From Mariprofundus sp. EBB-1 (GTDB taxonomy: Bacteria > Pseudomonadota > Zetaproteobacteria > Mariprofundales > Mariprofundaceae), in contig NZ_RCFQ01000017.1 of NCBI RefSeq assembly GCF_003665155.1, positions 1 through 59,291 of the forward strand: a stretch of 59,291 nt of DNA, written 5' to 3'. The translations under genes and the position numbers were made by a program. Position 1 is the first letter of the stretch. Each line of letters opens with the position of its first letter. Positions 1 through 59,291 of the stretch are shown here, piece after piece. The notes beneath the pieces are model-generated. The model was given only the letters and a program-made list of their open reading frames with translations, had not been told where the DNA came from and did no database searches.

Positions 1-97
1 ATTTTGACGGGGGCTGCCCACTTTCAGTAGTTTGATGCTGTGTTATCTCTGCTGTTAGGGGTACATTATCGTTATTTACTAAACGGGGATGATATTC

Positions 98-559
98 ATG
101 AACAATGAGATCGATTACACGAACAACCCCTTACACGGGCTTGGAACGAAAAGCTTGTTGACTGAAATAGTAGATCATTATGGTTTTGAGATACTTTTTG
201 CCTATTTGAATATCAATTGCTTTAAGATGAATCCAAGCATTGATTCCAGTGTGAAGTTTTTAAAGAAGACAGATTGGGCGCGTATAAAAGTTGAAGCATT
301 CTATCTGTATGACTATAAAAACTTACCGAGAGCATCTTATGAAGAGTATTTATTACCTCCAAGGGAGCGGGTTTTTCCAGAAGAGCAAGTGTCGAGGGAG
401 CCTAAAAAACTGAGCTTAGAAGGTGCTGATCGCTTACGCGAAGAGCGTGCAGAAAAGTCTGCTGAATACTTGCGTGAAAAGTGTGCAAGCAGATCACCTG
501 CGAGAGAGAAGAGGGATGAGAAGCCCTCGAAAAAGAAGATTGATCCATGGGCTAGATAA
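98..559 (+). CDS. VF530-family (DUF2132) DNA-binding protein with charged C-terminal tail
   Basis: Residues 8-75 (numbered from the ATG at 98) match the VF530/DUF2132 pattern: NNPLHG near the start, a middle INCFK, then PSI-SS-KFL-KT-WAR and KVEA-YL. The family is small; the Vibrio fischeri member is known as a double-stranded DNA binder. Here the domain is followed by about 75 residues rich in Lys, Arg and Glu ending in KKKIDPWAR, longer than a minimal VF530 protein. An in-frame ATG at 89 is possible, but 98 gives the usual short N-terminus. The role in the cell is unknown. A repeat copy follows directly downstream. Confidence 0.75.
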
Positions 560-866
560 AGGCTGAAAAGAATCGAATAGACAAAAATTTAAGCAAGCCA
601 GAAGGTGAATTGCGTAGCAAGAGAAGCTCCTTGGGGGGACGACACACGAATAAACACGAATAGTTCAACAGCTGAGGGTTTATGTTTTTTATCAGTGTCT
701 GTCGTGTGCACAAGGTAAATGGTGAGGTGCCAGAGAGGGTGAGCTAGGCCATCAGTGGCTAAGGTTTTCTTTATCTCGTAAAAAAAATCAGCTATCTGAC
801 GGCCTCAAAATGTAAGGGGTGCCACACTGCAAGTGATTTTGATTTGCCTTCAGCTATAGTCTCACC
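560..866. other. Intergenic stretch, mostly a dispersed repeat
   Basis: No convincing gene is present. Most of the stretch is copy A of the repeat listed at 602-800. The remaining 65 bases before hrpB show no strong ribosome binding site or terminator. Confidence 0.6.
602..800. repeat. Dispersed repeat, copy A
   Basis: The left end (AAGGTGAATTGCGTAGCAAG) is identical to the one at 10913. The right end (GTGGCTA-GGTTTT, then CAGCTAT--TAC) also matches copy B, so the two copies share both ends; the middle differs in length (199 versus 142 bases). Near the left end TTGC-GTA-GCAA forms a short hairpin. There is no ORF inside, so this is a non-autonomous element or a structured repeat of unknown function. 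Confidence 0.6.
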
Positions 867-3488
867 ATGCCAACCCGTCCCATGCCAAGTCTGCCGATCA
901 ATGATGTGCTACCCGACATCAAAGAGACATTAACAACGCACAATCGTCTTGTACTGCAAGCACCACCGGGTGCAGGTAAAACCACGGCTGTCCCCATCGC
1001 TTTGCTAGGTGAAAGCTGGTTGGGTGATAAGCAGATCATCATGCTGGAACCGCGCAGGCTTGCTGCACGCAATGCGGCGGCACGCATGGCATTTTTGCTC
1101 GGTGAAAAAGTTGGTGAAAGCGTGGGTTATCAAATCCGGCAGGACAACTGTTTTAGTGACAGAACAAAAATACTGGTGGTCACCGAAGGTATTTTAACAC
1201 GTAAGTTACAGGCTGATCCGGAACTTAAAAACTCTGCACTGGTTATTTTTGATGAATTTCATGAACGCAGCCTGCATGCCGATTTATCACTGGCGCTGTG
1301 CTTACAAAGCCAGCAAATTTTACGCGAAGATCTGAAAATTCTGGTGATGTCGGCAACCCTCAATACGGATGCTGTGGCTACATTGTTGGATAAGGCGCCG
1401 ATCATTCAGAGTGAAGGGCGCAGTTTTCCTGTCGAGAATAGATATCTCGGTAACGTGATCAGGCAACACAATACACGGCCTCAGCAGCAACTGATGATCA
1501 ATTTGACCAACACGGTCAAAACATTCATTCATGAACATGAGGGTAACTGCCTGGTATTTCTACCTGGTGTCAAAGAGATCAACCAGCTCTCCAGACAGAT
1601 CAAACAGACACTTGATCACGCATCGATCACGAACATGATCATTGCACCGCTGCATGGCAGCCTAAGCAAACAGCAGCAAGATTTGGCTATCGCAGTACCC
1701 AGTGATAAAGGCATGCGGAAAATTGTTCTGGCCACCAATATCGCAGAAACCAGTATCACCATTGAAGGTATTAGCTGCGTGATTGATTCAGGCTTAGAGC
1801 GCATGATGGATTACAGCCCAGCCTCGGGCATGAACAAACTGAATACCCGTTCCATTTCACAGGATTCAGCAGAACAACGCAGCGGTCGTGCCGGCAGATT
1901 ATCCGCTGGTGTCTGTTACCGTATGTGGACTGTCACGCAACAACCACGTTTAGCCAAACATGCAGCACCTGAAATCCTGCACAGCGACCTATCAACGCTG
2001 GTGCTGGAACTGGCAAACTGGGGCGTGACTCAGGTTAATGAATTACAGTGGATGGATCTGCCTCCAATAGGAGCCATCGACCAGGCAAAGACACTGCTGC
2101 AACAACTCGGCGCTCTAGATGAGGCGGGCAACATTACAACGCACGGACGTGACATGTTGAAACTGGGTACGCATCCACGCTTAGCGCACATGATGTTGGC
2201 CGCCATTCAACTGGATCAGGCTTATCATGCCTGTTTAATCGCTAGCCTGCTCACCGAGAAAGATTTGTTTCAGGCCGCTCGTTCAGATAAAAACGCTGAA
2301 AAAAGTGCTGACATTCATGACAGGCTGAATGTGCTTGTGCATGCAGGATCAAAGCATCCCGGTATCGATCACCAGCAATGCAAACGCATCATACAAAGTG
2401 CCGATGATTTTTTCAGGCGTGTGAAAAAGTGCAGCAAAGCGAGAGTCAATAAAGAGAGACCGGATAATCACTGTAGCGGGGTGCTTTTGGCCTACGCCTA
2501 TCCCGATAGAATCGCCAAACAGCGTAACCCCAACGAGGCGCGTTATCTGCTCAGTAACGGCAAGGGCGCGGTTATTCCGCACTTTTTGCAGCATCATCTG
2601 CATGAATATCTTGTGGTCGCCAACCTTGATGCCAAACAGGGCGAAGCCTGCATCTATCTGGCTGCGGATATCAGTGCTGAACAATTACAGGAATATTTTA
2701 GTGCGTATATTCAACACGAAGAACGTGTTGAATGGAATGAGAGCGCACAACGCGTCGAGGTCAAACAGACCAGTAGTATTGGAAAAGTAGTATTGCAAGA
2801 ATCTATCCTGCACGATGCAAAAAACAGAAAAAACCAAGAGGCGGTACAACAGTGCCTGATGCAGGCTATCAGGAATAGGGGACTTGCGTGCCTGAACTGG
2901 AATGTTAAGGCTGAGAACCTTAAACAGCGGGTACAATGTATTAACCACCATCGTCTAAACAATCCTGCTGTTAAAAAGCAGCTTGATGAATCTCTACCCG
3001 ATTTTTCAGAACAGAATTTGAGCGACACCTTGGTTGTATGGATGCAACCGCACTTAAGCCATGAAAACAGCCTCAAGCAGTGTTTTAAACTGGATCTGTA
3101 TAGCCTGCTTTTAAATCAGCTCAGCTGGCAACAACAGCAACTGATCAAGCAACTGGCGCCAGAGCGAATCAGCGTACCCAGTGGTTCCTCCGTGTCAGTG
3201 GATTATAGCGATCCGGAGCAACCCATCCTTGCTGTCAGATTGCAGGAGGTATTTGGTCTGTACGACACACCCACGATACTCAATGGTCACTGTAAACTGA
3301 TGATGCATCTGTTATCACCAGCACGTAAGCCAATGCAGGTCACACAAGATTTAAACAGCTTCTGGAACACTACCTATCACGATGTAAAAAAAGAGCTACG
3401 TGGAAAATATAAACGCCACTACTGGCCGGATGATCCATTCACCGCACAGGCAACTAGCAAAACCAAAAAACAGATGAATCGTAAATAG
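867..3488 (+). CDS. hrpB: ATP-dependent RNA helicase HrpB (DEAH-type)
   Basis: DEAH/RHA superfamily 2 helicase of 873 residues, a normal length for HrpB. Walker A GAGKTT is at residues 35-40, the motif II variant DEFH at 129-132, MSATL at 161-165, and QRSGRAGR marks motif VI. The C-terminal half is the HrpB-specific region. It is predicted to be a cytoplasmic RNA-dependent ATPase; its substrate is not well established in bacteria. The start at 867 lacks a clear Shine-Dalgarno sequence, and an ATG at 882 in the same frame is an alternative. Monocistronic, with repeat material upstream. Confidence 0.95.
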   Translation: MPTRPMPSLPINDVLPDIKETLTTHNRLVLQAPPGAGKTTAVPIALLGESWLGDKQIIMLEPRRLAARNAAARMAFLLGEKVGESVGYQIRQDNCFSDRTKILVVTEGILTRKLQADPELKNSALVIFDEFHERSLHADLSLALCLQSQQILREDLKILVMSATLNTDAVATLLDKAPIIQSEGRSFPVENRYLGNVIRQHNTRPQQQLMINLTNTVKTFIHEHEGNCLVFLPGVKEINQLSRQIKQTLDHASITNMIIAPLHGSLSKQQQDLAIAVPSDKGMRKIVLATNIAETSITIEGISCVIDSGLERMMDYSPASGMNKLNTRSISQDSAEQRSGRAGRLSAGVCYRMWTVTQQPRLAKHAAPEILHSDLSTLVLELANWGVTQVNELQWMDLPPIGAIDQAKTLLQQLGALDEAGNITTHGRDMLKLGTHPRLAHMMLAAIQLDQAYHACLIASLLTEKDLFQAARSDKNAEKSADIHDRLNVLVHAGSKHPGIDHQQCKRIIQSADDFFRRVKKCSKARVNKERPDNHCSGVLLAYAYPDRIAKQRNPNEARYLLSNGKGAVIPHFLQHHLHEYLVVANLDAKQGEACIYLAADISAEQLQEYFSAYIQHEERVEWNESAQRVEVKQTSSIGKVVLQESILHDAKNRKNQEAVQQCLMQAIRNRGLACLNWNVKAENLKQRVQCINHHRLNNPAVKKQLDESLPDFSEQNLSDTLVVWMQPHLSHENSLKQCFKLDLYSLLLNQLSWQQQQLIKQLAPERISVPSGSSVSVDYSDPEQPILAVRLQEVFGLYDTPTILNGHCKLMMHLLSPARKPMQVTQDLNSFWNTTYHDVKKELRGKYKRHYWPDDPFTAQATSKTKKQMNRK

Positions 3489-3640
3489 GAAAACTGTAAG
3501 GCGCGGAAAAGGCGATAGATCTGATTCATTGACCTTTAATTGGTCAGCCTTATCGTCTCGTCATGGCTCGTTTATCAAGACACCATCGTCCTGGTATTCA
3601 GACAGCTTTAATCATGCAAAAGTGAGTGAATAACCGCAAT

Positions 3641-5890
3641 ATGAAAAGAAACATAGAACTACTAGCGCCCGGTGGCGATGTTGAAGCGATTAAGGCCGCA
3701 GTGATTGCCGGGGCAAATGCTGTGTATTGTGGGCTGGATAACTTTAACGCCCGCAATCGCGCCGCCAACCTTTCGTTTGAAGATCTTTCCGGTATTTTAC
3801 GGTTGGCACACAAATACGATTGCGAGGTGTTTTTAACCGTCAATGTGGTCATCCTGGAACATGAACTGCGCAGTTTGATCAAGCTGCTGAACAAGCTGGT
3901 GAACACGGGTATCGATGGCATTATTGTACAGGATCTTGGCATTTTTAATCTGGTCAAAAAACATTTTCCATCGCTGGATATTCACGCCTCAACGCAGCTG
4001 ACGACACATAACGAAGGCCAGATACTGTTTCTGGCAAAAATCGGCGCATCACGCCTTAACCTGTCGCGCGAATTAAATATTGGCGAAATAAAATCATTAA
4101 CGGCACTCGCGCACAAACACAACGTACTCACCGAAGTGTTTGTGCATGGCGCACTCTGTATTGCATTTTCCGGCCAGTGTTACTCAAGCTCCGTTAGCGT
4201 GGGCAACTCAGGCAATCGTGGCAGTTGTAGCCAGGCCTGTCGTGATGAGTATGAAATCACGGATGCGGGCAATCGTTTCCCGCTGAATTTGAAAGATAAC
4301 TCTGCTTATTTTGATCTGCCCGAGCTGGTTGATGCGCAAGTGGATTCATTGAAGATAGAAGGCCGCATTAAAAATGCACATTATGTGTATACTGTGGTCG
4401 ATACATGGAGAAAGCAGGTCGATGCGTTTGTGGATACGGGACAATTGTTGGCCGACGATTCGAACCTGCACCGCGTATTTAACCGGGATTTTACCAACTC
4501 TTTTTTACAGGGGCACCTCAGCAAAGAGATGTTTATCGATAACCCGCGCGATTACAGCGTGAACCATGCCATTGAACAAAGTGACGCTGTCACACCTGAT
4601 GCTATTGAGCAGATTAAAGTGGAGCTGTACTCTAAGAAAAATGAACTTGGGGCAGAGCTCAAAGAAAAGATTAAGTACCTCAGCATTGCCAAGCAGCCGT
4701 TGGTATTGGCTTTTTCAGGTCAGTTGGGCGCACCGCTTTGTTTGACGCTGACCATAGGTGATCAAGACAAGGTTTATCAGGTGCAAACGCCATCACTGCT
4801 CAGGGCTGCCAGTGAATCGGCTATCCATCAGGCAACATTGGAAAAACGCTTTAAAAACGTTGCCGGCAATGATTACCGCATTGAAGGCTTTGAATGCTCG
4901 GATCTGGATGATGGATTAACGCTGCCGTTTAAAGAGCTCACGACATTAAAAAATGAGGCTGCGTCACTGTTAAATCATTCCATCGACAGGGTTCCCTTTG
5001 CCGATGTTCCGCCGTTAGAGAAACATGCAAAAACGTCTAAAAGAACAACAATGTCGATATTGATTGCCGATGAGAAAGATGTTCACCTATGTGAACGGAC
5101 AAATGCCGATGTCTATTTCAAAGTGCCAGAGAGCCTGAAAAAAGGCTGTAATAAACACATCGAACTGTTCTTACGTCATCCACGCCTGATTCCATGGTTT
5201 CCTGCCATTTTAATTGGTAAGGATTACGATGAATCCGTGCGACTGCTGGAGCAGGTTCGCCCTGAACGTATCGTCAGTAATAACACGGGTGTAGCCTATA
5301 AAGCCTTTGAAATGGGTATCGAGTGGATTGCCGGTCCATTCTTAAATACCACCAACTCCTATGCACTGTTAACCCTGAAAGAGGAGTTGAATTGTGCCGG
5401 AGCCTTTATATCCAACGAAATCAACCGTATGCAAATCAAAAACATTGCCCGCCCAAGCAACTTCAAGCTGCTATACAGTATTTATCATCCGATTTTATTG
5501 ATGACCAGCCGGCAGTGTTTTTTCCAGCAAACTGTAGGCTGTAAAAAGCCCACTATTGAGGATGGGTGTATGCTCAGTTGCACAAAAGCGACCACGATCA
5601 CGAATGTGAAAGGGGTTTCGTTTGCCGTTGATAAACAAAAAGGCGGCTACCCCAGCATCTATAATCACGAACAGTTTTTAAACGCTGATATCGTTCACGA
5701 CCTTGGTGATCTGTTTGATGAGTTTTTTATTGATCTGACCAATATTGGCGCGGGCTCCAAGCCTGAGTTGGACAAGGCGGCGTTGATTGCGCACTTTGAA
5801 CGGCTATTAAGTGGTGATGGTCAGGCAGCAGAGCAATTAAACCAAATGGTTAGCGAATCTACGAACGCACAATATAGTCAGGGCTTGTAG
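3641..5890 (+). CDS. U32 family protein, RlhA/YdcP-like
   Basis: Peptidase family U32 protein of about 749 residues. The N-terminal half has the signature ELLAPGGD-EA, then HGALC-A-SGQC and NSGNRG-CSQACR with cysteines near residues 173, 180, 196 and 200. These are the cluster-type cysteines of U32 enzymes such as RlhA (23S rRNA C2501 hydroxylation) and UbiU/TrhP. The C-terminal part contains further cysteines (a GCMLSC segment). It is longer than E. coli RlhA (653 residues), so the substrate, rRNA or other, is not certain. The ATG at 3641 is preferred over the in-frame GTG at 3626 because family members begin with this motif. Confidence 0.8.
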   Translation: MKRNIELLAPGGDVEAIKAAVIAGANAVYCGLDNFNARNRAANLSFEDLSGILRLAHKYDCEVFLTVNVVILEHELRSLIKLLNKLVNTGIDGIIVQDLGIFNLVKKHFPSLDIHASTQLTTHNEGQILFLAKIGASRLNLSRELNIGEIKSLTALAHKHNVLTEVFVHGALCIAFSGQCYSSSVSVGNSGNRGSCSQACRDEYEITDAGNRFPLNLKDNSAYFDLPELVDAQVDSLKIEGRIKNAHYVYTVVDTWRKQVDAFVDTGQLLADDSNLHRVFNRDFTNSFLQGHLSKEMFIDNPRDYSVNHAIEQSDAVTPDAIEQIKVELYSKKNELGAELKEKIKYLSIAKQPLVLAFSGQLGAPLCLTLTIGDQDKVYQVQTPSLLRAASESAIHQATLEKRFKNVAGNDYRIEGFECSDLDDGLTLPFKELTTLKNEAASLLNHSIDRVPFADVPPLEKHAKTSKRTTMSILIADEKDVHLCERTNADVYFKVPESLKKGCNKHIELFLRHPRLIPWFPAILIGKDYDESVRLLEQVRPERIVSNNTGVAYKAFEMGIEWIAGPFLNTTNSYALLTLKEELNCAGAFISNEINRMQIKNIARPSNFKLLYSIYHPILLMTSRQCFFQQTVGCKKPTIEDGCMLSCTKATTITNVKGVSFAVDKQKGGYPSIYNHEQFLNADIVHDLGDLFDEFFIDLTNIGAGSKPELDKAALIAHFERLLSGDGQAAEQLNQMVSESTNAQYSQGL

Positions 5891-5920
5891 CGTGGAGGCT
5901 GGCATCGTCACCACTGACGT

Positions 5921-6610
5921 ATGGAAAGTTCTCATCTTATGACTTTGCCAATCCTCTATTCTCTGCAACATTGCCCCTACGCCATGCGTGCAAGGCTCGC
6001 TCTGTTACTGGCGGAACAACCGGTCATGCTGCGTGCCATTGTGATGCAGGATAAACCACCTGAAATGTTGGCCGCATCGCCTAAAGGAACCGTGCCTGTT
6101 CTGGTGTTAGATGATACAGATAACAACAGGGTCATCGATGAAAGTCTGGGAATTATGTTATGGGCGCTGGAACGCAATGATCCCGGGAATTTGCTCTATG
6201 CACAGGAAGGGAATGGCGATGGGGGAGCGCTTGCGGAAATGTTGGCTGTCATCCATGAAAATGATGCCGTTTTTAAACCGCAGCTGGAACAGTACAAACG
6301 CGCCAAACGTTTTCACGGTGACGATGAAGAACAGTGTCGCTTGCTGTGTGAACCGTTTATTCAAGGGCTGGAATATCGCCTGACGCAGCATGATTTTTTC
6401 ATGGGCGCTACACCCAGCCTGCTTGATTATGCACTACTGCCTTTTGTCCGGCAGTTTTCCCGCGTCAATCGACAGCTGTATTTGAACGGCCCGTACATGC
6501 ATCTGCAGCGCTGGTTAAATCAACATTTACAAAGCCGACTCTATGCCAGGGCGATGTTCAAATACCCCTTATGGCTAGAGCATCATGAACTGTGTATATT
6601 GGGTGAGTAA
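5921..6610 (+). CDS. Glutathione S-transferase family protein
   Basis: Thioredoxin-fold N-terminal domain with LYS-QHCPYAMRARLAL (Cys-Pro-Tyr at the usual GST/glutaredoxin active-site position), a cis-Pro segment GTVPVLVLDD and the ESLGIM glutathione-contact region. An all-helical C-terminal domain follows to residue 229. Such proteins are usually about 220 residues, so it is complete. The specific substrate cannot be told. The start may be the ATG at 5921 or the one at 5939. It begins 30 bases after the U32 gene and may be cotranscribed with it. Confidence 0.85.
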   Translation: MESSHLMTLPILYSLQHCPYAMRARLALLLAEQPVMLRAIVMQDKPPEMLAASPKGTVPVLVLDDTDNNRVIDESLGIMLWALERNDPGNLLYAQEGNGDGGALAEMLAVIHENDAVFKPQLEQYKRAKRFHGDDEEQCRLLCEPFIQGLEYRLTQHDFFMGATPSLLDYALLPFVRQFSRVNRQLYLNGPYMHLQRWLNQHLQSRLYARAMFKYPLWLEHHELCILGE

Positions 6611-6918
6611 AGGCATTGATAACTATGGAATGCGCTGCATGGAAGTGGAGTAGCCCAAGGTCAAAAGCGTTTCACCGCGGAGTACGCAAAGTTACGCAGA
6701 GGAAAAGCGAAAAATTAACAAACAGAATGGAGGGATAGGGTGCCGCGCATGTTATCCCATACATTTGAGCGTTTTAATTTCCTTTTATATATCGTTCATA
6801 AGCAGCTCTCACGTACCGGGATGCCGGCGCTTACAATAAAGGGTTTCCTTTATGCTGCGTACTGAAGGTGAATCGCGAAGCGAGAGTAGCCACCCTGGGG
6901 TGTTGCGGTGGAAACCTT
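6611..6918. other. Intergenic stretch with repeat traces
   Basis: No gene is supported. Around 6670-6705 lies a tract of the type caccgcggagtacgcaaag, resembling a widespread bacterial intergenic repeat. At 6865 the left end of the dispersed repeat appears (AAGGTGAATCGCGAAGCGAG), apparently truncated just before the minus-strand gene. Confidence 0.5.
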
Positions 6919-6920
6919 TT
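6865..6920. repeat. Dispersed repeat, truncated copy C
   Basis: Shares the left end of the copies at 602 and 10913, but only about 55 bases are recognisable. The first hairpin is TCGC-GAA-GCGA instead of TTGC-GTA-GCAA: one base pair has changed on both sides, which suggests the fold matters. A second short stem, CACC-CTGG-GGTG, follows. Confidence 0.45.
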
Positions 6921-7716
6921 AAAGGTCTTTGCTTTTTATAATGCGATTACCCTGTGTGCGCAGAAGCAACTCAGCATATTGTTGCATCGGAATGTTCATT
7001 TTTTCTTGCAAGGCTTGAGCTTTGGTGAGCAGTGCTTCTCTTTCGATCAATGGGATGTCATTTTTAAATGCGAATATAATGGTGTTTCCATCATCAACGT
7101 CGAATCTAAGCAGTTGGTTGTTAAACTCTTGTATGAGCAGTTGATCTAAGACTTCGCGCAATTGAAAAGAGGTGTTGCATATATTGAGCACGAGCACACC
7201 TTGCTCGGTGAGTGCATTTTTACAATCACGCAAGTAAGACGACTGCACTTGCCGGGGCTCCATGCCTTCCGGGTTGAACAGATCTGAAAATATAATATCG
7301 CTTTTGATGTCGGTGTTTTTTATGTGGTTCACAGCATCGTCGATATGAATGAACAGATGATCACTAGCGGGTAGGTGAAAATGTTCTTTTGCGGTATTCA
7401 CCACGGCTGCTCTGTACTCAATCGCGTGTACGTTCAATGCGGGGAAACTACTCAGTAGTTTCTTTACCATCGAGCCTGCACCAAGCCCCATGATGGTTGC
7501 TGTTTTAACGCTGGGGATAAAAAACAGACCTGCCATCATGGCTCGGGTGTAAGCGAGATGTAATCCATTGACGTTATTGAGTTTCATGCAACTTTGATAG
7601 ATTTTCCCGTCAAAACTGAGAATCCGGCTGTTGCGTGTTTGGTAAACATGAATCTGGCCGTGCTCATCGGCTGTTGATGCGATACAGGTTCCTTTGATAT
7701 CCATTGAATTCTTCAT
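6919..7716 (-). CDS. Spermidine synthase-like SAM-binding protein
   Basis: 265 residues with a Rossmann-type aminopropyl/methyltransferase fold: the glycine motif GLGAGSMVKKL, then VHAIEYRAAVV, HIDDAV and IIFSDLFNPEG. This follows the order of spermidine synthase (SpeE), but the SpeE glycine motif GGGDGG and the catalytic Asp-rich loop are altered. It could therefore be a non-catalytic or differently specific member. It stands alone on the minus strand and has no polyamine genes around it. Confidence 0.65.
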   Translation of the reverse strand: MKNSMDIKGTCIASTADEHGQIHVYQTRNSRILSFDGKIYQSCMKLNNVNGLHLAYTRAMMAGLFFIPSVKTATIMGLGAGSMVKKLLSSFPALNVHAIEYRAAVVNTAKEHFHLPASDHLFIHIDDAVNHIKNTDIKSDIIFSDLFNPEGMEPRQVQSSYLRDCKNALTEQGVLVLNICNTSFQLREVLDQLLIQEFNNQLLRFDVDDGNTIIFAFKNDIPLIEREALLTKAQALQEKMNIPMQQYAELLLRTQGNRIIKSKDL

Positions 7717-7781
7717 ACCTCTTACATACGGTTATATAACGGTGCATTACAATGGCAGAGAGGGAGCTTTGTCGTCGATTA

Positions 7782-7916
7782 TCAACCCAAGCTGTCATTA
7801 CCTTGTAGTTTTGCTAGTCGTTTTTGAAGATAAATTAGCTGCTTAAAGTAACGACGACGCCAAGTTGGAAATGTCTCAGGATCCAGTCTTAGTGTTATCT
7901 GAGATGTCGTTGGCAC
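7782..7916 (-). CDS. Small hypothetical protein (44 aa)
   Basis: A GTG start at 7916 lies 11 bases after the stop of the YggU gene and is preceded by GAGG at 8-base spacing. The 44-residue product is basic and probably helical, with the segments ITLRLDPETFPTWRRRY and QLIYLQKRLAKLQ. The composition looks like real protein and the position suggests translation from the same transcript as YggU. I do not recognise a family. Confidence 0.45.
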   Translation of the reverse strand: MPTTSQITLRLDPETFPTWRRRYFKQLIYLQKRLAKLQGNDSLG

Positions 7917-7927
7917 TTCCTTAACCT

Positions 7928-8239
7928 CTATTGTTCATGCCTTGCAATGACAGAGGGGAGTGATTGTGGTGCTTTGATACGGACTTGTTTGTTTACATTC
8001 ATACGCCCGAACACCACTTCAATATCCGCTATTTTCACTCCGAACTCCTTGGCGAAAAACTTCACCATATGGTCCGTTGCCTTGCCACCGCGGGGTACTG
8101 CTGCGACATTAACCTTTAATTGGTTACCTTTGGGTTTGCCTATCTTGTTCGTTTTTGCATTCGGTGAACCCAGGATATTGAGAATCAACACATCGCCATC
8201 CCAGCAATAAAAGGTATTCATTTTTACACGATTACTCAT
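7928..8239 (-). CDS. YggU/DUF167 family protein
   Basis: Small alpha/beta protein of 103 residues with the DUF167 pattern ILGSPNAKTNKI near the start, then QLKVNVAAVPRGGKATDHMVKFFA and the end strand QVRIKAP. The function is unknown across the family. The ATG at 8239 is chosen because GGAGGAG lies directly upstream at good spacing; a longer version from a TTG at 8254 would place this site inside the gene. It is the first gene of a likely pair with the small ORF downstream. Confidence 0.85.
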   Translation of the reverse strand: MSNRVKMNTFYCWDGDVLILNILGSPNAKTNKIGKPKGNQLKVNVAAVPRGGKATDHMVKFFAKEFGVKIADIEVVFGRMNVNKQVRIKAPQSLPSVIARHEQ

Positions 8240-8350
8240 CATCTCCTCCGGCAAATAAATTTTCTGCGTGGATCATCACATCGATTCATGAATAGCGACT
8301 CAAGTAGCGTTGCAACTGAACAGATAATTTTTATTTTTGATCACACCTTA

Positions 8351-9220
8351 TCATGCTTGAACGGCAATGGATGCCATTTTCATCGTGCTTTCAAATGATT
8401 TTGCGCCCGCAATAAACAGTCCATTATGGCAGAACATCGCATCATCAATTCCTGTTACCGCTTGCAACTCTTGATCGGACAGGCCTGCCCATGGTTGGGG
8501 CAACGGTTTTCTGTTTTCAAAGGACCCCGGCTCAGTTGGCACAGTTTGAATGCGCCATTCGCCGGTCTGCGATGGGTAAACTACATATAATGCTTCCTCA
8601 GACAGCGTGTGAACTGTTCTTTTCCACGGGGTATATTGTTCCAATACAATGACTCTTGGATCTTCAGCATCATCAATCGCTTTGGCTACAATCGCTTTGG
8701 CATGAACGCCACCGCCAGCGGCGGCAATAAAGCGTGCCAGTATGCGCGAGGCAAATTCAACCGCTTCATCAAAACATGCATCAACGTGACTATCTTCCTG
8801 CCAGGTAGGGTTAAACATGCCAATTGTCTGGCTAAGGCTGATGCCTTGAGGAACACCTTCGACATGACCACAATCAATGGCATCAATCGTTGAGACTAAG
8901 CCTTTATCAACTGCATTACTGATGTCCTGATCACCCTGGCATAGTTCCAAGCCATATTTCTGCCAAATCAGACCAAACGAGGAGTAGGGAATACCATTAT
9001 CGCGCTCACCGGCACCACCACGTTGATGATGATCAAAACGGCCTCTCTCCGGGTCATATTCGCCGCCTACATCAAGCACAATATCTGCCTTAGCGATCAG
9101 TTCAGAATCGCGCGTGCGAATCAGCGTGAACGAGGGGAATATGCTTTTCAGTGCAGCGACACTGAATACATCATCTGCATGAAAGTTTCCGTTGTGGGTT
9201 ACTATCGTTTTATCATTCAT
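8351..9220 (-). CDS. MYG1-family (UPF0160) metal-dependent hydrolase
   Basis: 289 residues. THNGNFHADDVFSVAAL at residues 8-24 and FDHHQRGG near 63 are the DHH-like metal-binding motifs of the MYG1 family. Eukaryotic MYG1 is a 3'-5' RNA exonuclease; bacterial members are largely unstudied. The second half contains the typical YVVYPSQTGEWRIQTVP and LSDQELQAVTGI segments. Complete and monocistronic on the minus strand, about 110 bases upstream of YggU. Confidence 0.85.
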   Translation of the reverse strand: MNDKTIVTHNGNFHADDVFSVAALKSIFPSFTLIRTRDSELIAKADIVLDVGGEYDPERGRFDHHQRGGAGERDNGIPYSSFGLIWQKYGLELCQGDQDISNAVDKGLVSTIDAIDCGHVEGVPQGISLSQTIGMFNPTWQEDSHVDACFDEAVEFASRILARFIAAAGGGVHAKAIVAKAIDDAEDPRVIVLEQYTPWKRTVHTLSEEALYVVYPSQTGEWRIQTVPTEPGSFENRKPLPQPWAGLSDQELQAVTGIDDAMFCHNGLFIAGAKSFESTMKMASIAVQA

Positions 9221-9474
9221 TTGTTTAATACCATGTTAGAAAGAGATGAGGGTGACCGCTAGTTGAACGTTAATGTTCTGGCCACCGTTAATATGTGAAA
9301 ATATTTTGCAGATCTTATAGGAAGCCATCTAAATAAATAAGGGGGCAGTTTGTTTATGAGCAGACTGACGCCTTAGATTTGGTTGAAAATTGGTTTAGCT
9401 CAAACTTACTTCGCAAACCATAAGGCATCTGTGATATCCGCTCCCCCATGATCATCTGTAGAGGAAGCACACAA

Positions 9475-9888
9475 CTATTCATCCACCTTCTTTCTCAGAG
9501 CTTTTGTTTGGCTGCGCCTGTTCTTACCCTCTAACCTACGTTTGACGGAGTTGTAAGATTTTCGAGTCGGGCGCCTTTTTTTAAGCACAACTGTGGCACT
9601 TTTAATCAGCTCTTGAAGTCGGTTCAATGCATCTGTGCGGTTTTGTTCCTGACTGCGATACTGTTGTGCTTTGATGATGAGCACACCATCACTGCTGATA
9701 CGGCGGTCTCTGAGCTGTAATAGCCGTTCCTTGTAAAACTGCGGCAACGAGGATGCATGAATGTCAAAACGCAGATGAATAGCGCTGGATACTTTGTTGA
9801 CGTTTTGACCACCAGCGCCCTGAGCGCGGATGGCTGAAAGCTCAATTTCATCATCCTGAATGCTGACTGACTCGGATATCTTTAACAT
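9475..9888 (-). CDS. arfB: Alternative ribosome-rescue factor ArfB (YaeJ)
   Basis: 137-residue peptidyl-tRNA hydrolase with the GGQ motif at residues 26-28 in [21 protein letters not shown], as in class I release factors but without a codon-recognition domain. The basic C-terminal tail ([28 protein letters not shown]) is the part that enters the empty mRNA channel of stalled ribosomes. The start codon overlaps the stop of the exonuclease gene by one base, so the two are translationally coupled. Confidence 0.95.
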
Positions 9889-10808
9889 CAGTCTATGCAG
9901 AATTCTCTGAGTGAATAACGGTTACGGGCAGTAAGATCGATATGACGAAACGGTGCCTTTTTTCCTGCATAGATATCATCTGTTAACCATTGATGTTCTG
10001 CCTCACTATCGGCATCTGATACTGAGGTGCTCCAGACACCTTTTTTGGGTTTTCCAAACTGATCTTTATAAGAAAAATCGGCCAGCCAGCGGTATCCGCG
10101 TGCTTTCAGATCATCTTTCTTGTCAAAGGGAGCTCCGATCGCAAACAGACGCTGGCTCTTCTCCCTGGCACATGCAAGCAGGCTTGCCATGGCCAGTTTG
10201 CCGGAACAGGGCAGGGCTTTTGTTAATAGGTGAAGGGTTGCCTGGGCATCATTCACCGCGCGGTGGCCATCAAAGAAGTAACCCAGCTTATAGGCAATAT
10301 AATCGAGTTTCAGGCTGGAGATGTCTTCATCCTGCCAGGGGATATCATTGAAGGTGCAGGCCCAGTTTGTCTCTTTGACCATAGGCATGCGCCGTTCAAT
10401 CATCTGGCGATCAAAACCGGCATTATGTGCAATAATAAGATCAGATTTGTTCAGCCACTGTATGATTTCATCATCATCGAGTTTTTGCCCTGCGACCATC
10501 TCATCGGTAATGCCGGTGATCTGCTTGACGATATCACTCAATGGTTCGTTTGGATCTTCAAAGCCGTCATAGGTATGCATCACTCTATAAATAAGGCCGC
10601 TTCCTGCATCGTATTCGAACGCAACAAAACCGAGCTCGATAATGACGTCTTTGCTGGTATCCAGGCCTGTGGTCTCGGTATCAATCACGATACCAATACG
10701 TGGTGTTGTAGGCTCACCTGCACTGTAGCGATCAGGCGCTTGCAGGCGTTCAATGACCCTGTATTGATCGGATTGTTCTAAATGCTTGATGGCATCAATA
10801 TCATTCAT
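9888..10808 (-). CDS. DnaQ-like 3'-5' exonuclease
   Basis: DEDDh-type exonuclease. Motif Exo I is [11 protein letters not shown] near residue 43; Exo II is [15 protein letters not shown]; Exo III is [14 protein letters not shown] with the catalytic His. A C-terminal extension after residue 220 contains an [12 protein letters not shown] segment seen in many bacterial exonuclease-domain proteins. The ATG at 10808 follows GAGGA at 8 bases; an upstream GTG at 10844 is less likely. Substrate unknown: it may be DNA or RNA. Coupled to arfB. Confidence 0.85.
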
Positions 10809-11287
10809 ATATTTAGTTTCCTCATTATCTTCCGAATCATGCACGTTTCTAACGGTTTCTTAAACCGGGTCGATTGCTGGCTTTAACTAAAGTAAAAACA
10901 CAATCGAGCCATAAGGTGAATTGCGTAGCAAGAGAAGCTCCTCTAGGGGACGACTCACGAATGGACGCGAATAAGGCAATAACCATAGATTTTTAATCGT
11001 GAAAATTCGTGGCTACGGTTTTACTGATCACGTACAAAAACTCAGCTATATTACTATGAATGTTAGACGTCCCAATATAATTGGAAATTTACCATAGCAT
11101 GTCTGTGATCGATTATCGGCATGGCTGAGTTTCATAAGTAATCAGGTCTGTTTTTGTCTTTACTTTGCGTAACGTTGCGCCCTTTGTGGTGAAAAAATAC
11201 TGAATATAGTTTGAAACAGAGAGTGTTTTAATGCGATTACCCTGCTGCTAGCGTGGCGCGACGATTCAAGCTTATAAAGGGGTTCTA
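10809..11287. other. Intergenic stretch with repeat copy B and other repeat traces
   Basis: No gene is supported. Copy B of the dispersed repeat fills 10913-11054. At 11158-11200 there is an inverted trace of the ttacgcaaag/caccacaaagg type repeat also seen near 6670. The final part, directly before the glutaredoxin-like gene, has no clear promoter that I can defend. Confidence 0.5.
10913..11054. repeat. Dispersed repeat, copy B
   Basis: 142 bases sharing both ends with copy A at 602-800. Inside, CACGAAT near 10948 and ATTCGTG near 11002 form an inverted repeat. There is no coding capacity. Confidence 0.6.
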
Positions 11288-11689
11288 ATGATAAAAGCGT
11301 TACTGTTAAAGATATTTCGTGAAGGTGTTGGTGGTCTGATGGCTTTTGTCAGTTATTTGACCAGCCCGCGCAAAATCAAACGGGATGTGAAAGAGCAACG
11401 CGAAATCAACAAGCAGGTTGAGTCGATGTCGATGTATCAGTACTTCGCCTGTCCGTTTTGCATCAAAACACGTCGTACCGTGCACCGTTTGAATATTCCA
11501 CTTGAATATCGTGATGCTCAAATCCGTGGTGGTAAACATCGCAATGCGCTAGAACAAGAGGGCGGGGCTATCAAAGTACCCTGTTTGCGTATTGATCACG
11601 ATGATGAAAGTAGCACCTGGTTATACGAATCCAGCGAGATCGTCGCATATTTGAACCAACAGTTTGATCCGGCTCTGAAACAGGGTTAA
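11288..11689 (+). CDS. Glutaredoxin / GST N-terminal domain protein
   Basis: 133 residues. After a basic N-terminal segment of about 45 residues, residues 49-128 form a thioredoxin-fold domain with the redox motif CPFC at 55-58, a cis-Pro in IKVPCLRI and YESSEIVAYL for glutathione contact. A cytoplasmic dithiol glutaredoxin is the best guess. The N-terminal segment (ILLKIF...GGLMAFVSYL) is hydrophobic enough for a membrane-attached form. The convergent Hsp15 gene ends nine bases downstream. Confidence 0.8.
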   Translation: MIKALLLKIFREGVGGLMAFVSYLTSPRKIKRDVKEQREINKQVESMSMYQYFACPFCIKTRRTVHRLNIPLEYRDAQIRGGKHRNALEQEGGAIKVPCLRIDHDDESSTWLYESSEIVAYLNQQFDPALKQG

Positions 11690-11697
11690 GAGAACGT

Positions 11698-12081
11698 TTA
11701 ATCCTCTTTTCGTCTGAATCGAATGATCTGTCGGCGTGCTTTTTTATCCGGCCGTTTATCCGGGGCAGGGGATACATTGAGTTTACGTAGCTCGTGCTGC
11801 ACTTGTCGGGCTTTGATACTTTCTTCATCTTCCTGATATAGGCTTTGCGCCTGTGTCGCTGAACCTCTTTTTTCAGCCAGGCCCGTTACGGTAATGGCAT
11901 AGAGCTCCTGTCCACGCACGATTTTCAGCATATCACCAATCTGTACACCTTTGGATGGTTTTAAACGATCACCATTACACTGAACATGGCCACCATTGAC
12001 CATTTCTGTGGCCAGACTGCGCGTTTTAAAGAAGCGGGCAGCCCACAACCATTTATCGATACGCACCATCTGTTTAGACAT
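11698..12081 (-). CDS. hslR: Ribosome-associated heat shock protein Hsp15 (S4 domain)
   Basis: 127 residues. An S4 RNA-binding domain fills the first 60 residues (MVRIDKWLWAARFFKTRSLATEM... then GGHVQCNGDRLKPSKGV). A basic C-terminal tail follows (KRPDKKARRQIIRFRRKED). Hsp15 binds 50S subunits carrying nascent chains and helps recycle them after heat shock. The ATG at 12081 is used; a TTG two codons earlier is less likely. Monocistronic and convergent with the glutaredoxin-like gene. Confidence 0.9.
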   Translation of the reverse strand: MSKQMVRIDKWLWAARFFKTRSLATEMVNGGHVQCNGDRLKPSKGVQIGDMLKIVRGQELYAITVTGLAEKRGSATQAQSLYQEDEESIKARQVQHELRKLNVSPAPDKRPDKKARRQIIRFRRKED

Positions 12082-12304
12082 GAGCAAATGCTATGCTGCT
12101 CACCTGCATGCAACAATGGAAAAAACCTATGGATTCAATCACTTGTTTTCTGCTTATTAGCGTTTTCATCAGTAGATGATGCGAACATGAAGTAAATTGT
12201 ACGATTATTTTTGAGACAACAGCATCAAAGAGCGGCAGCATTGGCGACTGTTCGCTTCAAAGGCATTGCCGTGGCCGAACACACTACCGCTTGGAGGTGC
12301 CTTC

Positions 12305-12499
12305 TTGGCCAGAGCTAATTTTAAATTTGAGAAACGACAGAAAGAACTCGCTAAGCAGAAAAAGAATGAAGAGAAGCGCTTGCGTAAACTTGAGAAAAGA
12401 AATGAGGATGGTTCAGAGGTGTCTGTTGATACTGAAGTGACCGAAGTTGTTGTTGAGAAGACAGAAGCAGAGAAGCTTGAGGAATTTTTAAACGGATAG
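12305..12499 (+). CDS. Small Lys/Glu-rich coiled-coil protein (64 aa)
   Basis: Best start is a TTG at 12305, because GGAGG lies seven bases upstream and the resulting N-terminus (MARANFKFEKRQKELAKQKK) resembles a conserved small proteobacterial protein of unknown function. The protein is highly charged: a basic helix first, then an acidic and Val-rich tail. A longer reading from an ATG at 12266 would put the ribosome site inside the gene. No function can be assigned. Confidence 0.7.
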   Translation: MARANFKFEKRQKELAKQKKNEEKRLRKLEKRNEDGSEVSVDTEVTEVVVEKTEAEKLEEFLNG

Positions 12500-12714
12500 T
12501 GTTACTGGGGTAGCAATGCATTCGCTATAAGCTACTACGTCATATAATATCGATATTCATTCATTTAGATCGGTATGGTGTTTGAGCTTAGATGAGTGTA
12601 TTCGCAAGCATGCTGCTTGATGCATCAGGACCTTATTGTGTTCAAATGTTGGTTGATTTGAAACAGAAGAGCGGTAACGTGCACAATCTTTTAAACACAC
12701 ATTGGAGTTAGACA

Positions 12715-13843
12715 ATGACCATTGAAGATCAGATCGCAGGATTTAGAACACGGGCAGAGGATTATGCCAGTCGACTTGATGCTATGCGGAGGTCACTTTG
12801 ACGTTGATGCCAAAGAAGAGGATCTGCGTGAGTTAAACGCACGTATTGAAGATCCCTCTCTGTGGGATGATCAGGCAAAAGCGCAACAATTAATGCAGGA
12901 ACGCGCACGTGTGGAAAAAGTGCTGGTGGATTATAAACGAGCTTTTAGTGAGCACGAAGATGCATCCATGTTATTTGAGATGGGTATCGAAGAGCAGGAT
13001 CGTGATTCTCAGATTGAAGCGATCGAAGGCCTTGATGCTGTACAGCGCCAGGTTGAAGCTCTCGAACTGGCCCAGATGCTGGGCGGTGAAACCGATATGG
13101 AATCCGCCTTTCTTGATGTTAATTCCGGTTCCGGTGGTACAGAAGCACAGGATTGGGCTGAAATGTTATTGCGCATGTATTTGCGCTGGGCTGAACGCAA
13201 AGGTTTTAAAACGGAGTTGATGGAATGCACCTATGGTGAAGAGGCCGGTATTAAGTCAGCAACAGTTTCGATCAAGGGCGAATATGCTTATGGTTTTTTA
13301 AAGGCTGAAATTGGTGTGCATCGTCTGGTGCGTAAATCACCATTTGATTCAGGTAATCGTCGCCACACTTCATTCTCATCCGTGTTTGCTTATCCAGATA
13401 TTGATCGCGACATTGATATCGATATTGATCCGGCCGATGTACGTACAGATACCTACCGTGCCAGTGGCTCCGGTGGTCAGCACATTAACAAAACCGATTC
13501 AGCTGTTCGATTGACCCATATTCCAACAGGTGTGGCGGTTCAATGTCAGAATGACCGTTCTCAACATAAAAACCGTGAAGCTTGCTGGAAAATGTTAAAA
13601 GCACGCCTGTACGAACTGGAAATAGAAAAACAGAATTCTGAAAAACAGGCCTTGGAAGATACCAAAACCGATATCGGTTGGGGTCACCAGATTCGTTCGT
13701 ATGTATTGGATCAGTCTCGCATTAAGGATTTGCGCACCGGTATGGAAACCGGTAATACACAGGTATTCCTGGATGGTGATATTGATGCGTTTATTCAGGC
13801 TCAATTGATGGGTATCAAACGCGGTGAAAACGATGGCGAATAA
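12715..13843 (+). CDS. prfB: Peptide chain release factor 2, with programmed +1 frameshift
   Basis: The reading frame from ATG 12715 gives 28 codons and stops at TGA 12799. The sequence continues in the +1 frame from GAC at 12800, giving about 375 residues. CGG AGG TCA CTT TGA C reproduces the known prfB autoregulatory site: an internal Shine-Dalgarno-like GGAGG, slippery CTT and an in-frame UGA that RF2 itself reads. SPF (residues 208-210) recognises UGA/UAA stops and GGQ (253-255) drives peptide release. The mature frame is join(12715..12798,12800..13843). An AGTTA-poor leader with ttggagtt precedes the ATG. Confidence 0.97.
12791..12802 (+). promoter_or_regulatory. prfB programmed frameshift site
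   Basis: GGTCACTTTGAC, preceded by CGGA, contains the internal SD (ggagg at 12788-12792), the slippery CTT at 12796-12798 and TGA at 12799-12801 followed by C, the poor-termination context. It lets RF2 levels control RF2 synthesis. Confidence 0.95.
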
Positions 13844-13861
13844 GGTTTTATTTTAACCGTT

Positions 13862-14149
13862 ATGCAGATGATTCATTTTCCATTTGTTGCATTGCCACTG
13901 GGCTTGGTGTTTTTTGTTGTCGTAACTATGGGACAACAGGTGGATGCCGAAGGTGTCACTGCCTTGCCTTTGCTTACGCTTCTGGTGATCAGTGAGTTTG
14001 CTTTTTTTGCTACTGGCATTGGTGCATATATCGGTTTTAAACAGACGCAACAGGTCGGTTTTAAACCTTTTTATGTGATAGTTTCTATTTTGTGTGCTGT
14101 CTCATCGCTTTTTTTCATGTTCCAAGGCATCAATCTCTGGCCGCTATAG
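13862..14149 (+). CDS. Small membrane protein of unknown function
   Basis: 95 residues with three likely transmembrane segments: residues about 7-24 (FVALPLGLVFFVVVTM), 37-57 (LPLLTLLVISEFAFFATGIG) and 72-90 (FYVIVSILCAVSSLFFMF). No family recognised. It starts 18 bases after prfB and may be expressed from the same message. An inner-membrane location is predicted from the hydrophobic pattern only. Confidence 0.6.
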   Translation: MQMIHFPFVALPLGLVFFVVVTMGQQVDAEGVTALPLLTLLVISEFAFFATGIGAYIGFKQTQQVGFKPFYVIVSILCAVSSLFFMFQGINLWPL

Positions 14150-14306
14150 AACTTTAATAATTTATTGTAACGTGCTGATATACAAGTATTTATTAGTGTT
14201 TTTGTCTTGTTTTCTGTTTTGTCGATAAAAAAATAATTGGATATCTATTCAATGCTCTTAAAAGTATGAACACTTACTAATGGTTTCTTAATCATGATAC
14301 AGGCAG

Positions 14307-14332
14307 CCTTCGCCTCCGGTAATATCCGAAGG
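14307..14332 (+). promoter_or_regulatory. Hairpin covering the ribosome binding site of the DEAD-box helicase gene
   Basis: CCTTCG at 14307-14312 pairs perfectly with CGAAGG at 14327-14332 around a 14-base loop. The right arm contains the only SD-like bases (GAAGG), 9 bases before the ATG at 14342. The message leader (14150-14341) is AT-rich and long, as is common for cold-induced helicase genes. A role as a structural switch is inference. Confidence 0.45.
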
Positions 14333-14341
14333 TGTATATAA

Positions 14342-16276
14342 ATGACAACAAAAGAACAGGAAGAAAAGACAACAATCGAAAAGGTTGAAGTTAAATTAGA
14401 TGAACCCGTACAGGTTAAATTTTCAGATTTAAACTTGATAGCTCCGCTGATTAAAAGCGTGGAAGCATTGGGTTATGAAACTCCATCTCCAATTCAGGCG
14501 CAAACCATTCCACTGCTGCTCGATGGCAAAGATGTGATCGGACAGGCTCAGACTGGTACTGGTAAGACAGGTGCCTTTGCTCTGCCGCTTTTATCCAATA
14601 TCGATTTAAGCCAAAAAAATCCACAGGTGCTGGTGTTGGCTCCAACACGTGAGCTGGCGATTCAGGTTGCAGAAGCATTCCAGACGTATGCACGCCATCT
14701 GAAAGGTTTCAATGTGCTGCCTATTTATGGTGGTCAAAGTTATGAAATTCAGTTGCGTCAACTTAAACGCGGTGTGCATGTTGTGGTGGGAACGCCAGGA
14801 CGTGTGATGGATCACATGCGTCGCAAAACATTGAATTTAAGTAATTTAAAAACACTGGTACTCGATGAAGCCGACGAAATGTTGCGTATGGGCTTTATTG
14901 ATGATGTGAAGTGGGTGCTTGAGCAGCTACCTAAGCAGCGTCAAATCGCACTGTTTTCAGCCACCATGCCACAGGTTATCCGTAAAATTGCCCAGCAGCA
15001 TTTGACTAATCCAATACATGTTAGCATTCAAATGAAAGAAACAACGGCCGAAACTATTCGTCAGCGTTACTGGATGGTGAGTGGTAGAAACAAGGTTGAT
15101 GCCTTGACCCGTGTATTAGAAGCCGAAGCATTTGATGCTGTGATTATTTTTGTGCGCACCAAAACAGCTACCGAAGAACTGGCTGAAAAGCTTTCTGCTC
15201 GTGGTTATTCAGCAACAGCACTTAATGGTGATATTGCTCAGAAGACACGTGAAAATACGGTCAACCGTTTGAAGCAGGGTAAAATCGATATTCTGGTGGC
15301 TACAGATGTAGCTGCGCGTGGTCTTGATGTGCAACGTATTTCGCATGTTATCAACTATGATATTCCACAGGATACAGAATCTTATGTACATCGTATTGGC
15401 CGTACTGGTCGTGCAGGACGAGAAGGCGATGCAATTCTGTTCGTTGCACCTCGTGAAAAGCGCCTATTGTATGCCATTGAGAAAGCAACCAAGAAGAGCA
15501 TTGAAAAGTTTGAAATGCCTACAACTGAAAGCATTAACGATAAACGTATTGAAGAGTTTAAGGATCGTATCACTGAAACATTGGAATCAGGTGAAGGTCT
15601 GACCTTATACACTGAGATTGTTGAGCAGTATCGAAAAGAACATGATGTACCTGCCAATGAGATTGCTGCTGCATTAGCGAAGTTGGCTCAGGGTGATAAG
15701 GCGCTGCTACTTAAGGATGAACCACAACGCAGAGATCGATCAGAGCGCCCACAACGCGCAGAGCGAAATCCACGCTTTGATGCGCCTGAAGATAAACGCA
15801 GAAGTAGCCGTGAAGCATCACGTAATCAGTATGAAGATGAAGATATTAAACCAAGACGTGAATCTACCCGTGGTCCAAAACTTGAACAGGGTATGGAACG
15901 TTTCAGGCTTGATGTTGGTGAAGTTCATGGTGTGAAGCCAGGCAATATTGTTGGTGCAATTGCCAATGAAATTGGTTTGGAAAGTGAGTTTATCGGGCGT
16001 GTCCAAATTCTTGATGATTACAGTATCGTTGATTTGCCGGACGGTATGCCGAAAGCGATCTTCAATGAGCTGAAAAATATTCAGGTCTGCGGGCAACGCC
16101 TCAATGCCAGCCTGCTTGACAGTGCTGCTACTCCACAAAGAGCACCACATAAACAGTTCAAACCCGGACGTGGTAGTGATGGTGATCGTCGTCCATCTCG
16201 TGGTGGCAAGCATGGTGGCCGTGGTCGCTCGGACAATGCTGGTGGCAGAAAGCCACCTCGTCGCAATAAAAAATAA
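14342..16276 (+). CDS. deaD: DEAD-box ATP-dependent RNA helicase, DeaD/CsdA type
   Basis: 644 residues. The Q motif is near 31-55, Walker A AQTGTGKT at 69-76, PTRELA at 101-106, TPGR at 151-154, DEAD at 175-178, SAT near 205 and HRIGRTGRAGR near 350. After the core comes a charged linker, then a DbpA-type RNA-binding domain (LDVGEVHGVKPGNIVGAIANEIGL). The tail is rich in Arg and Gly. This is the layout of DeaD/CsdA, which unwinds rRNA precursors and structured mRNA, especially in the cold. A strong terminator follows. Confidence 0.93.
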   Translation: MTTKEQEEKTTIEKVEVKLDEPVQVKFSDLNLIAPLIKSVEALGYETPSPIQAQTIPLLLDGKDVIGQAQTGTGKTGAFALPLLSNIDLSQKNPQVLVLAPTRELAIQVAEAFQTYARHLKGFNVLPIYGGQSYEIQLRQLKRGVHVVVGTPGRVMDHMRRKTLNLSNLKTLVLDEADEMLRMGFIDDVKWVLEQLPKQRQIALFSATMPQVIRKIAQQHLTNPIHVSIQMKETTAETIRQRYWMVSGRNKVDALTRVLEAEAFDAVIIFVRTKTATEELAEKLSARGYSATALNGDIAQKTRENTVNRLKQGKIDILVATDVAARGLDVQRISHVINYDIPQDTESYVHRIGRTGRAGREGDAILFVAPREKRLLYAIEKATKKSIEKFEMPTTESINDKRIEEFKDRITETLESGEGLTLYTEIVEQYRKEHDVPANEIAAALAKLAQGDKALLLKDEPQRRDRSERPQRAERNPRFDAPEDKRRSSREASRNQYEDEDIKPRRESTRGPKLEQGMERFRLDVGEVHGVKPGNIVGAIANEIGLESEFIGRVQILDDYSIVDLPDGMPKAIFNELKNIQVCGQRLNASLLDSAATPQRAPHKQFKPGRGSDGDRRPSRGGKHGGRGRSDNAGGRKPPRRNKK

Positions 16277-16316
16277 CGCATAAGCGAGAGTTATTAATAT
16301 TGGCTGATGCTAGAAA

Positions 16317-16352
16317 GGGCGGGTATAGTAAATCTATCCCCGCCCTTTTTTT
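16317..16352 (+). terminator. Rho-independent terminator after deaD
   Basis: GGGCGGGTATAG pairs with CTATCCCCGCCC (11 of 12 positions) around a five-base loop, followed by seven T. It lies between the convergent deaD and thrB genes; the T-run serves the plus strand. Confidence 0.9.
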
Positions 16353-16359
16353 GCGGCTT

Positions 16360-17292
16360 CTAATTTCGATGGAACTGTAATTTCTGGCGATATTCTTCCG
16401 GATTTTTGGTCTGAACCATGGCTCCGCCACGTGGGAAAATAGCATCAAAAAGGCGTGATACCCAAAAGCGTAACGCGGCTAGCCTCAACAAGAGAGGTAG
16501 CGCATGTAATTCTTCTTTCTCAAGTGGTCTGACAGACTGATAACCATTCATAAAGGCTTTGATGCGTCTATCATCTGCATCACATAACAGTACAGCCTGA
16601 GCATTTAAGGATATGGCAATATCCATTGCAAACGATGAGTCGTGGGCATAATAAAAGTCGATAATGCCTGATACATGGTCTCCTTCGAATAGAATATTAT
16701 CTACAAACAGATCACCATGAATAACGCCGCATGGTAGAGCCGGCAGTTCACAGGTTGATTGGAAATTTAGTTCGGAACGCAATAGGTCAGCTGCGGTATT
16801 ACCATATAGTTCAACTGTTTTATCGAGTACGGCAGCAATGTGTTCTGCCAACCAGTTCGGTCCGGTCGGATTGTCTCTGTGCATAGTGAAATCAGAACCC
16901 GCCAGATGCAATTGAGCCATAGCCTGACCGGATGATGTCAATTGTGCTTCGTTGAGTTCATCAAGCGTACGGCCGCTTAAGCACGATACAATACAGCCCT
17001 GTTTTCCATCTATTTCAAATAATAATGAATCATCTTTGCGTTGCATTACATCCGGACACTCCAGACCATTTGAGGCCAGATGCTTCATCAGATACATGAA
17101 ATACGGCAGTTCATCAGCTTCCAGGCGTTCAAAGATGGTGAGCACATATCGTCTGTTCTGATCGGTATCGATAAAGAAATTACTATTTTCAATTCCTGCA
17201 GCAATGCCTTCAAAAGAGGAGAGGGTGCCAATATTGTAATCAGCCAGAATTGTGCTGATATCAGCGTGTGTGAGTTCAGTATATACAGACAT
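16360..17292 (-). CDS. thrB: Homoserine kinase, type II (APH fold)
   Basis: 310 residues. The sequence follows the ThrB2 family of aminoglycoside-phosphotransferase-like homoserine kinases: MSVYTELT start, EGIAAGIENSNFF for nucleotide binding, HGDLFVDN at 192-199 (catalytic Asp and Asn) and IDFYYAHD at 211-218 (Mg-binding Asp). It phosphorylates homoserine to O-phosphohomoserine for threonine synthesis in the cytoplasm. No other threonine genes are nearby. It stands alone on the minus strand. Confidence 0.92.
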   Translation of the reverse strand: MSVYTELTHADISTILADYNIGTLSSFEGIAAGIENSNFFIDTDQNRRYVLTIFERLEADELPYFMYLMKHLASNGLECPDVMQRKDDSLLFEIDGKQGCIVSCLSGRTLDELNEAQLTSSGQAMAQLHLAGSDFTMHRDNPTGPNWLAEHIAAVLDKTVELYGNTAADLLRSELNFQSTCELPALPCGVIHGDLFVDNILFEGDHVSGIIDFYYAHDSSFAMDIAISLNAQAVLLCDADDRRIKAFMNGYQSVRPLEKEELHALPLLLRLAALRFWVSRLFDAIFPRGGAMVQTKNPEEYRQKLQFHRN

Positions 17293-17471
17293 TAGCGAAT
17301 CATAACGGCTACTGCCTACAACATATACAGCTTTTACGGAGCCACTAGCGTATAAAAGACGATGCTTATCATCAAGCGACCCGGTGAGTTTAAAATATCT
17401 CTGATTTGCAGCTGCTAGCGAGGCTTAAAAGGGTTCTTCATTAGTAGGATGGTGCTCATGCGCGATGAACC

Positions 17472-17503
17472 AAAAAAAAGCCCACGGATTCATCCGTGGG
17501 CTT
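17472..17503 (-). terminator. Rho-independent terminator of the OmpA-like lipoprotein gene
   Basis: Read on the minus strand, GCCCACGGAT and ATCCGTGGGC form a perfect 10-bp stem around two bases, followed by eight T. It starts about 28 bases past the stop of the gene at 17531. Confidence 0.92.
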
Positions 17504-17530
17504 TGATGTTGGACAGTTTGTTATTGCAGC

Positions 17531-18223
17531 TTACTGAATATCGTTGTTTGGAATAATCAGCATTTCAACACGGCGGTTTAACTGCATGCCTGCTTGTGTG
17601 TCATTGGATGCCCTTGGTTGAGATTCACCACGGCCTTCCACGCCAATCCTGTTGGATGCCATACCACGATCCATTAAATACCATTTCACTGCCTGAGCGC
17701 GCTGCTCGGATAGTTGCTGATTATACTGGGCTGAGCCACGGCTATCCGTATGACCGGTAATGTTGATCGAAGTGCGTGGATAACGGCTCAAGATATCAGC
17801 TACTTTATCGAGCGTGTTATGAAAGGAGGGGGTTAATTTTGCTGAGTTGGACGCGAAAGATATTTCACTATTCATGGTGATCTTGAGGTTCTCATTTTGA
17901 AGTCGCTCAATCTCAATCTGTGATCTACGCTGCTCTTCAGCCAGGGCACGTTTAAATTCTTGTTCCTGTTTATCCATATACATGCCTGTACCGGCTCCGA
18001 GTGCTCCACCTGCAGCACCACCAATCAAAGCACCACGTAATGCACCACCGGAATGATCATTTTGAAATCCGATAACAGCACCTGCAAGTGCACCTACAGC
18101 AGCACCTATAGCGGCATTCTGCTTGGTGTTTTTGTTTGGATCATTCGGGTCAACAACTGGATTGCTGGCACAACTGGTCAATACAATGCTTGCAGTAATA
18201 GCAATGAATACAATTCTTTTCAT
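17531..18223 (-). CDS. OmpA-family outer membrane lipoprotein with glycine zipper
   Basis: 230 residues. The signal peptide ends in the lipobox LTSC (Cys18), so a lipoprotein is predicted. Residues about 37-83 are a glycine-zipper region (AAIGAAVGALAGAVIG, then GGALRGALIGGAAGGALG). A short coiled coil follows, then a C-terminal OmpA domain (residues about 110-230) with NITGHTDSRGSAQYNQQLSEQRA, which binds peptidoglycan. This is the YiaD-type layout linking outer membrane to cell wall. It has its own terminator. Confidence 0.9.
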   Translation of the reverse strand: MKRIVFIAITASIVLTSCASNPVVDPNDPNKNTKQNAAIGAAVGALAGAVIGFQNDHSGGALRGALIGGAAGGALGAGTGMYMDKQEQEFKRALAEEQRRSQIEIERLQNENLKITMNSEISFASNSAKLTPSFHNTLDKVADILSRYPRTSINITGHTDSRGSAQYNQQLSEQRAQAVKWYLMDRGMASNRIGVEGRGESQPRASNDTQAGMQLNRRVEMLIIPNNDIQ

Positions 18224-18392
18224 GATAATTCTCCATTTATTCTAATCTTCAACGAAAACCAAATGATACTTCTCTCAGTGAAACCTAACTATAGCCAAAG
18301 CTTATATAGTATAGGCGATAAACCCAAGCGGAATAAACGCACTGGTAGTGAACTTTTTTGCAGCTAGGTGACTTTTTATACAGAGTGGCGCA

Positions 18393-19220
18393 ATGGATGA
18401 ATCCTTACTTAGATTGACTGCTTTTATCACGGTCTTATTAAGCATGGCGTGTGCTGAATTTTTATACCCACGTCGAGCCCTGGTGATGGGGTATAAACGC
18501 TGGCCAGCCAATATTGGCATCATTGTGTTGGATATGTTGCTGGTTCGGATACTATTTCCTGCTGGTGCGGTAGGGGCTGCATGGTGGGCCAACAGTCATA
18601 GCTTTGGACTGTTTAACTGGCTGGGATGGAATGAGAGTGTATCCGTTATTCTCGCAGTGATCTTGCTGGATTTAGTGGTATATGGACAACATGTGCTTTT
18701 TCATGCGGTGCCATGGTTATGGCGTTTGCATATAGTGCATCATGCTGACAAGGAAATTGATGTCTCTACCGGACTGCGCTTTCATCCGCTTGAAATCATG
18801 CTGTCAATATTGATTAAAATCAGTGCTGTCGTACTGCTTGGGGCACCTGTTCTGGCAGTATTAATGTTTGAAATAATACTTAATGCAATGGCGATGTTTA
18901 ATCATTCCAATGTACGTTTACCACTTAGGCTAGATGCGATATTACGATGGTTGGTGATTACACCTGATGTTCATCGTATTCATCACTCTATCATCAAGGC
19001 TGAAACTAATAGTAATTTTGGCTTTAATCTGTCACTCTGGGATCGGTTTTTTGGCACGTTTCGCGCGCAACCAACGCTAGGTCATACTGATATGGTGATT
19101 GGGTTGGAACATTTACAGGATGCATCAACGCATCATATTGGGTTTATGCTGCGCTTGCCGTTTAGCGGTAATATCGGCCAGTATCCGATGCTGAAAAAAT
19201 CAATAAAGCGGAGAGGTTGA
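18393..19220 (+). CDS. Sterol desaturase / fatty acid hydroxylase family membrane protein
   Basis: 275 residues with several hydrophobic segments and the histidine clusters of the family: HVLFHAVPWLWRLHIVHH, then the LRFHP segment and HRIHHSI. These His residues bind a di-iron centre that hydroxylates or desaturates lipids at the membrane face. The end WDRFFGTF is also typical. The lipid substrate is unknown. The next gene starts three bases downstream, so the three genes to 20460 likely form an operon. Confidence 0.88.
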   Translation: MDESLLRLTAFITVLLSMACAEFLYPRRALVMGYKRWPANIGIIVLDMLLVRILFPAGAVGAAWWANSHSFGLFNWLGWNESVSVILAVILLDLVVYGQHVLFHAVPWLWRLHIVHHADKEIDVSTGLRFHPLEIMLSILIKISAVVLLGAPVLAVLMFEIILNAMAMFNHSNVRLPLRLDAILRWLVITPDVHRIHHSIIKAETNSNFGFNLSLWDRFFGTFRAQPTLGHTDMVIGLEHLQDASTHHIGFMLRLPFSGNIGQYPMLKKSIKRRG

Positions 19221-19223
19221 ACC

Positions 19224-19427
19224 GTGTGTGATAGCAAAGTAAATCGCTGTGAATGCGTCAATAAAACGTTTGAACAATTGAAACAGTATGAAAATTTTGA
19301 AGCAGCTCAGGCTGCCACGCATTGTGGTACTGAATGTGAAGGTTGTATTCCCTATATAAAATTGATGTTTGCTAGCGGCGAAAACGAATTTGATATTGAT
19401 GATCCACGTTTGAATGCATATGAATAA
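19224..19427 (+). CDS. BFD-like [2Fe-2S]-binding protein
   Basis: 67 residues from a GTG start with a GGAGAGG site upstream. The cysteines C9-x-C11 and C38-x2-C41 match the ligand spacing of bacterioferritin-associated ferredoxin (Bfd) proteins; two more cysteines are at 2 and 34. Bfd proteins pass electrons to ferritins or regulate iron use. Here no ferritin gene is close, so the partner is unknown. The last 14 bases overlap the next gene. Confidence 0.7.
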   Translation: MCDSKVNRCECVNKTFEQLKQYENFEAAQAATHCGTECEGCIPYIKLMFASGENEFDIDDPRLNAYE

Positions 19428-20460
19428 ACCCGCTGAAGGCAGTGCTAGTTTGTTGATCTCATCGGCTGCATTTGTCGTGGTGATTGCAGGCATGCAAGCT
19501 GCAGCTTCATTGCTGGTGCCATTTTTATTGGCCGCTTTCGTGGCGATTATTTGCTTGCCGATGCTGAGCTGGCTAATCCATAAACAGGTTCCTGCAGGGC
19601 TTGCGGTTTTATGCATTACGCTTGCAATTGTATTGATAGGACTGCTGATTGCTGCATTTGTAAGCTCATCACTGGCCGACTTCTCTCATAATATACCAAG
19701 TTATCAGGAGCGCTTGAAAGCATTGACTGCCGATGCACTTTTGTGGCTTTCAGGCATGGGGCTGGCTGTATCATCACAATCGATGCTGGATGTGCTCGAT
19801 CCATCTGCGGCGATGGGCATGGCTGGCAAATTACTATCAGGGCTTGGCAACGCTTTGGCGAATACGTTTTTGATTGTACTTACTGTAATATTTTTATTGA
19901 TCGAAGCATCTGCGTTACCACATAAATGGTCTGCTATGGATGAAAATGCTCCATCAAAACATGGCTTTGAAACATTTATTTCAAGTGTTGGAGCATACTT
20001 TTCAATCAAGACATGGATTAGTCTTGCTACAGGTATATTTATTGCTATCTGGCTGGCTGTGATCGGAGTCGATTATCCTTTGCTATGGGGCCTTGTTGCG
20101 TTTTTATTCAATTTTGTACCCAATATCGGTTCCATTATTGCCGCAATTCCGGCGCTGTTACTGGCATTAGTACAGCTCGGTGGCGGTGACGCATTATTGG
20201 CTGGATTGGGGTATATTATTGCCAATGTTGTCATGGGAAATGTGATCGAACCCAAATTTATGGGGCGCGGCGTTGGCTTATCAACTTTGGTAGTATTCAT
20301 CTCCTTGGTGTTTTGGGGTTGGGTGCTTGGTCCTGTTGGTATGCTGTTGTCTGTACCGTTGACGATGATCATCAAACTGGCGCTGGAATCACGCCAGGAG
20401 ACCCAATGGGTCGCTATATTGTTAGGCCCTGATATCAAACAAGCGGAAGCGAAGCGGTAA
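19414..20460 (+). CDS. AI-2E family transporter (PerM/YdiK type)
   Basis: 348 residues with about seven or eight transmembrane segments. The family signature occurs near the C-terminal half: YPLLWGLVAFLFNFVPNIGSIIAAIPALLLAL, then NVVMGNVIEPKFMGRGVGLSTLVVFISLVFWGWVLG. Members export or exchange small molecules such as AI-2, or act as ion antiporters, so the substrate is not assigned. The start may be the ATG at 19414 or the one at 19420; both overlap the BFD-like gene. Confidence 0.88.
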   Translation: MHMNKPAEGSASLLISSAAFVVVIAGMQAAASLLVPFLLAAFVAIICLPMLSWLIHKQVPAGLAVLCITLAIVLIGLLIAAFVSSSLADFSHNIPSYQERLKALTADALLWLSGMGLAVSSQSMLDVLDPSAAMGMAGKLLSGLGNALANTFLIVLTVIFLLIEASALPHKWSAMDENAPSKHGFETFISSVGAYFSIKTWISLATGIFIAIWLAVIGVDYPLLWGLVAFLFNFVPNIGSIIAAIPALLLALVQLGGGDALLAGLGYIIANVVMGNVIEPKFMGRGVGLSTLVVFISLVFWGWVLGPVGMLLSVPLTMIIKLALESRQETQWVAILLGPDIKQAEAKR

Positions 20461-20532
20461 CGAAAAAGATAAGTTCCGGTTCATGAGGTGACAAACTTTG
20501 ACACATCATCATTCTGTTTATAAGCTGACAAC

Positions 20533-21417
20533 ATGAATATTAATGGTACTACCAAGACATATGGAATCATTGGCTGGCCAGTTGAGCATTCTCTTTCACC
20601 ACGCTTTCAATCACGCTTTATTGAGGCTAATAATATCAATGCGGTGTATGTTCCATTCGGTGTGGCACCTGAATTGCTCACACAGGCTATGCATGGATTA
20701 TGGGCCTTGGGCGTAGAGGGATTTAATGTCACCGTCCCACACAAAGAATCTATTTTTCAGATGGTTGACGCTGATGCTGACGCCAGAAAAATAGGAGCGG
20801 TAAACACAGTACGCCGTAACGCAAAAGGGTGGCTTGCTACCAATACAGATTGGCGTGGATTTAAATCAGTTGTCGATGCCTCAGGTCTCGACATGGCCGG
20901 TAAAGAAGCACTGTTGTTTGGTGCAGGCGGTACATCACGCGCTGTACTGCATGCATTAAACGCACTGAATGTCAGTAAGGTGAATATCTGTAATCGCAAT
21001 CCAGAACGATTGGCCGGCTTTCTCCGCTTTGCGAAAGAAGCGTATCCAACTCTTCACTGTCAGCCTATTGCCTGGCAACAATCTGAGGTAAGTGATGTCT
21101 GCCGGGATTCACGTTTGTTGATCAATACTACCAGCATCGGCTTAAAGACCGGACAGGAATTTCCATTTGTATTGTGCGGAGATGGTATCGCTATGGATGC
21201 TGTATATCGTCCTGATGGAAAAACAACGTTTGTTGAAGCTGCGGCCTTAGCCGGACGTTTAAGTGTGGATGGGTTGCCGATGTTGATTGCGCAAGGAGCC
21301 GCTTCTTTTGCATGGTGGCATGATTGCGATATGCCGGACTTTACGCAGGCACTTCATCAGATGCAGCAAGATTTAAAACGCCAGGTAAGGCCTCTTTCCG
21401 GCTGGGCGATAGGCTAA
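20533..21417 (+). CDS. aroE: Shikimate dehydrogenase
   Basis: 294 residues. YGIIGWPVEHSLSPRFQ at the start and GFNVTVPHKE near residue 65 form the shikimate site with the catalytic Lys. Then comes LLFGAGGTSRAVLHAL, the NADP glycine motif, and NTTSIG near 200. It reduces 3-dehydroshikimate to shikimate in aromatic amino acid synthesis. Its stop codon overlaps the pilB start by one base (TAATG), an aroE-pil linkage that suggests translational coupling. Confidence 0.96.
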   Translation: MNINGTTKTYGIIGWPVEHSLSPRFQSRFIEANNINAVYVPFGVAPELLTQAMHGLWALGVEGFNVTVPHKESIFQMVDADADARKIGAVNTVRRNAKGWLATNTDWRGFKSVVDASGLDMAGKEALLFGAGGTSRAVLHALNALNVSKVNICNRNPERLAGFLRFAKEAYPTLHCQPIAWQQSEVSDVCRDSRLLINTTSIGLKTGQEFPFVLCGDGIAMDAVYRPDGKTTFVEAAALAGRLSVDGLPMLIAQGAASFAWWHDCDMPDFTQALHQMQQDLKRQVRPLSGWAIG

Positions 21418-23114
21418 TGAGTAATTCTCGATTAGGAGATATATTACTCAAGCATAAGCGTATTACACGTGAACAGCTGGATTTAGCCACACGTGAATCC
21501 AAGTTACATGGCGATACATTAACATCCCAACTGGTGCGCCAGAATATTATAGATGAACTTGAGCTGGTGAAATTTATGGCTCGCTCTTTTGGCTGTCCGG
21601 TTATTGACCTGGATAAGGTCATGGTGAAATCGGATGTCACCAAGATTCCGGTTAATGTCTTGCGAAAAAATATGGTACTACCCCTTAAGCGTACTGGAAA
21701 TGCACTCAAGCTGGCAGTGGTCGATCCATACAATATCAATGGACTGGATGAGATTTCTTTTATCTCTGGATGCAATGTTGAAGTCATTATTGCAACTGAA
21801 AAGCAGATCAGTAAAAAACTTGATGAATTGAGTGATAACGATTCACAACTGCAACAGGTCATGGCAGATCTTGGAGCGATAGATGTAGAGGTTGTCGATA
21901 CCAGTGAGGATGATATTGATGCATTTTCACTTTCGGCAGAAATTGAAGCAGCACCGGTTGTAAAACTGGTGAATCTTATCTTGATGGATGCGATCAAACG
22001 TGGTGCCTCGGACATTCACTTAGAACCGTATGAGAAAATTTTACGGGTTCGTTATCGTATTGATGGCATGTTGCATGAGATCATGCGCCCCAGCATGAAA
22101 ATGCGTGATGCCATCGTGTCGCGCTTAAAAATTCTGGCGCGACTGGATATTTCAGAGCGGCGCTTGCCTCAGGATGGGCGTATTAAATTGCGCTTATCGC
22201 GGGCAAAAACGGTTGATTTTCGCGTCTCTGTACTGCCGACCTTATTTGGTGAAAAAGTGGTGATGCGATTGCTTGATCCCTCCAGTTTACAACTGGATAT
22301 GACCAAGCTGGGATATGATCCTCAATCGCTATCATGGTTGAAACATGCGATTCATCAGCCCTATGGCATGGTGCTGGTGACTGGCCCTACCGGTTCAGGT
22401 AAAACCGTCAGTCTCTATTCTGCGGTGGCTGAATTGAATCAACCCGGAATAAATATTTCAACCGCCGAAGATCCTGTTGAGTTTAACTTTATGGGTATCA
22501 ATCAGGTCAATGTTAATGCAGAAATAGGCTTGGATTTCCCTGCCGCATTGCGTTCGTTTATGCGTCAGGATCCAGATGTGATTTTGATTGGTGAGATACG
22601 CGATTATGAAACCGCCGCTATTGGTATCAAGGCAGCGCTTACCGGGCACATGGTATTGGCGACGCTGCATACCAATGACGCTCCTTCAACGATGACACGG
22701 TTGATCAATATGGGGTTGGAGTCCTTTCTCGTTGGCTCGGCTATTAACCTCATATCAGCGCAGCGATTAGCGCGTCGCATTTGTAGTGAGTGCAAAACTA
22801 CGATGGATATACCACCTGCTGCATTGCTGGATGCAGGCGTTGTTGAAGAAGATTTGGCGGGATTTCAAACGATGACCGGTAAGGGATGTAAGGCTTGCAA
22901 TGGTACTGGCTGCAAAGGGCGCACAGGGATCTATCAGGTGATGCCCGTTTTTGATGAAATTCGTGAAGCTGTTTATGCGGGAGAGAATTCCGACAAGATC
23001 AATAAAATTGCAGTAAGCAAAGGTGTAAAGACATTGCGTATGGCGGCTTTAGAAAAAGTACACGCCGGTGAAATTTCTTTGGAAGAGTGCTTAAGGGTTA
23101 CGGTGGCCAGCTAA
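21417..23114 (+). CDS. pilB: Type IV pilus extension ATPase PilB
   Basis: 565 residues from the ATG at 21417; a longer in-frame reading into aroE is not needed. The N-terminal GspE/MshEN domain is at residues 1-160 and the ATPase core follows. Walker A GPTGSGKT is at 323-330, the Asp box around DPDVILIGEIRD, and the His box GHMVLATLHTNDAP. A zinc-binding tetracysteine set (CSEC, then CKACNGTGC) lies near the end. It powers pilin polymerisation at the inner membrane. First gene of the pil set, translationally coupled to aroE. Confidence 0.94.
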   Translation: MSNSRLGDILLKHKRITREQLDLATRESKLHGDTLTSQLVRQNIIDELELVKFMARSFGCPVIDLDKVMVKSDVTKIPVNVLRKNMVLPLKRTGNALKLAVVDPYNINGLDEISFISGCNVEVIIATEKQISKKLDELSDNDSQLQQVMADLGAIDVEVVDTSEDDIDAFSLSAEIEAAPVVKLVNLILMDAIKRGASDIHLEPYEKILRVRYRIDGMLHEIMRPSMKMRDAIVSRLKILARLDISERRLPQDGRIKLRLSRAKTVDFRVSVLPTLFGEKVVMRLLDPSSLQLDMTKLGYDPQSLSWLKHAIHQPYGMVLVTGPTGSGKTVSLYSAVAELNQPGINISTAEDPVEFNFMGINQVNVNAEIGLDFPAALRSFMRQDPDVILIGEIRDYETAAIGIKAALTGHMVLATLHTNDAPSTMTRLINMGLESFLVGSAINLISAQRLARRICSECKTTMDIPPAALLDAGVVEEDLAGFQTMTGKGCKACNGTGCKGRTGIYQVMPVFDEIREAVYAGENSDKINKIAVSKGVKTLRMAALEKVHAGEISLEECLRVTVAS

Positions 23115-23166
23115 TGAAAGCGATAATGATCATAAATAAAGCTAATGATAACATGGTGTTAAACTG

Positions 23167-24360
23167 ATGCCTGAATTTACTTGGACAGCAAAAAACAAAC
23201 AGGGTGTATCTCAAAGTGGTGAGTTAGAGGCCACCAATCGTGAAATTGTAGTTGCCATTTTGCGACGTAAAGGCTTGGTTGATATCAAAGCTAAGAAAAA
23301 ACCCATTGAGATTGTGATTTTCCCGGAGAAAGTGGATGACAAGGATATTTCCATATTTTTTCGCCAGTTATCGACCATGATCAACGCTGGTTTACCATTG
23401 GTGCAATGTTTTGAACTGGCTGAACGTGGTGCTGAAAAAAAGGCCATGGTTAAATTGCTGAATGATGTGCGTGTTAATCTGGAGGGCGGTAATCCACTTG
23501 GTGAAACTATGCGGAAGTTTCCTAAAGAATTTGATCGTTTGACTTGTGCCTTGGTAGAAGCTGGCGAACAGGGTGGTATTCTTGATACAATTTTACTCCG
23601 CCTGTGTATTTACAAAGAAAAGGCCCTGAGCTTGAAAGCTAAAATCAAATCAGCGATGGTTTATCCGATCGCGATTCTGGTGGTATCCTTTATTGTAACA
23701 TCCATTTTGATGATTTTTGTCATTCCTGTTTTCAGTGAGATGTTTGCTGATCTTGGTGGGGAGCTGCCCATGCCCACCCAAATTGCCATGTCGATATCCG
23801 ATGTGTTTGTCGAATTCTGGTATCTCATTATCGGTACCCCGATTGTGCTGGTATTAGCTATTAGAGCACTGTACCAAACGCCGAATGGCCGCTACCAACT
23901 GGATAAACTATTACTGGCATTACCTGTCTTGGGGGATGTGTTGCGCAAAGCATCTGTCGCACGTTTTTGCCGCACGTTTTCAACCTTGTCTGCGGCCGGC
24001 GTACCCATTCTGGAAGCACTCGATACGGTGGCTGAGACATCTGGAAATGTAGTGATTGAACAGGTTATTCTATCATCCAAAGATTCCATCTCGCAGGGAC
24101 AGACACTAACGGCACCATTAGAAGCCAGTAAAATTTTCCCACTGATGGTAACGCAAATGATATCCATCGGTGAACAGACAGGTAGTCTGGAAGATATGCT
24201 GGCAAAAATTGCCGACTTCTACGAAGAAGAGGTTGATACCGCTGTAAACAATATGCAGCAATTGATGGAACCGTTAATTATGGCATTCCTTGGTGTGGTT
24301 ATTGGTGGCTTGGTGGTCTCAATGTACCTGCCAATCTTCCAGATGGCCTCTCTCGTCTAA
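23167..24360 (+). CDS. pilC: Type IV pilus inner-membrane platform protein PilC
   Basis: 397 residues, normal for a GspF/PilC protein. Two homologous T2SSF domains are present, the first near residues 60-180 (ISIFFRQLSTMINAGLPL) and the second near 265-385 (FCRTFSTLSAAGVPILEAL, then VTQMISIGEQTGSLEDML). Three transmembrane segments separate and end them. It links PilB to the growing pilus. Located 52 bases after pilB. Confidence 0.95.
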   Translation: MPEFTWTAKNKQGVSQSGELEATNREIVVAILRRKGLVDIKAKKKPIEIVIFPEKVDDKDISIFFRQLSTMINAGLPLVQCFELAERGAEKKAMVKLLNDVRVNLEGGNPLGETMRKFPKEFDRLTCALVEAGEQGGILDTILLRLCIYKEKALSLKAKIKSAMVYPIAILVVSFIVTSILMIFVIPVFSEMFADLGGELPMPTQIAMSISDVFVEFWYLIIGTPIVLVLAIRALYQTPNGRYQLDKLLLALPVLGDVLRKASVARFCRTFSTLSAAGVPILEALDTVAETSGNVVIEQVILSSKDSISQGQTLTAPLEASKIFPLMVTQMISIGEQTGSLEDMLAKIADFYEEEVDTAVNNMQQLMEPLIMAFLGVVIGGLVVSMYLPIFQMASLV

Positions 24361-24501
24361 TCGGCATATTCAAGGTTGATGACTTCATCCGCTATGGCAT
24401 AAAAACAATTTGTTTCTACACAAATATTATCAGGCACAAGAGCTCATGCGCGACACAAGGAAAGCGAATATGGCAAATGGGATACACAGTACAGGCATGA
24501 T

Positions 24502-26049
24502 ATGCAGGTGATTTTTTACCGTGCGCTGGCGATATCAGTGATTGCACTGGTTCTGTCCATATGGTTTTACCCTATGTATTCAACTGCAAACCAAACATTG
24601 ATGATGCTGATCGGCATTGCGAGTGTTTTTCTATTAACCATGCAAGCCGTTTTAAGTTTTTCTCATATTTCACATTTCAATCAATGGTGTTTCCAGTATG
24701 GCTCGGATGCTGTTCTTGCCAGCCTGTTAGTCCTCGCTTCCGGTGGCAACTCAAGTCCTTTTGCAATTTTACTCGGCCTGATAGTCATTGCATCAGGTGT
24801 CCATGCACAGCGCCTGCTACCATTAATCATTAGTACCTTTGCATGTGTCACATATTTATTGGCCGTCTATGGCGAATTATGGTTGCGTCATGATACCTTT
24901 CTAACCAGCCAACAGGCATTACATGTGCTTTTGCAGGTATCTGCTCTCATACTTGTTGGCGGAGTAATGGCCTTTATTGCGCGTCGTCATGCCAGCTTAA
25001 GCGCTAGTAGCAATCAAGCCGTTCGACAGCATCGCAAACTTAAAGACCTGCACGACAGAATTATGGCTGAGATGGGTGAAGGCGTGATTCTTCTGGATCA
25101 ACATCTGCACTTCATTGATATGAACATGGCAGCCACTACATTATTAAAACGTGATTCGCTCGCAACACTTTTACTATTCCCTCCGTTGGCTGACTTTTTT
25201 CATCAGGCTCTGCAAGATTCAAAAGCAAACAGTTTTCAGTGTGAGTATGGCAGAGATGATCAGGCACTGTTGTTGGCTGTGCGACGATTATGGGTTGAAG
25301 ATCATGCTATCTGGTTACTAACGGTGGTAGATGTCAGTGAAGTGAAACAATTGAAAGAACAGTTAATTCAACAAGAGAAAATGGCCGCATTGGGGCAAAT
25401 GGCTGCGATGTTAGCGCATGAAATTCGCAATCCGATTCAAACCATGGCTTATGGCCTTGAGATCATGGGGGAGAGTCCTGCCAATACCAAACAGGTGCAG
25501 GGCATCCTTCATGATGAAATGTTACGCTTGAATCGACTGGTCAGCATGATGTTACAATATTCTAAACCATTGTACGCATCTGAATCTCTCACATGCATGT
25601 CGGATTTGATTCATGCCTCGTTGCAACTGCTTGATGAAAAAGATCGTCAATATATACATCTGAACACGGATGTAGATGAAGTGTGCCTTGATAGAGATCA
25701 TTTTCGGCTGGTATTGGACAACTTGCTGTCGAATGCCCTGGCAAATCGTCTTGAAGAAGATAGTCCTGTAGAGATAACGTTGAGCAGTGATGAGAACAGA
25801 TGGAAATTGGACGTAAGTAATCAAGGTGAAATTGCAGATACTGTGCGTGAACATCTATTTGAGCCCTTTGTTAGTGGGCGTTCGGCAGGCATAGGTTTGG
25901 GCCTGGCCACGGTTAAACATGTCTGTTCAGTCAATGATTGGACAATTATAGCGCATTCAAATGCAGGCGTAGTTTGCTTTACAGTAGAGGGGCCTTTGCT
26001 GGCTATTTCTCCGGTAGAAACGTCAAGGATGGAGGTTAAGCATGGCTGA
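24502..26049 (+). CDS. pilS: Sensor histidine kinase PilS
   Basis: 515 residues. Up to six transmembrane segments fill the first 170 residues, followed by a PAS-like region and the kinase core. The H box is MLAHEIRNPIQ with His near residue 306, the N box LDNLLSNALANRL and the G box SAGIGLGLATVKH. PilS senses pilin levels in the membrane in other proteobacteria and phosphorylates PilR. It overlaps pilR by eight bases. The start at 24502 follows a weak site. Confidence 0.92.
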   Translation: MQVIFYRALAISVIALVLSIWFYPMYSTANQTLMMLIGIASVFLLTMQAVLSFSHISHFNQWCFQYGSDAVLASLLVLASGGNSSPFAILLGLIVIASGVHAQRLLPLIISTFACVTYLLAVYGELWLRHDTFLTSQQALHVLLQVSALILVGGVMAFIARRHASLSASSNQAVRQHRKLKDLHDRIMAEMGEGVILLDQHLHFIDMNMAATTLLKRDSLATLLLFPPLADFFHQALQDSKANSFQCEYGRDDQALLLAVRRLWVEDHAIWLLTVVDVSEVKQLKEQLIQQEKMAALGQMAAMLAHEIRNPIQTMAYGLEIMGESPANTKQVQGILHDEMLRLNRLVSMMLQYSKPLYASESLTCMSDLIHASLQLLDEKDRQYIHLNTDVDEVCLDRDHFRLVLDNLLSNALANRLEEDSPVEITLSSDENRWKLDVSNQGEIADTVREHLFEPFVSGRSAGIGLGLATVKHVCSVNDWTIIAHSNAGVVCFTVEGPLLAISPVETSRMEVKHG

Positions 26050-27415
26050 TATTTTGCTGGTAGAAGATGAGTTGAATGCACGCAAAGTGTTATCGTTGGG
26101 GCTTGAGTTACAAGGGCACCAAGTCATCTCTTGCGGTTCATCGATTGAAGCTGAAGTGTTATTGCAGAAACATATGTTTGATGTGGTGCTAACCGATTTA
26201 CGCATGCAAGGTCGTGATGCAGGGCTCGATGTAATTGCGGCCAGTAGAAAGTCTCAACCTTATGCTAAAGTGTTATTGCTCACAGCTTATGCGAGTTCGG
26301 ATACCGCTGTCATGGCGATGAAAGAGGGGGCTTTTGATTATTTAACCAAGCCCGTCTCTGTTGAAGAATTGGCTGCGGCTGTAGAGCTGGCTCTGGATGA
26401 AGCCAATGCAGATCAAACATCAGTTTCTACAGATTTACCATGTCCTGATAGCAGTGACGAAACAGAGATGTTAATCGGTGATTCAGTGATAATGCAACGG
26501 GTTCGCCAGCGTTTGTGTAGAGCTGCAAAATCTCAATTTACCGTACTTATTTCTGGAGAATCGGGTACAGGCAAAGAGCTGGCTGCAAGATTAGTACATG
26601 CCCATTCCCCTCGTGCCAAAGCGATGTTTATTCCGGTTCATTGTGGGGCTATCCCCGAGGGCCTGTTTGAATCTGAGTTGTTCGGTCACCGTAAAGGGGC
26701 TTTTACCGGTGCTGATTCTGATCGTAAGGGACTGATGGAATCGGCTGATGGCGGCACACTGTTTCTCGATGAAGTGGGGGAATTGCCGCTATCTGTTCAG
26801 GTGAAGTTGCTCAGAGCGCTGCAGGAAAAACGTATTCGGCGCGTAGGTGATGATCAGGAACGGGATGTAAATGTACGTATTATTGCTGCGTCCAATCGCG
26901 ATTTGAAAGCTGAAGTCGAGCAAGGGAACTTTCGGGAAGATCTGTTTTTTCGACTCAATGTGGTACCTGTACATATGCCTGCACTTCGCCATCGCAGTGA
27001 AGATATCCCCATGCTGGCCAAGCGTATTATACATCAATACAGTGAAGGGAAAGCGCGATTGAGTGATGAATGTTTGCCATATCTCAGCAAATTACCATTC
27101 ATGGGTAATGTGCGGGAACTGGAGAATATCATGCAACGTATGTTGGCACTGTCGGATTCCGGAGATTTGGATCTATCATTATTGGATGAGATGTATTCCG
27201 GCATTGATAGCCTTACATCTATTTCATTGGCTAGTATGCAGGCAGAACATAATGATTTGGACAGTTTTATGGCGACTGCAGAACAACAATTAATTGATGA
27301 AGCACTGACCAAAACCGATGGCAATATTACCAAGGCCGCTGCTGAGTTAGGTATCAGTTTCCGCTCCTTGCGCTATCGACTGAAAAAACCATTACCAGCA
27401 GAGGATGAAACATAA
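26042..27415 (+). CDS. pilR: Sigma-54-dependent response regulator PilR
   Basis: 457 residues. The receiver domain has phosphoacceptor Asp52 (VVLTDLRMQG) and Lys in YLTKPVS. The AAA+ domain has Walker A GESGTGKE near 172, the sigma-54 contact loop GAFTGA and Walker B GGTLFLDE. The C-terminal Fis-type HTH is GNITKAAAELGISFRSLRYRL. It activates pilA from a sigma-54 promoter elsewhere; no pilA lies in this window. Confidence 0.95.
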   Translation: MADILLVEDELNARKVLSLGLELQGHQVISCGSSIEAEVLLQKHMFDVVLTDLRMQGRDAGLDVIAASRKSQPYAKVLLLTAYASSDTAVMAMKEGAFDYLTKPVSVEELAAAVELALDEANADQTSVSTDLPCPDSSDETEMLIGDSVIMQRVRQRLCRAAKSQFTVLISGESGTGKELAARLVHAHSPRAKAMFIPVHCGAIPEGLFESELFGHRKGAFTGADSDRKGLMESADGGTLFLDEVGELPLSVQVKLLRALQEKRIRRVGDDQERDVNVRIIAASNRDLKAEVEQGNFREDLFFRLNVVPVHMPALRHRSEDIPMLAKRIIHQYSEGKARLSDECLPYLSKLPFMGNVRELENIMQRMLALSDSGDLDLSLLDEMYSGIDSLTSISLASMQAEHNDLDSFMATAEQQLIDEALTKTDGNITKAAAELGISFRSLRYRLKKPLPAEDET

Positions 27416-28188
27416 TGGGTATGGAACTAGTTATTTTATTTGGTATCGTCGGTTTAATTGTCGGTAGTTTTGCCAATGTCTGTGTGCACCGTATTCCATT
27501 ACATGAATCGATAGCATTTCCTGGCAGTCATTGCCCTCACTGTGATCATCCTATAGCGATGTATGATAATATCCCTCTGTTGTCATGGTTAATATTGAAG
27601 GGGAAATGCCGACATTGCGCGCACTCCATTTCCTGGCGTTATCCACTGATGGAACTGGCAATGGGGCTTGGTTCAGCAGGCTTGGCCTATCACTATGGTA
27701 TCTCGCTGGTTCTACTGGCTGCACTCACGCTATTTTTCTTACTCTGGGTATTGAGTGCGATTGACATGGAAACCTATCTCTTACCCAATGTGTTAACCTA
27801 TCAGGGCATTGCCATCGGGTTGATTTTTTCATATTGGCAGGGTGATTGGCAATCATCATTGATTGGTGTTGTGGCTGGCTATGGTGTTTTCTGGCTTGTG
27901 GCCAAACTATTCCTCATGCTGACCGGGCGTGAAGGCTTGGGGGCAGGGGACTTTAAACTGTTGGCCATGCTAGGAGCCTTTATGGGGTGGCAGGCTCTGC
28001 CATTCATTGTACTCGCATCTTCTATTGTAGGTACTATCGTTGGGCTTATTTTCATTGTACTGGCCAAGCGTGGTTTGCGCACTGAGATTCCATTTGGCCC
28101 CTACCTTGCCGCAGCCGGTATGATCTGGTTTGTGTGGGGGGATATCATTCTTGATTGGTACCTTCAATTTGCCGGAATAAATGGATGA
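27415..28188 (+). CDS. pilD: Prepilin peptidase / N-methyltransferase PilD
   Basis: 257 residues with seven or eight membrane segments. The cytoplasmic zinc-type cysteines C40-x2-C43 and C65-x2-C68 are present (CPHCDHP, then CRHCAHS). The two catalytic aspartates lie in SAIDMETYLLP and GLGAGDFKLL, the aspartic protease pair. It cleaves and methylates type IV prepilins and pseudopilins. It overlaps pilR by one base and coaE by eight. Confidence 0.95.
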   Translation: MGMELVILFGIVGLIVGSFANVCVHRIPLHESIAFPGSHCPHCDHPIAMYDNIPLLSWLILKGKCRHCAHSISWRYPLMELAMGLGSAGLAYHYGISLVLLAALTLFFLLWVLSAIDMETYLLPNVLTYQGIAIGLIFSYWQGDWQSSLIGVVAGYGVFWLVAKLFLMLTGREGLGAGDFKLLAMLGAFMGWQALPFIVLASSIVGTIVGLIFIVLAKRGLRTEIPFGPYLAAAGMIWFVWGDIILDWYLQFAGING

Positions 28189-28798
28189 TAGCACAAGCAT
28201 GATTGCAAGCGTTGGCCTGACCGGCGGTATTGGTAGTGGAAAAAGCAGTGTTGCTAAAATATTTGCAGAAATGGGCGTGCCTGTATTGGATTTGGATCAG
28301 GTCGGGCGCGATGTTGTGGCGGTCGGTTCCACAGGTTTAGAGCAATTGACCAAGGCTTTTGGTGATGCCATATTAAATTCCGACGGCTCACTTAACAGGG
28401 CATCGCTTGCCGAGCACTGTTTTGCTGATGCAACAGAAACAGCCAGACTGAATAGCATCATGCATCCGCTCATTAGAGATCAGGAAGATGTGTGGTTACA
28501 GCAGCAACATGGCAGTTATGCGATCATCGAAGCTTCGGTGTTATTGGAATCCGGTGGTGTATCACGTATGGATGCGGTGCTTGTGGTCATGGCTGATCTT
28601 GCGCTCAGACGTGCACGTGTAATAGCCAGAGGCGATCGCAACAATACACAATTCGATGCCATCGTAGCGCGTCAATGTAGCGATGAGCTACGCCGGGAAT
28701 CTGCTGATTATATTATTTTAAATAATGATAATTTTGAGTCGTTACGTGAAAAGGTTATTGAAACACATTCGTTTATATCGAAGCAGTTCAATGCGTAA
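28181..28798 (+). CDS. coaE: Dephospho-CoA kinase
   Basis: 205 residues. VGLTGGIGSGKSS at 11-23 is the P-loop, DLDQVGRDV near 40 contains the CoaE-specific Asp motif, and MHPLIRDQ is family-typical. It carries out the last step of coenzyme A synthesis. The pilD-coaE linkage is common in proteobacteria. Translation may begin at 28181 or at the ATG at 28199. Confidence 0.95.
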   Translation: MDDSTSMIASVGLTGGIGSGKSSVAKIFAEMGVPVLDLDQVGRDVVAVGSTGLEQLTKAFGDAILNSDGSLNRASLAEHCFADATETARLNSIMHPLIRDQEDVWLQQQHGSYAIIEASVLLESGGVSRMDAVLVVMADLALRRARVIARGDRNNTQFDAIVARQCSDELRRESADYIILNNDNFESLREKVIETHSFISKQFNA

Positions 28799-29150
28799 AG
28801 AAATGGTTCACTGTTGCTTGCGATGTGTGGGCGCTTATGAAGCGTTCTATTTCTAAAAAAACTCGGATAAATGCCCAAACTTGTGATATGAATTAGAAGA
28901 CCAATAGTCTCGTAACATCACTCCAGGATAACGTTTTTATCAAATACCCATAAATTAAGTCATTGGACTTCTGCCCCTGTTTTTCTATATCCTCAATTTA
29001 CATAGAAAAATAACGCCTCAGTTTTTTACTTGGAATGCTAGGGCATTTGGCAAGATGCAAGAATCCAGCACTTTCCTAGCCATCTATGTTTTGTAACTAG
29101 AGTATCCGGTCGATAACTGCAGTTCGTCTTAAGATAGAAAGGAGGTACTA
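28799..29150 (+). other. Leader region of the diguanylate cyclase gene
   Basis: 352 bases with no gene. Near 28830 there is a weak stem (CGCTT/AAGCG) that may end the coaE transcript. The rest is AT-rich and probably holds the promoter, but I cannot place it. No known riboswitch pattern was recognised. Confidence 0.4.
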
Positions 29151-29204
29151 ATGCGCGGTTACCCAGTACGATTAAACCTCCATTACCCTTTAAACCATGG
29201 ATAA
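29151..29204 (+). CDS. 17-residue leader peptide
   Basis: ATG at 29151 follows GGAGGT at five-base spacing, the strongest ribosome site around. The peptide (MRGYPVRLNLHYPLNHG) ends at TAA 29202-29204, overlapping the ATG of the GGDEF gene at 29197. The latter has no site of its own, so translation of the cyclase probably depends on this ORF. ACCTCC at 29176-29181 can pair with the GGAGGT and could hide it. Confidence 0.45.
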   Translation: MRGYPVRLNLHYPLNHG

Positions 29205-30510
29205 ATCTGGAATCATACCCGAGGCGTGGATAGCACGACCTCTCTCAGATCAACAGCGGCTTAGTGATGATAACTTACGAGAAAGCGAAGCGTATTTTCG
29301 CCAGCTTTTTGAGCTACATCATGACGTCATGTTATTAATTGATTATCAAGCCGGTATCATTCTGGATGCTAACCCTGCAGCAGCAGAATTTTATGGCTAT
29401 CCGCTGAAAAAATTGCGTGGCATGCATGTAAGCCAGATCAATGCACAGCATGAGTCAGAAATTGATCGCGACAGAAAGAAAGCCATTGTAGGAGAAGAGA
29501 ATATATTCACCTTTGAACATCGTTTGGCCAATGGTGATATACGTACGGTAGAATCACACATTTCACTGGTGAGTTTCAGGGGCAAAAGCCTGTTCTTTTC
29601 AATTATCCATGATATTACAGAGCGCATACGGGCAGATGCTGAGCTGCATATCGTAACCGCCGCATTTGAATCACAAGAAAGCATGGTGATCACTGATGCC
29701 AGTGGAGTGATTCTAAAGGTCAACCATGCTTTCACAAAGACCACTGGCTATACAATGGAAGAGGCCGTTGGCCAGACCCCGAGCCTACTTAAGTCGGGAC
29801 GTCATGATGCGAGTTTTTATAAGTCGATGTGGAAGACTCTCAAGCGCACCGGGAAATGGCAGGGAGAGGTTTGGGACAGGCGCAAGAGTGGAGAAATATA
29901 TCCCAAGTGGCTGATGATCACTGCGGTAAAAGGCGATGATGATGTCACTACACACTATGTCGGTTTACACCTCGATATCACCGAACGCAAACAGGCAGAA
30001 GAGAAGATCAACAATATGGCCTATCATGATCATCTTACCGGTTTAGCCAATCGCGCATTGTTTTTTGATCACATGCAACAGGCTATTGCTCATGGACGCC
30101 GTAACAAAAACTTTATAGCTGTATTGATGCTGGATCTTGATCACTTCAAACCGATCAATGATGCATTGGGTCATGAGTGGGGTGACAAGGCTCTTGTCGA
30201 AGTTAGCAAGCGCCTACTGAAATGTGCCCGTGCGACAGATACCGTAGCTCGCATTGGCGGCGATGAATTCAGTATCATTCTGCTCGATGGCAATTCCCGA
30301 AATTTTGCATGCCGGATGGCAGAAAAAATAATTACTGCCATTGGTAAGCCTTTAGCTCTGAATGACTCACAGTACTCGATAGGCGTAAGTATCGGTATTT
30401 GTCTGGCATCCCCAGACGATCAAGATGTGGAAGGCATTGTTAGCAGAGCTGATACTGCAATGTATCAAGCCAAAGAAAGTGGCAGAACCTGCTACCGAAT
30501 ATCAGAATAG
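29197..30510 (+). CDS. PAS-PAS-GGDEF diguanylate cyclase
   Basis: 437 residues. Two PAS domains lie near residues 28-145 and 150-265; the second shows the PAC-type end LHLDITERKQAEEKI. The GGDEF domain fills the rest. The active-site motif GGDEF is intact near residue 354, and RATD just upstream matches the RxxD product-inhibition site. It is thus predicted to make cyclic-di-GMP from GTP and to be feedback controlled. There is no EAL domain. No membrane segment is seen, so sensing is probably cytoplasmic. Translation is probably coupled to the leader ORF at 29151. Confidence 0.92.
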   Translation: MDKSGIIPEAWIARPLSDQQRLSDDNLRESEAYFRQLFELHHDVMLLIDYQAGIILDANPAAAEFYGYPLKKLRGMHVSQINAQHESEIDRDRKKAIVGEENIFTFEHRLANGDIRTVESHISLVSFRGKSLFFSIIHDITERIRADAELHIVTAAFESQESMVITDASGVILKVNHAFTKTTGYTMEEAVGQTPSLLKSGRHDASFYKSMWKTLKRTGKWQGEVWDRRKSGEIYPKWLMITAVKGDDDVTTHYVGLHLDITERKQAEEKINNMAYHDHLTGLANRALFFDHMQQAIAHGRRNKNFIAVLMLDLDHFKPINDALGHEWGDKALVEVSKRLLKCARATDTVARIGGDEFSIILLDGNSRNFACRMAEKIITAIGKPLALNDSQYSIGVSIGICLASPDDQDVEGIVSRADTAMYQAKESGRTCYRISE

Positions 30511-30722
30511 ATAAGCTATCCAGGGCAGGCGAATTAAAAAAATATGAATGGTGTGGACTGATTATTTCATGGTGATGGAATCGATTGATTATAAAGCAGA
30601 GCTACTTTACTGAAAAAGAAGTAATCAATGCGTAAAAATTCGTTCCGTAGTTAAGTCTGTTTTATAGCTAAGCAACACCGAACAGTGCCATTGTGATGAT
30701 CTTCACTAATACACGGTGAACC

Positions 30723-30755
30723 AAAAAAAAGGCCCGTCCATTGGGACAGGCCTTT
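30723..30755 (-). terminator. Rho-independent terminator of typA
   Basis: On the minus strand AGGCCTGTCC and GGACGGGCCT pair (one G-U) around a four-base loop, followed by eight T. It starts about 15 bases after the typA stop. Confidence 0.92.
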
Positions 30756-30770
30756 AGTGTGATTACAAGT

Positions 30771-32588
30771 TTACCCTTTAGGTGTTCCGCGTTTGCGTTC
30801 GTGTTCTTTCAGCAGACGTTTACGCAGACGAATAGAGCTTGGAGTGATTTCTACCAGCTCATCATCAGAGATGAATTCGATAGCGCGTTCCAGGCTCAGG
30901 TTCAAAGGTGGAACCAGATCAATTGCATCATCTTTACCGGACGAACGTACGTTGGTCAGTTTCTTCTCTCTGATCGGGTTAACGCACATATCTGCATCGC
31001 GATTATTGATGCCGATGATCATACCTTCATACACTGTTTCACCGGAACCAATAAACATTCTGCCACGTTCCTGAAGTTTCCACAGGCCGAAAGCAACAGA
31101 TGAACCGTTTTCCATGGAGATCAAAACTCCATTGATGCGGCCGCCAGGAAGAGTGCCAATGAATGGACCATATTCATGGAAGACATGATGCATAATACCA
31201 GTACCACGGGTATCCGTTAGAAACTCAGATGTATAACCAATCAGGCCGCGCGTAGGGCACATGAACTCAATACGCGTACAACCATCTGCATTGGTCGCCA
31301 TGGAGGTCATTTCCGCACCACGTTTACCAAGCTTTTCAATCACAGCGCCCTGATATTCCTGTTCTACATCAACAGTTACATGCTCGTAAGGTTCTTCTTT
31401 TACACCATTTTCTACACGAATAATCACGGTTGGACGTGATACAGCCATTTCAAAACCTTCACGACGCATGGTTTCTAAAAGAATACCGATGTGTAGTTCG
31501 CCACGGCCGGATACTTTAAATACATCTGCAGAATCAGTATCTTCTACACGCATCGCCACGTTGGTACGAATCTCTCTCATCAAACGGTCACGAATCTGTC
31601 GCGTCGTAATGAATTTACCTTCAGTACCAGCCAATGGAGACTTGTTGACGTGTATCTCCATAGAGAGGGTAGGCTCATCCACATGGATCACTGGAAGTGC
31701 AATAGGTGTTTCTTTCGATGCAATCGTTTCACCAATATTGATGTGTTCAATACCGGCCATGGCAACAATTTCACCTGCTTCCGCTTCCTGGATTTCAACA
31801 CGGTTCAGACCGAGGAAACCAAGTAGTTTACTTATTTTGAAATTTTCCTGTCTGGAATCGGCGTGTATAACGGTAACTTCTTCACCAACTTTCACACGTC
31901 CGTTAGCAATACGACCAATCACAACACGTCCGATGTATTCATCCCAATCCAGGGTCGTAGCCAACATCTGCAGAGGTGCATCAGGATCGCATTCAGGCGG
32001 GCGAACATGTTCAAGGATTGTATCAAACAGGCAGAGCAGGTTGTCGGACTTTTCATTCAGATCAAGCATGCCATAACCGTTTTTAGCAGATGCATAGACA
32101 ACAGGAAATTCTAACTGTTCATCGGTTGCACCAAGTGATGCAAACAAGTCAAATGTGAGGTCAACTACGGCATCAGGATCGGATCCTTCACGGTCAATTT
32201 TATTGATTACAACAATAGGTTTGAGGCCAAGAGCCAATGCCTTGGAGGTAACAAATTTGGTCTGTGGCATTGGGCCTTCACGGGCATCAACCAGCAGAAC
32301 CACACCATCAACCATGTTCAATACACGCTCTACTTCACCGCCGAAATCGGCATGGCCGGGGGTGTCAATAATGTTGATGTGGGTGTCACCAAAACGAATG
32401 GCAGTATTTTTTGCAGTAATGGTAATGCCGCGCTCTTTTTCGAGGTCATTGGAATCCATAACACATGTTTCCATGTCTGCACGGAGATTGTCCATCGTAC
32501 CAGATTGCTTCAGTAGCTCATCAACCAGTGTAGTTTTGCCATGGTCAACGTGAGCGATGATGGCGATATTACGTAATTTGCGTGTCAT
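30771..32588 (-). CDS. typA: Ribosome-associated GTPase TypA/BipA
   Basis: 605 residues. The elongation-factor-like G domain has AHVDHGKTT at 11-19, DTPGHADF near 76 and NKID near 128. EF-G-like domains III and V and the BipA-specific C-terminus follow (GSGETVYEGMIIG, NVRSSGKDD). It binds the ribosome and assists 50S assembly or stress translation. Monocistronic; a strong terminator follows. Confidence 0.96.
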   Translation of the reverse strand: MTRKLRNIAIIAHVDHGKTTLVDELLKQSGTMDNLRADMETCVMDSNDLEKERGITITAKNTAIRFGDTHINIIDTPGHADFGGEVERVLNMVDGVVLLVDAREGPMPQTKFVTSKALALGLKPIVVINKIDREGSDPDAVVDLTFDLFASLGATDEQLEFPVVYASAKNGYGMLDLNEKSDNLLCLFDTILEHVRPPECDPDAPLQMLATTLDWDEYIGRVVIGRIANGRVKVGEEVTVIHADSRQENFKISKLLGFLGLNRVEIQEAEAGEIVAMAGIEHINIGETIASKETPIALPVIHVDEPTLSMEIHVNKSPLAGTEGKFITTRQIRDRLMREIRTNVAMRVEDTDSADVFKVSGRGELHIGILLETMRREGFEMAVSRPTVIIRVENGVKEEPYEHVTVDVEQEYQGAVIEKLGKRGAEMTSMATNADGCTRIEFMCPTRGLIGYTSEFLTDTRGTGIMHHVFHEYGPFIGTLPGGRINGVLISMENGSSVAFGLWKLQERGRMFIGSGETVYEGMIIGINNRDADMCVNPIREKKLTNVRSSGKDDAIDLVPPLNLSLERAIEFISDDELVEITPSSIRLRKRLLKEHERKRGTPKG

Positions 32589-32836
32589 ATATAATAACCT
32601 CTAATTCTAAGTGGCGCGCATATTAGCGTTTTACCATCTATTTGGAAGTAATAAGATGTTGGTTGTAAAAAAATATCTACCACGAAGCCACAAAGGCACA
32701 GACAAAAATCAAGGTTTATCATCGTGAACGTTTTTTAAACAATCGTTTTCTAAGGTTTGATTAGGTTTTCTTTGTGCTCCAAAGGGATTTCTTTTCTGTC
32801 ATTAGAAAGATCATCTTATACTTGAAGACTGAATGT
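32589..32836. other. Spacer between map and typA with a repeat trace
   Basis: Near 32681-32705 the tract accacgaagccacaaaggcac resembles the same widespread intergenic repeat type noted near 6670 and 11160. No gene seen. Confidence 0.4.
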
Positions 32837-33589
32837 TTATAATGAAGGAACAGTAAGGATTTCACAGCCCGTTTCAGTAACAACCAGCGTATGTTCAAAC
32901 TGAGCAGAGAGTGTTTTATCGCGCGTGACCACGGTCCATTTATCGCCCAGGAGTTTTACTGCCGCTTTACCAATATTCACCATCGGTTCAATGGTAAAGA
33001 CCATGCCGGCTTTGAGTTTCATGCCTGTGCCCGCTTTACCGTAGTGCAGCACTTGTGGGTCTTCGTGAAACACGCGACCAATACCGTGCCCGCAATATTC
33101 ACGTACAACCGACATTCGTTCGCCTTCCACATAGACTTGAATGGCATGGCCAATATCTCCGAGTGTTGCGCCAGGACGCACTTGTGCTATACCGAGCTCC
33201 AGTGCTTTGCGTGCTGTTTCCACTACTTTCTCAGCTTTAACTTTGGGTTTCCCGACGTAAAATGTTTTACTCGTATCGCCATGCCAGCCATCAATGATGG
33301 TGGTGACATCGACGTTAACAATATCACCATCTGTGAGTGTTTTATTGGTGGGGATGCCATGGCAGACAACATGGTTTACCGACGTACAAACTGATTTGGG
33401 GAAACCGTGATAGTTGAGCGGGGCAGGGATGCCACCAGCCTTGATCGTGAAATCATGTACCAGATCATTGATATCATCGGTGGTGATGCCTGCTTTAATA
33501 TAAGGCTCAATCATGACTAATGTATCCGCAGCATGATGACATGCTGGCCGCATAGCCTCGATATCTTGTTCTGTTTTGATGCTAACCAT
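32837..33589 (-). CDS. map: Methionine aminopeptidase, type I
   Basis: 250 residues. It contains HVVCHGIPT, VNVDVTTIIDGWHGDTSKTF with the two metal Asp, GHGIGRVFHEDP with a metal His, and FTIEPMV plus the final Glu in TLVVTETGCE. All five ligands are present. It removes the initiator Met from new proteins. Monocistronic; it is not next to rpsB here. Confidence 0.96.
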   Translation of the reverse strand: MVSIKTEQDIEAMRPACHHAADTLVMIEPYIKAGITTDDINDLVHDFTIKAGGIPAPLNYHGFPKSVCTSVNHVVCHGIPTNKTLTDGDIVNVDVTTIIDGWHGDTSKTFYVGKPKVKAEKVVETARKALELGIAQVRPGATLGDIGHAIQVYVEGERMSVVREYCGHGIGRVFHEDPQVLHYGKAGTGMKLKAGMVFTIEPMVNIGKAAVKLLGDKWTVVTRDKTLSAQFEHTLVVTETGCEILTVPSL

Positions 33590-33667
33590 GCTGACTCCTG
33601 AAATTACTTGTAGGGTGGCCGTATGCTGACGTAATCTGTTGATTAGGTCATCTGTTGGAGGATACTC

Positions 33668-34138
33668 ATGCGGTTATATCTGGTTCAACATGGTTTAGCT
33701 AAAGAGAAACAAGAAGATCCAAAACGCCCGTTGTCTGTTCAGGGGCATAACGATGTGACACGTACTGCTGAATTTTTAAGCCTGTTTGAGAAACCAAAAC
33801 CGGTTCGTATTGTGCATAGTGGTGTCTTAAGAGCAGAACAGAGTGCCAATCTATTTTCTCAAGTCTGGGGCGGCATCCGTTGTGAACAAGCGCTTGAGCT
33901 TGGCCCCAATGATGATCCATCTACCTGGTCTGCTCATCTGGCCAGTATGAATGATGATGTTATGCTGGTTGGTCATCTTCCATATATGCAGCGTTTGGCC
34001 GGATTGCTTATCTGTGGTGATCCACAGCGTGAAGCGGTTCACTTTTGCAATGGTGGCGTTGTATGTCTTGAATGCAGAGAAACTGGTTGGTCAATCCTAT
34101 GGCAGATCAATCCAACACTGCTTGATGACAAGCATTAA
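33668..34138 (+). CDS. sixA: SixA-type phosphohistidine phosphatase
   Basis: 156-residue histidine phosphatase of the short SixA class. The catalytic segment reads LVQHGLA, so the usual RHG Arg is replaced by Gln while His8 is kept; this variant occurs in SixA-like proteins. The second His lies in LVGHLPYMQRL. SixA removes phosphate from phosphohistidine proteins such as phosphorelay or PTS components. A strong site (TTGGAGG) lies upstream of the ATG. Confidence 0.85.
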   Translation: MRLYLVQHGLAKEKQEDPKRPLSVQGHNDVTRTAEFLSLFEKPKPVRIVHSGVLRAEQSANLFSQVWGGIRCEQALELGPNDDPSTWSAHLASMNDDVMLVGHLPYMQRLAGLLICGDPQREAVHFCNGGVVCLECRETGWSILWQINPTLLDDKH

Positions 34139-34242
34139 CGTATGCAATGGTTGATTAGTATAGTTATCGGGTGCTGATTTGTAATTATTGCTTGCGCTTT
34201 GACACAGGCTTTTTAACATCACAATCTTTCATGGGAGGGGAT

Positions 34243-34797
34243 ATGACAGTTTCAGAGGTAATTGCTGCAATACAGGCTGGGAATAGCTTAGCTGGTGCAG
34301 ATTTGTCCGGCTTGGATTTTTCAAATCAGGATCTATCCGGAGCTGATCTGTCAGGAGCCAATCTTTCGAATTGTAATTTCTCCGGAGCTAATTTATCAAA
34401 TGCCAATATTCAAGGTGTAAGTCTTGATGGGGCGGTATTAATTAATACCAATCAGCATGGCATTCGCATTGACCTGGATCTATTGCGCGCACGCATCAGC
34501 AGTGGTTGGTCATTGACAGGTGTGGACTTAAGAGGTCTGGACTTGTCCGGTCTGGATTTAAGAAATGCCAAGCTCTCTGATGCCAATATGCAGGGTTGTA
34601 ACCTTGAAGGTACAGATTTTCGTGGTGCAATATTGAACGAAGCCAACCTCTCATTCTCCAACGTTCGTGATGCAGATTTTCGTGGTGCAAACCTGAAACG
34701 TGCTAATTTAACCCGTGCAGACCGAACAGGTGCAAATATCTCTAAATGGAAATTGAAGAAAGCCTTTATCGCCGGTGATATCGCTTATCGTTCCTGA
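34243..34797 (+). CDS. Pentapeptide-repeat protein
   Basis: 184 residues from the ATG at 34243, which follows GGGAGGGG. Two blocks of A(D/N)LXX repeats form predicted right-handed beta-helices, residues about 18-65 (ADLSGLDFSNQDLSGADLSGANL) and 100-165 (LRGLDLSGLDLRNAKLSDANM). They are split by a short non-repeat segment with RIDLDLLRARISSGWSL. Function unknown; some members inhibit gyrase or act as scaffolds. A longer in-frame start at 34171 is unlikely. Confidence 0.85.
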   Translation: MTVSEVIAAIQAGNSLAGADLSGLDFSNQDLSGADLSGANLSNCNFSGANLSNANIQGVSLDGAVLINTNQHGIRIDLDLLRARISSGWSLTGVDLRGLDLSGLDLRNAKLSDANMQGCNLEGTDFRGAILNEANLSFSNVRDADFRGANLKRANLTRADRTGANISKWKLKKAFIAGDIAYRS

Positions 34798-34847
34798 TCC
34801 AACGGTTTTTTATCATGTGATGATATTTCCTGTAATGTAAATGCGTT

Positions 34848-34882
34848 TGAGTCGACTCAGCATACACTTCACTTTGATTCAA
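34848..34882 (+). promoter_or_regulatory. Palindromes upstream of the arsenic operon
   Basis: TGAGTCGACTCA at 34848-34859 is a perfect 12-bp palindrome. TTTGATTCAAA at 34872-34882 is a second, with one central base. They lie 29-63 bases before arsS, where an ArsR-type repressor could bind. No arsR gene is in the window. Candidate only. Confidence 0.35.
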
Positions 34883-34910
34883 ATTTAATTTAACAGAGGA
34901 TATTGTATAT

Positions 34911-35876
34911 ATGCATGCAACACTGCCATTATTGGAGAAGACTGACTTCCCTGCCATCACTCGTGGAAAGCTCAATACGCTGCAAGTTAATTTAGGCTAT
35001 TTATGTAATCAAACCTGTTTACATTGCCATGTGGATGCAGGTCCTCGTCGCACCGAAATTATGGATAAAAAAACGGTGCAAACCGTGCTTGACTACTTGC
35101 GTGTGCAAGATATCAAAACACTTGATTTGACCGGTGGCGCACCGGAGATGAATCCGCATTTTGTTTACCTCGTAGAGCAGGCTAGTGCTATGGGCGTGCG
35201 TATCATTGATCGCTGTAATCTGACCATTCTGGAAGAAGAAAACTATAGTGATACAGCTGAGTTTCTTGCGAAATACAAGGTCGAAGTCGTTGCGTCGCTG
35301 CCCTGTTATTTGAGTGATAATGTTGATGCTCAGCGTGGTAAAGGGGTGTTTGATAGCAGCATTAGAGCCATTCAGCGTTTGAATGCACTTGGGTATGGTA
35401 TCGAGGGTTCAGGTTTAACATTAACACTGGTCTATAATCCACAGGGGGCAAACCTGCCGCCTTCACAGAGTGAACTGGAAATTGCTTATAAACGCGAACT
35501 GCACTTGCGTTTTGGCATTGTTTTTAATCAACTCTTTACCATCACCAATATGCCCATAAAACGTTTTGGTAGTACACTTATTTCACAAGGAAAATTCGCA
35601 TCTTATATGCAGCTACTTAAAGAAGTTTATAGCGAAAAAAACCTCGATGGACTGATGTGTAAAAGCTTAATAAGCGTGGACTGGAGAGGTTATGTTTATG
35701 ATTGTGATTTTAATCAAATGCTGAATCTTCCCATACACAGAGAGGGTGGTTTAGCTACGCACCTTTCTGAACTGATTGAACAGGAGATCTCCGGATCTTC
35801 AATTGTTGTGATGGATCACTGTTATGGCTGTACTGCCGGCCAGGGTTCCAGTTGCGGCGGAGCATTGGAGGAGTGA
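34911..35876 (+). CDS. arsS: Arsenosugar biosynthesis radical SAM protein ArsS
   Basis: 321 residues. The radical SAM cluster motif is CNQTCLHCH near residues 34-42, followed by LDLTGGAPEMNP and a SPASM-like C-terminus (MCKSLISVDWRGYVYDCDFNQM, HCYGCTAGQGSSCGG). This matches the ArsS family, which adds the deoxyadenosyl group to dimethylarsenicals on the way to arsenosugars. Its stop codon overlaps the next gene by one base. The arsenic role is supported by arsM two genes later. Confidence 0.92.
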   Translation: MHATLPLLEKTDFPAITRGKLNTLQVNLGYLCNQTCLHCHVDAGPRRTEIMDKKTVQTVLDYLRVQDIKTLDLTGGAPEMNPHFVYLVEQASAMGVRIIDRCNLTILEEENYSDTAEFLAKYKVEVVASLPCYLSDNVDAQRGKGVFDSSIRAIQRLNALGYGIEGSGLTLTLVYNPQGANLPPSQSELEIAYKRELHLRFGIVFNQLFTITNMPIKRFGSTLISQGKFASYMQLLKEVYSEKNLDGLMCKSLISVDWRGYVYDCDFNQMLNLPIHREGGLATHLSELIEQEISGSSIVVMDHCYGCTAGQGSSCGGALEE

Positions 35877-36523
35877 TGGCACTACATGATGAACTTGAAG
35901 CGTTTAACCGCGGATTCGTAGCCCAGGTTCCCGATAATATTGTAAGGACCATGAATGATGCGGTGCAGATACTACAATCTTCAGGCTTAACCGAACGGGC
36001 TTTACAAGCTGGACAACAACATGCTCCTGATTTTGATCTCCCTGAACTGAATGGGGAGAAAGTAAAATTGTCTGAAGCGCTAAAGCGTGGTGTGGTTGTT
36101 ATCACATTCTATCGAGGCAGCTGGTGTCCATACTGTAATTTGGAGATGCAGGCCTTGCAGAAAGCGCTGCCTGACATTGAAGCTGCGGGCGCTCAATTGA
36201 TCGCCATAGCTCCCGAACTGCCGGAATTTGCTGCGCAAACGCGGGATAAAGGAAACCTTACGTTTCCGCTGTTGAGTGATCAGAACAATGAAACTGCCAA
36301 GCAATATGGTTTGGTATTCACCTTACCTGAAAGCTTGAGGCCTATTTATGAGAGTTTTGGCATCGATTTGCCAGCCAGTCACGGCAATGATCATTTTGAA
36401 CTACCTATGCCTGCGACCTATATTATTGCACCTGATGGCAAGGTGATGAGTGCTTTTGTAGATGTGGATTATACCAAACGTATGGAACCATCTGACATAA
36501 TAAAAATATTGAAAACCATTTAA
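35876..36523 (+). CDS. Peroxiredoxin-like (AhpC/TSA) protein of the arsenic operon
   Basis: 215 residues from the ATG at 35876, which overlaps the arsS stop. A thioredoxin fold has the redox motif CPYC in FYRGSWCPYCNLEM near residue 80, followed by LPMPATYIIAPDGKV. The N-terminal helix region resembles peroxiredoxin-like proteins that accompany arsS/arsM. It may supply reducing power or detoxify peroxide. Fifteen bases separate it from arsM. Confidence 0.82.
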   Translation: MALHDELEAFNRGFVAQVPDNIVRTMNDAVQILQSSGLTERALQAGQQHAPDFDLPELNGEKVKLSEALKRGVVVITFYRGSWCPYCNLEMQALQKALPDIEAAGAQLIAIAPELPEFAAQTRDKGNLTFPLLSDQNNETAKQYGLVFTLPESLRPIYESFGIDLPASHGNDHFELPMPATYIIAPDGKVMSAFVDVDYTKRMEPSDIIKILKTI

Positions 36524-36537
36524 CTACGGAGAAAACA

Positions 36538-37368
36538 ATGAGTGTAAAAGCTGATAATGTGCGTCAGCACGTGCGTAAATCTTATGCGGAAGTGGCAGAT
36601 GCCAGTAATGATGGTGATTGTTGCGGTGTGGAATCCAGTTGCTGCGGCGTCTCTGATGATGCGGCGATCAATACACTGATCTCCACACGCTTGGGTTACT
36701 CTGAAGATGACCTGGCTAATGTACCGGATGGTGCCGATATGGGCCTTGGCTGTGGTAATCCGCGGGCAATTGCTTCACTGCGTCCGGGTGAAGTGGTTAT
36801 TGATCTTGGTAGCGGTGGTGGTTTTGATGCATTTCTGGCGGCCCGTGAAGTTGGTGAAAGCGGTCATGTGATTGGCATCGACATGACCCCCACCATGTTA
36901 TCCAAAGCGCGTAACAACGCCGAAAAAGGAAAATTCAGCAATGTAGAGTTTCGCCTTGCGGAGATTGAATACCTGCCGATTGCAGATAACACTGCCGACA
37001 TCATTATTTCTAACTGTGTGATTAATCTTTCACCGCATAAGGAACTGGTATTTGCTGACGCATTTCGTGTGTTGAAACCGGGTGGACGCCTGGCCATCTC
37101 CGATGTGGTGGCAACAGCGGAGATGCCGGATGAGATGAAAAATGATCCGATATTGCATGCAGGCTGTATGGCTGGTGCATCCATGATTGATGTGCTGGAG
37201 ATCATGATGGCCGATGCCGGTTTTGAGCAAATTAGTATTATTCCAAAAGACAGTTCGCGCGAATTTATTCGTGACTGGGCACCCGGTCGGGGCGTGGAAG
37301 CGTATGTTGTATCGGCTTACATTGAAGCGAAGAAGCCGGGCGGTTGCTGTTCAGGGGCTTCTTGCTGA
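36538..37368 (+). CDS. arsM: Arsenite S-adenosylmethionine methyltransferase
   Basis: 276 residues. The methyltransferase glycine motif is VIDLGSGGGFDAFLAA near 86-101. The arsenic-binding cysteines of ArsM are recognisable: DMGLGCGNP (Cys near 70), SNCVINLSP and HAGCMAGA. An N-terminal Cys pair cluster (CCGVESSCCG) and a C-terminal CCSGASC are also present. It turns arsenite into methylated arsenicals. Last gene of the ars operon; 112 bases then lead to the next operon. Confidence 0.93.
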   Translation: MSVKADNVRQHVRKSYAEVADASNDGDCCGVESSCCGVSDDAAINTLISTRLGYSEDDLANVPDGADMGLGCGNPRAIASLRPGEVVIDLGSGGGFDAFLAAREVGESGHVIGIDMTPTMLSKARNNAEKGKFSNVEFRLAEIEYLPIADNTADIIISNCVINLSPHKELVFADAFRVLKPGGRLAISDVVATAEMPDEMKNDPILHAGCMAGASMIDVLEIMMADAGFEQISIIPKDSSREFIRDWAPGRGVEAYVVSAYIEAKKPGGCCSGASC

Positions 37369-37480
37369 TAGTCTAAGGTCTCAAACCCTGCAATTTCTAT
37401 GGTATTCTGTATGTTAGCCTGTATGTTTTCAACTATGAAAGTTTCATATAAACAAAGAAGAGAGTGAGGTTGATTTTCTC

Positions 37481-39109
37481 ATGCGTTTAGCGAAAACGCT
37501 GCGTAATAATCTCCTTTTCTTATTGGTGGAATCCGGTTCCCAGATACAGCTATTGCAACAATATACCGAAGAGGAAGATGCAAGCCTGATTCAGCGTGTT
37601 ATGGAACGCCGAGGTTATGCATATAATCTTAACCTGCGCATTCAAAACAGCTGCATAGAAATGCTGAGTGATAGCCAGATTGGTGAAGGCGTGACCATTC
37701 GCACTGTCGGTATTATTGCAACAGAGCTTACAAATATCACGATTCTATCTCGTGATTGCATACAGCAACTTGGTGATTTACGGCATAATCACCGGCTTGA
37801 TTTGAAAGCTTATCAGCCGGCACTGCGACAGGTCTGTAAAAGTATGGTGCTGATTGAAGATGCCTTGATGGGAAGTGATACACGACTTGCTCTTAAAATC
37901 GGTCACGGTGAGTACAAACTGAACCGAATCTCTCAAAAGTTATTGAAAGCGTTTACAGCTCAGTTGAAGCAGAAAAAATATACAGAAGATCTGGTTACCG
38001 GTCTGTTTGTTGCGCATAGCCTTGGCCAGATGGGTGATGCACTGTTGCGCATCAGCGAATCGATTATTTCCAACAATATTGGTCAACCTATGGATATGCA
38101 GCGTTATCACGCAATGCAGGAGACTATCACCGCCTGGAAGGGCGAAAATATGATGGACAATATAGATATTCAGCAGCTTGCAGAAACACGCTCTGGCAGT
38201 GGTATCTCATCAATTCAAGAGATAGACAGTGATCAGCCTCGGGTGATCTATAAAAGTGGAGAGAAACGCAAACTTAAAGAAGAACTGCATGGAGTGGAAA
38301 CCTGGCATGCAGTGTATCCAGGTTTGGCACCGCAAGTACTGGCTTACAACAAACGCAGTGATGGAGCATCCTTATTGATTGAGCACTTGAACGGGATGAC
38401 GCTGGAGCAAATTGTACTGCATGAACCGATGCGTATGATGACTCAGGCGATTCAAGCGCTTGGTAAAACAGTGACCTCGGTTTGGAAAACTAGCCGAACC
38501 AATATTCCTGTCTCTGCCGGTTTTATTCGCCAGACACGCAAACGTCTGGCTGATGTTTATGCCGTGCACCCATCATTTCGGCAGGGCAATGCACGGATTT
38601 GTGCATCGACGCTATCTACATTTGAGTCGTTGCTTGTAGCTGCTGAAAAAATTGAGAAAAAGCTGTCTCTTCCGAACAGCGTTCTGATCCATGGCGATTT
38701 CAATGTTGATAACATCCTGTATGACCCGGAAAGCAAAAGCATTCGTTTTATCGACCTGCATCGCTCAACCTATATGGATTATGTACAGGATGTGTCGGTA
38801 TTTATGGTCTCAAATTATCGATTGCAGGTGTTCGATAGCTCTATTCGCCGCCGTATTCGTAAACAGGTGTGTGATTTTTATGCTATTGCACGAAAGTATG
38901 CAAAAAAGAACAATGACCATACATTTGAGGTTCGCCTGGCTCTTGGCCTGGCGCGCTCATTTGCTACCTCAACACGTTTTATTCTGGACGAATCCATGGC
39001 ACAGCGTATGTTTTTGCGTGCGCACTATCTGTTGTTACAGGTAACGCAATGTGACATGAAGAAACCCCAGCGTTACCGATTGCCAATCAAGGAGATATTC
39101 AGTGACTAA
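37481..39109 (+). CDS. PhoU-like / aminoglycoside phosphotransferase-fold fusion
   Basis: 542 residues. The first 230 are helical and look PhoU-like (two stretches of LxxLGDLRHNHRLDL and VAHSLGQMGDALLRI character). From about 240 an APH-type kinase follows, with VLIHGDFNVDNILYD near residue 404 and IRFIDLHRS near 425; the catalytic HGD, Asn and Asp are present. It resembles small-molecule kinases such as ThrB or choline kinases, but its substrate is unknown. It overlaps the next gene by eight bases, and together with five genes downstream forms one operon. Confidence 0.8.
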   Translation: MRLAKTLRNNLLFLLVESGSQIQLLQQYTEEEDASLIQRVMERRGYAYNLNLRIQNSCIEMLSDSQIGEGVTIRTVGIIATELTNITILSRDCIQQLGDLRHNHRLDLKAYQPALRQVCKSMVLIEDALMGSDTRLALKIGHGEYKLNRISQKLLKAFTAQLKQKKYTEDLVTGLFVAHSLGQMGDALLRISESIISNNIGQPMDMQRYHAMQETITAWKGENMMDNIDIQQLAETRSGSGISSIQEIDSDQPRVIYKSGEKRKLKEELHGVETWHAVYPGLAPQVLAYNKRSDGASLLIEHLNGMTLEQIVLHEPMRMMTQAIQALGKTVTSVWKTSRTNIPVSAGFIRQTRKRLADVYAVHPSFRQGNARICASTLSTFESLLVAAEKIEKKLSLPNSVLIHGDFNVDNILYDPESKSIRFIDLHRSTYMDYVQDVSVFMVSNYRLQVFDSSIRRRIRKQVCDFYAIARKYAKKNNDHTFEVRLALGLARSFATSTRFILDESMAQRMFLRAHYLLLQVTQCDMKKPQRYRLPIKEIFSD

Positions 39110-39998
39110 CCTTAAAATTGGAGTCATCGGTTTGCCGGGGAAATGGTCCAGTGAAGTGCTTGCCCAAGCGGTAATGATGCGCACCGGGGCACCATGCCCT
39201 GTGATTGATATACAGGATGTGTGGCTTGATCTGGCCGATAATGCTTTACGGTACGGAGGTCTTAATCTGTGCGATTTTGATGGATTATTGGTTAAAAAAA
39301 TAGGTTCGGAATATAGTCCCAATTCACTTGATCGACTGGAGTTGTTACGTGTAGCAGAAGCTGCAGGTGTACGCGTGTTCAGCCCTGCATTGAATATCTT
39401 ACGCCTGATTGACCGATTAAGCTGCACCGTTACCCTCCATAATCATGCAATCCCGATGCCTCCGACCTGCATTACGGAACATAGTGAAAAAGCGCTTGAA
39501 ATGGTAAACCGCTTTGGTAGCGCAGTATTCAAACCACTTTATTCAACCAAGGCGCGCGGCATGATGGTAATTGATGCCGCTGATTCAGAGACAGTGCAAC
39601 GCCAGCAGATTTCCAGCTTTCAGCAGCAGCACCCGATGATGTATATCCAGAAAAAAATAGTTCTGCCGGGCCGAGATCTTGGTATGGTCTTTTTAGGTGG
39701 TGAATATCTGGGTACATATGCGCGGGTATCGCAGTCGGATACTTGGAATACCACCATCCTCAGTGGTGGAAAATATGCTGCATATAAGCCTTCACAGGAG
39801 TTGATTGATCTGGCCTATGCGGCTCAGAAACCATTTAATATGGACTTCACTACTGTCGATGTGGCTGAATCAGAAACGGGGCCCATAGTCTTTGAAGTGT
39901 CAGCTTTTGGAGGTTTTCGAGGTGCAAAAGAGGGAATCGGTATTGATGTTGCAACGCTCTATGTTGACTATGCAGTAAAAACATTGAAAGGTGGTTAA
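39102..39998 (+). CDS. GAK-type ATP-grasp enzyme
   Basis: 298 residues of RimK-like ATP-grasp type. The ATP-binding segments are AVFKPLYSTKARGMMVID and MYIQKKIVLPGRDLGM, and a metal-binding segment is PIVFEVSAFGGFRGAKEGIG. It fits the ATP-grasp member of the GAK arrangement (Grasp, Amphi-Trp, Kinase). Such enzymes join a carboxylate to an amine using ATP, but the acceptor is not known. It begins inside the previous gene, and the kinase gene starts two bases after its stop. Confidence 0.8.
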   Translation: MTNLKIGVIGLPGKWSSEVLAQAVMMRTGAPCPVIDIQDVWLDLADNALRYGGLNLCDFDGLLVKKIGSEYSPNSLDRLELLRVAEAAGVRVFSPALNILRLIDRLSCTVTLHNHAIPMPPTCITEHSEKALEMVNRFGSAVFKPLYSTKARGMMVIDAADSETVQRQQISSFQQQHPMMYIQKKIVLPGRDLGMVFLGGEYLGTYARVSQSDTWNTTILSGGKYAAYKPSQELIDLAYAAQKPFNMDFTTVDVAESETGPIVFEVSAFGGFRGAKEGIGIDVATLYVDYAVKTLKGG

Positions 39999-39999
39999 A

Positions 40000-41199
40000 A
40001 TGAGTCACGGAATAACTAAGGAAGAGCTGCGCAGCACGATGCTTGCAGATGTTAGCCTGTGTGAAGAGACACTAGAGCTGGCGCTACCAGAAATGCAGAT
40101 TCTAATTCGAAGCAATTCAATGCAGTTGCTGAATATATTGCGTCATTATTTCCAACATATCGTGTCTCCTATTAAGAGTACTTCATCTGTGAATGATGGT
40201 ATTGCGATAGAAGTAGTAGCGATAGAATCTCCAGTCATCAATCTTGACTTGCCGTTGCATGACTGGTCACGTGAAGCAGGTAAACGTGGAAAGAAAGATG
40301 CATATCTCGACCTGGATGACGGACGTTGCATTTATAAGGTGCGAACCGGCATGACTTTTTTGCAAAGTTTGCAGCATCGGATTGCAGCAGGCCCATGTAT
40401 TACGAATAGCAATCAAGTGATTAATTTCATTAATAACCAATATATAAACCTATTACAGCAACGTGGTTACTTAATCTGTCATGCAGCAGCATTGGCTGAA
40501 AATAATAGAGCTATCGCTATTGCCGGTTTTTCCGGTGGTGGAAAATCGACCACGATGCTGCATTTGATGTCTGATCCGCGTTTTGATTATGTCACGAATG
40601 ATCGCCTATTTATTCGTGCAGATGAAGAGGGCATGTGTGCGCGTGGCATCCCTAAACTTCCGCGTGTGAATCCAGGTACGCTGCTGCATAACCCGCAATT
40701 GAAAGAGATCTTACCCCAAGAGCGCATTGCCGAGTTACAAGACATACCACAGCAAGCATTGTGGAATCTGGAAGAAAAGTATGATGTCGATATTGCCGCG
40801 GTATATGGTGAATCACGTTTTTCCGCTGAGCCTGAACTGGCACACTTTCTGATTCTGAATTGGTCACACGATAGTCAGGTTCAAACACAGGTTACCGAGG
40901 TGAATCTGGCAGAACGAAGCGAACTGCTCGATGCCATTATGAAATCTTCAGGGCCATTTTATCAATATGCCGATGGTAGTTTCTATCGTGATCATACGCA
41001 TCTGAATCGAGATGCCTATATTTGCATGCTTGCAGGGGTTCATGTCTATGAAGTGAGCGGTCGTGTTGATTTTGAATGCGTACAACAATTTTGTCTACAG
41101 CAGTTATGTGAAATCTCACCATCATACAATACAGTCACAAAATCAGCTTCCGAAACAGTAAGGGTCGATGATGGGCCTAAAATAAGATATCCGGTTTAA
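40000..41199 (+). CDS. HprK-related kinase (GAK system, HprK-related kinase B type)
   Basis: 399 residues. The P-loop AIAGFSGGGKSTT near residue 172-184 and the downstream VTNDRLFI and GIPKLPRVNPGTL follow the HPr kinase/phosphorylase C-terminal domain. In HprK this phosphorylates a Ser of HPr; no ptsH is here. The extended N- and C-terminal parts are not of the standard HprK type. The ATG at 40000 with GAAAGGTGG upstream is preferred over the GTG at 39991. A kinase of unknown target inside the GAK-like operon. Confidence 0.8.
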   Translation: MSHGITKEELRSTMLADVSLCEETLELALPEMQILIRSNSMQLLNILRHYFQHIVSPIKSTSSVNDGIAIEVVAIESPVINLDLPLHDWSREAGKRGKKDAYLDLDDGRCIYKVRTGMTFLQSLQHRIAAGPCITNSNQVINFINNQYINLLQQRGYLICHAAALAENNRAIAIAGFSGGGKSTTMLHLMSDPRFDYVTNDRLFIRADEEGMCARGIPKLPRVNPGTLLHNPQLKEILPQERIAELQDIPQQALWNLEEKYDVDIAAVYGESRFSAEPELAHFLILNWSHDSQVQTQVTEVNLAERSELLDAIMKSSGPFYQYADGSFYRDHTHLNRDAYICMLAGVHVYEVSGRVDFECVQQFCLQQLCEISPSYNTVTKSASETVRVDDGPKIRYPV

Positions 41200-41211
41200 T
41201 AAGGTAGATAT

Positions 41212-41913
41212 ATGAGTACCAATTATGCGGTCTTTATTCGGCATGGGGATTATCATCATCAAGCCGCCACACCGGGAGCCTATCAACCTTTTCCTCTTAC
41301 AAATGAAGGGGAAGAACAGGTGGAAAACTGTATCGCGAAACTCATTCGATTCAGTCAGCAGCATGATTTAACCATCGCTCCTACACTACACAGCTCAATT
41401 CTGCTGCGTGCCTGGAGCACCGCAGAAATTATTCGTCGGAAACTGGCAACTATTATTCCGAATGAAAGCTATTCACTGGTCGAAACAGAGCAGTTGTGTG
41501 AGCGATCAGTTGGTAGTCTGGCCAATCTTTCTATCTCCGAAATCGAACAGGTCGTGCAGGATGATCCTCGTTATGAAAGACCACCTTCCGGGTGGAAATC
41601 TGATAGTTATTATCGGCTACCATATCCGGGTTCAGAGTCATTGATGCAGGCAGGCGAACGCGTGTCGGCCTACATCAATCAGGTAATGTCTACACTGCCT
41701 GAAAATGCATCCTTAATGCAGTTATTTATAGGTCACGGGGCAGCATTTCGGCACGCTGCTTGTGATCAATCCATGTTGGGTTTTGATGATATTAAAAAAC
41801 TTAGCATGTTTCACGCTGAACCAATCTATTTTACACTGAATGAAGATACAGGGTGGCAACACCGCGCAGGCGAATGGAAAATACGTTCGCAGCATTCAAA
41901 TTATACGGACTAA
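41212..41913 (+). CDS. Histidine phosphatase family protein
   Basis: 233 residues. VFIRHGDYHH has the catalytic RHG motif and LFIGHGAAFRH the second catalytic His, so the active site is complete. It resembles phosphoglycerate mutase-like phosphatases rather than SixA in length. Placed between the kinase and the metallophosphoesterase, it may reverse the phosphorylation. The stop overlaps the next start (TAATG). Confidence 0.85.
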   Translation: MSTNYAVFIRHGDYHHQAATPGAYQPFPLTNEGEEQVENCIAKLIRFSQQHDLTIAPTLHSSILLRAWSTAEIIRRKLATIIPNESYSLVETEQLCERSVGSLANLSISEIEQVVQDDPRYERPPSGWKSDSYYRLPYPGSESLMQAGERVSAYINQVMSTLPENASLMQLFIGHGAAFRHAACDQSMLGFDDIKKLSMFHAEPIYFTLNEDTGWQHRAGEWKIRSQHSNYTD

Positions 41914-43286
41914 TGATGACAAACAAGAAAAAGCAATGTTCTCTACCCGATTACCATGGCCTCAAATGGCTGGATGATTCTTTACCTATAGCCTTGCCTG
42001 AGACCACGCGTGACTGGCTTGATTGTAGTAAACACGGACTTAGGCAACGCAAGACCAGCGGTTTGAAAAGCCGAAGTACGGTAAAATCACTACTGCAATC
42101 GCATGATTGGCAGTGGCCACATCGTTCGACCGTTTTTATCTCCGATCTACATGCTGATGGTGATGCACTGTTAGCATCTCTGGTTGCCAGTGGCGGTATA
42201 AAGAAAACAGGTAAGGATGATTATCACTTTAAACTTACAGAACAGGGACGATCCATGCTCTTTATCTTTGGCGGTGATTTCTTTGATAAAGGTCCGAGTA
42301 ATCTTCGTCTGTTGCGTGTATTGCACATGTTTATCAAAACAGGAGCACGTGTGCGACTCCTAGCAGGTAATCATGATATTCGTGTTTTATTCGGTATGCG
42401 CAGTGTAGGCCAGACAGAAGATCCACATAACGGTCATTTTTTTATCCGAATGGGAGCCAAAGCGATTCCTTTTCTGCTTGAAATTCGGGATGAGTATCTG
42501 TCTGACAACAATGCGCTGAAAGCGATGCCTGATGAAGAAACCTGTATCAAACGTTTGTTTCCGACTGAGGCCTGGTGGCAGCAGTTTCCAGAGATGGCCT
42601 CATGGGTGATGCCTCCAGAATCTATCAGCAGGGAGATGGCTAAAATTAAACATAAGGCTGAGCGCTTCGAGATGTTGTGTGAACAGGCCGGACTGAGTCT
42701 GCGTGAAGCCTATGCAGCAGCAGTTAAATGGCAGCAGTTGTTTTTATCACAAGAAGGGGAATTCTACTGGTTTTTCAAGCGTATGCGACTTGCATATCGC
42801 AAGGGTTCATTCCTGTTCGTACACGCAGGTATCGATGACCGAATTGCAGTGATGTTACGTGATAATAATACCGGCTTTTTGAATCAGCAGTTCAAGCAAC
42901 AGATTCAGGGGAGTCCCTTTGAATTTTATTACGGACCTGTAGCGAACACTATCCGTACCAAATACCGTACGATAGATATGCCATTGTCCGGAATTGGTGC
43001 CAAACAAGTGCGTGATGCGGGTATACATGCCATCGTGCATGGACACCGTAATTTACATCGAGGTCAACGTATTGCTCTGCGAAAAAAACTGCTTCATTTT
43101 GAATGTGATGTGACATTGGATCGTCACTCCCGACGAAAAGAAGGGCTACGCGGTGCAGGTGCTGGCGTTACCCTTGTTCAACCCTCCGGTTATATTCTAG
43201 GAATCAGTACAGACTATCGCGATATTAAAGTGTTTCATCCCGAATCCATCTTGGCGGACGCAGGAGATTTTCATGCAACAAAGTAA
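41913..43286 (+). CDS. Calcineurin-like metallophosphoesterase
   Basis: 457 residues with all five PPP-type motifs: VFISDLHADGD, FGGDFFDKGP, LLAGNHDIR, FLFVHAGIDD and IVHGHRN, which hold the two metal ions. PPP-like enzymes of this size remove phosphate from proteins or nucleotides. It is the second predicted phosphatase in the operon. The start is the ATG at 41913 or 41916; the gene overlaps its neighbours on both sides (14 bases with the next). Confidence 0.88.
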   Translation: MMTNKKKQCSLPDYHGLKWLDDSLPIALPETTRDWLDCSKHGLRQRKTSGLKSRSTVKSLLQSHDWQWPHRSTVFISDLHADGDALLASLVASGGIKKTGKDDYHFKLTEQGRSMLFIFGGDFFDKGPSNLRLLRVLHMFIKTGARVRLLAGNHDIRVLFGMRSVGQTEDPHNGHFFIRMGAKAIPFLLEIRDEYLSDNNALKAMPDEETCIKRLFPTEAWWQQFPEMASWVMPPESISREMAKIKHKAERFEMLCEQAGLSLREAYAAAVKWQQLFLSQEGEFYWFFKRMRLAYRKGSFLFVHAGIDDRIAVMLRDNNTGFLNQQFKQQIQGSPFEFYYGPVANTIRTKYRTIDMPLSGIGAKQVRDAGIHAIVHGHRNLHRGQRIALRKKLLHFECDVTLDRHSRRKEGLRGAGAGVTLVQPSGYILGISTDYRDIKVFHPESILADAGDFHATK

Positions 43287-43572
43287 GAAAGTTTTTCATC
43301 ATGAATCGTTGGAAGATACAAAATCTCTGCGAAGCCTTATGCAAGCGGTTACCGATGGCCTGGAAAGTGGTGAATTAAGTTTCAGCGATGACAGTGATGA
43401 GATTATCATGATTCCAAAAGGGTTGCTGCATTTCAAGCTTGCTGCTGCTCAGGAAGAAGGACGCAACCGCATAAATATCCGCGTGACATGGCATGATGAT
43501 GTTGATACGAAGCCGGCAAAAAAATCATTAGCCATTCGCAGCAAACAGAAAGAAAAGAGAAAGGGTGGCTAA
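43273..43572 (+). CDS. Amphi-Trp domain-containing protein
   Basis: 99 residues. It fits the small amphi-Trp domain found with GAK kinases: a helical first half (SLEDTKSLRSLMQAVTDGLESGEL), strands with IIMIPKGLLHFKLAA, and the end IRVTWHDD with the Trp. The tail is Lys-rich (KKSLAIRSKQKEKRKGG). It could be the carrier or substrate acted on by the kinase and ATP-grasp enzyme; this is inference. Last gene of the operon. Confidence 0.75.
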   Translation: MQQSKKVFHHESLEDTKSLRSLMQAVTDGLESGELSFSDDSDEIIMIPKGLLHFKLAAAQEEGRNRINIRVTWHDDVDTKPAKKSLAIRSKQKEKRKGG

Positions 43573-43600
43573 GCCTATTTTATCAAAATACTGTTATTGA

Positions 43601-43617
43601 ACTGTAAGGATTACAGT
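43601..43617 (+). promoter_or_regulatory. Perfect palindrome upstream of the NPCNPC repeat gene
   Basis: ACTGTAA GGA TTACAGT, arms of seven bases, lies 44 bases before the start at 43661, a position typical of an operator. I do not recognise the regulator; it is not a standard Fur or LexA box. Confidence 0.35.
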
Positions 43618-43660
43618 CTACTCTCGTCTAAGCATCAGTAATTCAAGAGAGGATATGAAT

Positions 43661-43915
43661 ATGAAATCAATGACAACATTAGCTATCGCACTGCTGCTTG
43701 CCTTGGGTCTGTCTGCTGCACCTGCATTTGCAGGCCATCATGATATGAACCCGTGCAACCCATGCTCAATGAAAAAAACGATGAATCCATGTAACCCGTG
43801 CGCCATGCAACATAAGATGAACCCATGTAATCCATGTGCCATGAAAAAGCATGCCAACCCATGCGATATGCAACATAAAATGAATCCGTGTAATCCTTGT
43901 TCTAAAGGGCATTAA
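43661..43915 (+). CDS. Exported Cys-rich NPCNPC repeat protein
   Basis: 84 residues. A signal peptide is clear (MKSMTTLAIALLLALGLS...AFA, cleaved before GHHDMNP). The mature part is four MNPCNPC(A/S)M-type units and one single NPC unit, spaced by KKT, QHK and KKH. Nine cysteines fall in about 60 residues, with Met and His between them. This composition suggests a periplasmic metal-binding protein, probably for a soft metal such as copper, but there is no direct evidence. The ATG at 43661 lies eight bases after AGAGG; an ATG at 43655 is too close to it. Confidence 0.8.
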   Translation: MKSMTTLAIALLLALGLSAAPAFAGHHDMNPCNPCSMKKTMNPCNPCAMQHKMNPCNPCAMKKHANPCDMQHKMNPCNPCSKGH

Positions 43916-43935
43916 TTCTTTATCTCAATCGTTGC

Positions 43936-43976
43936 CCCCCAAGACTCTGCGTGCAAAACGTGCAGAGTCTTGGGGG
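43936..43976. terminator. Strong bidirectional hairpin between convergent genes
   Basis: CCCCCAAGACTCTGC pairs perfectly with GCAGAGTCTTGGGGG over 15 bp, with an 11-base loop. It sits between the NPCNPC gene (plus) and the response regulator (minus). There is no long T-run on either side, so it may terminate weakly or protect transcript ends. Confidence 0.6.
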
Positions 43977-44039
43977 TCATTTACGTCACACGGTGTTTTT
44001 CAACGCTTAGAAAACGGACAATCATTGATAAGGTGATTG

Positions 44040-44501
44040 TTATGTAAGCAAGTTACGTGAACAAAACGGACAATCATATAACCCGGCATTCACGCATGTT
44101 GAGCGTGGGTTGTTTGCCTTTTCAGAAAGGTGTTTGTGGCATGGTAGAATGACATCTCTGACCTTTTCTAGTAAGGCTTCTGGATGAATAGGCTTATTTA
44201 AAACCATGCAGGTCTCTTGAACTGCTGTTTTGTTGTGTTCGCAATAAGCATTTCCTGAGATAAAAAAGATAATTTGGAACGGTAAGACTTTACGTATCGC
44301 CAATGCCAAATCATAACCACTGATACCGGGCATTGAGATGTCGCTAATAACAGCGATAGGAGACTCAAAACTGGCGGAATTCAGATATTGCATGTATTGA
44401 TTACCTGATTCAAAATAACATACGCGATAGCCTGCATCAGAAAGAATGGCGTCAGTGGTTTCGCGAATGAGTTCACTATCATCAATTACATGCAGCATCA
44501 T
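44040..44501 (-). CDS. Single-domain response regulator with Cys-containing tail
   Basis: 153 residues. The receiver domain has VIDDSE near the start, phosphoacceptor Asp in VISDISMPG (near residue 54) and the conserved Lys in VLNKPIHP. No output domain follows. Residues about 122-153 form a tail with four cysteines (LPCHK, TCVNAG, DCPFCSR), which could bind a metal. It lies between the two NPCNPC genes on the opposite strand, so it may sense or respond to the same signal; no kinase is adjacent. Confidence 0.75.
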   Translation of the reverse strand: MMLHVIDDSELIRETTDAILSDAGYRVCYFESGNQYMQYLNSASFESPIAVISDISMPGISGYDLALAIRKVLPFQIIFFISGNAYCEHNKTAVQETCMVLNKPIHPEALLEKVRDVILPCHKHLSEKANNPRSTCVNAGLYDCPFCSRNLLT

Positions 44502-44669
44502 GGATATAATTTATAGCATAGGATTTTAATAAACCAAACTATAATATTATTATGGTTATTGTTGGGGAGCATGCAACTTGCGGGATAATCTATATACACG
44601 CAAGCGAATAGAACCCATCTCCTAAATAGCAGGAGATATTTCTAACATCTGTTGTAAGAAGCGGGAGGC

Positions 44670-44707
44670 AATGCCGACTTCCACATCATGACCGGAGTAC
44701 CGGCATT
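44670..44707 (+). promoter_or_regulatory. Hairpin-forming leader before the NPCNPC-cytochrome gene
   Basis: AATGCCG near 44670 and CGGCATT near 44701 can pair, and CATCAT/ATGATG pair in a competing register. This lies just before the strong GGAGGAG site at 44714-44720. A further 7-bp hairpin (ATCTCCT/AGGAGAT) is upstream near 44618. Possible transcript regulation; not proven. Confidence 0.3.
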
Positions 44708-44726
44708 TATGATGGAGGAGATATCG

Positions 44727-45437
44727 ATGAATAATATATTAAGATTAATTTACGCCATGCTTATCAGCATAGGTTTGTTTAGCACCCCGGCCCTGGCTGG
44801 GTCACATGCGAACCCATGCAATCCATGCGGGATGCAAAAGCATATGAACCCATGTAACCCATGCAGTATGAAAAAACATATGAACCCGTGTAACCCATGC
44901 GCCATGAAAAAACATATGAATCCGTGTAACCCATGCAGCATGAAAAAACATATGAATCCGTGTAACCCATGCAGCATGAAAAAACATATGAACCCATGCA
45001 ATCCATGCGCCATGAAAAAACACTCCAATCCTTGCAGCATGAAACCCAATCCTTGTTCCATGAAGAACCCTTGCTCGATGGATGAGGATGCTGCTAATCA
45101 AAAGACACCGATTCGCAAACCTGCATTCAAAAACTATCAGGAAGCTGCGTCCCTCGGTGCCAAAATGTGGAAAGATGAAAGTTTAGGTACATCAGGATTG
45201 GCATGTCTCTCATGTCATGCAGATCATGAACTGTTGAATTTAGATCGTAATCAGAATTTCCCACATTATGTCAAGATGGTAGGTGATGTAGTGACACTGG
45301 ATCAGATGATCAACTACTGCATGCTTAATCCAATGAAAGGAAAACAGTTTGGAAAAAATTCAAAAGAACTCACTGCGATGGCGGCATATTATCGCGCCTA
45401 TCGTATGCAGTTCATGAAAGAACAACGCGCAAAGTAA
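44727..45437 (+). CDS. Exported NPCNPC-repeat cytochrome c
   Basis: 236 residues from the ATG at 44727, which follows GGAGGAG by eight bases; a longer reading at 44688 is less likely. A signal peptide (ending PALA-GSH) precedes six NPCNPC units of 12 residues each, mostly [12 protein letters not shown], then three short NPCSM units. A monohaem cytochrome c domain follows, with CLSCH at residues 160-164 and a possible Met ligand in MLNPMKG. It is thus a periplasmic electron carrier joined to a thiol-rich, probably metal-binding, region. The arrangement is unusual. Confidence 0.85.
44808..45023 (+). repeat. Six 36-bp tandem repeats encoding NPCNPC units
   Basis: Units run 44808-44843, 44844-44879, 44880-44915, 44916-44951, 44952-44987 and 44988-45023. 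Units 4 and 5 are identical at every base. The others differ by few, mostly silent changes, which indicates recent duplication or gene conversion. The reading frame is kept throughout. Confidence 0.92.
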
Positions 45438-45806
45438 TAGGAGCTAAGTAGCGACGCTACCGTGATAGCGGTCTTTTGATTGAATTAGCTTTAATTGCTC
45501 GAAGGGTGAGGGACACGGATTGTTTGAATCAGCATTTGGCGCAATGGCTGAATTGGATGAGCCTCACCTTACCCTACGGGCGATCTAAAGCTTGTCCAAA
45601 CGGATCCTGCTTTTTGCGCCACAAAAAAAGAGCCAAAGATAACTCAGTGCTTCAAATCAAGCCGAGGTAAACAAACATCCGTACCCTCGAAATAGACCAC
45701 GCTCTATATATGCATTTGGAGTATTTGTTGCCAAGAATATGTTTAAGCTGACTAAGATACGGTGCGCAGCTGGACTAGTCAGTTATAAAATGAGTATGGA
45801 GTCATA
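45438..45806. other. Intergenic stretch with a short repeat-like ORF
   Basis: 369 bases. A weak stem at 45455-45470 (CGCTA/TAGCG) followed by GTCTTTT may terminate the cytochrome gene. A 64-codon ORF (45476-45670), with the segment LTLPYGRSKACPNGSC, resembles ORFs I remember from a common intergenic repeat in proteobacteria; it is probably not translated. Nothing else is recognisable. Confidence 0.35.
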
Positions 45807-47045
45807 GTGACGAAACCCTTGAGTTTGAAGCAGTCCGTGTTGGCAGTGATCTCTATCATTGGCGGATTGATGCTGATGGCTGCAGCCATCGATCCAGGTC
45901 TGCCACTTGGCTACTGGGATCAACCATCGGCAAAAGTTCCATCTTCTCACAACTGGTCTGAACTTGAAAAAGATCTGCGTCCGGAGGCATGCGCACAATG
46001 CCATGCCGCTCAATTTAATGTCTGGAAAAAGAGTCTGCATGCGCACGCCTACTCACCAGGTCTAGTGGGGCAGTTTCCGGGCCAGGGGCTTGCCTATGCC
46101 AATGATTGTCTGGTGTGCCATGCACCCTTGAAAGAGCAACTTTATACAGATTCAACAGACATGGATGATTCGATTCTCTTGCGTCTGAAACATGCCGAAG
46201 GATTTGATGCTGATGCCGATTATGATGTGAATGATCCAGATGCTAAACGGCTCCCTCTGAGACACACCGGCGTGAGTTGTGCCGTTTGTCATGTACGTAA
46301 TGGCGATCGTTTCGGGCCACCACCCAGAGTGAGTGGAGCAGTAGGTAAACAAGATACTCCGGCCCATGGCGGGTTCACAGCTACCAAGGACTTTGAACAG
46401 TCGCAGTTTTGTGCATCATGCCATCAGTTTCCTGACTATATGGCAATTAATGGAAAACCTTTAGAAAACACCTTAACAGAATGGAAAAACAGCTCTTTTC
46501 CCGATAAAGGAGTAACATGTCAAGTCTGTCACATGCCGGATAGAGCCCATGAATTCAGAGGTATCCACGATCCAAAAATGGTCAAAAAGGGGCTCACTTT
46601 TTCACTCACTCAGCAAAAGAACAGTGTCTATTTCAGCATTGCATCCACATGGATAGGGCACGCATTTCCAACGTATGTCACACCCAAAGTGATTGTTGAA
46701 GCAGAAGCCTTGAACGGTAAAGGTAGCATCATTCAACATCAGCAGTGGGAGATCATTAGAGAGGTTGCTTACCAGGGTGATGGTTGGAAAGAGTTGCGTG
46801 ATACCCGCATCATGCCGGGTGAAACACGCCAGTTCTTACTCAATCCCTTACCAACAGACGCCCGCAGTGTGCGCTATAGGGTACGGGTGATTCCCGATAA
46901 TTTTTACAAAGGGATTTATGAGAGCCTGCTATCAGATGATCTGACTGCTGTAGCTGGAGCACATATTCGCAAGGCCAATGAACAGACTGCTAAAAACGAT
47001 TATCTGCTCTATGAAGAGGTGATTACCCTTAACCAAGCGCATTGA
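45807..47045 (+). CDS. Pentahaem cytochrome c family protein
   Basis: 412 residues from a GTG start with GGAG five bases upstream. A single N-terminal membrane or signal segment (residues 10-28) comes first. Five haem-binding CXXCH motifs follow: CAQCH 62-66, CLVCH 101-105, CAVCH 158-162, CASCH 202-206 and CQVCH 238-242. The C-terminal 150 residues lack haem motifs. It fits the cytochrome c554-like multihaem group in the periplasm. The redox partner is unknown, but the adjacent NPCNPC cytochrome is a candidate. Confidence 0.9.
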   Translation: MTKPLSLKQSVLAVISIIGGLMLMAAAIDPGLPLGYWDQPSAKVPSSHNWSELEKDLRPEACAQCHAAQFNVWKKSLHAHAYSPGLVGQFPGQGLAYANDCLVCHAPLKEQLYTDSTDMDDSILLRLKHAEGFDADADYDVNDPDAKRLPLRHTGVSCAVCHVRNGDRFGPPPRVSGAVGKQDTPAHGGFTATKDFEQSQFCASCHQFPDYMAINGKPLENTLTEWKNSSFPDKGVTCQVCHMPDRAHEFRGIHDPKMVKKGLTFSLTQQKNSVYFSIASTWIGHAFPTYVTPKVIVEAEALNGKGSIIQHQQWEIIREVAYQGDGWKELRDTRIMPGETRQFLLNPLPTDARSVRYRVRVIPDNFYKGIYESLLSDDLTAVAGAHIRKANEQTAKNDYLLYEEVITLNQAH

Positions 47046-47160
47046 TACTTGCTCTAGTGTTGTAGGCCACCATAATTCACTTCTTTATAAGAGAAGTGGT
47101 GAAGGCTTTACCGCATTACCAATCTTCTGATTTATCATACTCTTTCACCGGGACCCAACC

Positions 47161-48387
47161 ATGCAGGTACGCAAAGCAGCAATCGAATGTTTAAAGCAGG
47201 TCCTGCATAATGAGCAGAAGGCTGATGTTGTGATGCAACGTGCCGCAGCGCATCTGGAGCTACGCGATCGCAAATTACTGCATGAATGTGTTTACGGTGT
47301 ATTGCGCCGCAGTTTTTCTCTGGAAGCCGATTTTTCCCGCTTTATTAAAACCAAGCCCGACGATTTTACCTATGCCGCACTCGCAGTCGGCACCTATCAA
47401 TTGCGGCATATGCGTGTACCCGTACATGCCGCTGTCTCTGAAACAGTTTCGGCAATCAAGCAGCTCAGCCCTAAAGCCGCCCCGTTTGTAAATGCGGTGT
47501 TGCGCAAGGTGAGCGTGAACCAGGTACCTAAAAAACTCAAACCCAATCAGCGTGCCGAACTACCCAAGTGGATCTATGCCCAGTGGAGAGATGCCTTTGG
47601 CGCTGAAGAGGTACAATCACTCGGTGCCGCTCTAAAAACACCACCAAAACTCTCTTTAGCCCTGTTCGTAGGTCGGGATACCTGGATGGCTGAGGTTCAA
47701 GCATCCGGTATTGATGTAGAAGCAGGAGCTCTGTCGCCATTTGCCGTGTTATTGCCGTCTGGCACTGATGTCACGGCTCTACCCGGCTTTGATGCTGGTG
47801 CATTCACTGTCATGGACCAGGCTGCACAGGCGGCAGTGATGGCGCTGAAACTACCGGATGACTTTGATGGTCTACTGCTTGATGTCTGTGCCGCACCCGG
47901 TGGTAAAACAGCCCTGTTAGCGCATCGTTTTCCCAAGGCCCGCATCGTGGCAGTGGAACTGAGTGAAAAACGTATCCCCAGATTGCAGGAGAATTTGAAA
48001 CGCCTGCACTGTGAACATGTTGAGATTCTGCAAGGTGATGCGATGGAGCTTAGCTTTGAAGACAATAGTGTTGATGCCATCTTCCTGGATGCGGCCTGCT
48101 CTGCATCGGGTATCTTGCGTCGTCATCCCGATGCCAAATACCTTCAAAATCAGGAAGCGGTGAACAGACTCTCTCAGATTCAGGGTGCGATGATGAACGA
48201 ATCACTCAGGGTGCTAAAAGTCGATAACAGCATGATCTATGCTGTCTGTTCGATTCATACGCAGGAGAATGAAGAAGTATTTGATGGCTTGAAGCATACC
48301 CTCACCATCACTGACCAAACGCGATTGCTTCCAAGCATGGATCATGATGGTTTCTTCCATGCCTGCGTCACAAAGTGTGCCGCCTAG
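47161..48387 (+). CDS. rsmB: 16S rRNA m5C967 methyltransferase RsmB
   Basis: 408 residues. An N-terminal NusB-like domain is followed by the methyltransferase core with CAAPGGKT near 240-247, and the two cysteine motifs LDAACSASGILRRHP and YAVCSIHTQENE. The catalytic and release Cys are present, though the usual DAPCS reads DAACS here. It methylates C967 in 16S rRNA. Its end lies 35 bases before thiL. Confidence 0.9.
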   Translation: MQVRKAAIECLKQVLHNEQKADVVMQRAAAHLELRDRKLLHECVYGVLRRSFSLEADFSRFIKTKPDDFTYAALAVGTYQLRHMRVPVHAAVSETVSAIKQLSPKAAPFVNAVLRKVSVNQVPKKLKPNQRAELPKWIYAQWRDAFGAEEVQSLGAALKTPPKLSLALFVGRDTWMAEVQASGIDVEAGALSPFAVLLPSGTDVTALPGFDAGAFTVMDQAAQAAVMALKLPDDFDGLLLDVCAAPGGKTALLAHRFPKARIVAVELSEKRIPRLQENLKRLHCEHVEILQGDAMELSFEDNSVDAIFLDAACSASGILRRHPDAKYLQNQEAVNRLSQIQGAMMNESLRVLKVDNSMIYAVCSIHTQENEEVFDGLKHTLTITDQTRLLPSMDHDGFFHACVTKCAA

Positions 48388-48421
48388 TGCAACAAAATAA
48401 ATCTGTCAGCCAGTGCTTCTG

Positions 48422-49351
48422 ATGGCGGAAGGCGAATTTAAACTCATCAACCGCCTGTTTAAAGGTGCTGGTGGTAGTGCAAAAGGATTCACATCATTTG
48501 GTATTGGTGATGATGGCTCCATTCACAAACCGACAGCAGCTTGTGAGCTGGTGGTCAGTACAGATTCTTCGGTACAGAACGTACACTGGCCTGATGATTT
48601 CTCACTCGATAAGGCGGCTGATCGGGCTGTCTGTTCAGCCCTGTCCGATTTGGCTGCCATGGGTGCAGAACCTGTCTGCGTCTGGTTGAATGTGATGGCG
48701 GTTGATAGCACTGCGGTTGAGTTATTGGGGCAGGGCGCTACTGCTGCTCTAAGACGTTACGATGTTGAATTAGCTGGTGGAGACACGAGCAAAAGTGCCA
48801 CCAATGCGGTATCGGTTACGGTTGCAGGTGAACTGCCAGCAGGTAGCGCCATGCGCCGGGATGGAGCAAAAACGGGTGATGTCGTCTGGTTATGCGGTAA
48901 ACTGGGCTTTCATGCTGCCGGGCTAAAGCAGTGGTTTGATAAAGAGTACGATGGTCTATTCATTCAGCATTTCGAAACACTCACGCCGCAACTGCAAGCT
49001 GGTATCGCCTTGCGAGAGCGCGGTATCGCCTGCTGCATCGATGTTAGTGATGGTTTGTTGCAGGATGCAGAACACATTTGCCATGCATCAAAGATTGGCA
49101 TGGAACTTGAGATCAACAAGGTACCGGACTGGGCCTATCTCTCTGATCAACTGGGTGAATCGGCAGCACTGAACAACGTTATGCAGGGTGGTGAAGATTA
49201 TGCACTGCTCTTTACAGCGCCGGCGCATATGGCGTTCCCGGATGAACTGGCACTGAAGATCGGCCATTGCAGACAAAAGCCGGGCGTAGCTCTGTTGTTG
49301 AATGGCAAGAAAGTAGATATCGGGAGTAAAGGTTATGACCACTTCAGCTGA
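48422..49351 (+). CDS. thiL: Thiamine-monophosphate kinase
   Basis: 309 residues from the ATG at 48422. GIGDDGSIHKP near residue 25 has the Asp pair for Mg and phosphate, then STDSSVQNVHWP, SALSDLAAMGAEP and VELAGGDTS, all typical of ThiL. It phosphorylates TMP to thiamine diphosphate. It overlaps pgpA by 17 bases. No clear ribosome site precedes the ATG. Confidence 0.92.
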   Translation: MAEGEFKLINRLFKGAGGSAKGFTSFGIGDDGSIHKPTAACELVVSTDSSVQNVHWPDDFSLDKAADRAVCSALSDLAAMGAEPVCVWLNVMAVDSTAVELLGQGATAALRRYDVELAGGDTSKSATNAVSVTVAGELPAGSAMRRDGAKTGDVVWLCGKLGFHAAGLKQWFDKEYDGLFIQHFETLTPQLQAGIALRERGIACCIDVSDGLLQDAEHICHASKIGMELEINKVPDWAYLSDQLGESAALNNVMQGGEDYALLFTAPAHMAFPDELALKIGHCRQKPGVALLLNGKKVDIGSKGYDHFS

Positions 49352-49823
49352 TCAGCGTACAATCAATCATTGGATCGCAGCAGGTTTTGGCAGCGGCTGG
49401 TTACCCTCAGCACCGGGCACCTGGGGTTCAATTGCATCCCTGTTGCCAGCTTGGTTGATTATTGAGTATGCAGGCACAGACACGCTGCTCGTTGCTACGC
49501 TGATTGTTACCATTATTGGTTGCTGGGTATGTTATAAGGTAATACCGACCCTGAGCGGAGATAAAGATCCCGGCTGGATTGTCATTGATGAATGGGCTGG
49601 TCAATGGCTATGCCTTGCCATGCTTGTGCCTGAACTTGGTCATAGTGTTCAGACGTTGGTATTTGCTTTTATCGCATTTCGCCTGTTTGATATATTCAAA
49701 CCATGGCCTGTTTCGCTGGCTGAAAAACTGGGGGCTCCGTGGTGGTCTATCATTGCCGATGATCTGGTTGCAGGTGTGATGGGGGCCATTGCCGTTACCG
49801 TCTTGTTTCAGCTGCTTAGCTAA
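49335..49823 (+). CDS. pgpA: Phosphatidylglycerophosphatase A
   Basis: 162 residues. GFGSGWLPSAPGTWGS near the start and DPGWIVIDEWAGQW near residue 75-90 are the active-site signatures; IFKPWPVSLAEKL and WWSIIADDLVAG follow. It removes phosphate from phosphatidylglycerophosphate in the inner membrane. It is coupled to thiL and pncC, as often in proteobacteria. Confidence 0.94.
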   Translation: MTTSADQRTINHWIAAGFGSGWLPSAPGTWGSIASLLPAWLIIEYAGTDTLLVATLIVTIIGCWVCYKVIPTLSGDKDPGWIVIDEWAGQWLCLAMLVPELGHSVQTLVFAFIAFRLFDIFKPWPVSLAEKLGAPWWSIIADDLVAGVMGAIAVTVLFQLLS

Positions 49824-49825
49824 TA

Positions 49826-50818
49826 ATGTCCGCCTTGAAACCTTCTATTCAGGCTAGCTTGATCATCAGCGATGCCGGCCTGCAAAACCTGATGAGTGCA
49901 GGTATATCCACCGGCTGGCTTAGCGCATGGCTACAATTTGCGGGTGCAACGGATGTCAGTATTGGTTTGCTTGAGTCGGGTGCATGGAAAAACAGTAAGG
50001 CTGACATTCAGATATTTTTTGCTACAGAAGCAGAGCTGAATACTGTCGCTGAACCTTTTATTGAGGAAGTTCCGGGCACGCCGATCACTCTGGATAATCC
50101 AACACGTCACGCACTTCATTTTCAACATGATCATCATCAAACACTGTTATTGCCCATCGGTGAGATCGCCTATCAACGCAATAGCTGGCTGGCGGCGTTG
50201 AATAATGGAGAGCCGTTATTGCCGTTATATATTGCTGCCAGCGATGCGCTGCCGATTAAACTAGAGCCCGGTATGAGCGCCAGTTTGGATAAACCGGCAC
50301 AGATTCCATGCCTGAATAACGCCGGTTTGATGATTGAAGAACAGGTTATAAACACCCTGAAAGAAAAAGGAATATCGATTCGCACTGTGGAGTCCTGCAC
50401 AGCAGGTGGCATTGTATCACGCTTATGCCGCGTACCCGGTTCATCCGAGGTGGTGGATCGCAGCTGGGTCACCTATAGCAACCAGGCTAAGCAGGATGAG
50501 CTTGATGTTGATCCCGAATTGATCGAAGAGTTCGGTGCAGTCAGTCAGGATGTTGTGATAGCCATGGCCAATGGCGGGGTGGATGCCGGTGATTCAGATC
50601 AATTACATATCTGCATCGCCACCAGTGGCATCGCAGGCCCCGGTGGTGGATGCGCAGAAAAGCCGGTTGGCACCGTTTGGGTAGCCGTTGCACAAGATGG
50701 CCAGAGTACAACGAGTCGCTGTCTGCAATTACAAGGTGCTCGCCATGAAATCCAGAGCAGGGCAGTGATCCAGTCTCTGACTTTAATGTTACACAAACTT
50801 GAAAAATCAAAAGTCTGA
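49826..50818 (+). CDS. pncC: CinA-type nicotinamide-nucleotide amidohydrolase with unusual N-terminus
   Basis: 330 residues. The C-terminal 165 match CinA/PncC amidase: TVESCTAGGIVSRLCRVPGSSEVV, WVTYSNQAKQDEL and TSGIAGPGGG. This deamidates NMN. The first 160 residues have no MoaB-like CinA signature that I can see; they contain short repeats of AEL/LDNPTRH type and are unassigned. The gene starts two bases after pgpA. Full CinA proteins have an N-terminal pyrophosphatase, so this may be a diverged form. Confidence 0.8.
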   Translation: MSALKPSIQASLIISDAGLQNLMSAGISTGWLSAWLQFAGATDVSIGLLESGAWKNSKADIQIFFATEAELNTVAEPFIEEVPGTPITLDNPTRHALHFQHDHHQTLLLPIGEIAYQRNSWLAALNNGEPLLPLYIAASDALPIKLEPGMSASLDKPAQIPCLNNAGLMIEEQVINTLKEKGISIRTVESCTAGGIVSRLCRVPGSSEVVDRSWVTYSNQAKQDELDVDPELIEEFGAVSQDVVIAMANGGVDAGDSDQLHICIATSGIAGPGGGCAEKPVGTVWVAVAQDGQSTTSRCLQLQGARHEIQSRAVIQSLTLMLHKLEKSKV

Positions 50819-50911
50819 AATTAAAACCTAATATTTCTCTGATAAGTAAAATTAAGTACGCATTTTTCTGCTATACTCATACAGCATTGGGTAAGGGTTG
50901 GGAGAGATGAG

Positions 50912-51418
50912 ATGACCATACAATTTCTGAAAGGGCTGTCATGGAGCATGGTGTTGCTGCTGATGGGCCCTGCACTTTCATACGCTGGAAGCATTTATAA
51001 ATGCAAAGGGCCTGGAGCATTCGATTCAGTCGTTTGGCAAAATGAACCTTGTAATGCAGGGGAAGAAGTCAGCCATCGAAAAATGCATGATTACTCTGCG
51101 CATGATGCTTCAAAAGCAGGGCATGGCACATTGACGGCCGCCGAAGTAAGTAAATTGATCAGGTTTAAACAACTTGCTGTTGGCATGAGCAAAAAAGATG
51201 TGATTCGATCCTGGGGGCAACCTACAAAAACCGATATTTTGTTATCCAATACAGGCAAATCAGAAACGCTTATTTATGCGCAATATAAAAACACCCCAAT
51301 TGTGAGCATGAGCCTGCAAAGCATCGTTACAAATATACAGTATTCAACAACAATCGAGAAAGAAGTGAAGCCTGTTCGCACTTTTAATTATTCTGGTGGT
51401 GGCCCCTTTAGTAAGTGA
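50912..51418 (+). CDS. Exported DUF4124-like / SmpA-like protein
   Basis: 168 residues with a signal peptide cleaved near ALSYA-GSI. The N-terminal part (IYKCKGPGAFDSVVWQNEPC) resembles DUF4124, with two cysteines that may form a disulfide. The C-terminal part (LAVGMSKKDVIRSWGQPTKTD) resembles the BamE/SmpA fold. Periplasmic; function unknown. It starts 93 bases after pncC. Confidence 0.65.
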   Translation: MTIQFLKGLSWSMVLLLMGPALSYAGSIYKCKGPGAFDSVVWQNEPCNAGEEVSHRKMHDYSAHDASKAGHGTLTAAEVSKLIRFKQLAVGMSKKDVIRSWGQPTKTDILLSNTGKSETLIYAQYKNTPIVSMSLQSIVTNIQYSTTIEKEVKPVRTFNYSGGGPFSK

Positions 51419-51590
51419 ACTAAGGTGATAGGTAATCGTAACAAATTCCAAACTTTCCCCGATTAATTGGAAAATGATCGACTGCTACATGCGAAAACAC
51501 CGGAATGGAAAAGTGTCGGAATGTAGAGGACAAACACGATTTCCAGAGCCCTGTTTTGGGCAAATGCCTTATAATACAAAGGCTTTTTCA

Positions 51591-51823
51591 GTTGTGCACA
51601 TAACCTGTGTATAACTGTGTGGATAGAGTTCGTAAAAGGGGCTTTTTTAAGGCTTTATGACATACAACAGGTTGTTTGCATAAAATTTATGCATAAATAA
51701 TATATGCTTTTTAAAACAGTATGTTATGGATATATATTGCCAATATTATGATTCAATAATGAAATACTTTTTACTTTTTGTGACATCAACACGCTCCTGG
51801 TGGATAAGATCACTTATAAGTGA
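51591..51823. promoter_or_regulatory. DnaA-box-like cluster with AT-rich palindromes (possible replication origin or DnaA-bound region)
   Basis: TGTGTATAA at 51606-51614 is a perfect reverse-strand DnaA box (TTATACACA). TGTGGATAG at 51618-51626 and GGTGGATAA at 51799-51807 match eight of nine bases. A weaker one lies at 51595-51603. Between them is an AT-rich segment with GCATAAAATTTATGC (51679-51693), and then the perfect palindrome TCACTTATAAGTGA (51810-51823). It looks like an unwinding element beside DnaA boxes. No dnaA, gidA or parAB genes are near. Confidence 0.4.
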
Positions 51824-51951
51824 CTGATTTATAATAAAAACGCTGACTTAAGGGTTGATGAGGATATGAATCCAGTATTCACCACTGTTTACTTTTAAAC
51901 GTCTGAAAAAACGACGCATAAGGCTCTGGGAAATAATAGCTACAGAGAAAC

Positions 51952-51993
51952 AAAAAGGCCTGCCAGAAAAAGAGGAGGGGGCTGGCAGGCCTT
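51952..51993 (-). terminator. Terminator of the structured RNA
   Basis: AAGGCCTGCCAG and CTGGCAGGCCTT form a perfect 12-bp stem. On the minus strand it ends in a run of five T. It lies directly after the 3' arm of the RNA at 52010. Confidence 0.75.
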
Positions 51994-52004
51994 GGGGAGT
52001 TGTT

Positions 52005-52173
52005 TGTGCATTGCACTGGCGTTGTGACCTATATGAACTGAACCCTTACAAAAAGGTGGGCATCGCAACCTTGGTATTTGGTTTCCCAGTGCAGGGAATC
52101 GCACAACCAGAGTCTATAAATTCCCGATCAGTATTCATCGGCCCAGACATACAAGTCACAATGCCAGTGCAAC
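52005..52173 (-). ncRNA. Structured small RNA, probable 6S RNA (ssrS)
   Basis: On the minus strand the 5' arm 52173-52154 pairs with 52029-52010: 19 of 20 positions including two G-U. The helix continues for six more pairs, so a closing stem of about 26 bp is seen. Inside are an open region, a small CCTT/AAGG hairpin on the 3' side and a terminal hairpin with GGTT-GTGC/GCAC. This is the outline of 6S RNA, which mimics an open promoter and holds RNA polymerase. A -10-like TACAAT lies at 52183-52178. The primary sequence does not prove the family. Confidence 0.55.
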
Positions 52174-52177
52174 GAAC

Positions 52178-52183
52178 ATTGTA
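52178..52183 (-). promoter_or_regulatory. Possible -10 element for the structured RNA
   Basis: TACAAT on the minus strand ends five bases before the predicted 5' end of the RNA. A matching -35 element at correct distance is not clear. Confidence 0.35.
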
Positions 52184-52402
52184 ATAAACATAAAGCATAT
52201 CAGATGCCAAAATAAGATTTGTTGTGTATCAACGGTTTCTGGGGCAGTCGATGCATCATATGCGGCAAAAATATCACGCCACCGCAACAAACGGTAAGAT
52301 TTTCCTCACAAAGATAATCGTATGGTGTCACTGGAATAATGAGCTGGCTATGATCAGCTTATAGGCTGATAGTTATGCAATGAACGCACTGGAGAAGGGG
52401 TC

Positions 52403-52981
52403 ATGATTAAACGATACACATTGATAAAAATGCACATCATGATGGCCTCGGTTATTTTTCCAATGACGGTGATGTTTTTTATTACCGGTGTGCTTTATAT
52501 CTCCGATATCAAACCGGAGACTTCGACTGATAGCTTTCGTATTACTCTCGATCAACCCATGCAGCAGAATGCAGATAAACTAAAGCAGATTGCCAAAGAC
52601 GCACTGGCAAAACGCGAGATCAGTGCGCCGTTGGGCAGGGCCAAGTTAAAATGGGATTCCGATTTGGATATCTATTATCTCTTTTGGGACGGTGAAAATA
52701 GATGGCTCAAAATTCGCCCCTCCACGCGTGATCAGCATGTTGCAGTGATTAAAGTCTATACACCAAGCTGGTATGGGCGATTCATGAGTCTGCACAAAGG
52801 CAATGGAAAGGATTCATTCAACTATTCTGTCATCGCGATGGTGGTGGTGATGATGTTAACGATACTCAGCGGTACAATGATGGGCTTAAGTCTGCCCAAA
52901 CAACGTAAACGGGTGATCTATTCGATGCTAACGGGTACATTCCTGTTTCTTGCACTGGTGCTCTACAGCCAGTTTTTCTGA
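52403..52981 (+). CDS. PepSY-associated-type membrane protein
   Basis: 192 residues with one N-terminal membrane segment (about 13-35) and two at the C-terminus (about 145-190). A periplasmic domain lies between them. The first segment with a Thr-Gly-Ile-style turn (FFITGVLYISDIKP) and the layout resemble PepSY-associated membrane proteins, which often go with iron or electron-transfer systems. The match is weak. It ends 14 bases before lpxK. Confidence 0.5.
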   Translation: MIKRYTLIKMHIMMASVIFPMTVMFFITGVLYISDIKPETSTDSFRITLDQPMQQNADKLKQIAKDALAKREISAPLGRAKLKWDSDLDIYYLFWDGENRWLKIRPSTRDQHVAVIKVYTPSWYGRFMSLHKGNGKDSFNYSVIAMVVVMMLTILSGTMMGLSLPKQRKRVIYSMLTGTFLFLALVLYSQFF

Positions 52982-52995
52982 GGTTGAGGTAGAGG

Positions 52996-53988
52996 ATGAT
53001 GCTGCATCAGCGCATTGAATACATGTGGTGGAATACCAGGCGCGCCCCGAATCTGTTGCTTCGTGCTGTATCTTTTATCTATGCAGGCCTATCAAGGTTT
53101 GATCAGCAGCAGCGCCTGAAAAGGGCGGTTGCACCATCTATCCCGATGATATCCGTGGGCAATATTACCGTCGGTGGCAGTGGCAAAACGCCTTTTGTGG
53201 CATGGTTGGCGACTGCGTTAAAAAGAGAGGGTTTCCGTCCTGTACTCTTGTCGCGCGGTGATGGTGCCAACAACCAAACACCACATCTTATTTCACAATA
53301 CTCCAAAGCCCATGAAGTGGGCGATGAGGCTGTTCTTTTATATCGTTTAACAGATTGTCCGGTCATTGCCGGGCGCGATCGCATTGCAGGGGCCGCCCTG
53401 GCGGCTGACCATGGGGATATACTTATCCTCGATGATGGATTTCAGTATCGGCAGTTAACGCGTGTGTGTGATATCGTACTGGTGCCGGCGGAAGGGGTTG
53501 GTAATGGTTGTCTGTTACCGGCTGGCCCATTAAGAGAGCCCGTAAGTGCATTAGCTCGGGCAGATATTATTGTAAGGAGTGGCCTGGCTGAGGCTATCTC
53601 TTTATCAAACCAGCAAGAGTGGCACTGGTCCGCCTCGGCGGGACTGGTTCGGGACTGGAATGCTCAGGATGATGTGCTGCTGGAAGCATCTAAACCCATT
53701 CATCTGATTACTGGGATTGCGCGGCCTAAACGTGTGATCGCCGATCTTCAACGGCTTGGTTTTGATATTGCACAATATGATCGTTTTGCCGATCATCACG
53801 CTTATACACGGCAAGATGTTCAACAGCTGTTGCAAACACATCGCTCCATGGTGACCACCGCCAAGGATGCGGTGAAACTACTGCCTCTCTGGCCCTGTGA
53901 TATGCCCCTGTGGGTCCTTGAACAACAGATCGAAGCAGAAGATGGCCTTGTCGAACAGATCGTAAAAGTTATCAAAGTAAAAGCGTGA
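52996..53988 (+). CDS. lpxK: Tetraacyldisaccharide 4'-kinase
   Basis: 330 residues. SVGNITVGGSGKTPFVAWLA near residue 52-71 contains the P-loop, and DDGFQYRQL with LVPAEGVGNGCLLPAGPLREP is typical of LpxK. It phosphorylates lipid A disaccharide to lipid IVA at the inner membrane, so the organism makes lipopolysaccharide. The start is the ATG at 52996 or 52999. A small protein gene follows. Confidence 0.95.
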   Translation: MMLHQRIEYMWWNTRRAPNLLLRAVSFIYAGLSRFDQQQRLKRAVAPSIPMISVGNITVGGSGKTPFVAWLATALKREGFRPVLLSRGDGANNQTPHLISQYSKAHEVGDEAVLLYRLTDCPVIAGRDRIAGAALAADHGDILILDDGFQYRQLTRVCDIVLVPAEGVGNGCLLPAGPLREPVSALARADIIVRSGLAEAISLSNQQEWHWSASAGLVRDWNAQDDVLLEASKPIHLITGIARPKRVIADLQRLGFDIAQYDRFADHHAYTRQDVQQLLQTHRSMVTTAKDAVKLLPLWPCDMPLWVLEQQIEAEDGLVEQIVKVIKVKA

Positions 53989-53999
53989 TGGAGATATAG

Positions 54000-54200
54000 A
54001 TGGCAACAGATACACCTGATTACTATTTATACTGTGAGAGTTGTGACTTCTGCCAACACGTTGAGAAGGTGTTGCATAGAACGCCACTCACATCTGTCGA
54101 CGAACTTGTAGCGAATGTGAGTAGATTCCACTGTTCGGTATGCGGAGCAAAAAAAGTCATCATCAAAGAGAAAAAAGATGTGTCTGCGCTGGATTGGTGA
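54000..54200 (+). CDS. Small Cys-rich protein of unknown function
   Basis: 66 residues after GGAGAT at six bases. Five cysteines: CESCDFC near residues 12-18, and HCSVC near 45-48. This could be a zinc-ribbon. The Lys-rich end is KKVIIKEKKDVSALDW. The position 11 bases after lpxK suggests cotranscription. No family known to me. Confidence 0.6.
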   Translation: MATDTPDYYLYCESCDFCQHVEKVLHRTPLTSVDELVANVSRFHCSVCGAKKVIIKEKKDVSALDW

Positions 54201-54312
54201 AAGAGAAGTAGGGGGCGTACTAACTGTTCAGCTGCCCTAATACGTTGATGATCGATGCACACCATCGGATGTAACAGAGCAGCAAGCGGCATTTCCGAAT
54301 AGCAGGTATCTG

Positions 54313-54651
54313 ATGCTCTGCAATAATGAACAGGATAAAATTAATCAGGAACAGAGTGAAACAAAAACTAAAGAGGCTCATTCAGAAGAGGATCGCTTGC
54401 AGCGTTACTTTGAGCTTATACGTGTTGATCTATGTCTGATCACCAGCTGCGAGATGGGCGCTGCGTTATTAATTTATGATCTTAAATATCATCAGATGAT
54501 GTGGTCAGGTTTTATCCAGAAAACACTTCCCAGAAGTAATGAACGTTCACGCACATATTTCGCTGGCATGACAGTTTTATATATAACGAAACTGTTGAGC
54601 GAAACTATCCCGAAGCAGCAACTCAAGCTGATTAGCTTGAAGAAATTTTAA
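54313..54651 (+). CDS. Hypothetical protein (112 aa)
   Basis: 112 residues. A charged N-terminal 30 residues come first (Glu, Lys, Gln), then a more compact part with RYFELIRVDLCLITSC and MTVLYITKLL. It resembles nothing I recognise. The start follows no good ribosome site, so it may be a weakly expressed gene or not translated. Confidence 0.4.
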   Translation: MLCNNEQDKINQEQSETKTKEAHSEEDRLQRYFELIRVDLCLITSCEMGAALLIYDLKYHQMMWSGFIQKTLPRSNERSRTYFAGMTVLYITKLLSETIPKQQLKLISLKKF

Positions 54652-55280
54652 CGGTTTTACTAAAAATATACATGCAGCAGCCTGATAATAATGCGTCTGG
54701 GTACAACATGCGCTATGAATCATTAAAACGCTTATATATCAGCATGTTAAATTGATTTATAAAGAAATATTCGTAATAAATAATCTAACACGCTTGTAAT
54801 AAATGATAAATCCAGCATTTGAAGCCATATATTGACCTGAGAGCTCTTGCATCATGATTCGCAGACCAAGACACCAGAAGGGCACCAATATCGCTGTGAC
54901 GTTTGTTATATAAGGTCATTTTTGAGCGCGCTATGAATAAAGGATTGCATTGAACCGTTTGTTGGTTGTTCAACAAAATAATACAACCGCAGTGTGCTCT
55001 AACAAAAGAACCAACACGGTGATTTGTTGGTTCTTTTTTATCTGTTGGTTCTTGTTGGATTATCACAAAAGAAACCAACATCAATGCCGGTCAATAAAGA
55101 ACCAACTTTGAGGCGTTGCATTTATTTCTATAAAAGACATAGAGTGCATATTCCTTGCCATATCAAACTTATTCATTACAATATAAACCAACAAATGAAC
55201 CAACTATCATTTTAACACTGATTTGTTGGTTCTTTTTAGATAAATACAATTATTAAAAGAACCAACAATGAGGCTTTCTG
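54652..55280. other. Intergenic regulatory region with GAACCAAC motif array
   Basis: 629 bases. The first 300 have nothing recognisable. From about 54961 on, the motif array described separately dominates. No ORF is supported. Confidence 0.6.
54961..55266. promoter_or_regulatory. Array of GAACCAAC sites upstream of the arm-domain protein
   Basis: The 8-mer GAACCAAC occurs exactly at 55008, 55099, 55197 and 55259 on the plus strand, and as GTTGGTTC at 55026, 55044 and 55225. Near-matches lie at 54961, 55072 and 55185. Seven exact copies in 259 bases, where chance predicts about 0.01 for a region this size, show strong selection. Two pairs face each other and can form hairpins (55005-55037 and 55197-55232). 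Blocks TGATTTGTTGGTTCTTTTT (55020, 55219) and AAAGAACCAACNNTGAGGC (55097, 55257) repeat directly. Confidence 0.85.
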
Positions 55281-55943
55281 ATGGCGCTTTCTGAATCTGA
55301 AATTAGTGAAACCAAAGTACCTTTTGGCAGGAATCAATTTAAGGTCAGTGATGGTGGCGGTCTCTATCTTTTAGTGAAATCATCTGGTCGATATTGGAAG
55401 CTTGCTTATCGATTTGATGGCAAACAGAAGACGCTGGCGTTCGGGGTTTATCCATCGGTAAGTCTCGATGAAGCGCGCCTGAAACGCGAGGAAGCCAAAG
55501 CACTGCTAGCTCAAAATATTGATCCTGGATTGATTAAGAAAAAAGAGAAACTGGAACGAAAAATTGCTGTACAACAGAACACGACAACTACACATCAACA
55601 ACCGCATGTGCATGAAGCCCGTCCTGTTCCAAATCGACAGCCTGTAGTTCTGGATCAGGCTGAGCAGAAGAAGTTGGAACTGCGTCGTCTGGCGATTCTG
55701 AAAGCTATTGCTGAGAGCAACTCATATGCGATCAAAGAATGTGCTCTGCATCAGCAACTCGAAGAACATGGGTTTAGAATTTCATTTGATCGACTAAGAA
55801 CAGATATCGCATGGTTATATGAACAACAGGCCGTGCATATTGAAAATGTCGATCAATGGCTTGTGCAATTAACACAGCCCGGTCTGGATGTTGTACATGG
55901 GCGCATGTGGATTCCCGGCATTCAACATTCTGCACTGGAGTAG
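55281..55943 (+). CDS. Fusion of integrase arm-type DNA-binding domain (DUF4102) and VpaChn25_0724-like domain
   Basis: 220 residues. Residues 1-95 match the N-terminal DUF4102 arm-binding domain of P4-type integrases (LSESEISETKVP, DGGGLYLLVKSSGRYWKLAYRFDGKQKTLAFGVYPSVSLDEAR). The catalytic tyrosine-recombinase part is absent. After a Gln/His/Pro-rich linker (about 100-125), residues 128-220 resemble the VpaChn25_0724 family of Mu-like phages (LAILKAIAESNSYAIKECALHQQLEEHGF, then LTQPGLDVVHGRMWIPGI). A GAGG site is eight bases upstream. It is likely a DNA-binding regulator, perhaps of its own array. Confidence 0.7.
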   Translation: MALSESEISETKVPFGRNQFKVSDGGGLYLLVKSSGRYWKLAYRFDGKQKTLAFGVYPSVSLDEARLKREEAKALLAQNIDPGLIKKKEKLERKIAVQQNTTTTHQQPHVHEARPVPNRQPVVLDQAEQKKLELRRLAILKAIAESNSYAIKECALHQQLEEHGFRISFDRLRTDIAWLYEQQAVHIENVDQWLVQLTQPGLDVVHGRMWIPGIQHSALE

Positions 55944-56191
55944 TTATCTGATTATAATGTTCTGTTTAATTCATCGTAGTATTATGGTGATGGTTACATA
56001 AGATTGGATTCCTTCATTTAGTTTCAGAATAGAGGTGATGTAGAATGCTCTCTGCTCATTTATTTTCGTTTAAGCGGGTGATCAGTGTAATAATGCATTG
56101 TAGGGCGATATTCACATGAGAGCTTAATCGCCTCAGCACAATAATATATAACGTCGCATAATGGATATTATGTAAAGTATGGAGTTATCAG

Positions 56192-56983
56192 GTGCCAGAT
56201 AGAATTAAAGGTAAGGATAATTATTACGAAAAACTATATGCCCTTATGGAGGTTTTACGTAAGGAGTGTCCATGGGATAAAGAGCAAACCCTGCTCTCCC
56301 TGCGACGTTACACACTTGAAGAAGTACACGAAGTGATTGAAGCGATTGAACTGGCCGACTCTGATGACAATTGGCAACCGCTTAAGTCTGAATTGGGAGA
56401 TCTATTAATTCAGGTGCTGTTTTATGCTCGCATTGCAGAAGAAGCTGAGAAGTTCGACTTTGCCGATGTTATCGATACTTTAATCGATAAAATGATTTAT
56501 AGGCATCCACATGTCTTTGAAGATGCAAAACCTGATGATCTGACGGATCAATGGGATAGCCTTAAGGAAGCCGAACATGCAGATCGTAAAAGCCTGATGG
56601 ATGAAATCCCTCCTCTGCCTGCGCTGAAATACGCTCAAAAACAACAGCAACGTGCAGCACGTGTTGGGTTTGACTGGTCTGAAGCGAAAGATGTAATGAC
56701 GAAAATGCGTGAAGAGCTCGATGAACTCGAACATGAAGTTGTGAATCAGAATGACATCCGGCGTATTGAAGATGAGTTCGGTGATGTGTTGTTTACGTTG
56801 GCCAATCTTGCACGCAAACTCGATCTCGACGCCGAGTTATGCTTGATGCAAACCAACCGTAAGTTTGCGTCTCGATTCAGAGGTATGGAAAAACTGGCCG
56901 ATTCTCGTGGTGATTCATTAGCGAATATGGACCTGGATACAATGGAAACATTGTATGAAGAAGTTAAAGCTAGCATGCAATAA
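56192..56983 (+). CDS. mazG: Nucleoside triphosphate pyrophosphohydrolase MazG
   Basis: 263 residues from a GTG with GGAG eight bases upstream. Two MazG domains: ECPWDKEQTLLSLRRYTLEEVHEVIEAIE near 32-59 with SELGDLLIQVLFYARIAEE, and a second with EELDELEHEV and EDEFGDVLFTLANLARKLDLD. The EExxE-type acidic ligands are present. It hydrolyses NTPs to NMP and pyrophosphate and affects ppGpp levels in other bacteria. Monocistronic or leading into the next genes. Confidence 0.95.
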   Translation: MPDRIKGKDNYYEKLYALMEVLRKECPWDKEQTLLSLRRYTLEEVHEVIEAIELADSDDNWQPLKSELGDLLIQVLFYARIAEEAEKFDFADVIDTLIDKMIYRHPHVFEDAKPDDLTDQWDSLKEAEHADRKSLMDEIPPLPALKYAQKQQQRAARVGFDWSEAKDVMTKMREELDELEHEVVNQNDIRRIEDEFGDVLFTLANLARKLDLDAELCLMQTNRKFASRFRGMEKLADSRGDSLANMDLDTMETLYEEVKASMQ

Positions 56984-57052
56984 AATACATCTAAAACAAT
57001 TTATTACTAAATATAAACAAATAGTTACACGCTATATATAAGGGATGACATC

Positions 57053-57361
57053 ATGGCAAGCAAAGACGGAAACAACAGTGATACACTACAGGAGTTACAA
57101 GTTCAGGTGCCTGAAGATGTACAGCGTGGCACGTACGCCAATCATTTCATTTCCAGCCATACACCTGAGGAATTCATTCTTGATTTTATTCTTACCAGCC
57201 CCCCTGCCGCTGTTGTGAACGCGCGTGTTGTGGTCACGCCCGCTCATGCAAAACGCATTGCTGCTGCACTGCTTGAAAATGTTTCGCGTTATGAGGCGGT
57301 GTTTGGAGAAATATCTACTGTAACACCTATTACAAAACCGGATCAGGAATTGACACATTAG
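57053..57361 (+). CDS. DUF3467 family protein
   Basis: 102 residues. The pattern QVPEDVQRGTYANHFISSHTPEEFILDFILTSPPAA then VVVTPAHAKRIAAALLENVSRYEAVFGEI matches DUF3467, a conserved small protein without known role. Starts behind AAGGGATG-type site. Complete. Confidence 0.85.
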   Translation: MASKDGNNSDTLQELQVQVPEDVQRGTYANHFISSHTPEEFILDFILTSPPAAVVNARVVVTPAHAKRIAAALLENVSRYEAVFGEISTVTPITKPDQELTH

Positions 57362-57427
57362 TGAAATATTTGAAGGAAGTAATGATTGCTGCTTTACCTG
57401 CGTCAGTCAGCAGTGATACTTAAGCAC

Positions 57428-57997
57428 ATGAAGTGGACAATTTCTAATCAGTTAACCTTGGGGCGCGTTGTGCTTATCCCTGTGTTAATCGCCGTGTTTT
57501 ATCTGGCAACGCCATTGGCTTACTGGGTATCAGCGATTGTCTTCTCATTGGCTGCGTTTACGGATTGGTTAGATGGTTATCTTGCTCGCACGCGTGGTGA
57601 AGAAACGGCCTTCGGTAAGTTTCTTGATCCCGTTGCTGATAAATTATTGGTTGCAACAGCCCTGGTGATGCTGGTCTCTGCAGATATGGCTCCTGCTATT
57701 CTAGCAGTGATCATCATTGGTCGTGAAATTACGATTGGAGCTCTGCGTGAATGGCTTGCTCAGAGAGCCTCTGTGATTGTACATGTATCGCAAATGGCTA
57801 AGTGGAAAACAGCCATTCAGATGTTAGCGATTGTACTGTTACTACTACACGTTGATGTGATGGGATTCTCCATGCATGAAACGGGTCTGGTGTTATTATG
57901 GTTGGCGGCTGTGCTTACCCTCTGGTCCGGTTATGAATACATTCGTGATGCATGGCCTGAATTAAAAGAAGGTTCGATAGACTCCTCTTCTAAATAA
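57428..57997 (+). CDS. pgsA: CDP-diacylglycerol--glycerol-3-phosphate 3-phosphatidyltransferase
   Basis: 189 residues from the ATG at 57428, which gives the usual PgsA start MKWTISNQLTLGRV. The CDP-alcohol phosphotransferase motif is complete: DGYLAR, then GKFLDPVADK with the conserved aspartates. It has about five membrane segments. It makes phosphatidylglycerophosphate, the substrate of the pgpA product also in this window. The upstream TTG at 57386 is less likely. Confidence 0.94.
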   Translation: MKWTISNQLTLGRVVLIPVLIAVFYLATPLAYWVSAIVFSLAAFTDWLDGYLARTRGEETAFGKFLDPVADKLLVATALVMLVSADMAPAILAVIIIGREITIGALREWLAQRASVIVHVSQMAKWKTAIQMLAIVLLLLHVDVMGFSMHETGLVLLWLAAVLTLWSGYEYIRDAWPELKEGSIDSSSK

Positions 57998-58044
57998 GGT
58001 TCACGGTCAGAAAGCTCCAACAGGGAAATCAGTAATAAGCAGAA

Positions 58045-59226
58045 CTACAATCGCGACTGAATTAGTTTTTCAATCTCTTTTGGTGTCAATGTGATCGGAT
58101 TACCTGCCATACTTCCACCACTGATATTGGCTATAATTTTAGGTATATCTGATGCTGTAACACCATACGGTGAAAGCCTTGGCATCTTCAATGTGTCACT
58201 CCAGGACTTGAGCAGATCCAACAAAGCCTGAAGTGCAGTTTGATCATCTAATCCAACTTGCGATGTCATTAGGCGCCCTATCTGGGCATATTTTTTCAAT
58301 GCTGTGTTATCCTGCTCACGCTGCATCATGGCGTTGATATTCGTTCGTGTAGCTTCATATAATAGACTACCGCAAACCACGCCATGCGGTATGGGAAAAT
58401 AGGCTCCCAATGGCGATGCAAGACCATGCACGGAACCAAGTCCTGCGTTGGCCAACGTTACACCTGATATGGAAGATGCATAGAGCATTGATGCACGCGC
58501 TTCTATATTTTCGCCATGCTGTACCGCATTGAGCAAACCTTTACGAATGTGCTGCAATCCACTCAGGGCAAGTGCATCGGTCATCGGATTCGCATTTCTT
58601 GATACAAACGATTCCAGTAATTGTGTGAACGCATCCATGCCGCAGGCAGCAGTTACAGCAGCCGGGCAATTAAGCGTTAATTCAGGATCAAGAATAATAT
58701 GTTTCGGGACCAGATCTTCATGACGAAATGACTTTTTATAACCATCTTCGGCTACCTCAGATAGCACGGCATTCTTACTTGTTTCACCACCGGTACCAGC
58801 CGTCGTAGGCAGTGCAATAAAAGGTGTAGAAGGGCCGGTATATGTTTTTCCACGCCCTACTCCTTCCAGGTATTCCATCACTGAATCGCCACTGGGCAAC
58901 AGACCTGCAATTGCCTTAGCTGCATCAACAGTGCTACCGCCACCAATTGCAATCACACAAGCCGGTGAAAAAGCATGGTGATTGCTGACTGCAGCATCGA
59001 CGAGTGCTGGCGATGGTTCGTTTTCCACCTTGATACGACGAACATCACAATCAGCTTGCAAAGAAAATAGTATCTCCTGGCAATATTCAGAAGAATCAAA
59101 GGATGAAGCACCGGTTACCAGTAATATTTTTTTTCCATATTGCATGGAAATACCGGGCAGGATATGTCGTTTTCCTACACCAAAATGGATGTGTGGTGTA
59201 GAAGCCATAAAGAAGGAATCAATCAT
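58045..59226 (-). CDS. Iron-containing alcohol dehydrogenase family protein
   Basis: Group III (iron-type) alcohol dehydrogenase of about 394 residues. The NAD-binding glycine motif is AIGGGSTVDAAKAIAGLL, and PTTAGTGGETSKNAVL follows. The metal region has GMDAFTQLLESFVS and GSVHGLASPLGAYFPIPHGVVCG with the His ligands. The substrate is not determined; butanol-, lactaldehyde- or propanediol-type enzymes belong here. The start is uncertain (ATG at 59226, ATG at 59208 or TTG at 59262); none has a good site. The gene is complete at its 3' end. Confidence 0.85.
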   Translation of the reverse strand: MIDSFFMASTPHIHFGVGKRHILPGISMQYGKKILLVTGASSFDSSEYCQEILFSLQADCDVRRIKVENEPSPALVDAAVSNHHAFSPACVIAIGGGSTVDAAKAIAGLLPSGDSVMEYLEGVGRGKTYTGPSTPFIALPTTAGTGGETSKNAVLSEVAEDGYKKSFRHEDLVPKHIILDPELTLNCPAAVTAACGMDAFTQLLESFVSRNANPMTDALALSGLQHIRKGLLNAVQHGENIEARASMLYASSISGVTLANAGLGSVHGLASPLGAYFPIPHGVVCGSLLYEATRTNINAMMQREQDNTALKKYAQIGRLMTSQVGLDDQTALQALLDLLKSWSDTLKMPRLSPYGVTASDIPKIIANISGGSMAGNPITLTPKEIEKLIQSRL

Positions 59227-59291
59227 TTTTGAAATATAACATTCTCGCTTCCCAGAGACCAATGTCAGAAGGTTAAAAAAGTGATTTTTTT

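Follow-up and report, generated by a model that had tools for sequence, protein, structure and literature searches.

The six genes at 37481-43572 of the window, the 59,291-nucleotide stretch of Mariprofundus sp. EBB-1 DNA that was analysed, form an ordinary, complete core GAK operon that is, if anything, reduced. Judged from sequence, the operon is probably a phosphate/polyphosphate homeostasis module. The apparent link between GAK genes and phosphate or polyphosphate genes is well supported by gene neighbourhoods across relatives. This context is visible in the relatives only and was beyond the reach of the original prediction, which was made from the letters of the window. It provides a directly testable role for a set of families whose names in NCBIfam give no function.

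The region comprised six co-directional open reading frames, A to F, which were confirmed as real by reading of the frames and the sequence (Table 1). The genome has a size of 2.88 Mb. As the original prediction had described, all six genes overlapped or lay within 13 bases of each other. A/B and B/C overlapped by 8 bases each, D/E by 1 base and E/F by 14 bases, and C and D were separated by a gap of 12 bases. The start of gene E was read from the sequence as the ATG at 41913, within TAATG; an alternative upstream GTG start at 41853 is less likely.

Table 1. Genes of the GAK operon, with positions counted from the first letter of the window.
Gene	Product	Length (aa)	Position	Strand	Basis
A	PhoU-like helical N-terminal region and APH-type kinase domain	542	37481..39109	+	Pfam profiles
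B	GAK ATP-grasp ligase, RimK/MptN/LysX-like	298	39102..39998	+	TIGR04356
C	HprK-related kinase B, PEPCK/HprK fold	402	39991..41199	+	TIGR04355
D	Branch-1 histidine phosphatase	233	41212..41913	+	PF00300
E	Calcineurin-like metallophosphoesterase, weakly ApaH/PPP-like	457	41913..43286	+	PF00149
F	Amphi-Trp domain protein	99	43273..43572	+	TIGR04354

Profile searches with A to F bore out every domain call of the original prediction, and its assignment to GAK was confirmed by three NCBIfam cut-offs. Gene B reached 424.5 bits with grasp_GAK (TIGR04356, cut-off 300), gene C 348.1 bits with HprK_rel_B (TIGR04355, cut-off 200) and gene F 49.7 bits with the amphi-Trp model (TIGR04354, cut-off 31). Gene A matched PhoU (PF01895) with 31.6 bits and APH (PF01636) with 34.6 bits, above cut-offs of 23.5 and 23.2, respectively. 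Gene D held 58.5 bits with His_Phos_1 (cut-off 21.7) and gene E 34.8 bits with Metallophos (cut-off 21.5). Catalytic motifs were conserved in every enzyme of the operon when aligned with relatives. The kinase motifs IHGDFN-DN and DLHR of gene A were kept in 82 relatives, and the Walker A motif SGGGKST of gene C was likewise conserved. Conserved motifs were RHG and GHGA-RHA in gene D and DxH, GGDxxDKG, AGNHD, HAG and GH in gene E.

Gene B matched PDB profiles of RimK and LysX at about 1e-18 and the MptN model with 140.8 bits; CofF was matched as well. With the RimK family TIGR00768 it scored 100.8 bits, under the cut-off of 143.4. It carries an invariant motif of its own, FEVSAFGGF. Gene B is predicted to be a RimK-related ligase on its own branch. 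For gene C, the Pfam profile search returned no meaningful match. Its structure model (pLDDT 90.9) was closest to PEPCK in Foldseek, with 3.5e-7 compared with about 3e-5 to 1e-4 for HprK/P entries. Gene F is the sole amphi-Trp protein of the genome and scored 23.9 with Pfam PF20068, under the cut-off of 27. Its model consists of one helix followed by four strands (pLDDT 82.6), with no significant PDB match in a structure search. A conserved F-x-x-x-S-x-x-D segment is located just before the helix, and Ser12 of the protein is conserved.

Relatives were collected from several searches. Scanning named genomes gave 496 confirmed relatives, from which 80 loci were kept, and clustering of neighbouring genes without prior assumptions used 87 loci after removal of duplicates. 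About 87 distinct loci repeated the GAK genes, usually in unchanged order, so the grouping of the operon is not due to chance and the six-gene linkage is conserved elsewhere. The original prediction regarded the window copy as enlarged by a second kinase and two phosphatases, and this did not hold. Among loci with enough contig, gene A was present in 78 of 80 by clustering, and by profile D was present in 64 of 68, E in 60 of 63, C in 74 of 79 and F, usually the last gene of the operon, in 58 of 63. GAK operons thus have A, D and E as standard parts. The definition of the system is corrected to include the PhoU-APH kinase and both phosphatases in its core. NCBIfam holds no GAK-specific model for A, D or E. 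In the open-licence papers searched, no mention of GAK, amphi-Trp or the HprK-related kinase was found.

Loci L038 and L134 showed a split order, A-B-D-E followed by Nudix, C, SixA-Nudix and F, indicating that C and F can be separated from D and E. Locus L076, on a contig labelled 'Halobacteria archaeon' with a GAK/CHAD cluster, grouped tightly with gammaproteobacterial loci in the tree and is probably a mis-binned or mislabelled MAG.

The GAK ATP-grasp gene was detected in 7 of the 78 genomes searched from the class and in 13 of 398 genomes sampled from the phylum. Such patchy carriage would suit an anti-phage or stress cassette. However, none of the six proteins matched a PADLOC model at E 0.01, one scan revealed no relatives on viral contigs, and the zetaproteobacterial copies formed one clade with a support of 0.99 in the A+B+C tree. 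A defence cassette is therefore extremely improbable. The nearest named relatives of the window copy were Mariprofundaceae and other Zetaproteobacteria. The single clade likely reflects either a single entry of GAK into the Zetaproteobacteria or common inheritance with many losses.

Several additional genes accompanied the core in relatives. A Nudix hydrolase preceded gene A in 41 of 76 loci, a SixA-type phosphatase fused to Nudix was located between C and D in 42 of 73, and a GAK CofD-like protein (CofD_rel_GAK, TIGR04357, 543 bits) was found near GAK in 29 of 67. Unlike many relatives, the window operon comprised none of the three. The profile search for TIGR04357 was negative for the whole genome, which marks the window copy as a reduced form. 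The CofD-like protein, together with the similarity of gene B to MptN and CofF, would fit synthesis of an F420-like cofactor or metabolite. The substrate phosphorylated by the kinases would then be a small molecule, a phospho-acyl group would be moved by the CofD-like protein and B would add an amino acid, with phosphatases and Nudix serving salvage or tailoring. However, CofD is missing near most loci as well as from the window genome, and enzymes building a carbon skeleton, such as oxidoreductases or synthases, did not recur among the neighbour families. Such a pathway is very unlikely.

The recurrent non-core neighbours were for the most part phosphate genes. Unbiased clustering of the 87 loci yielded CHAD, ParA, a Na/Pi cotransporter with a PhoU domain and a CorB/HlyC-type family, for which the name CorB was given by inspection of the sequence and not from a profile. 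Two groups were left uncounted: families 13, 14, 16, 18 and 19, which resemble synteny common to Roseibium and its near relatives, and families 9-12 and 15, which resemble reading frames of the opposite strand. CHAD domains bind polyphosphate (PMC6537752). With a frequency of about one CHAD gene per genome, 0.29 occurrences were expected within the fetched flanks of the 87 loci, compared with eight observed (Poisson P about 1e-9). Counted as five arrangements, the P value was 1.4e-5. The CHAD-positive loci occupied at least five separate positions in the A+B+C tree, with differing arrangements, and L038 added a sixth, with CHAD at about 9 kb from GAK.

CHAD genes were repeatedly paired with a gene for a ParA-type ATPase (L042:3271-5561, L075:1094-3324, L118, L119, L125 and L127-L132). 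Such pairs also occurred away from GAK, and in L118 and L119 they were beside or near PPK1. The pair is a candidate for a ParA-driven positioning system for polyphosphate granules. ATP-driven positioning of these granules was described as a still open question in a 2025 review (PMC13052382).

The densest phosphate neighbourhood was detected in L060, L105 and L107, which belong to one gammaproteobacterial lineage. Here, GAK shared an island with PPK1, PhoU and genes of the Pst type. The upstream part, of which L105 shows only a portion, held a PhoB-like regulator, two ABC ATPases, permeases, PhoU-LMWPc, ParA, CHAD, CorB, CofD and Nudix. It was followed by A-B-C, SixA-Nudix, D-E-F, HisP, a Na/Pi cotransporter or DUF47 with PHO4 (Pit), and PPK1. 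In L107 the island also contained an OprP-type porin. PPK1 was located within 10 kb of GAK in three genomes, all of one lineage. At the genome level, PPK1 was present in 41 of 44 GAK genomes compared with 150 of 199 genomes of the phylum background sample, in which the gene is common anyway. The three GAK genomes without PPK1 carried PPK2. The 44 genomes were chosen by hand and include all CHAD-positive loci; the CHAD statistic was therefore taken on the full 87 loci. Sites resembling a PhoB box and scoring at least 12 of 16 were found upstream of 11 of 57 GAK starts and of 8 of 265 control genes. The resulting P value of 5e-5 holds at threshold 12, one of six tried with an assumed consensus, and the enrichment was significant in the upper tail only, with P 0.06 in a rank test. 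GAK promoters of the L022/L023 type have such a site.

In the window itself, profile searches of the flanks detected no phosphate genes, with no PPK, CHAD or phosphate transport gene adjoining the operon. CHAD was absent from the genome. With the same consensus, no site resembling a PhoB box was found upstream of the operon (best score 10.5, P 0.48). In front of gene A, at 37400-37440, a direct repeat CTGTATG looks like a PhoB-type repeat but has a spacing of 12 bases and not 11. Contig C12 of the same genome carried PPK1, PPK2, Pit, DUF47, PhoU and PstB/A-type genes together with a PPX/GppA-like gene, the last identified by inspection only. As the window holds no local phosphate signal, the phosphate role is carried over from the relatives by orthology.

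Directly upstream of GAK, at 34911-37368, genes of an arsenosugar type were present, encoding an ArsS radical SAM protein (463 bits), an AhpC/TSA protein and an arsenite methyltransferase. Downstream, 43655-43915 and 44688-45437 each encoded a protein whose start resembles a signal peptide and which contains many Met-Asn-Pro-Cys-Asn-Pro-Cys repeats; the second protein also has a fused cytochrome c domain of the SoxA/TsdA type. A tie of GAK to either group was rejected, since both were absent from the recurrent neighbour families of the relatives.

For a phosphate/polyphosphate homeostasis module, the chemistry may consist of a mark that is written on a protein or metabolite and later erased. 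Sensing of phosphate, or of the state of Pst/PhoU, would fall to the PhoU domain of A. The acceptor of the marks would be a metabolite or a small protein, for which F is the best candidate. It would receive phosphoryl marks from the kinases A, with an APH fold, and C, with a PEPCK/HprK fold, and amide-linked, probably glutamyl, marks from the RimK-type ligase B. D and E, along with Nudix and SixA-Nudix where present, may strip these marks, or they may hydrolyse phosphoanhydrides that are formed together with polyphosphate. As a net effect, storage or use of polyphosphate would be tuned to the phosphate supply.

In line with the reversible phosphorylation cycle proposed by the original prediction, with F as candidate substrate, many of the same parts could serve a generic reversible protein modification with no special tie to polyphosphate, in which C phosphorylates F as HprK does HPr, B glutamylates F, and D and E reverse both. 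The frequent presence of F at the end of the operon, the conserved segment before its helix, the PEPCK/HprK fold of C and the RimK-like nature of B are consistent with this. However, C is nearer in fold score to the small-molecule enzyme PEPCK than to HprK, and F is a candidate substrate only. Generic modification also leaves the neighbouring phosphate genes and the CofD-like, Nudix and SixA-Nudix enzymes unexplained, and it is unlikely. Support for the alternatives falls in the order of generic protein modification, cofactor pathway and defence. A more specific form of the phosphate module would be a phosphate-status signalling circuit. In such a circuit, A, C and the ATP-grasp enzyme would mark amphi-Trp or a metabolite by phosphorylation or glutamylation, the histidine phosphatase, metallophosphoesterase and Nudix would erase the mark, and polyphosphate storage would be under its control. 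A circuit of this kind, which would be functionally equivalent to the control by inositol pyrophosphates in eukaryotes, is quite unlikely.

Among known systems, the GAK set of NCBIfam (TIGR04356, TIGR04354, TIGR04355 and TIGR04357) is the closest, as the window copy exceeded the cut-offs of three of the four families in one operon. The set includes the CofD protein that the window genome is without, and it is smaller than the conserved unit, which also comprises A, D and E and often Nudix and SixA-Nudix. Gene C has the P-loop and the PEPCK/HprK fold in common with HPr kinase/phosphorylase, but its longer N-terminal lobe aligns with PEPCK and the GAK operon contains no HPr gene. Eukaryotic inositol-pyrophosphate signalling by Asp1/PPIP5K likewise combines an ATP-grasp kinase and a pyrophosphatase around phosphate status (PMC9765450). 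This is a likeness of parts only, as gene B is closest to RimK/LysX ligases and not to inositol kinases. In Streptomyces, a ppk-CHAD-Nudix operon belongs to the Pho regulon (PMC8003754). For this ppk/pptA/SLI_4382 operon, no gene for an ATP-grasp enzyme, HprK-like kinase, PhoU-APH or amphi-Trp protein was reported (PMC8003754). PPK is grouped there with CHAD, Nudix and enzymes of the histidine phosphatase type, a phosphate-linked arrangement also seen in the GAK superlocus of L060, L105 and L107. Genes for Nudix enzymes and histidine phosphatases rank among those most often found downstream of ppk (PMC8003754).

Follow-up and report, generated by a model that had tools for sequence, protein, structure and literature searches.

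What do two exported proteins made largely of Asn-Pro-Cys repeats do in the envelope of an iron-oxidising bacterium? Their genes lie on a contig of Mariprofundus sp. EBB-1 (NCBI RefSeq GCF_003665155.1, NZ_RCFQ01000017.1), whose 59,291 nucleotides are called the window here. An initial annotation described two exported NPCNPC-repeat proteins, one of them joined to a cytochrome c, suggested metal binding coupled to redox, and knew of no described function. That last point holds: no Pfam or NCBIfam model matches the array, and the open-access literature searched contains no paper with the NPCNPC protein string or the name of DUF6969, a family that recurs beside these genes in other bacteria. The initial annotation was also right to place repeats rich in thiols in the periplasm, next to an electron carrier. 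It did not recognise the SoxA-type, Cys-carrying nature of the haem domain, the pentahaem cytochrome partner and the wide spread of the arrays.

Two exported NPC-array proteins and a SoxA-type haem domain

The features of the NPC locus itself are as follows.

43655-43915, plus strand: small exported NPC-array protein of 86 aa; signal peptide, then four NPCNPC units and a single NPC
43936-43976, plus strand: 18-bp perfect RNA hairpin directly 3′ of the small NPC gene (-34.6 kcal/mol, z -7.3)
44043-44501, minus strand: single-domain response regulator between the two NPC genes (Response_reg, 4e-15)
44727-45437, plus strand: NPC-array/cytochrome c fusion of 236 aa, the adjacent NPC ORF, with a one-haem domain
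44727-44798, plus strand: signal peptide of the fusion, with cleavage predicted from sequence between ALA and GSHA
44799-45080, plus strand: fusion array of six NPCNPC units with a 12-aa period, plus three NPC units
45123-45434, plus strand: SoxA/TsdA-type monohaem cytochrome c domain (Pfam PF21342, structure matches)
45204-45218, plus strand: haem-binding CLSCH (alignment)
45306-45308, plus strand: Met at -4 from the distal Cys, at the invariant Arg position of SoxA/TsdA catalytic domains
45318-45320, plus strand: invariant distal Cys, the predicted axial haem ligand

The small protein starts at 43655, with 43661 as the next in-frame ATG. Its signal peptide ends at AFA, followed by GHHD, and its mature 60 residues include 9 Cys, 6 His, 8 Met and 9 NPC. 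The fusion is preceded by a good ribosome-binding site, GGAGGAG, just 5′ of 44727; its signal peptide is followed by a 94-aa array, then by a short linker and finally by a single c-haem domain with one CxxCH. Both proteins thus bear signal peptides and one is a cytochrome c fusion, as initially described. The description of both as largely MNPCNPC units is exact for the small protein, but the fusion array occupies less than half of its mature chain. The fusion array contains 15 Cys, 14 Met, 7 His and 13 Lys, and zero acidic residues. In both arrays Cys makes up 15-16% of the residues and is arranged as CxxC (C-N-P-C), accompanied by Met and His. No stable fold was predicted for the fusion array (AF2 pLDDT 33-43); the model of the full fusion is poor overall, with a mean pLDDT of 47.6, and informs little beyond the lack of a confident array fold.

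The 36-bp tandem array has a TRF score of 300. The repeats are not a chance pattern: the genome contains ten NPCNPC DNA sites, every one inside the two NPC ORFs, and no site of the reversed control pattern. When the ten 18-base units were compared pairwise, the differences at the three codon positions numbered 0, 0 and 127. Because all 127 fall at third positions, the arrays are translated, and purifying selection conserves the protein and not the DNA repeat.

The hairpin behind the small gene has no strong or clear T-run and is probably a transcription end or a 3′ stabiliser. The response regulator, encoded opposite to the NPC genes and also present in the sister genome, has a Cys-rich tail (CVNAGLYDCPFCSRN) with a CPFC motif.

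The haem domain matches PF21342 with 46.7 bits (cut-off 27, E=3e-12) and was modelled with an AlphaFold2 pLDDT of 87.5. SoxA and TsdA are its best Foldseek matches. With VIA-align, the N-terminal domain of R. sulfidophilum SoxA (1h31) ranked top (Z 11.2, 2.0 Å, 89 residues), followed by TsdA (Z about 9.5). It resembles the N-terminal domain of SoxA (54-145) more than the catalytic domain (177-282), and by hmmsearch its distal Cys aligns to the Cys of MINAC in the N-terminal domain of 1h31. In our alignment of 29 fusions, which come from Zeta-, Gamma- and Alphaproteobacteria and from some unplaced MAGs, the CxxCH, a Pro-His, a Met and the distal Cys (29/29) are all invariant. His/Cys haems of this type have reported low potentials (PMC6879331).

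The fold, the CxxCH and the distal Cys are thus common to the NPC haem domain and the Cys-ligated cytochromes SoxA and TsdA. However, the fusion has one haem only, carries an array, and lacks both the invariant Arg and the TsdA Ser of the thiosulfate-oxidising site. TsdA Arg119, which lies four residues ahead of the ligand Cys, is invariant in TsdA and SoxA (PMC4423706). At this position, located by its offset from the Cys, nearly all fusions have Met, and two sequences have Ile or Phe; the position of TsdA Ser127 is Pro. The SoxA equivalog TIGR04484 scores 45 bits, far under its cut-off of 110. As judged from sequence and predicted fold, the domain is a Cys-carrying cytochrome of the SoxA type without the defining feature of the sulfur-oxidising enzymes, and a thiosulfate oxidase is not favoured, the key Arg being absent.

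In one genome (G057:C62:20259-20952; L036, L191) the fusion appears broken, with a stop within the haem domain and NPC units decayed to NPW; it adjoins intact arsS and pentahaem genes.

The NPC pair, a pentahaem cytochrome and arsenic genes

The initial annotation had proposed a search for NPCNPC proteins and their gene neighbours across genomes, and this search brought out how widely the arrays occur, the pentahaem partner and the adjacency to arsM. The relevant neighbours in the window are listed below.

34911-35873, plus strand: arsS, radical SAM protein of arsenosugar biosynthesis (TIGR04167, 463 bits, cut-off 300)
35852-36520, plus strand: ResA/SelL-like thiol redox protein between arsS and arsM (family-level matches under cut-offs)
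36538-37365, plus strand: arsM, arsenite methyltransferase (NF008823, 350 bits, cut-off 263)
37347-43643, plus strand: GAK cassette (PhoU/APH-like, GAK ATP-grasp, HprK-related B, two phosphatases, amphi-Trp)
45807-47045, plus strand: pentahaem cytochrome c, conserved partner, with five CxxCH

The NPC pair and the pentahaem cytochrome form a gene module. Orthologues of the small protein and the fusion recur as a pair in most loci examined across the Zetaproteobacterial order, which we sampled with 78 genomes. The NPCNPC pattern is present in 42 of these and the fusion haem domain is strongly matched in 37; the pentahaem gene occurs in 36 of the 37 fusion-bearing genomes, compared with 9 of the 41 others. 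It also follows the fusion in G078, a genome from another order, and, among the matches listed, lies near NPC genes in gammaproteobacterial, Dadabacteria and Nitrospinota loci. The best named family for this partner is that of the ExtKL-type multihaem cytochromes of Geobacter (NF040886, E=4e-19), but its score of about 68.5 bits stands against a cut-off of 250, and all 26 members of its cluster have exactly five CxxCH. No porin gene was noticed near the pentahaem gene. In G045 (C154:7407-10014) the pentahaem gene lies ~0.6 kb from arsS, with the NPC fusion on a different contig.

The arsS/arsM pair often shares one apparent operon with the module. In four genomes (G056, G050, G053 and G037) arsS, arsM, the small NPC gene, the fusion and the pentahaem gene follow each other on one strand with gaps mostly of 16-154 bp; in G037 the pentahaem gene is preceded by small spurious-looking ORFs, and in G053 it has an FGE-like gene behind it. 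The gene order is identical in G042 and G074. By coordinates, arsM lies within about 2.5 kb of the NPC genes in 13 of the 42 NPC-positive genomes, against a naive random expectation of about 0.13, which is not a true probability as the genomes are related. The adjacency is scattered on a poorly resolved tree and may be lineage-specific: many NPC loci of the order, such as those of Ghiorsea, are not beside arsM or arsS. Both enzymes, above their curated cut-offs in the window, are cytoplasmic, whereas the NPC module is exported and is missing from many genomes with arsS and arsM, which are found in 63 and 60 of the 78 genomes, respectively. The three NPC/pentahaem genes appear to have been gained or lost as a block, because in the NPC-less G046 and G054 arsS-arsM leads into rsmB and the three-gene block is absent; G054 has an FGE-like gene between.

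In the window, arsM is split from the NPC genes by the 6.3-kb GAK cassette, in which HprK-related B scores 348 bits and the GAK ATP-grasp 424 bits. In the sister genome G064, the match to the window DNA runs up to 37346 and starts again at 43644, with ~80 bp between. Therefore, the cassette was either inserted in the window or lost in G064. GAK was considered as a functional partner of the NPC system and rejected, given its absence from the sister at the exact site and its sporadic occurrence (7 of the 78 genomes).

NPC arrays beyond the Zetaproteobacteria

A collection-wide scan for NPC arrays gave at least 110 matches, a minority of which are unrelated DNA repeats; the pattern requires at least one AAC codon, and the distribution counts are lower bounds. 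Combined with ORF analysis, the scan placed exported NPC arrays, among the matches listed, in Alpha- and Gammaproteobacteria, Acidobacteria-like genomes, Poribacteria, Zixibacteria, Dadabacteria, Nitrospinota, SAR324 and others. A signal-like hydrophobic segment stands ahead of the array in 97 of 111 NPC proteins, across many phyla. The arrays occur alone or fused to a SoxA-like cytochrome c, a cytochrome P460 (PF16694) or a YceI-like domain. Since these are at least three unrelated kinds of domain, the array itself is probably a functional module. Spacers rich in Met typify the iron-oxidiser lineage, and the spacers (AAK) of most alphaproteobacterial loci are without Met and His. In the Poribacteria and Zixibacteria MAGs (L088, L098, L152, L173) NPC arrays stand at both ends of the YceI-like domain, and the Poribacteria loci have a CRP-like regulator gene nearby.

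Outside the order the recurrent neighbours are DUF6969 (at least 27 loci), an FGE-sulfatase-like protein (at least 18) and YeeE/YedE sulfur transport (at least 10, in alphaproteobacterial loci), and further a histidine kinase, a MerA-like FAD reductase, DUF3179 and DUF547. Among the matches listed, most alphaproteobacterial loci have YeeE/YedE, FGE-like and DUF6969 genes in place of arsenic genes. A Marinobacter mobilis locus encodes an ArsM-like and an ArsC-like protein, DUF3179, an NPC-cytochrome and DUF6969 on one strand; its ArsM and ArsC matches are under curated cut-offs, and the related locus G130 is without ars genes. In one alphaproteobacterium an NPC-P460 gene has an arsM-like gene in its vicinity.

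A search from DUF6969 provided an independent route to more NPC arrays, without the double NPC. As an exclusive partner of NPC arrays DUF6969 was rejected; it also occurs without them, for example beside Mla transport genes in Azospirillum. The FGE-sulfatase-like proteins beside NPC genes (L159:3362-4258 and at least 17 other loci) share a CGxC, conserved within the active-site loop GGSWdDkgCGvC, in place of the usual Cys spacing of FGE; the FGE-like gene of G054 belongs to the same family. Plasmid-borne metal islands were dropped as a functional clue, as they came down to a single partial match on an unannotated Cupriavidus megaplasmid.

Candidate ligands and proposed electron flow

Putative metal binding coupled to redox, as first suggested, is still the best reading of these proteins. 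The chemistry of the array, with its CxxC, its Met and His and, in the fusion, no acidic residues, supports a thiophilic ligand, and the two Cys totals, 9 and 15, are odd, which speaks against a structure built purely on disulfides. We tentatively propose, at somewhat less than even confidence, that the exported CxxC-thiol array binds such a ligand and is wired through the His/Cys haem to the pentahaem cytochrome. In the envelope, array Cys, together with Met and His in the Mariprofundus lineage, would bind the ligand, and the small NPC protein would act as an abundant sponge. The redox partners would be the fused haem and the pentahaem cytochrome, giving electrons to the thiols or the bound ligand or taking electrons from them; this would either keep the array reduced and loadable or oxidise what is bound. 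Arsenic that gets through would be handled in the cytoplasm by ArsM and ArsS, and in other bacteria the array would be coupled to different redox or carrier domains, such as cytochrome P460 or YceI.

For Mariprofundus the most likely ligand would be As(III), with Cu(I) as a near alternative. Arsenite is favoured in the order because arsM and arsS are the sole element-specific neighbours recurring there, and because vicinal thiols are good binders of As(III). Of the metals named initially, iron found no specific support and copper is possible; the neighbours themselves point to arsenic in this order and to sulfur import in Alphaproteobacteria.

The alphaproteobacterial transporters also bear on the possibility that the array thiols carry sulfane sulfur or persulfides, which the SoxA-like haem would oxidise or transfer in a manner comparable to SoxAX with SoxYZ. 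SoxA and TsdA are the nearest relatives of the haem domain, and in G256 a rhodanese-like and a YeeE-like gene, judged by eye, lie near DUF6969. We nevertheless consider a sulfur carrier unlikely: the invariant Arg and the TsdA Ser are replaced, the SoxA equivalog falls far short of its cut-off, no SoxYZ or other sox gene is among the recurrent neighbours, and to our knowledge the P460 and YceI fusions have no role in sulfur oxidation. Similarly small is the chance that the arsenic neighbourhood is incidental and that the proteins are a redox-controlled envelope chaperone or store for copper, or for mixed soft metals. Cu(I) is classically bound by Cys, Met and His, and the Met-rich spacers of the iron oxidisers would suit this role, but the recurrent neighbours include no recognised copper exporter, oxidase or regulator.

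A metal-free function, in which the haem chain would switch each CxxC between its dithiol and disulfide forms and the array would serve as a redox buffer or electron store, appears very unlikely. Each NPCNPC unit is a CxxC, haem proteins are among the fused domains, and genes for MerA-like FAD disulfide reductases adjoin small NPC genes in several alphaproteobacteria; however, that enzyme is probably cytosolic, the Cys counts are odd, and single-Cys units (NPCNPG, NPCNPD) are tolerated. Highly improbable, finally, is a modified-peptide precursor whose array Cys are altered by a neighbouring FGE-like or DUF6969 enzyme, an idea akin to the copper-binding RiPPs. Both genes recur outside the order, and C-N-P agrees with C-x-P, the core of the motif that FGE targets. 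Yet neither is near most Zetaproteobacterial loci, the window included, DUF6969 has no match in any genome of the order searched, and the CGxC loop does not have the usual FGE spacing. The DUF692/MNIO maturase of Bufferin-type copper RiPPs is absent from the annotated recurrent neighbour clusters.

A haem-wired thiophilic array, the reading we prefer, has a close parallel in the metallothioneins and other Cys-rich metal stores, which like the NPC arrays are short, repetitive and Cys-dense, with no stable apo fold predicted. In contrast to cytosolic metallothioneins, the NPC proteins are exported, are built on the NPC repeat, and are covalently joined to haem or other domains. If envelope binding of arsenite or copper is true, they would be to the space outside the cytoplasm what metallothionein is inside it, but coupled to haem, and could help to account for the life of iron-mat bacteria on iron oxides loaded with arsenic. 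There is a real chance that the array, as a putative Cys-rich binder of soft elements, is something categorically new. It is possible, though doubtful, that NPC arrays are a general envelope thiol scaffold of many phyla, plugged into different redox domains, with bound As, Cu or sulfane sulfur oxidised or reduced on the haem-wired array; this would be a periplasmic metal(loid) or sulfur chemistry without known counterpart.

The C-N-P-C repeat marks an exported family that has no entry in the searched family libraries and whose range extends from iron-oxidising Mariprofundus to Pelagibius, Marinobacter, Acidobacteria and Poribacteria. The system also offers a concrete entry to several unknown families, such as the pentahaem cytochrome and DUF6969. 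In the latter (L110:2618-3361 and relatives) a strongly conserved His/Asp/Tyr pattern, HYPxGDVYD, QYYYHxH and EHGHFHTF, resembles a metal site.
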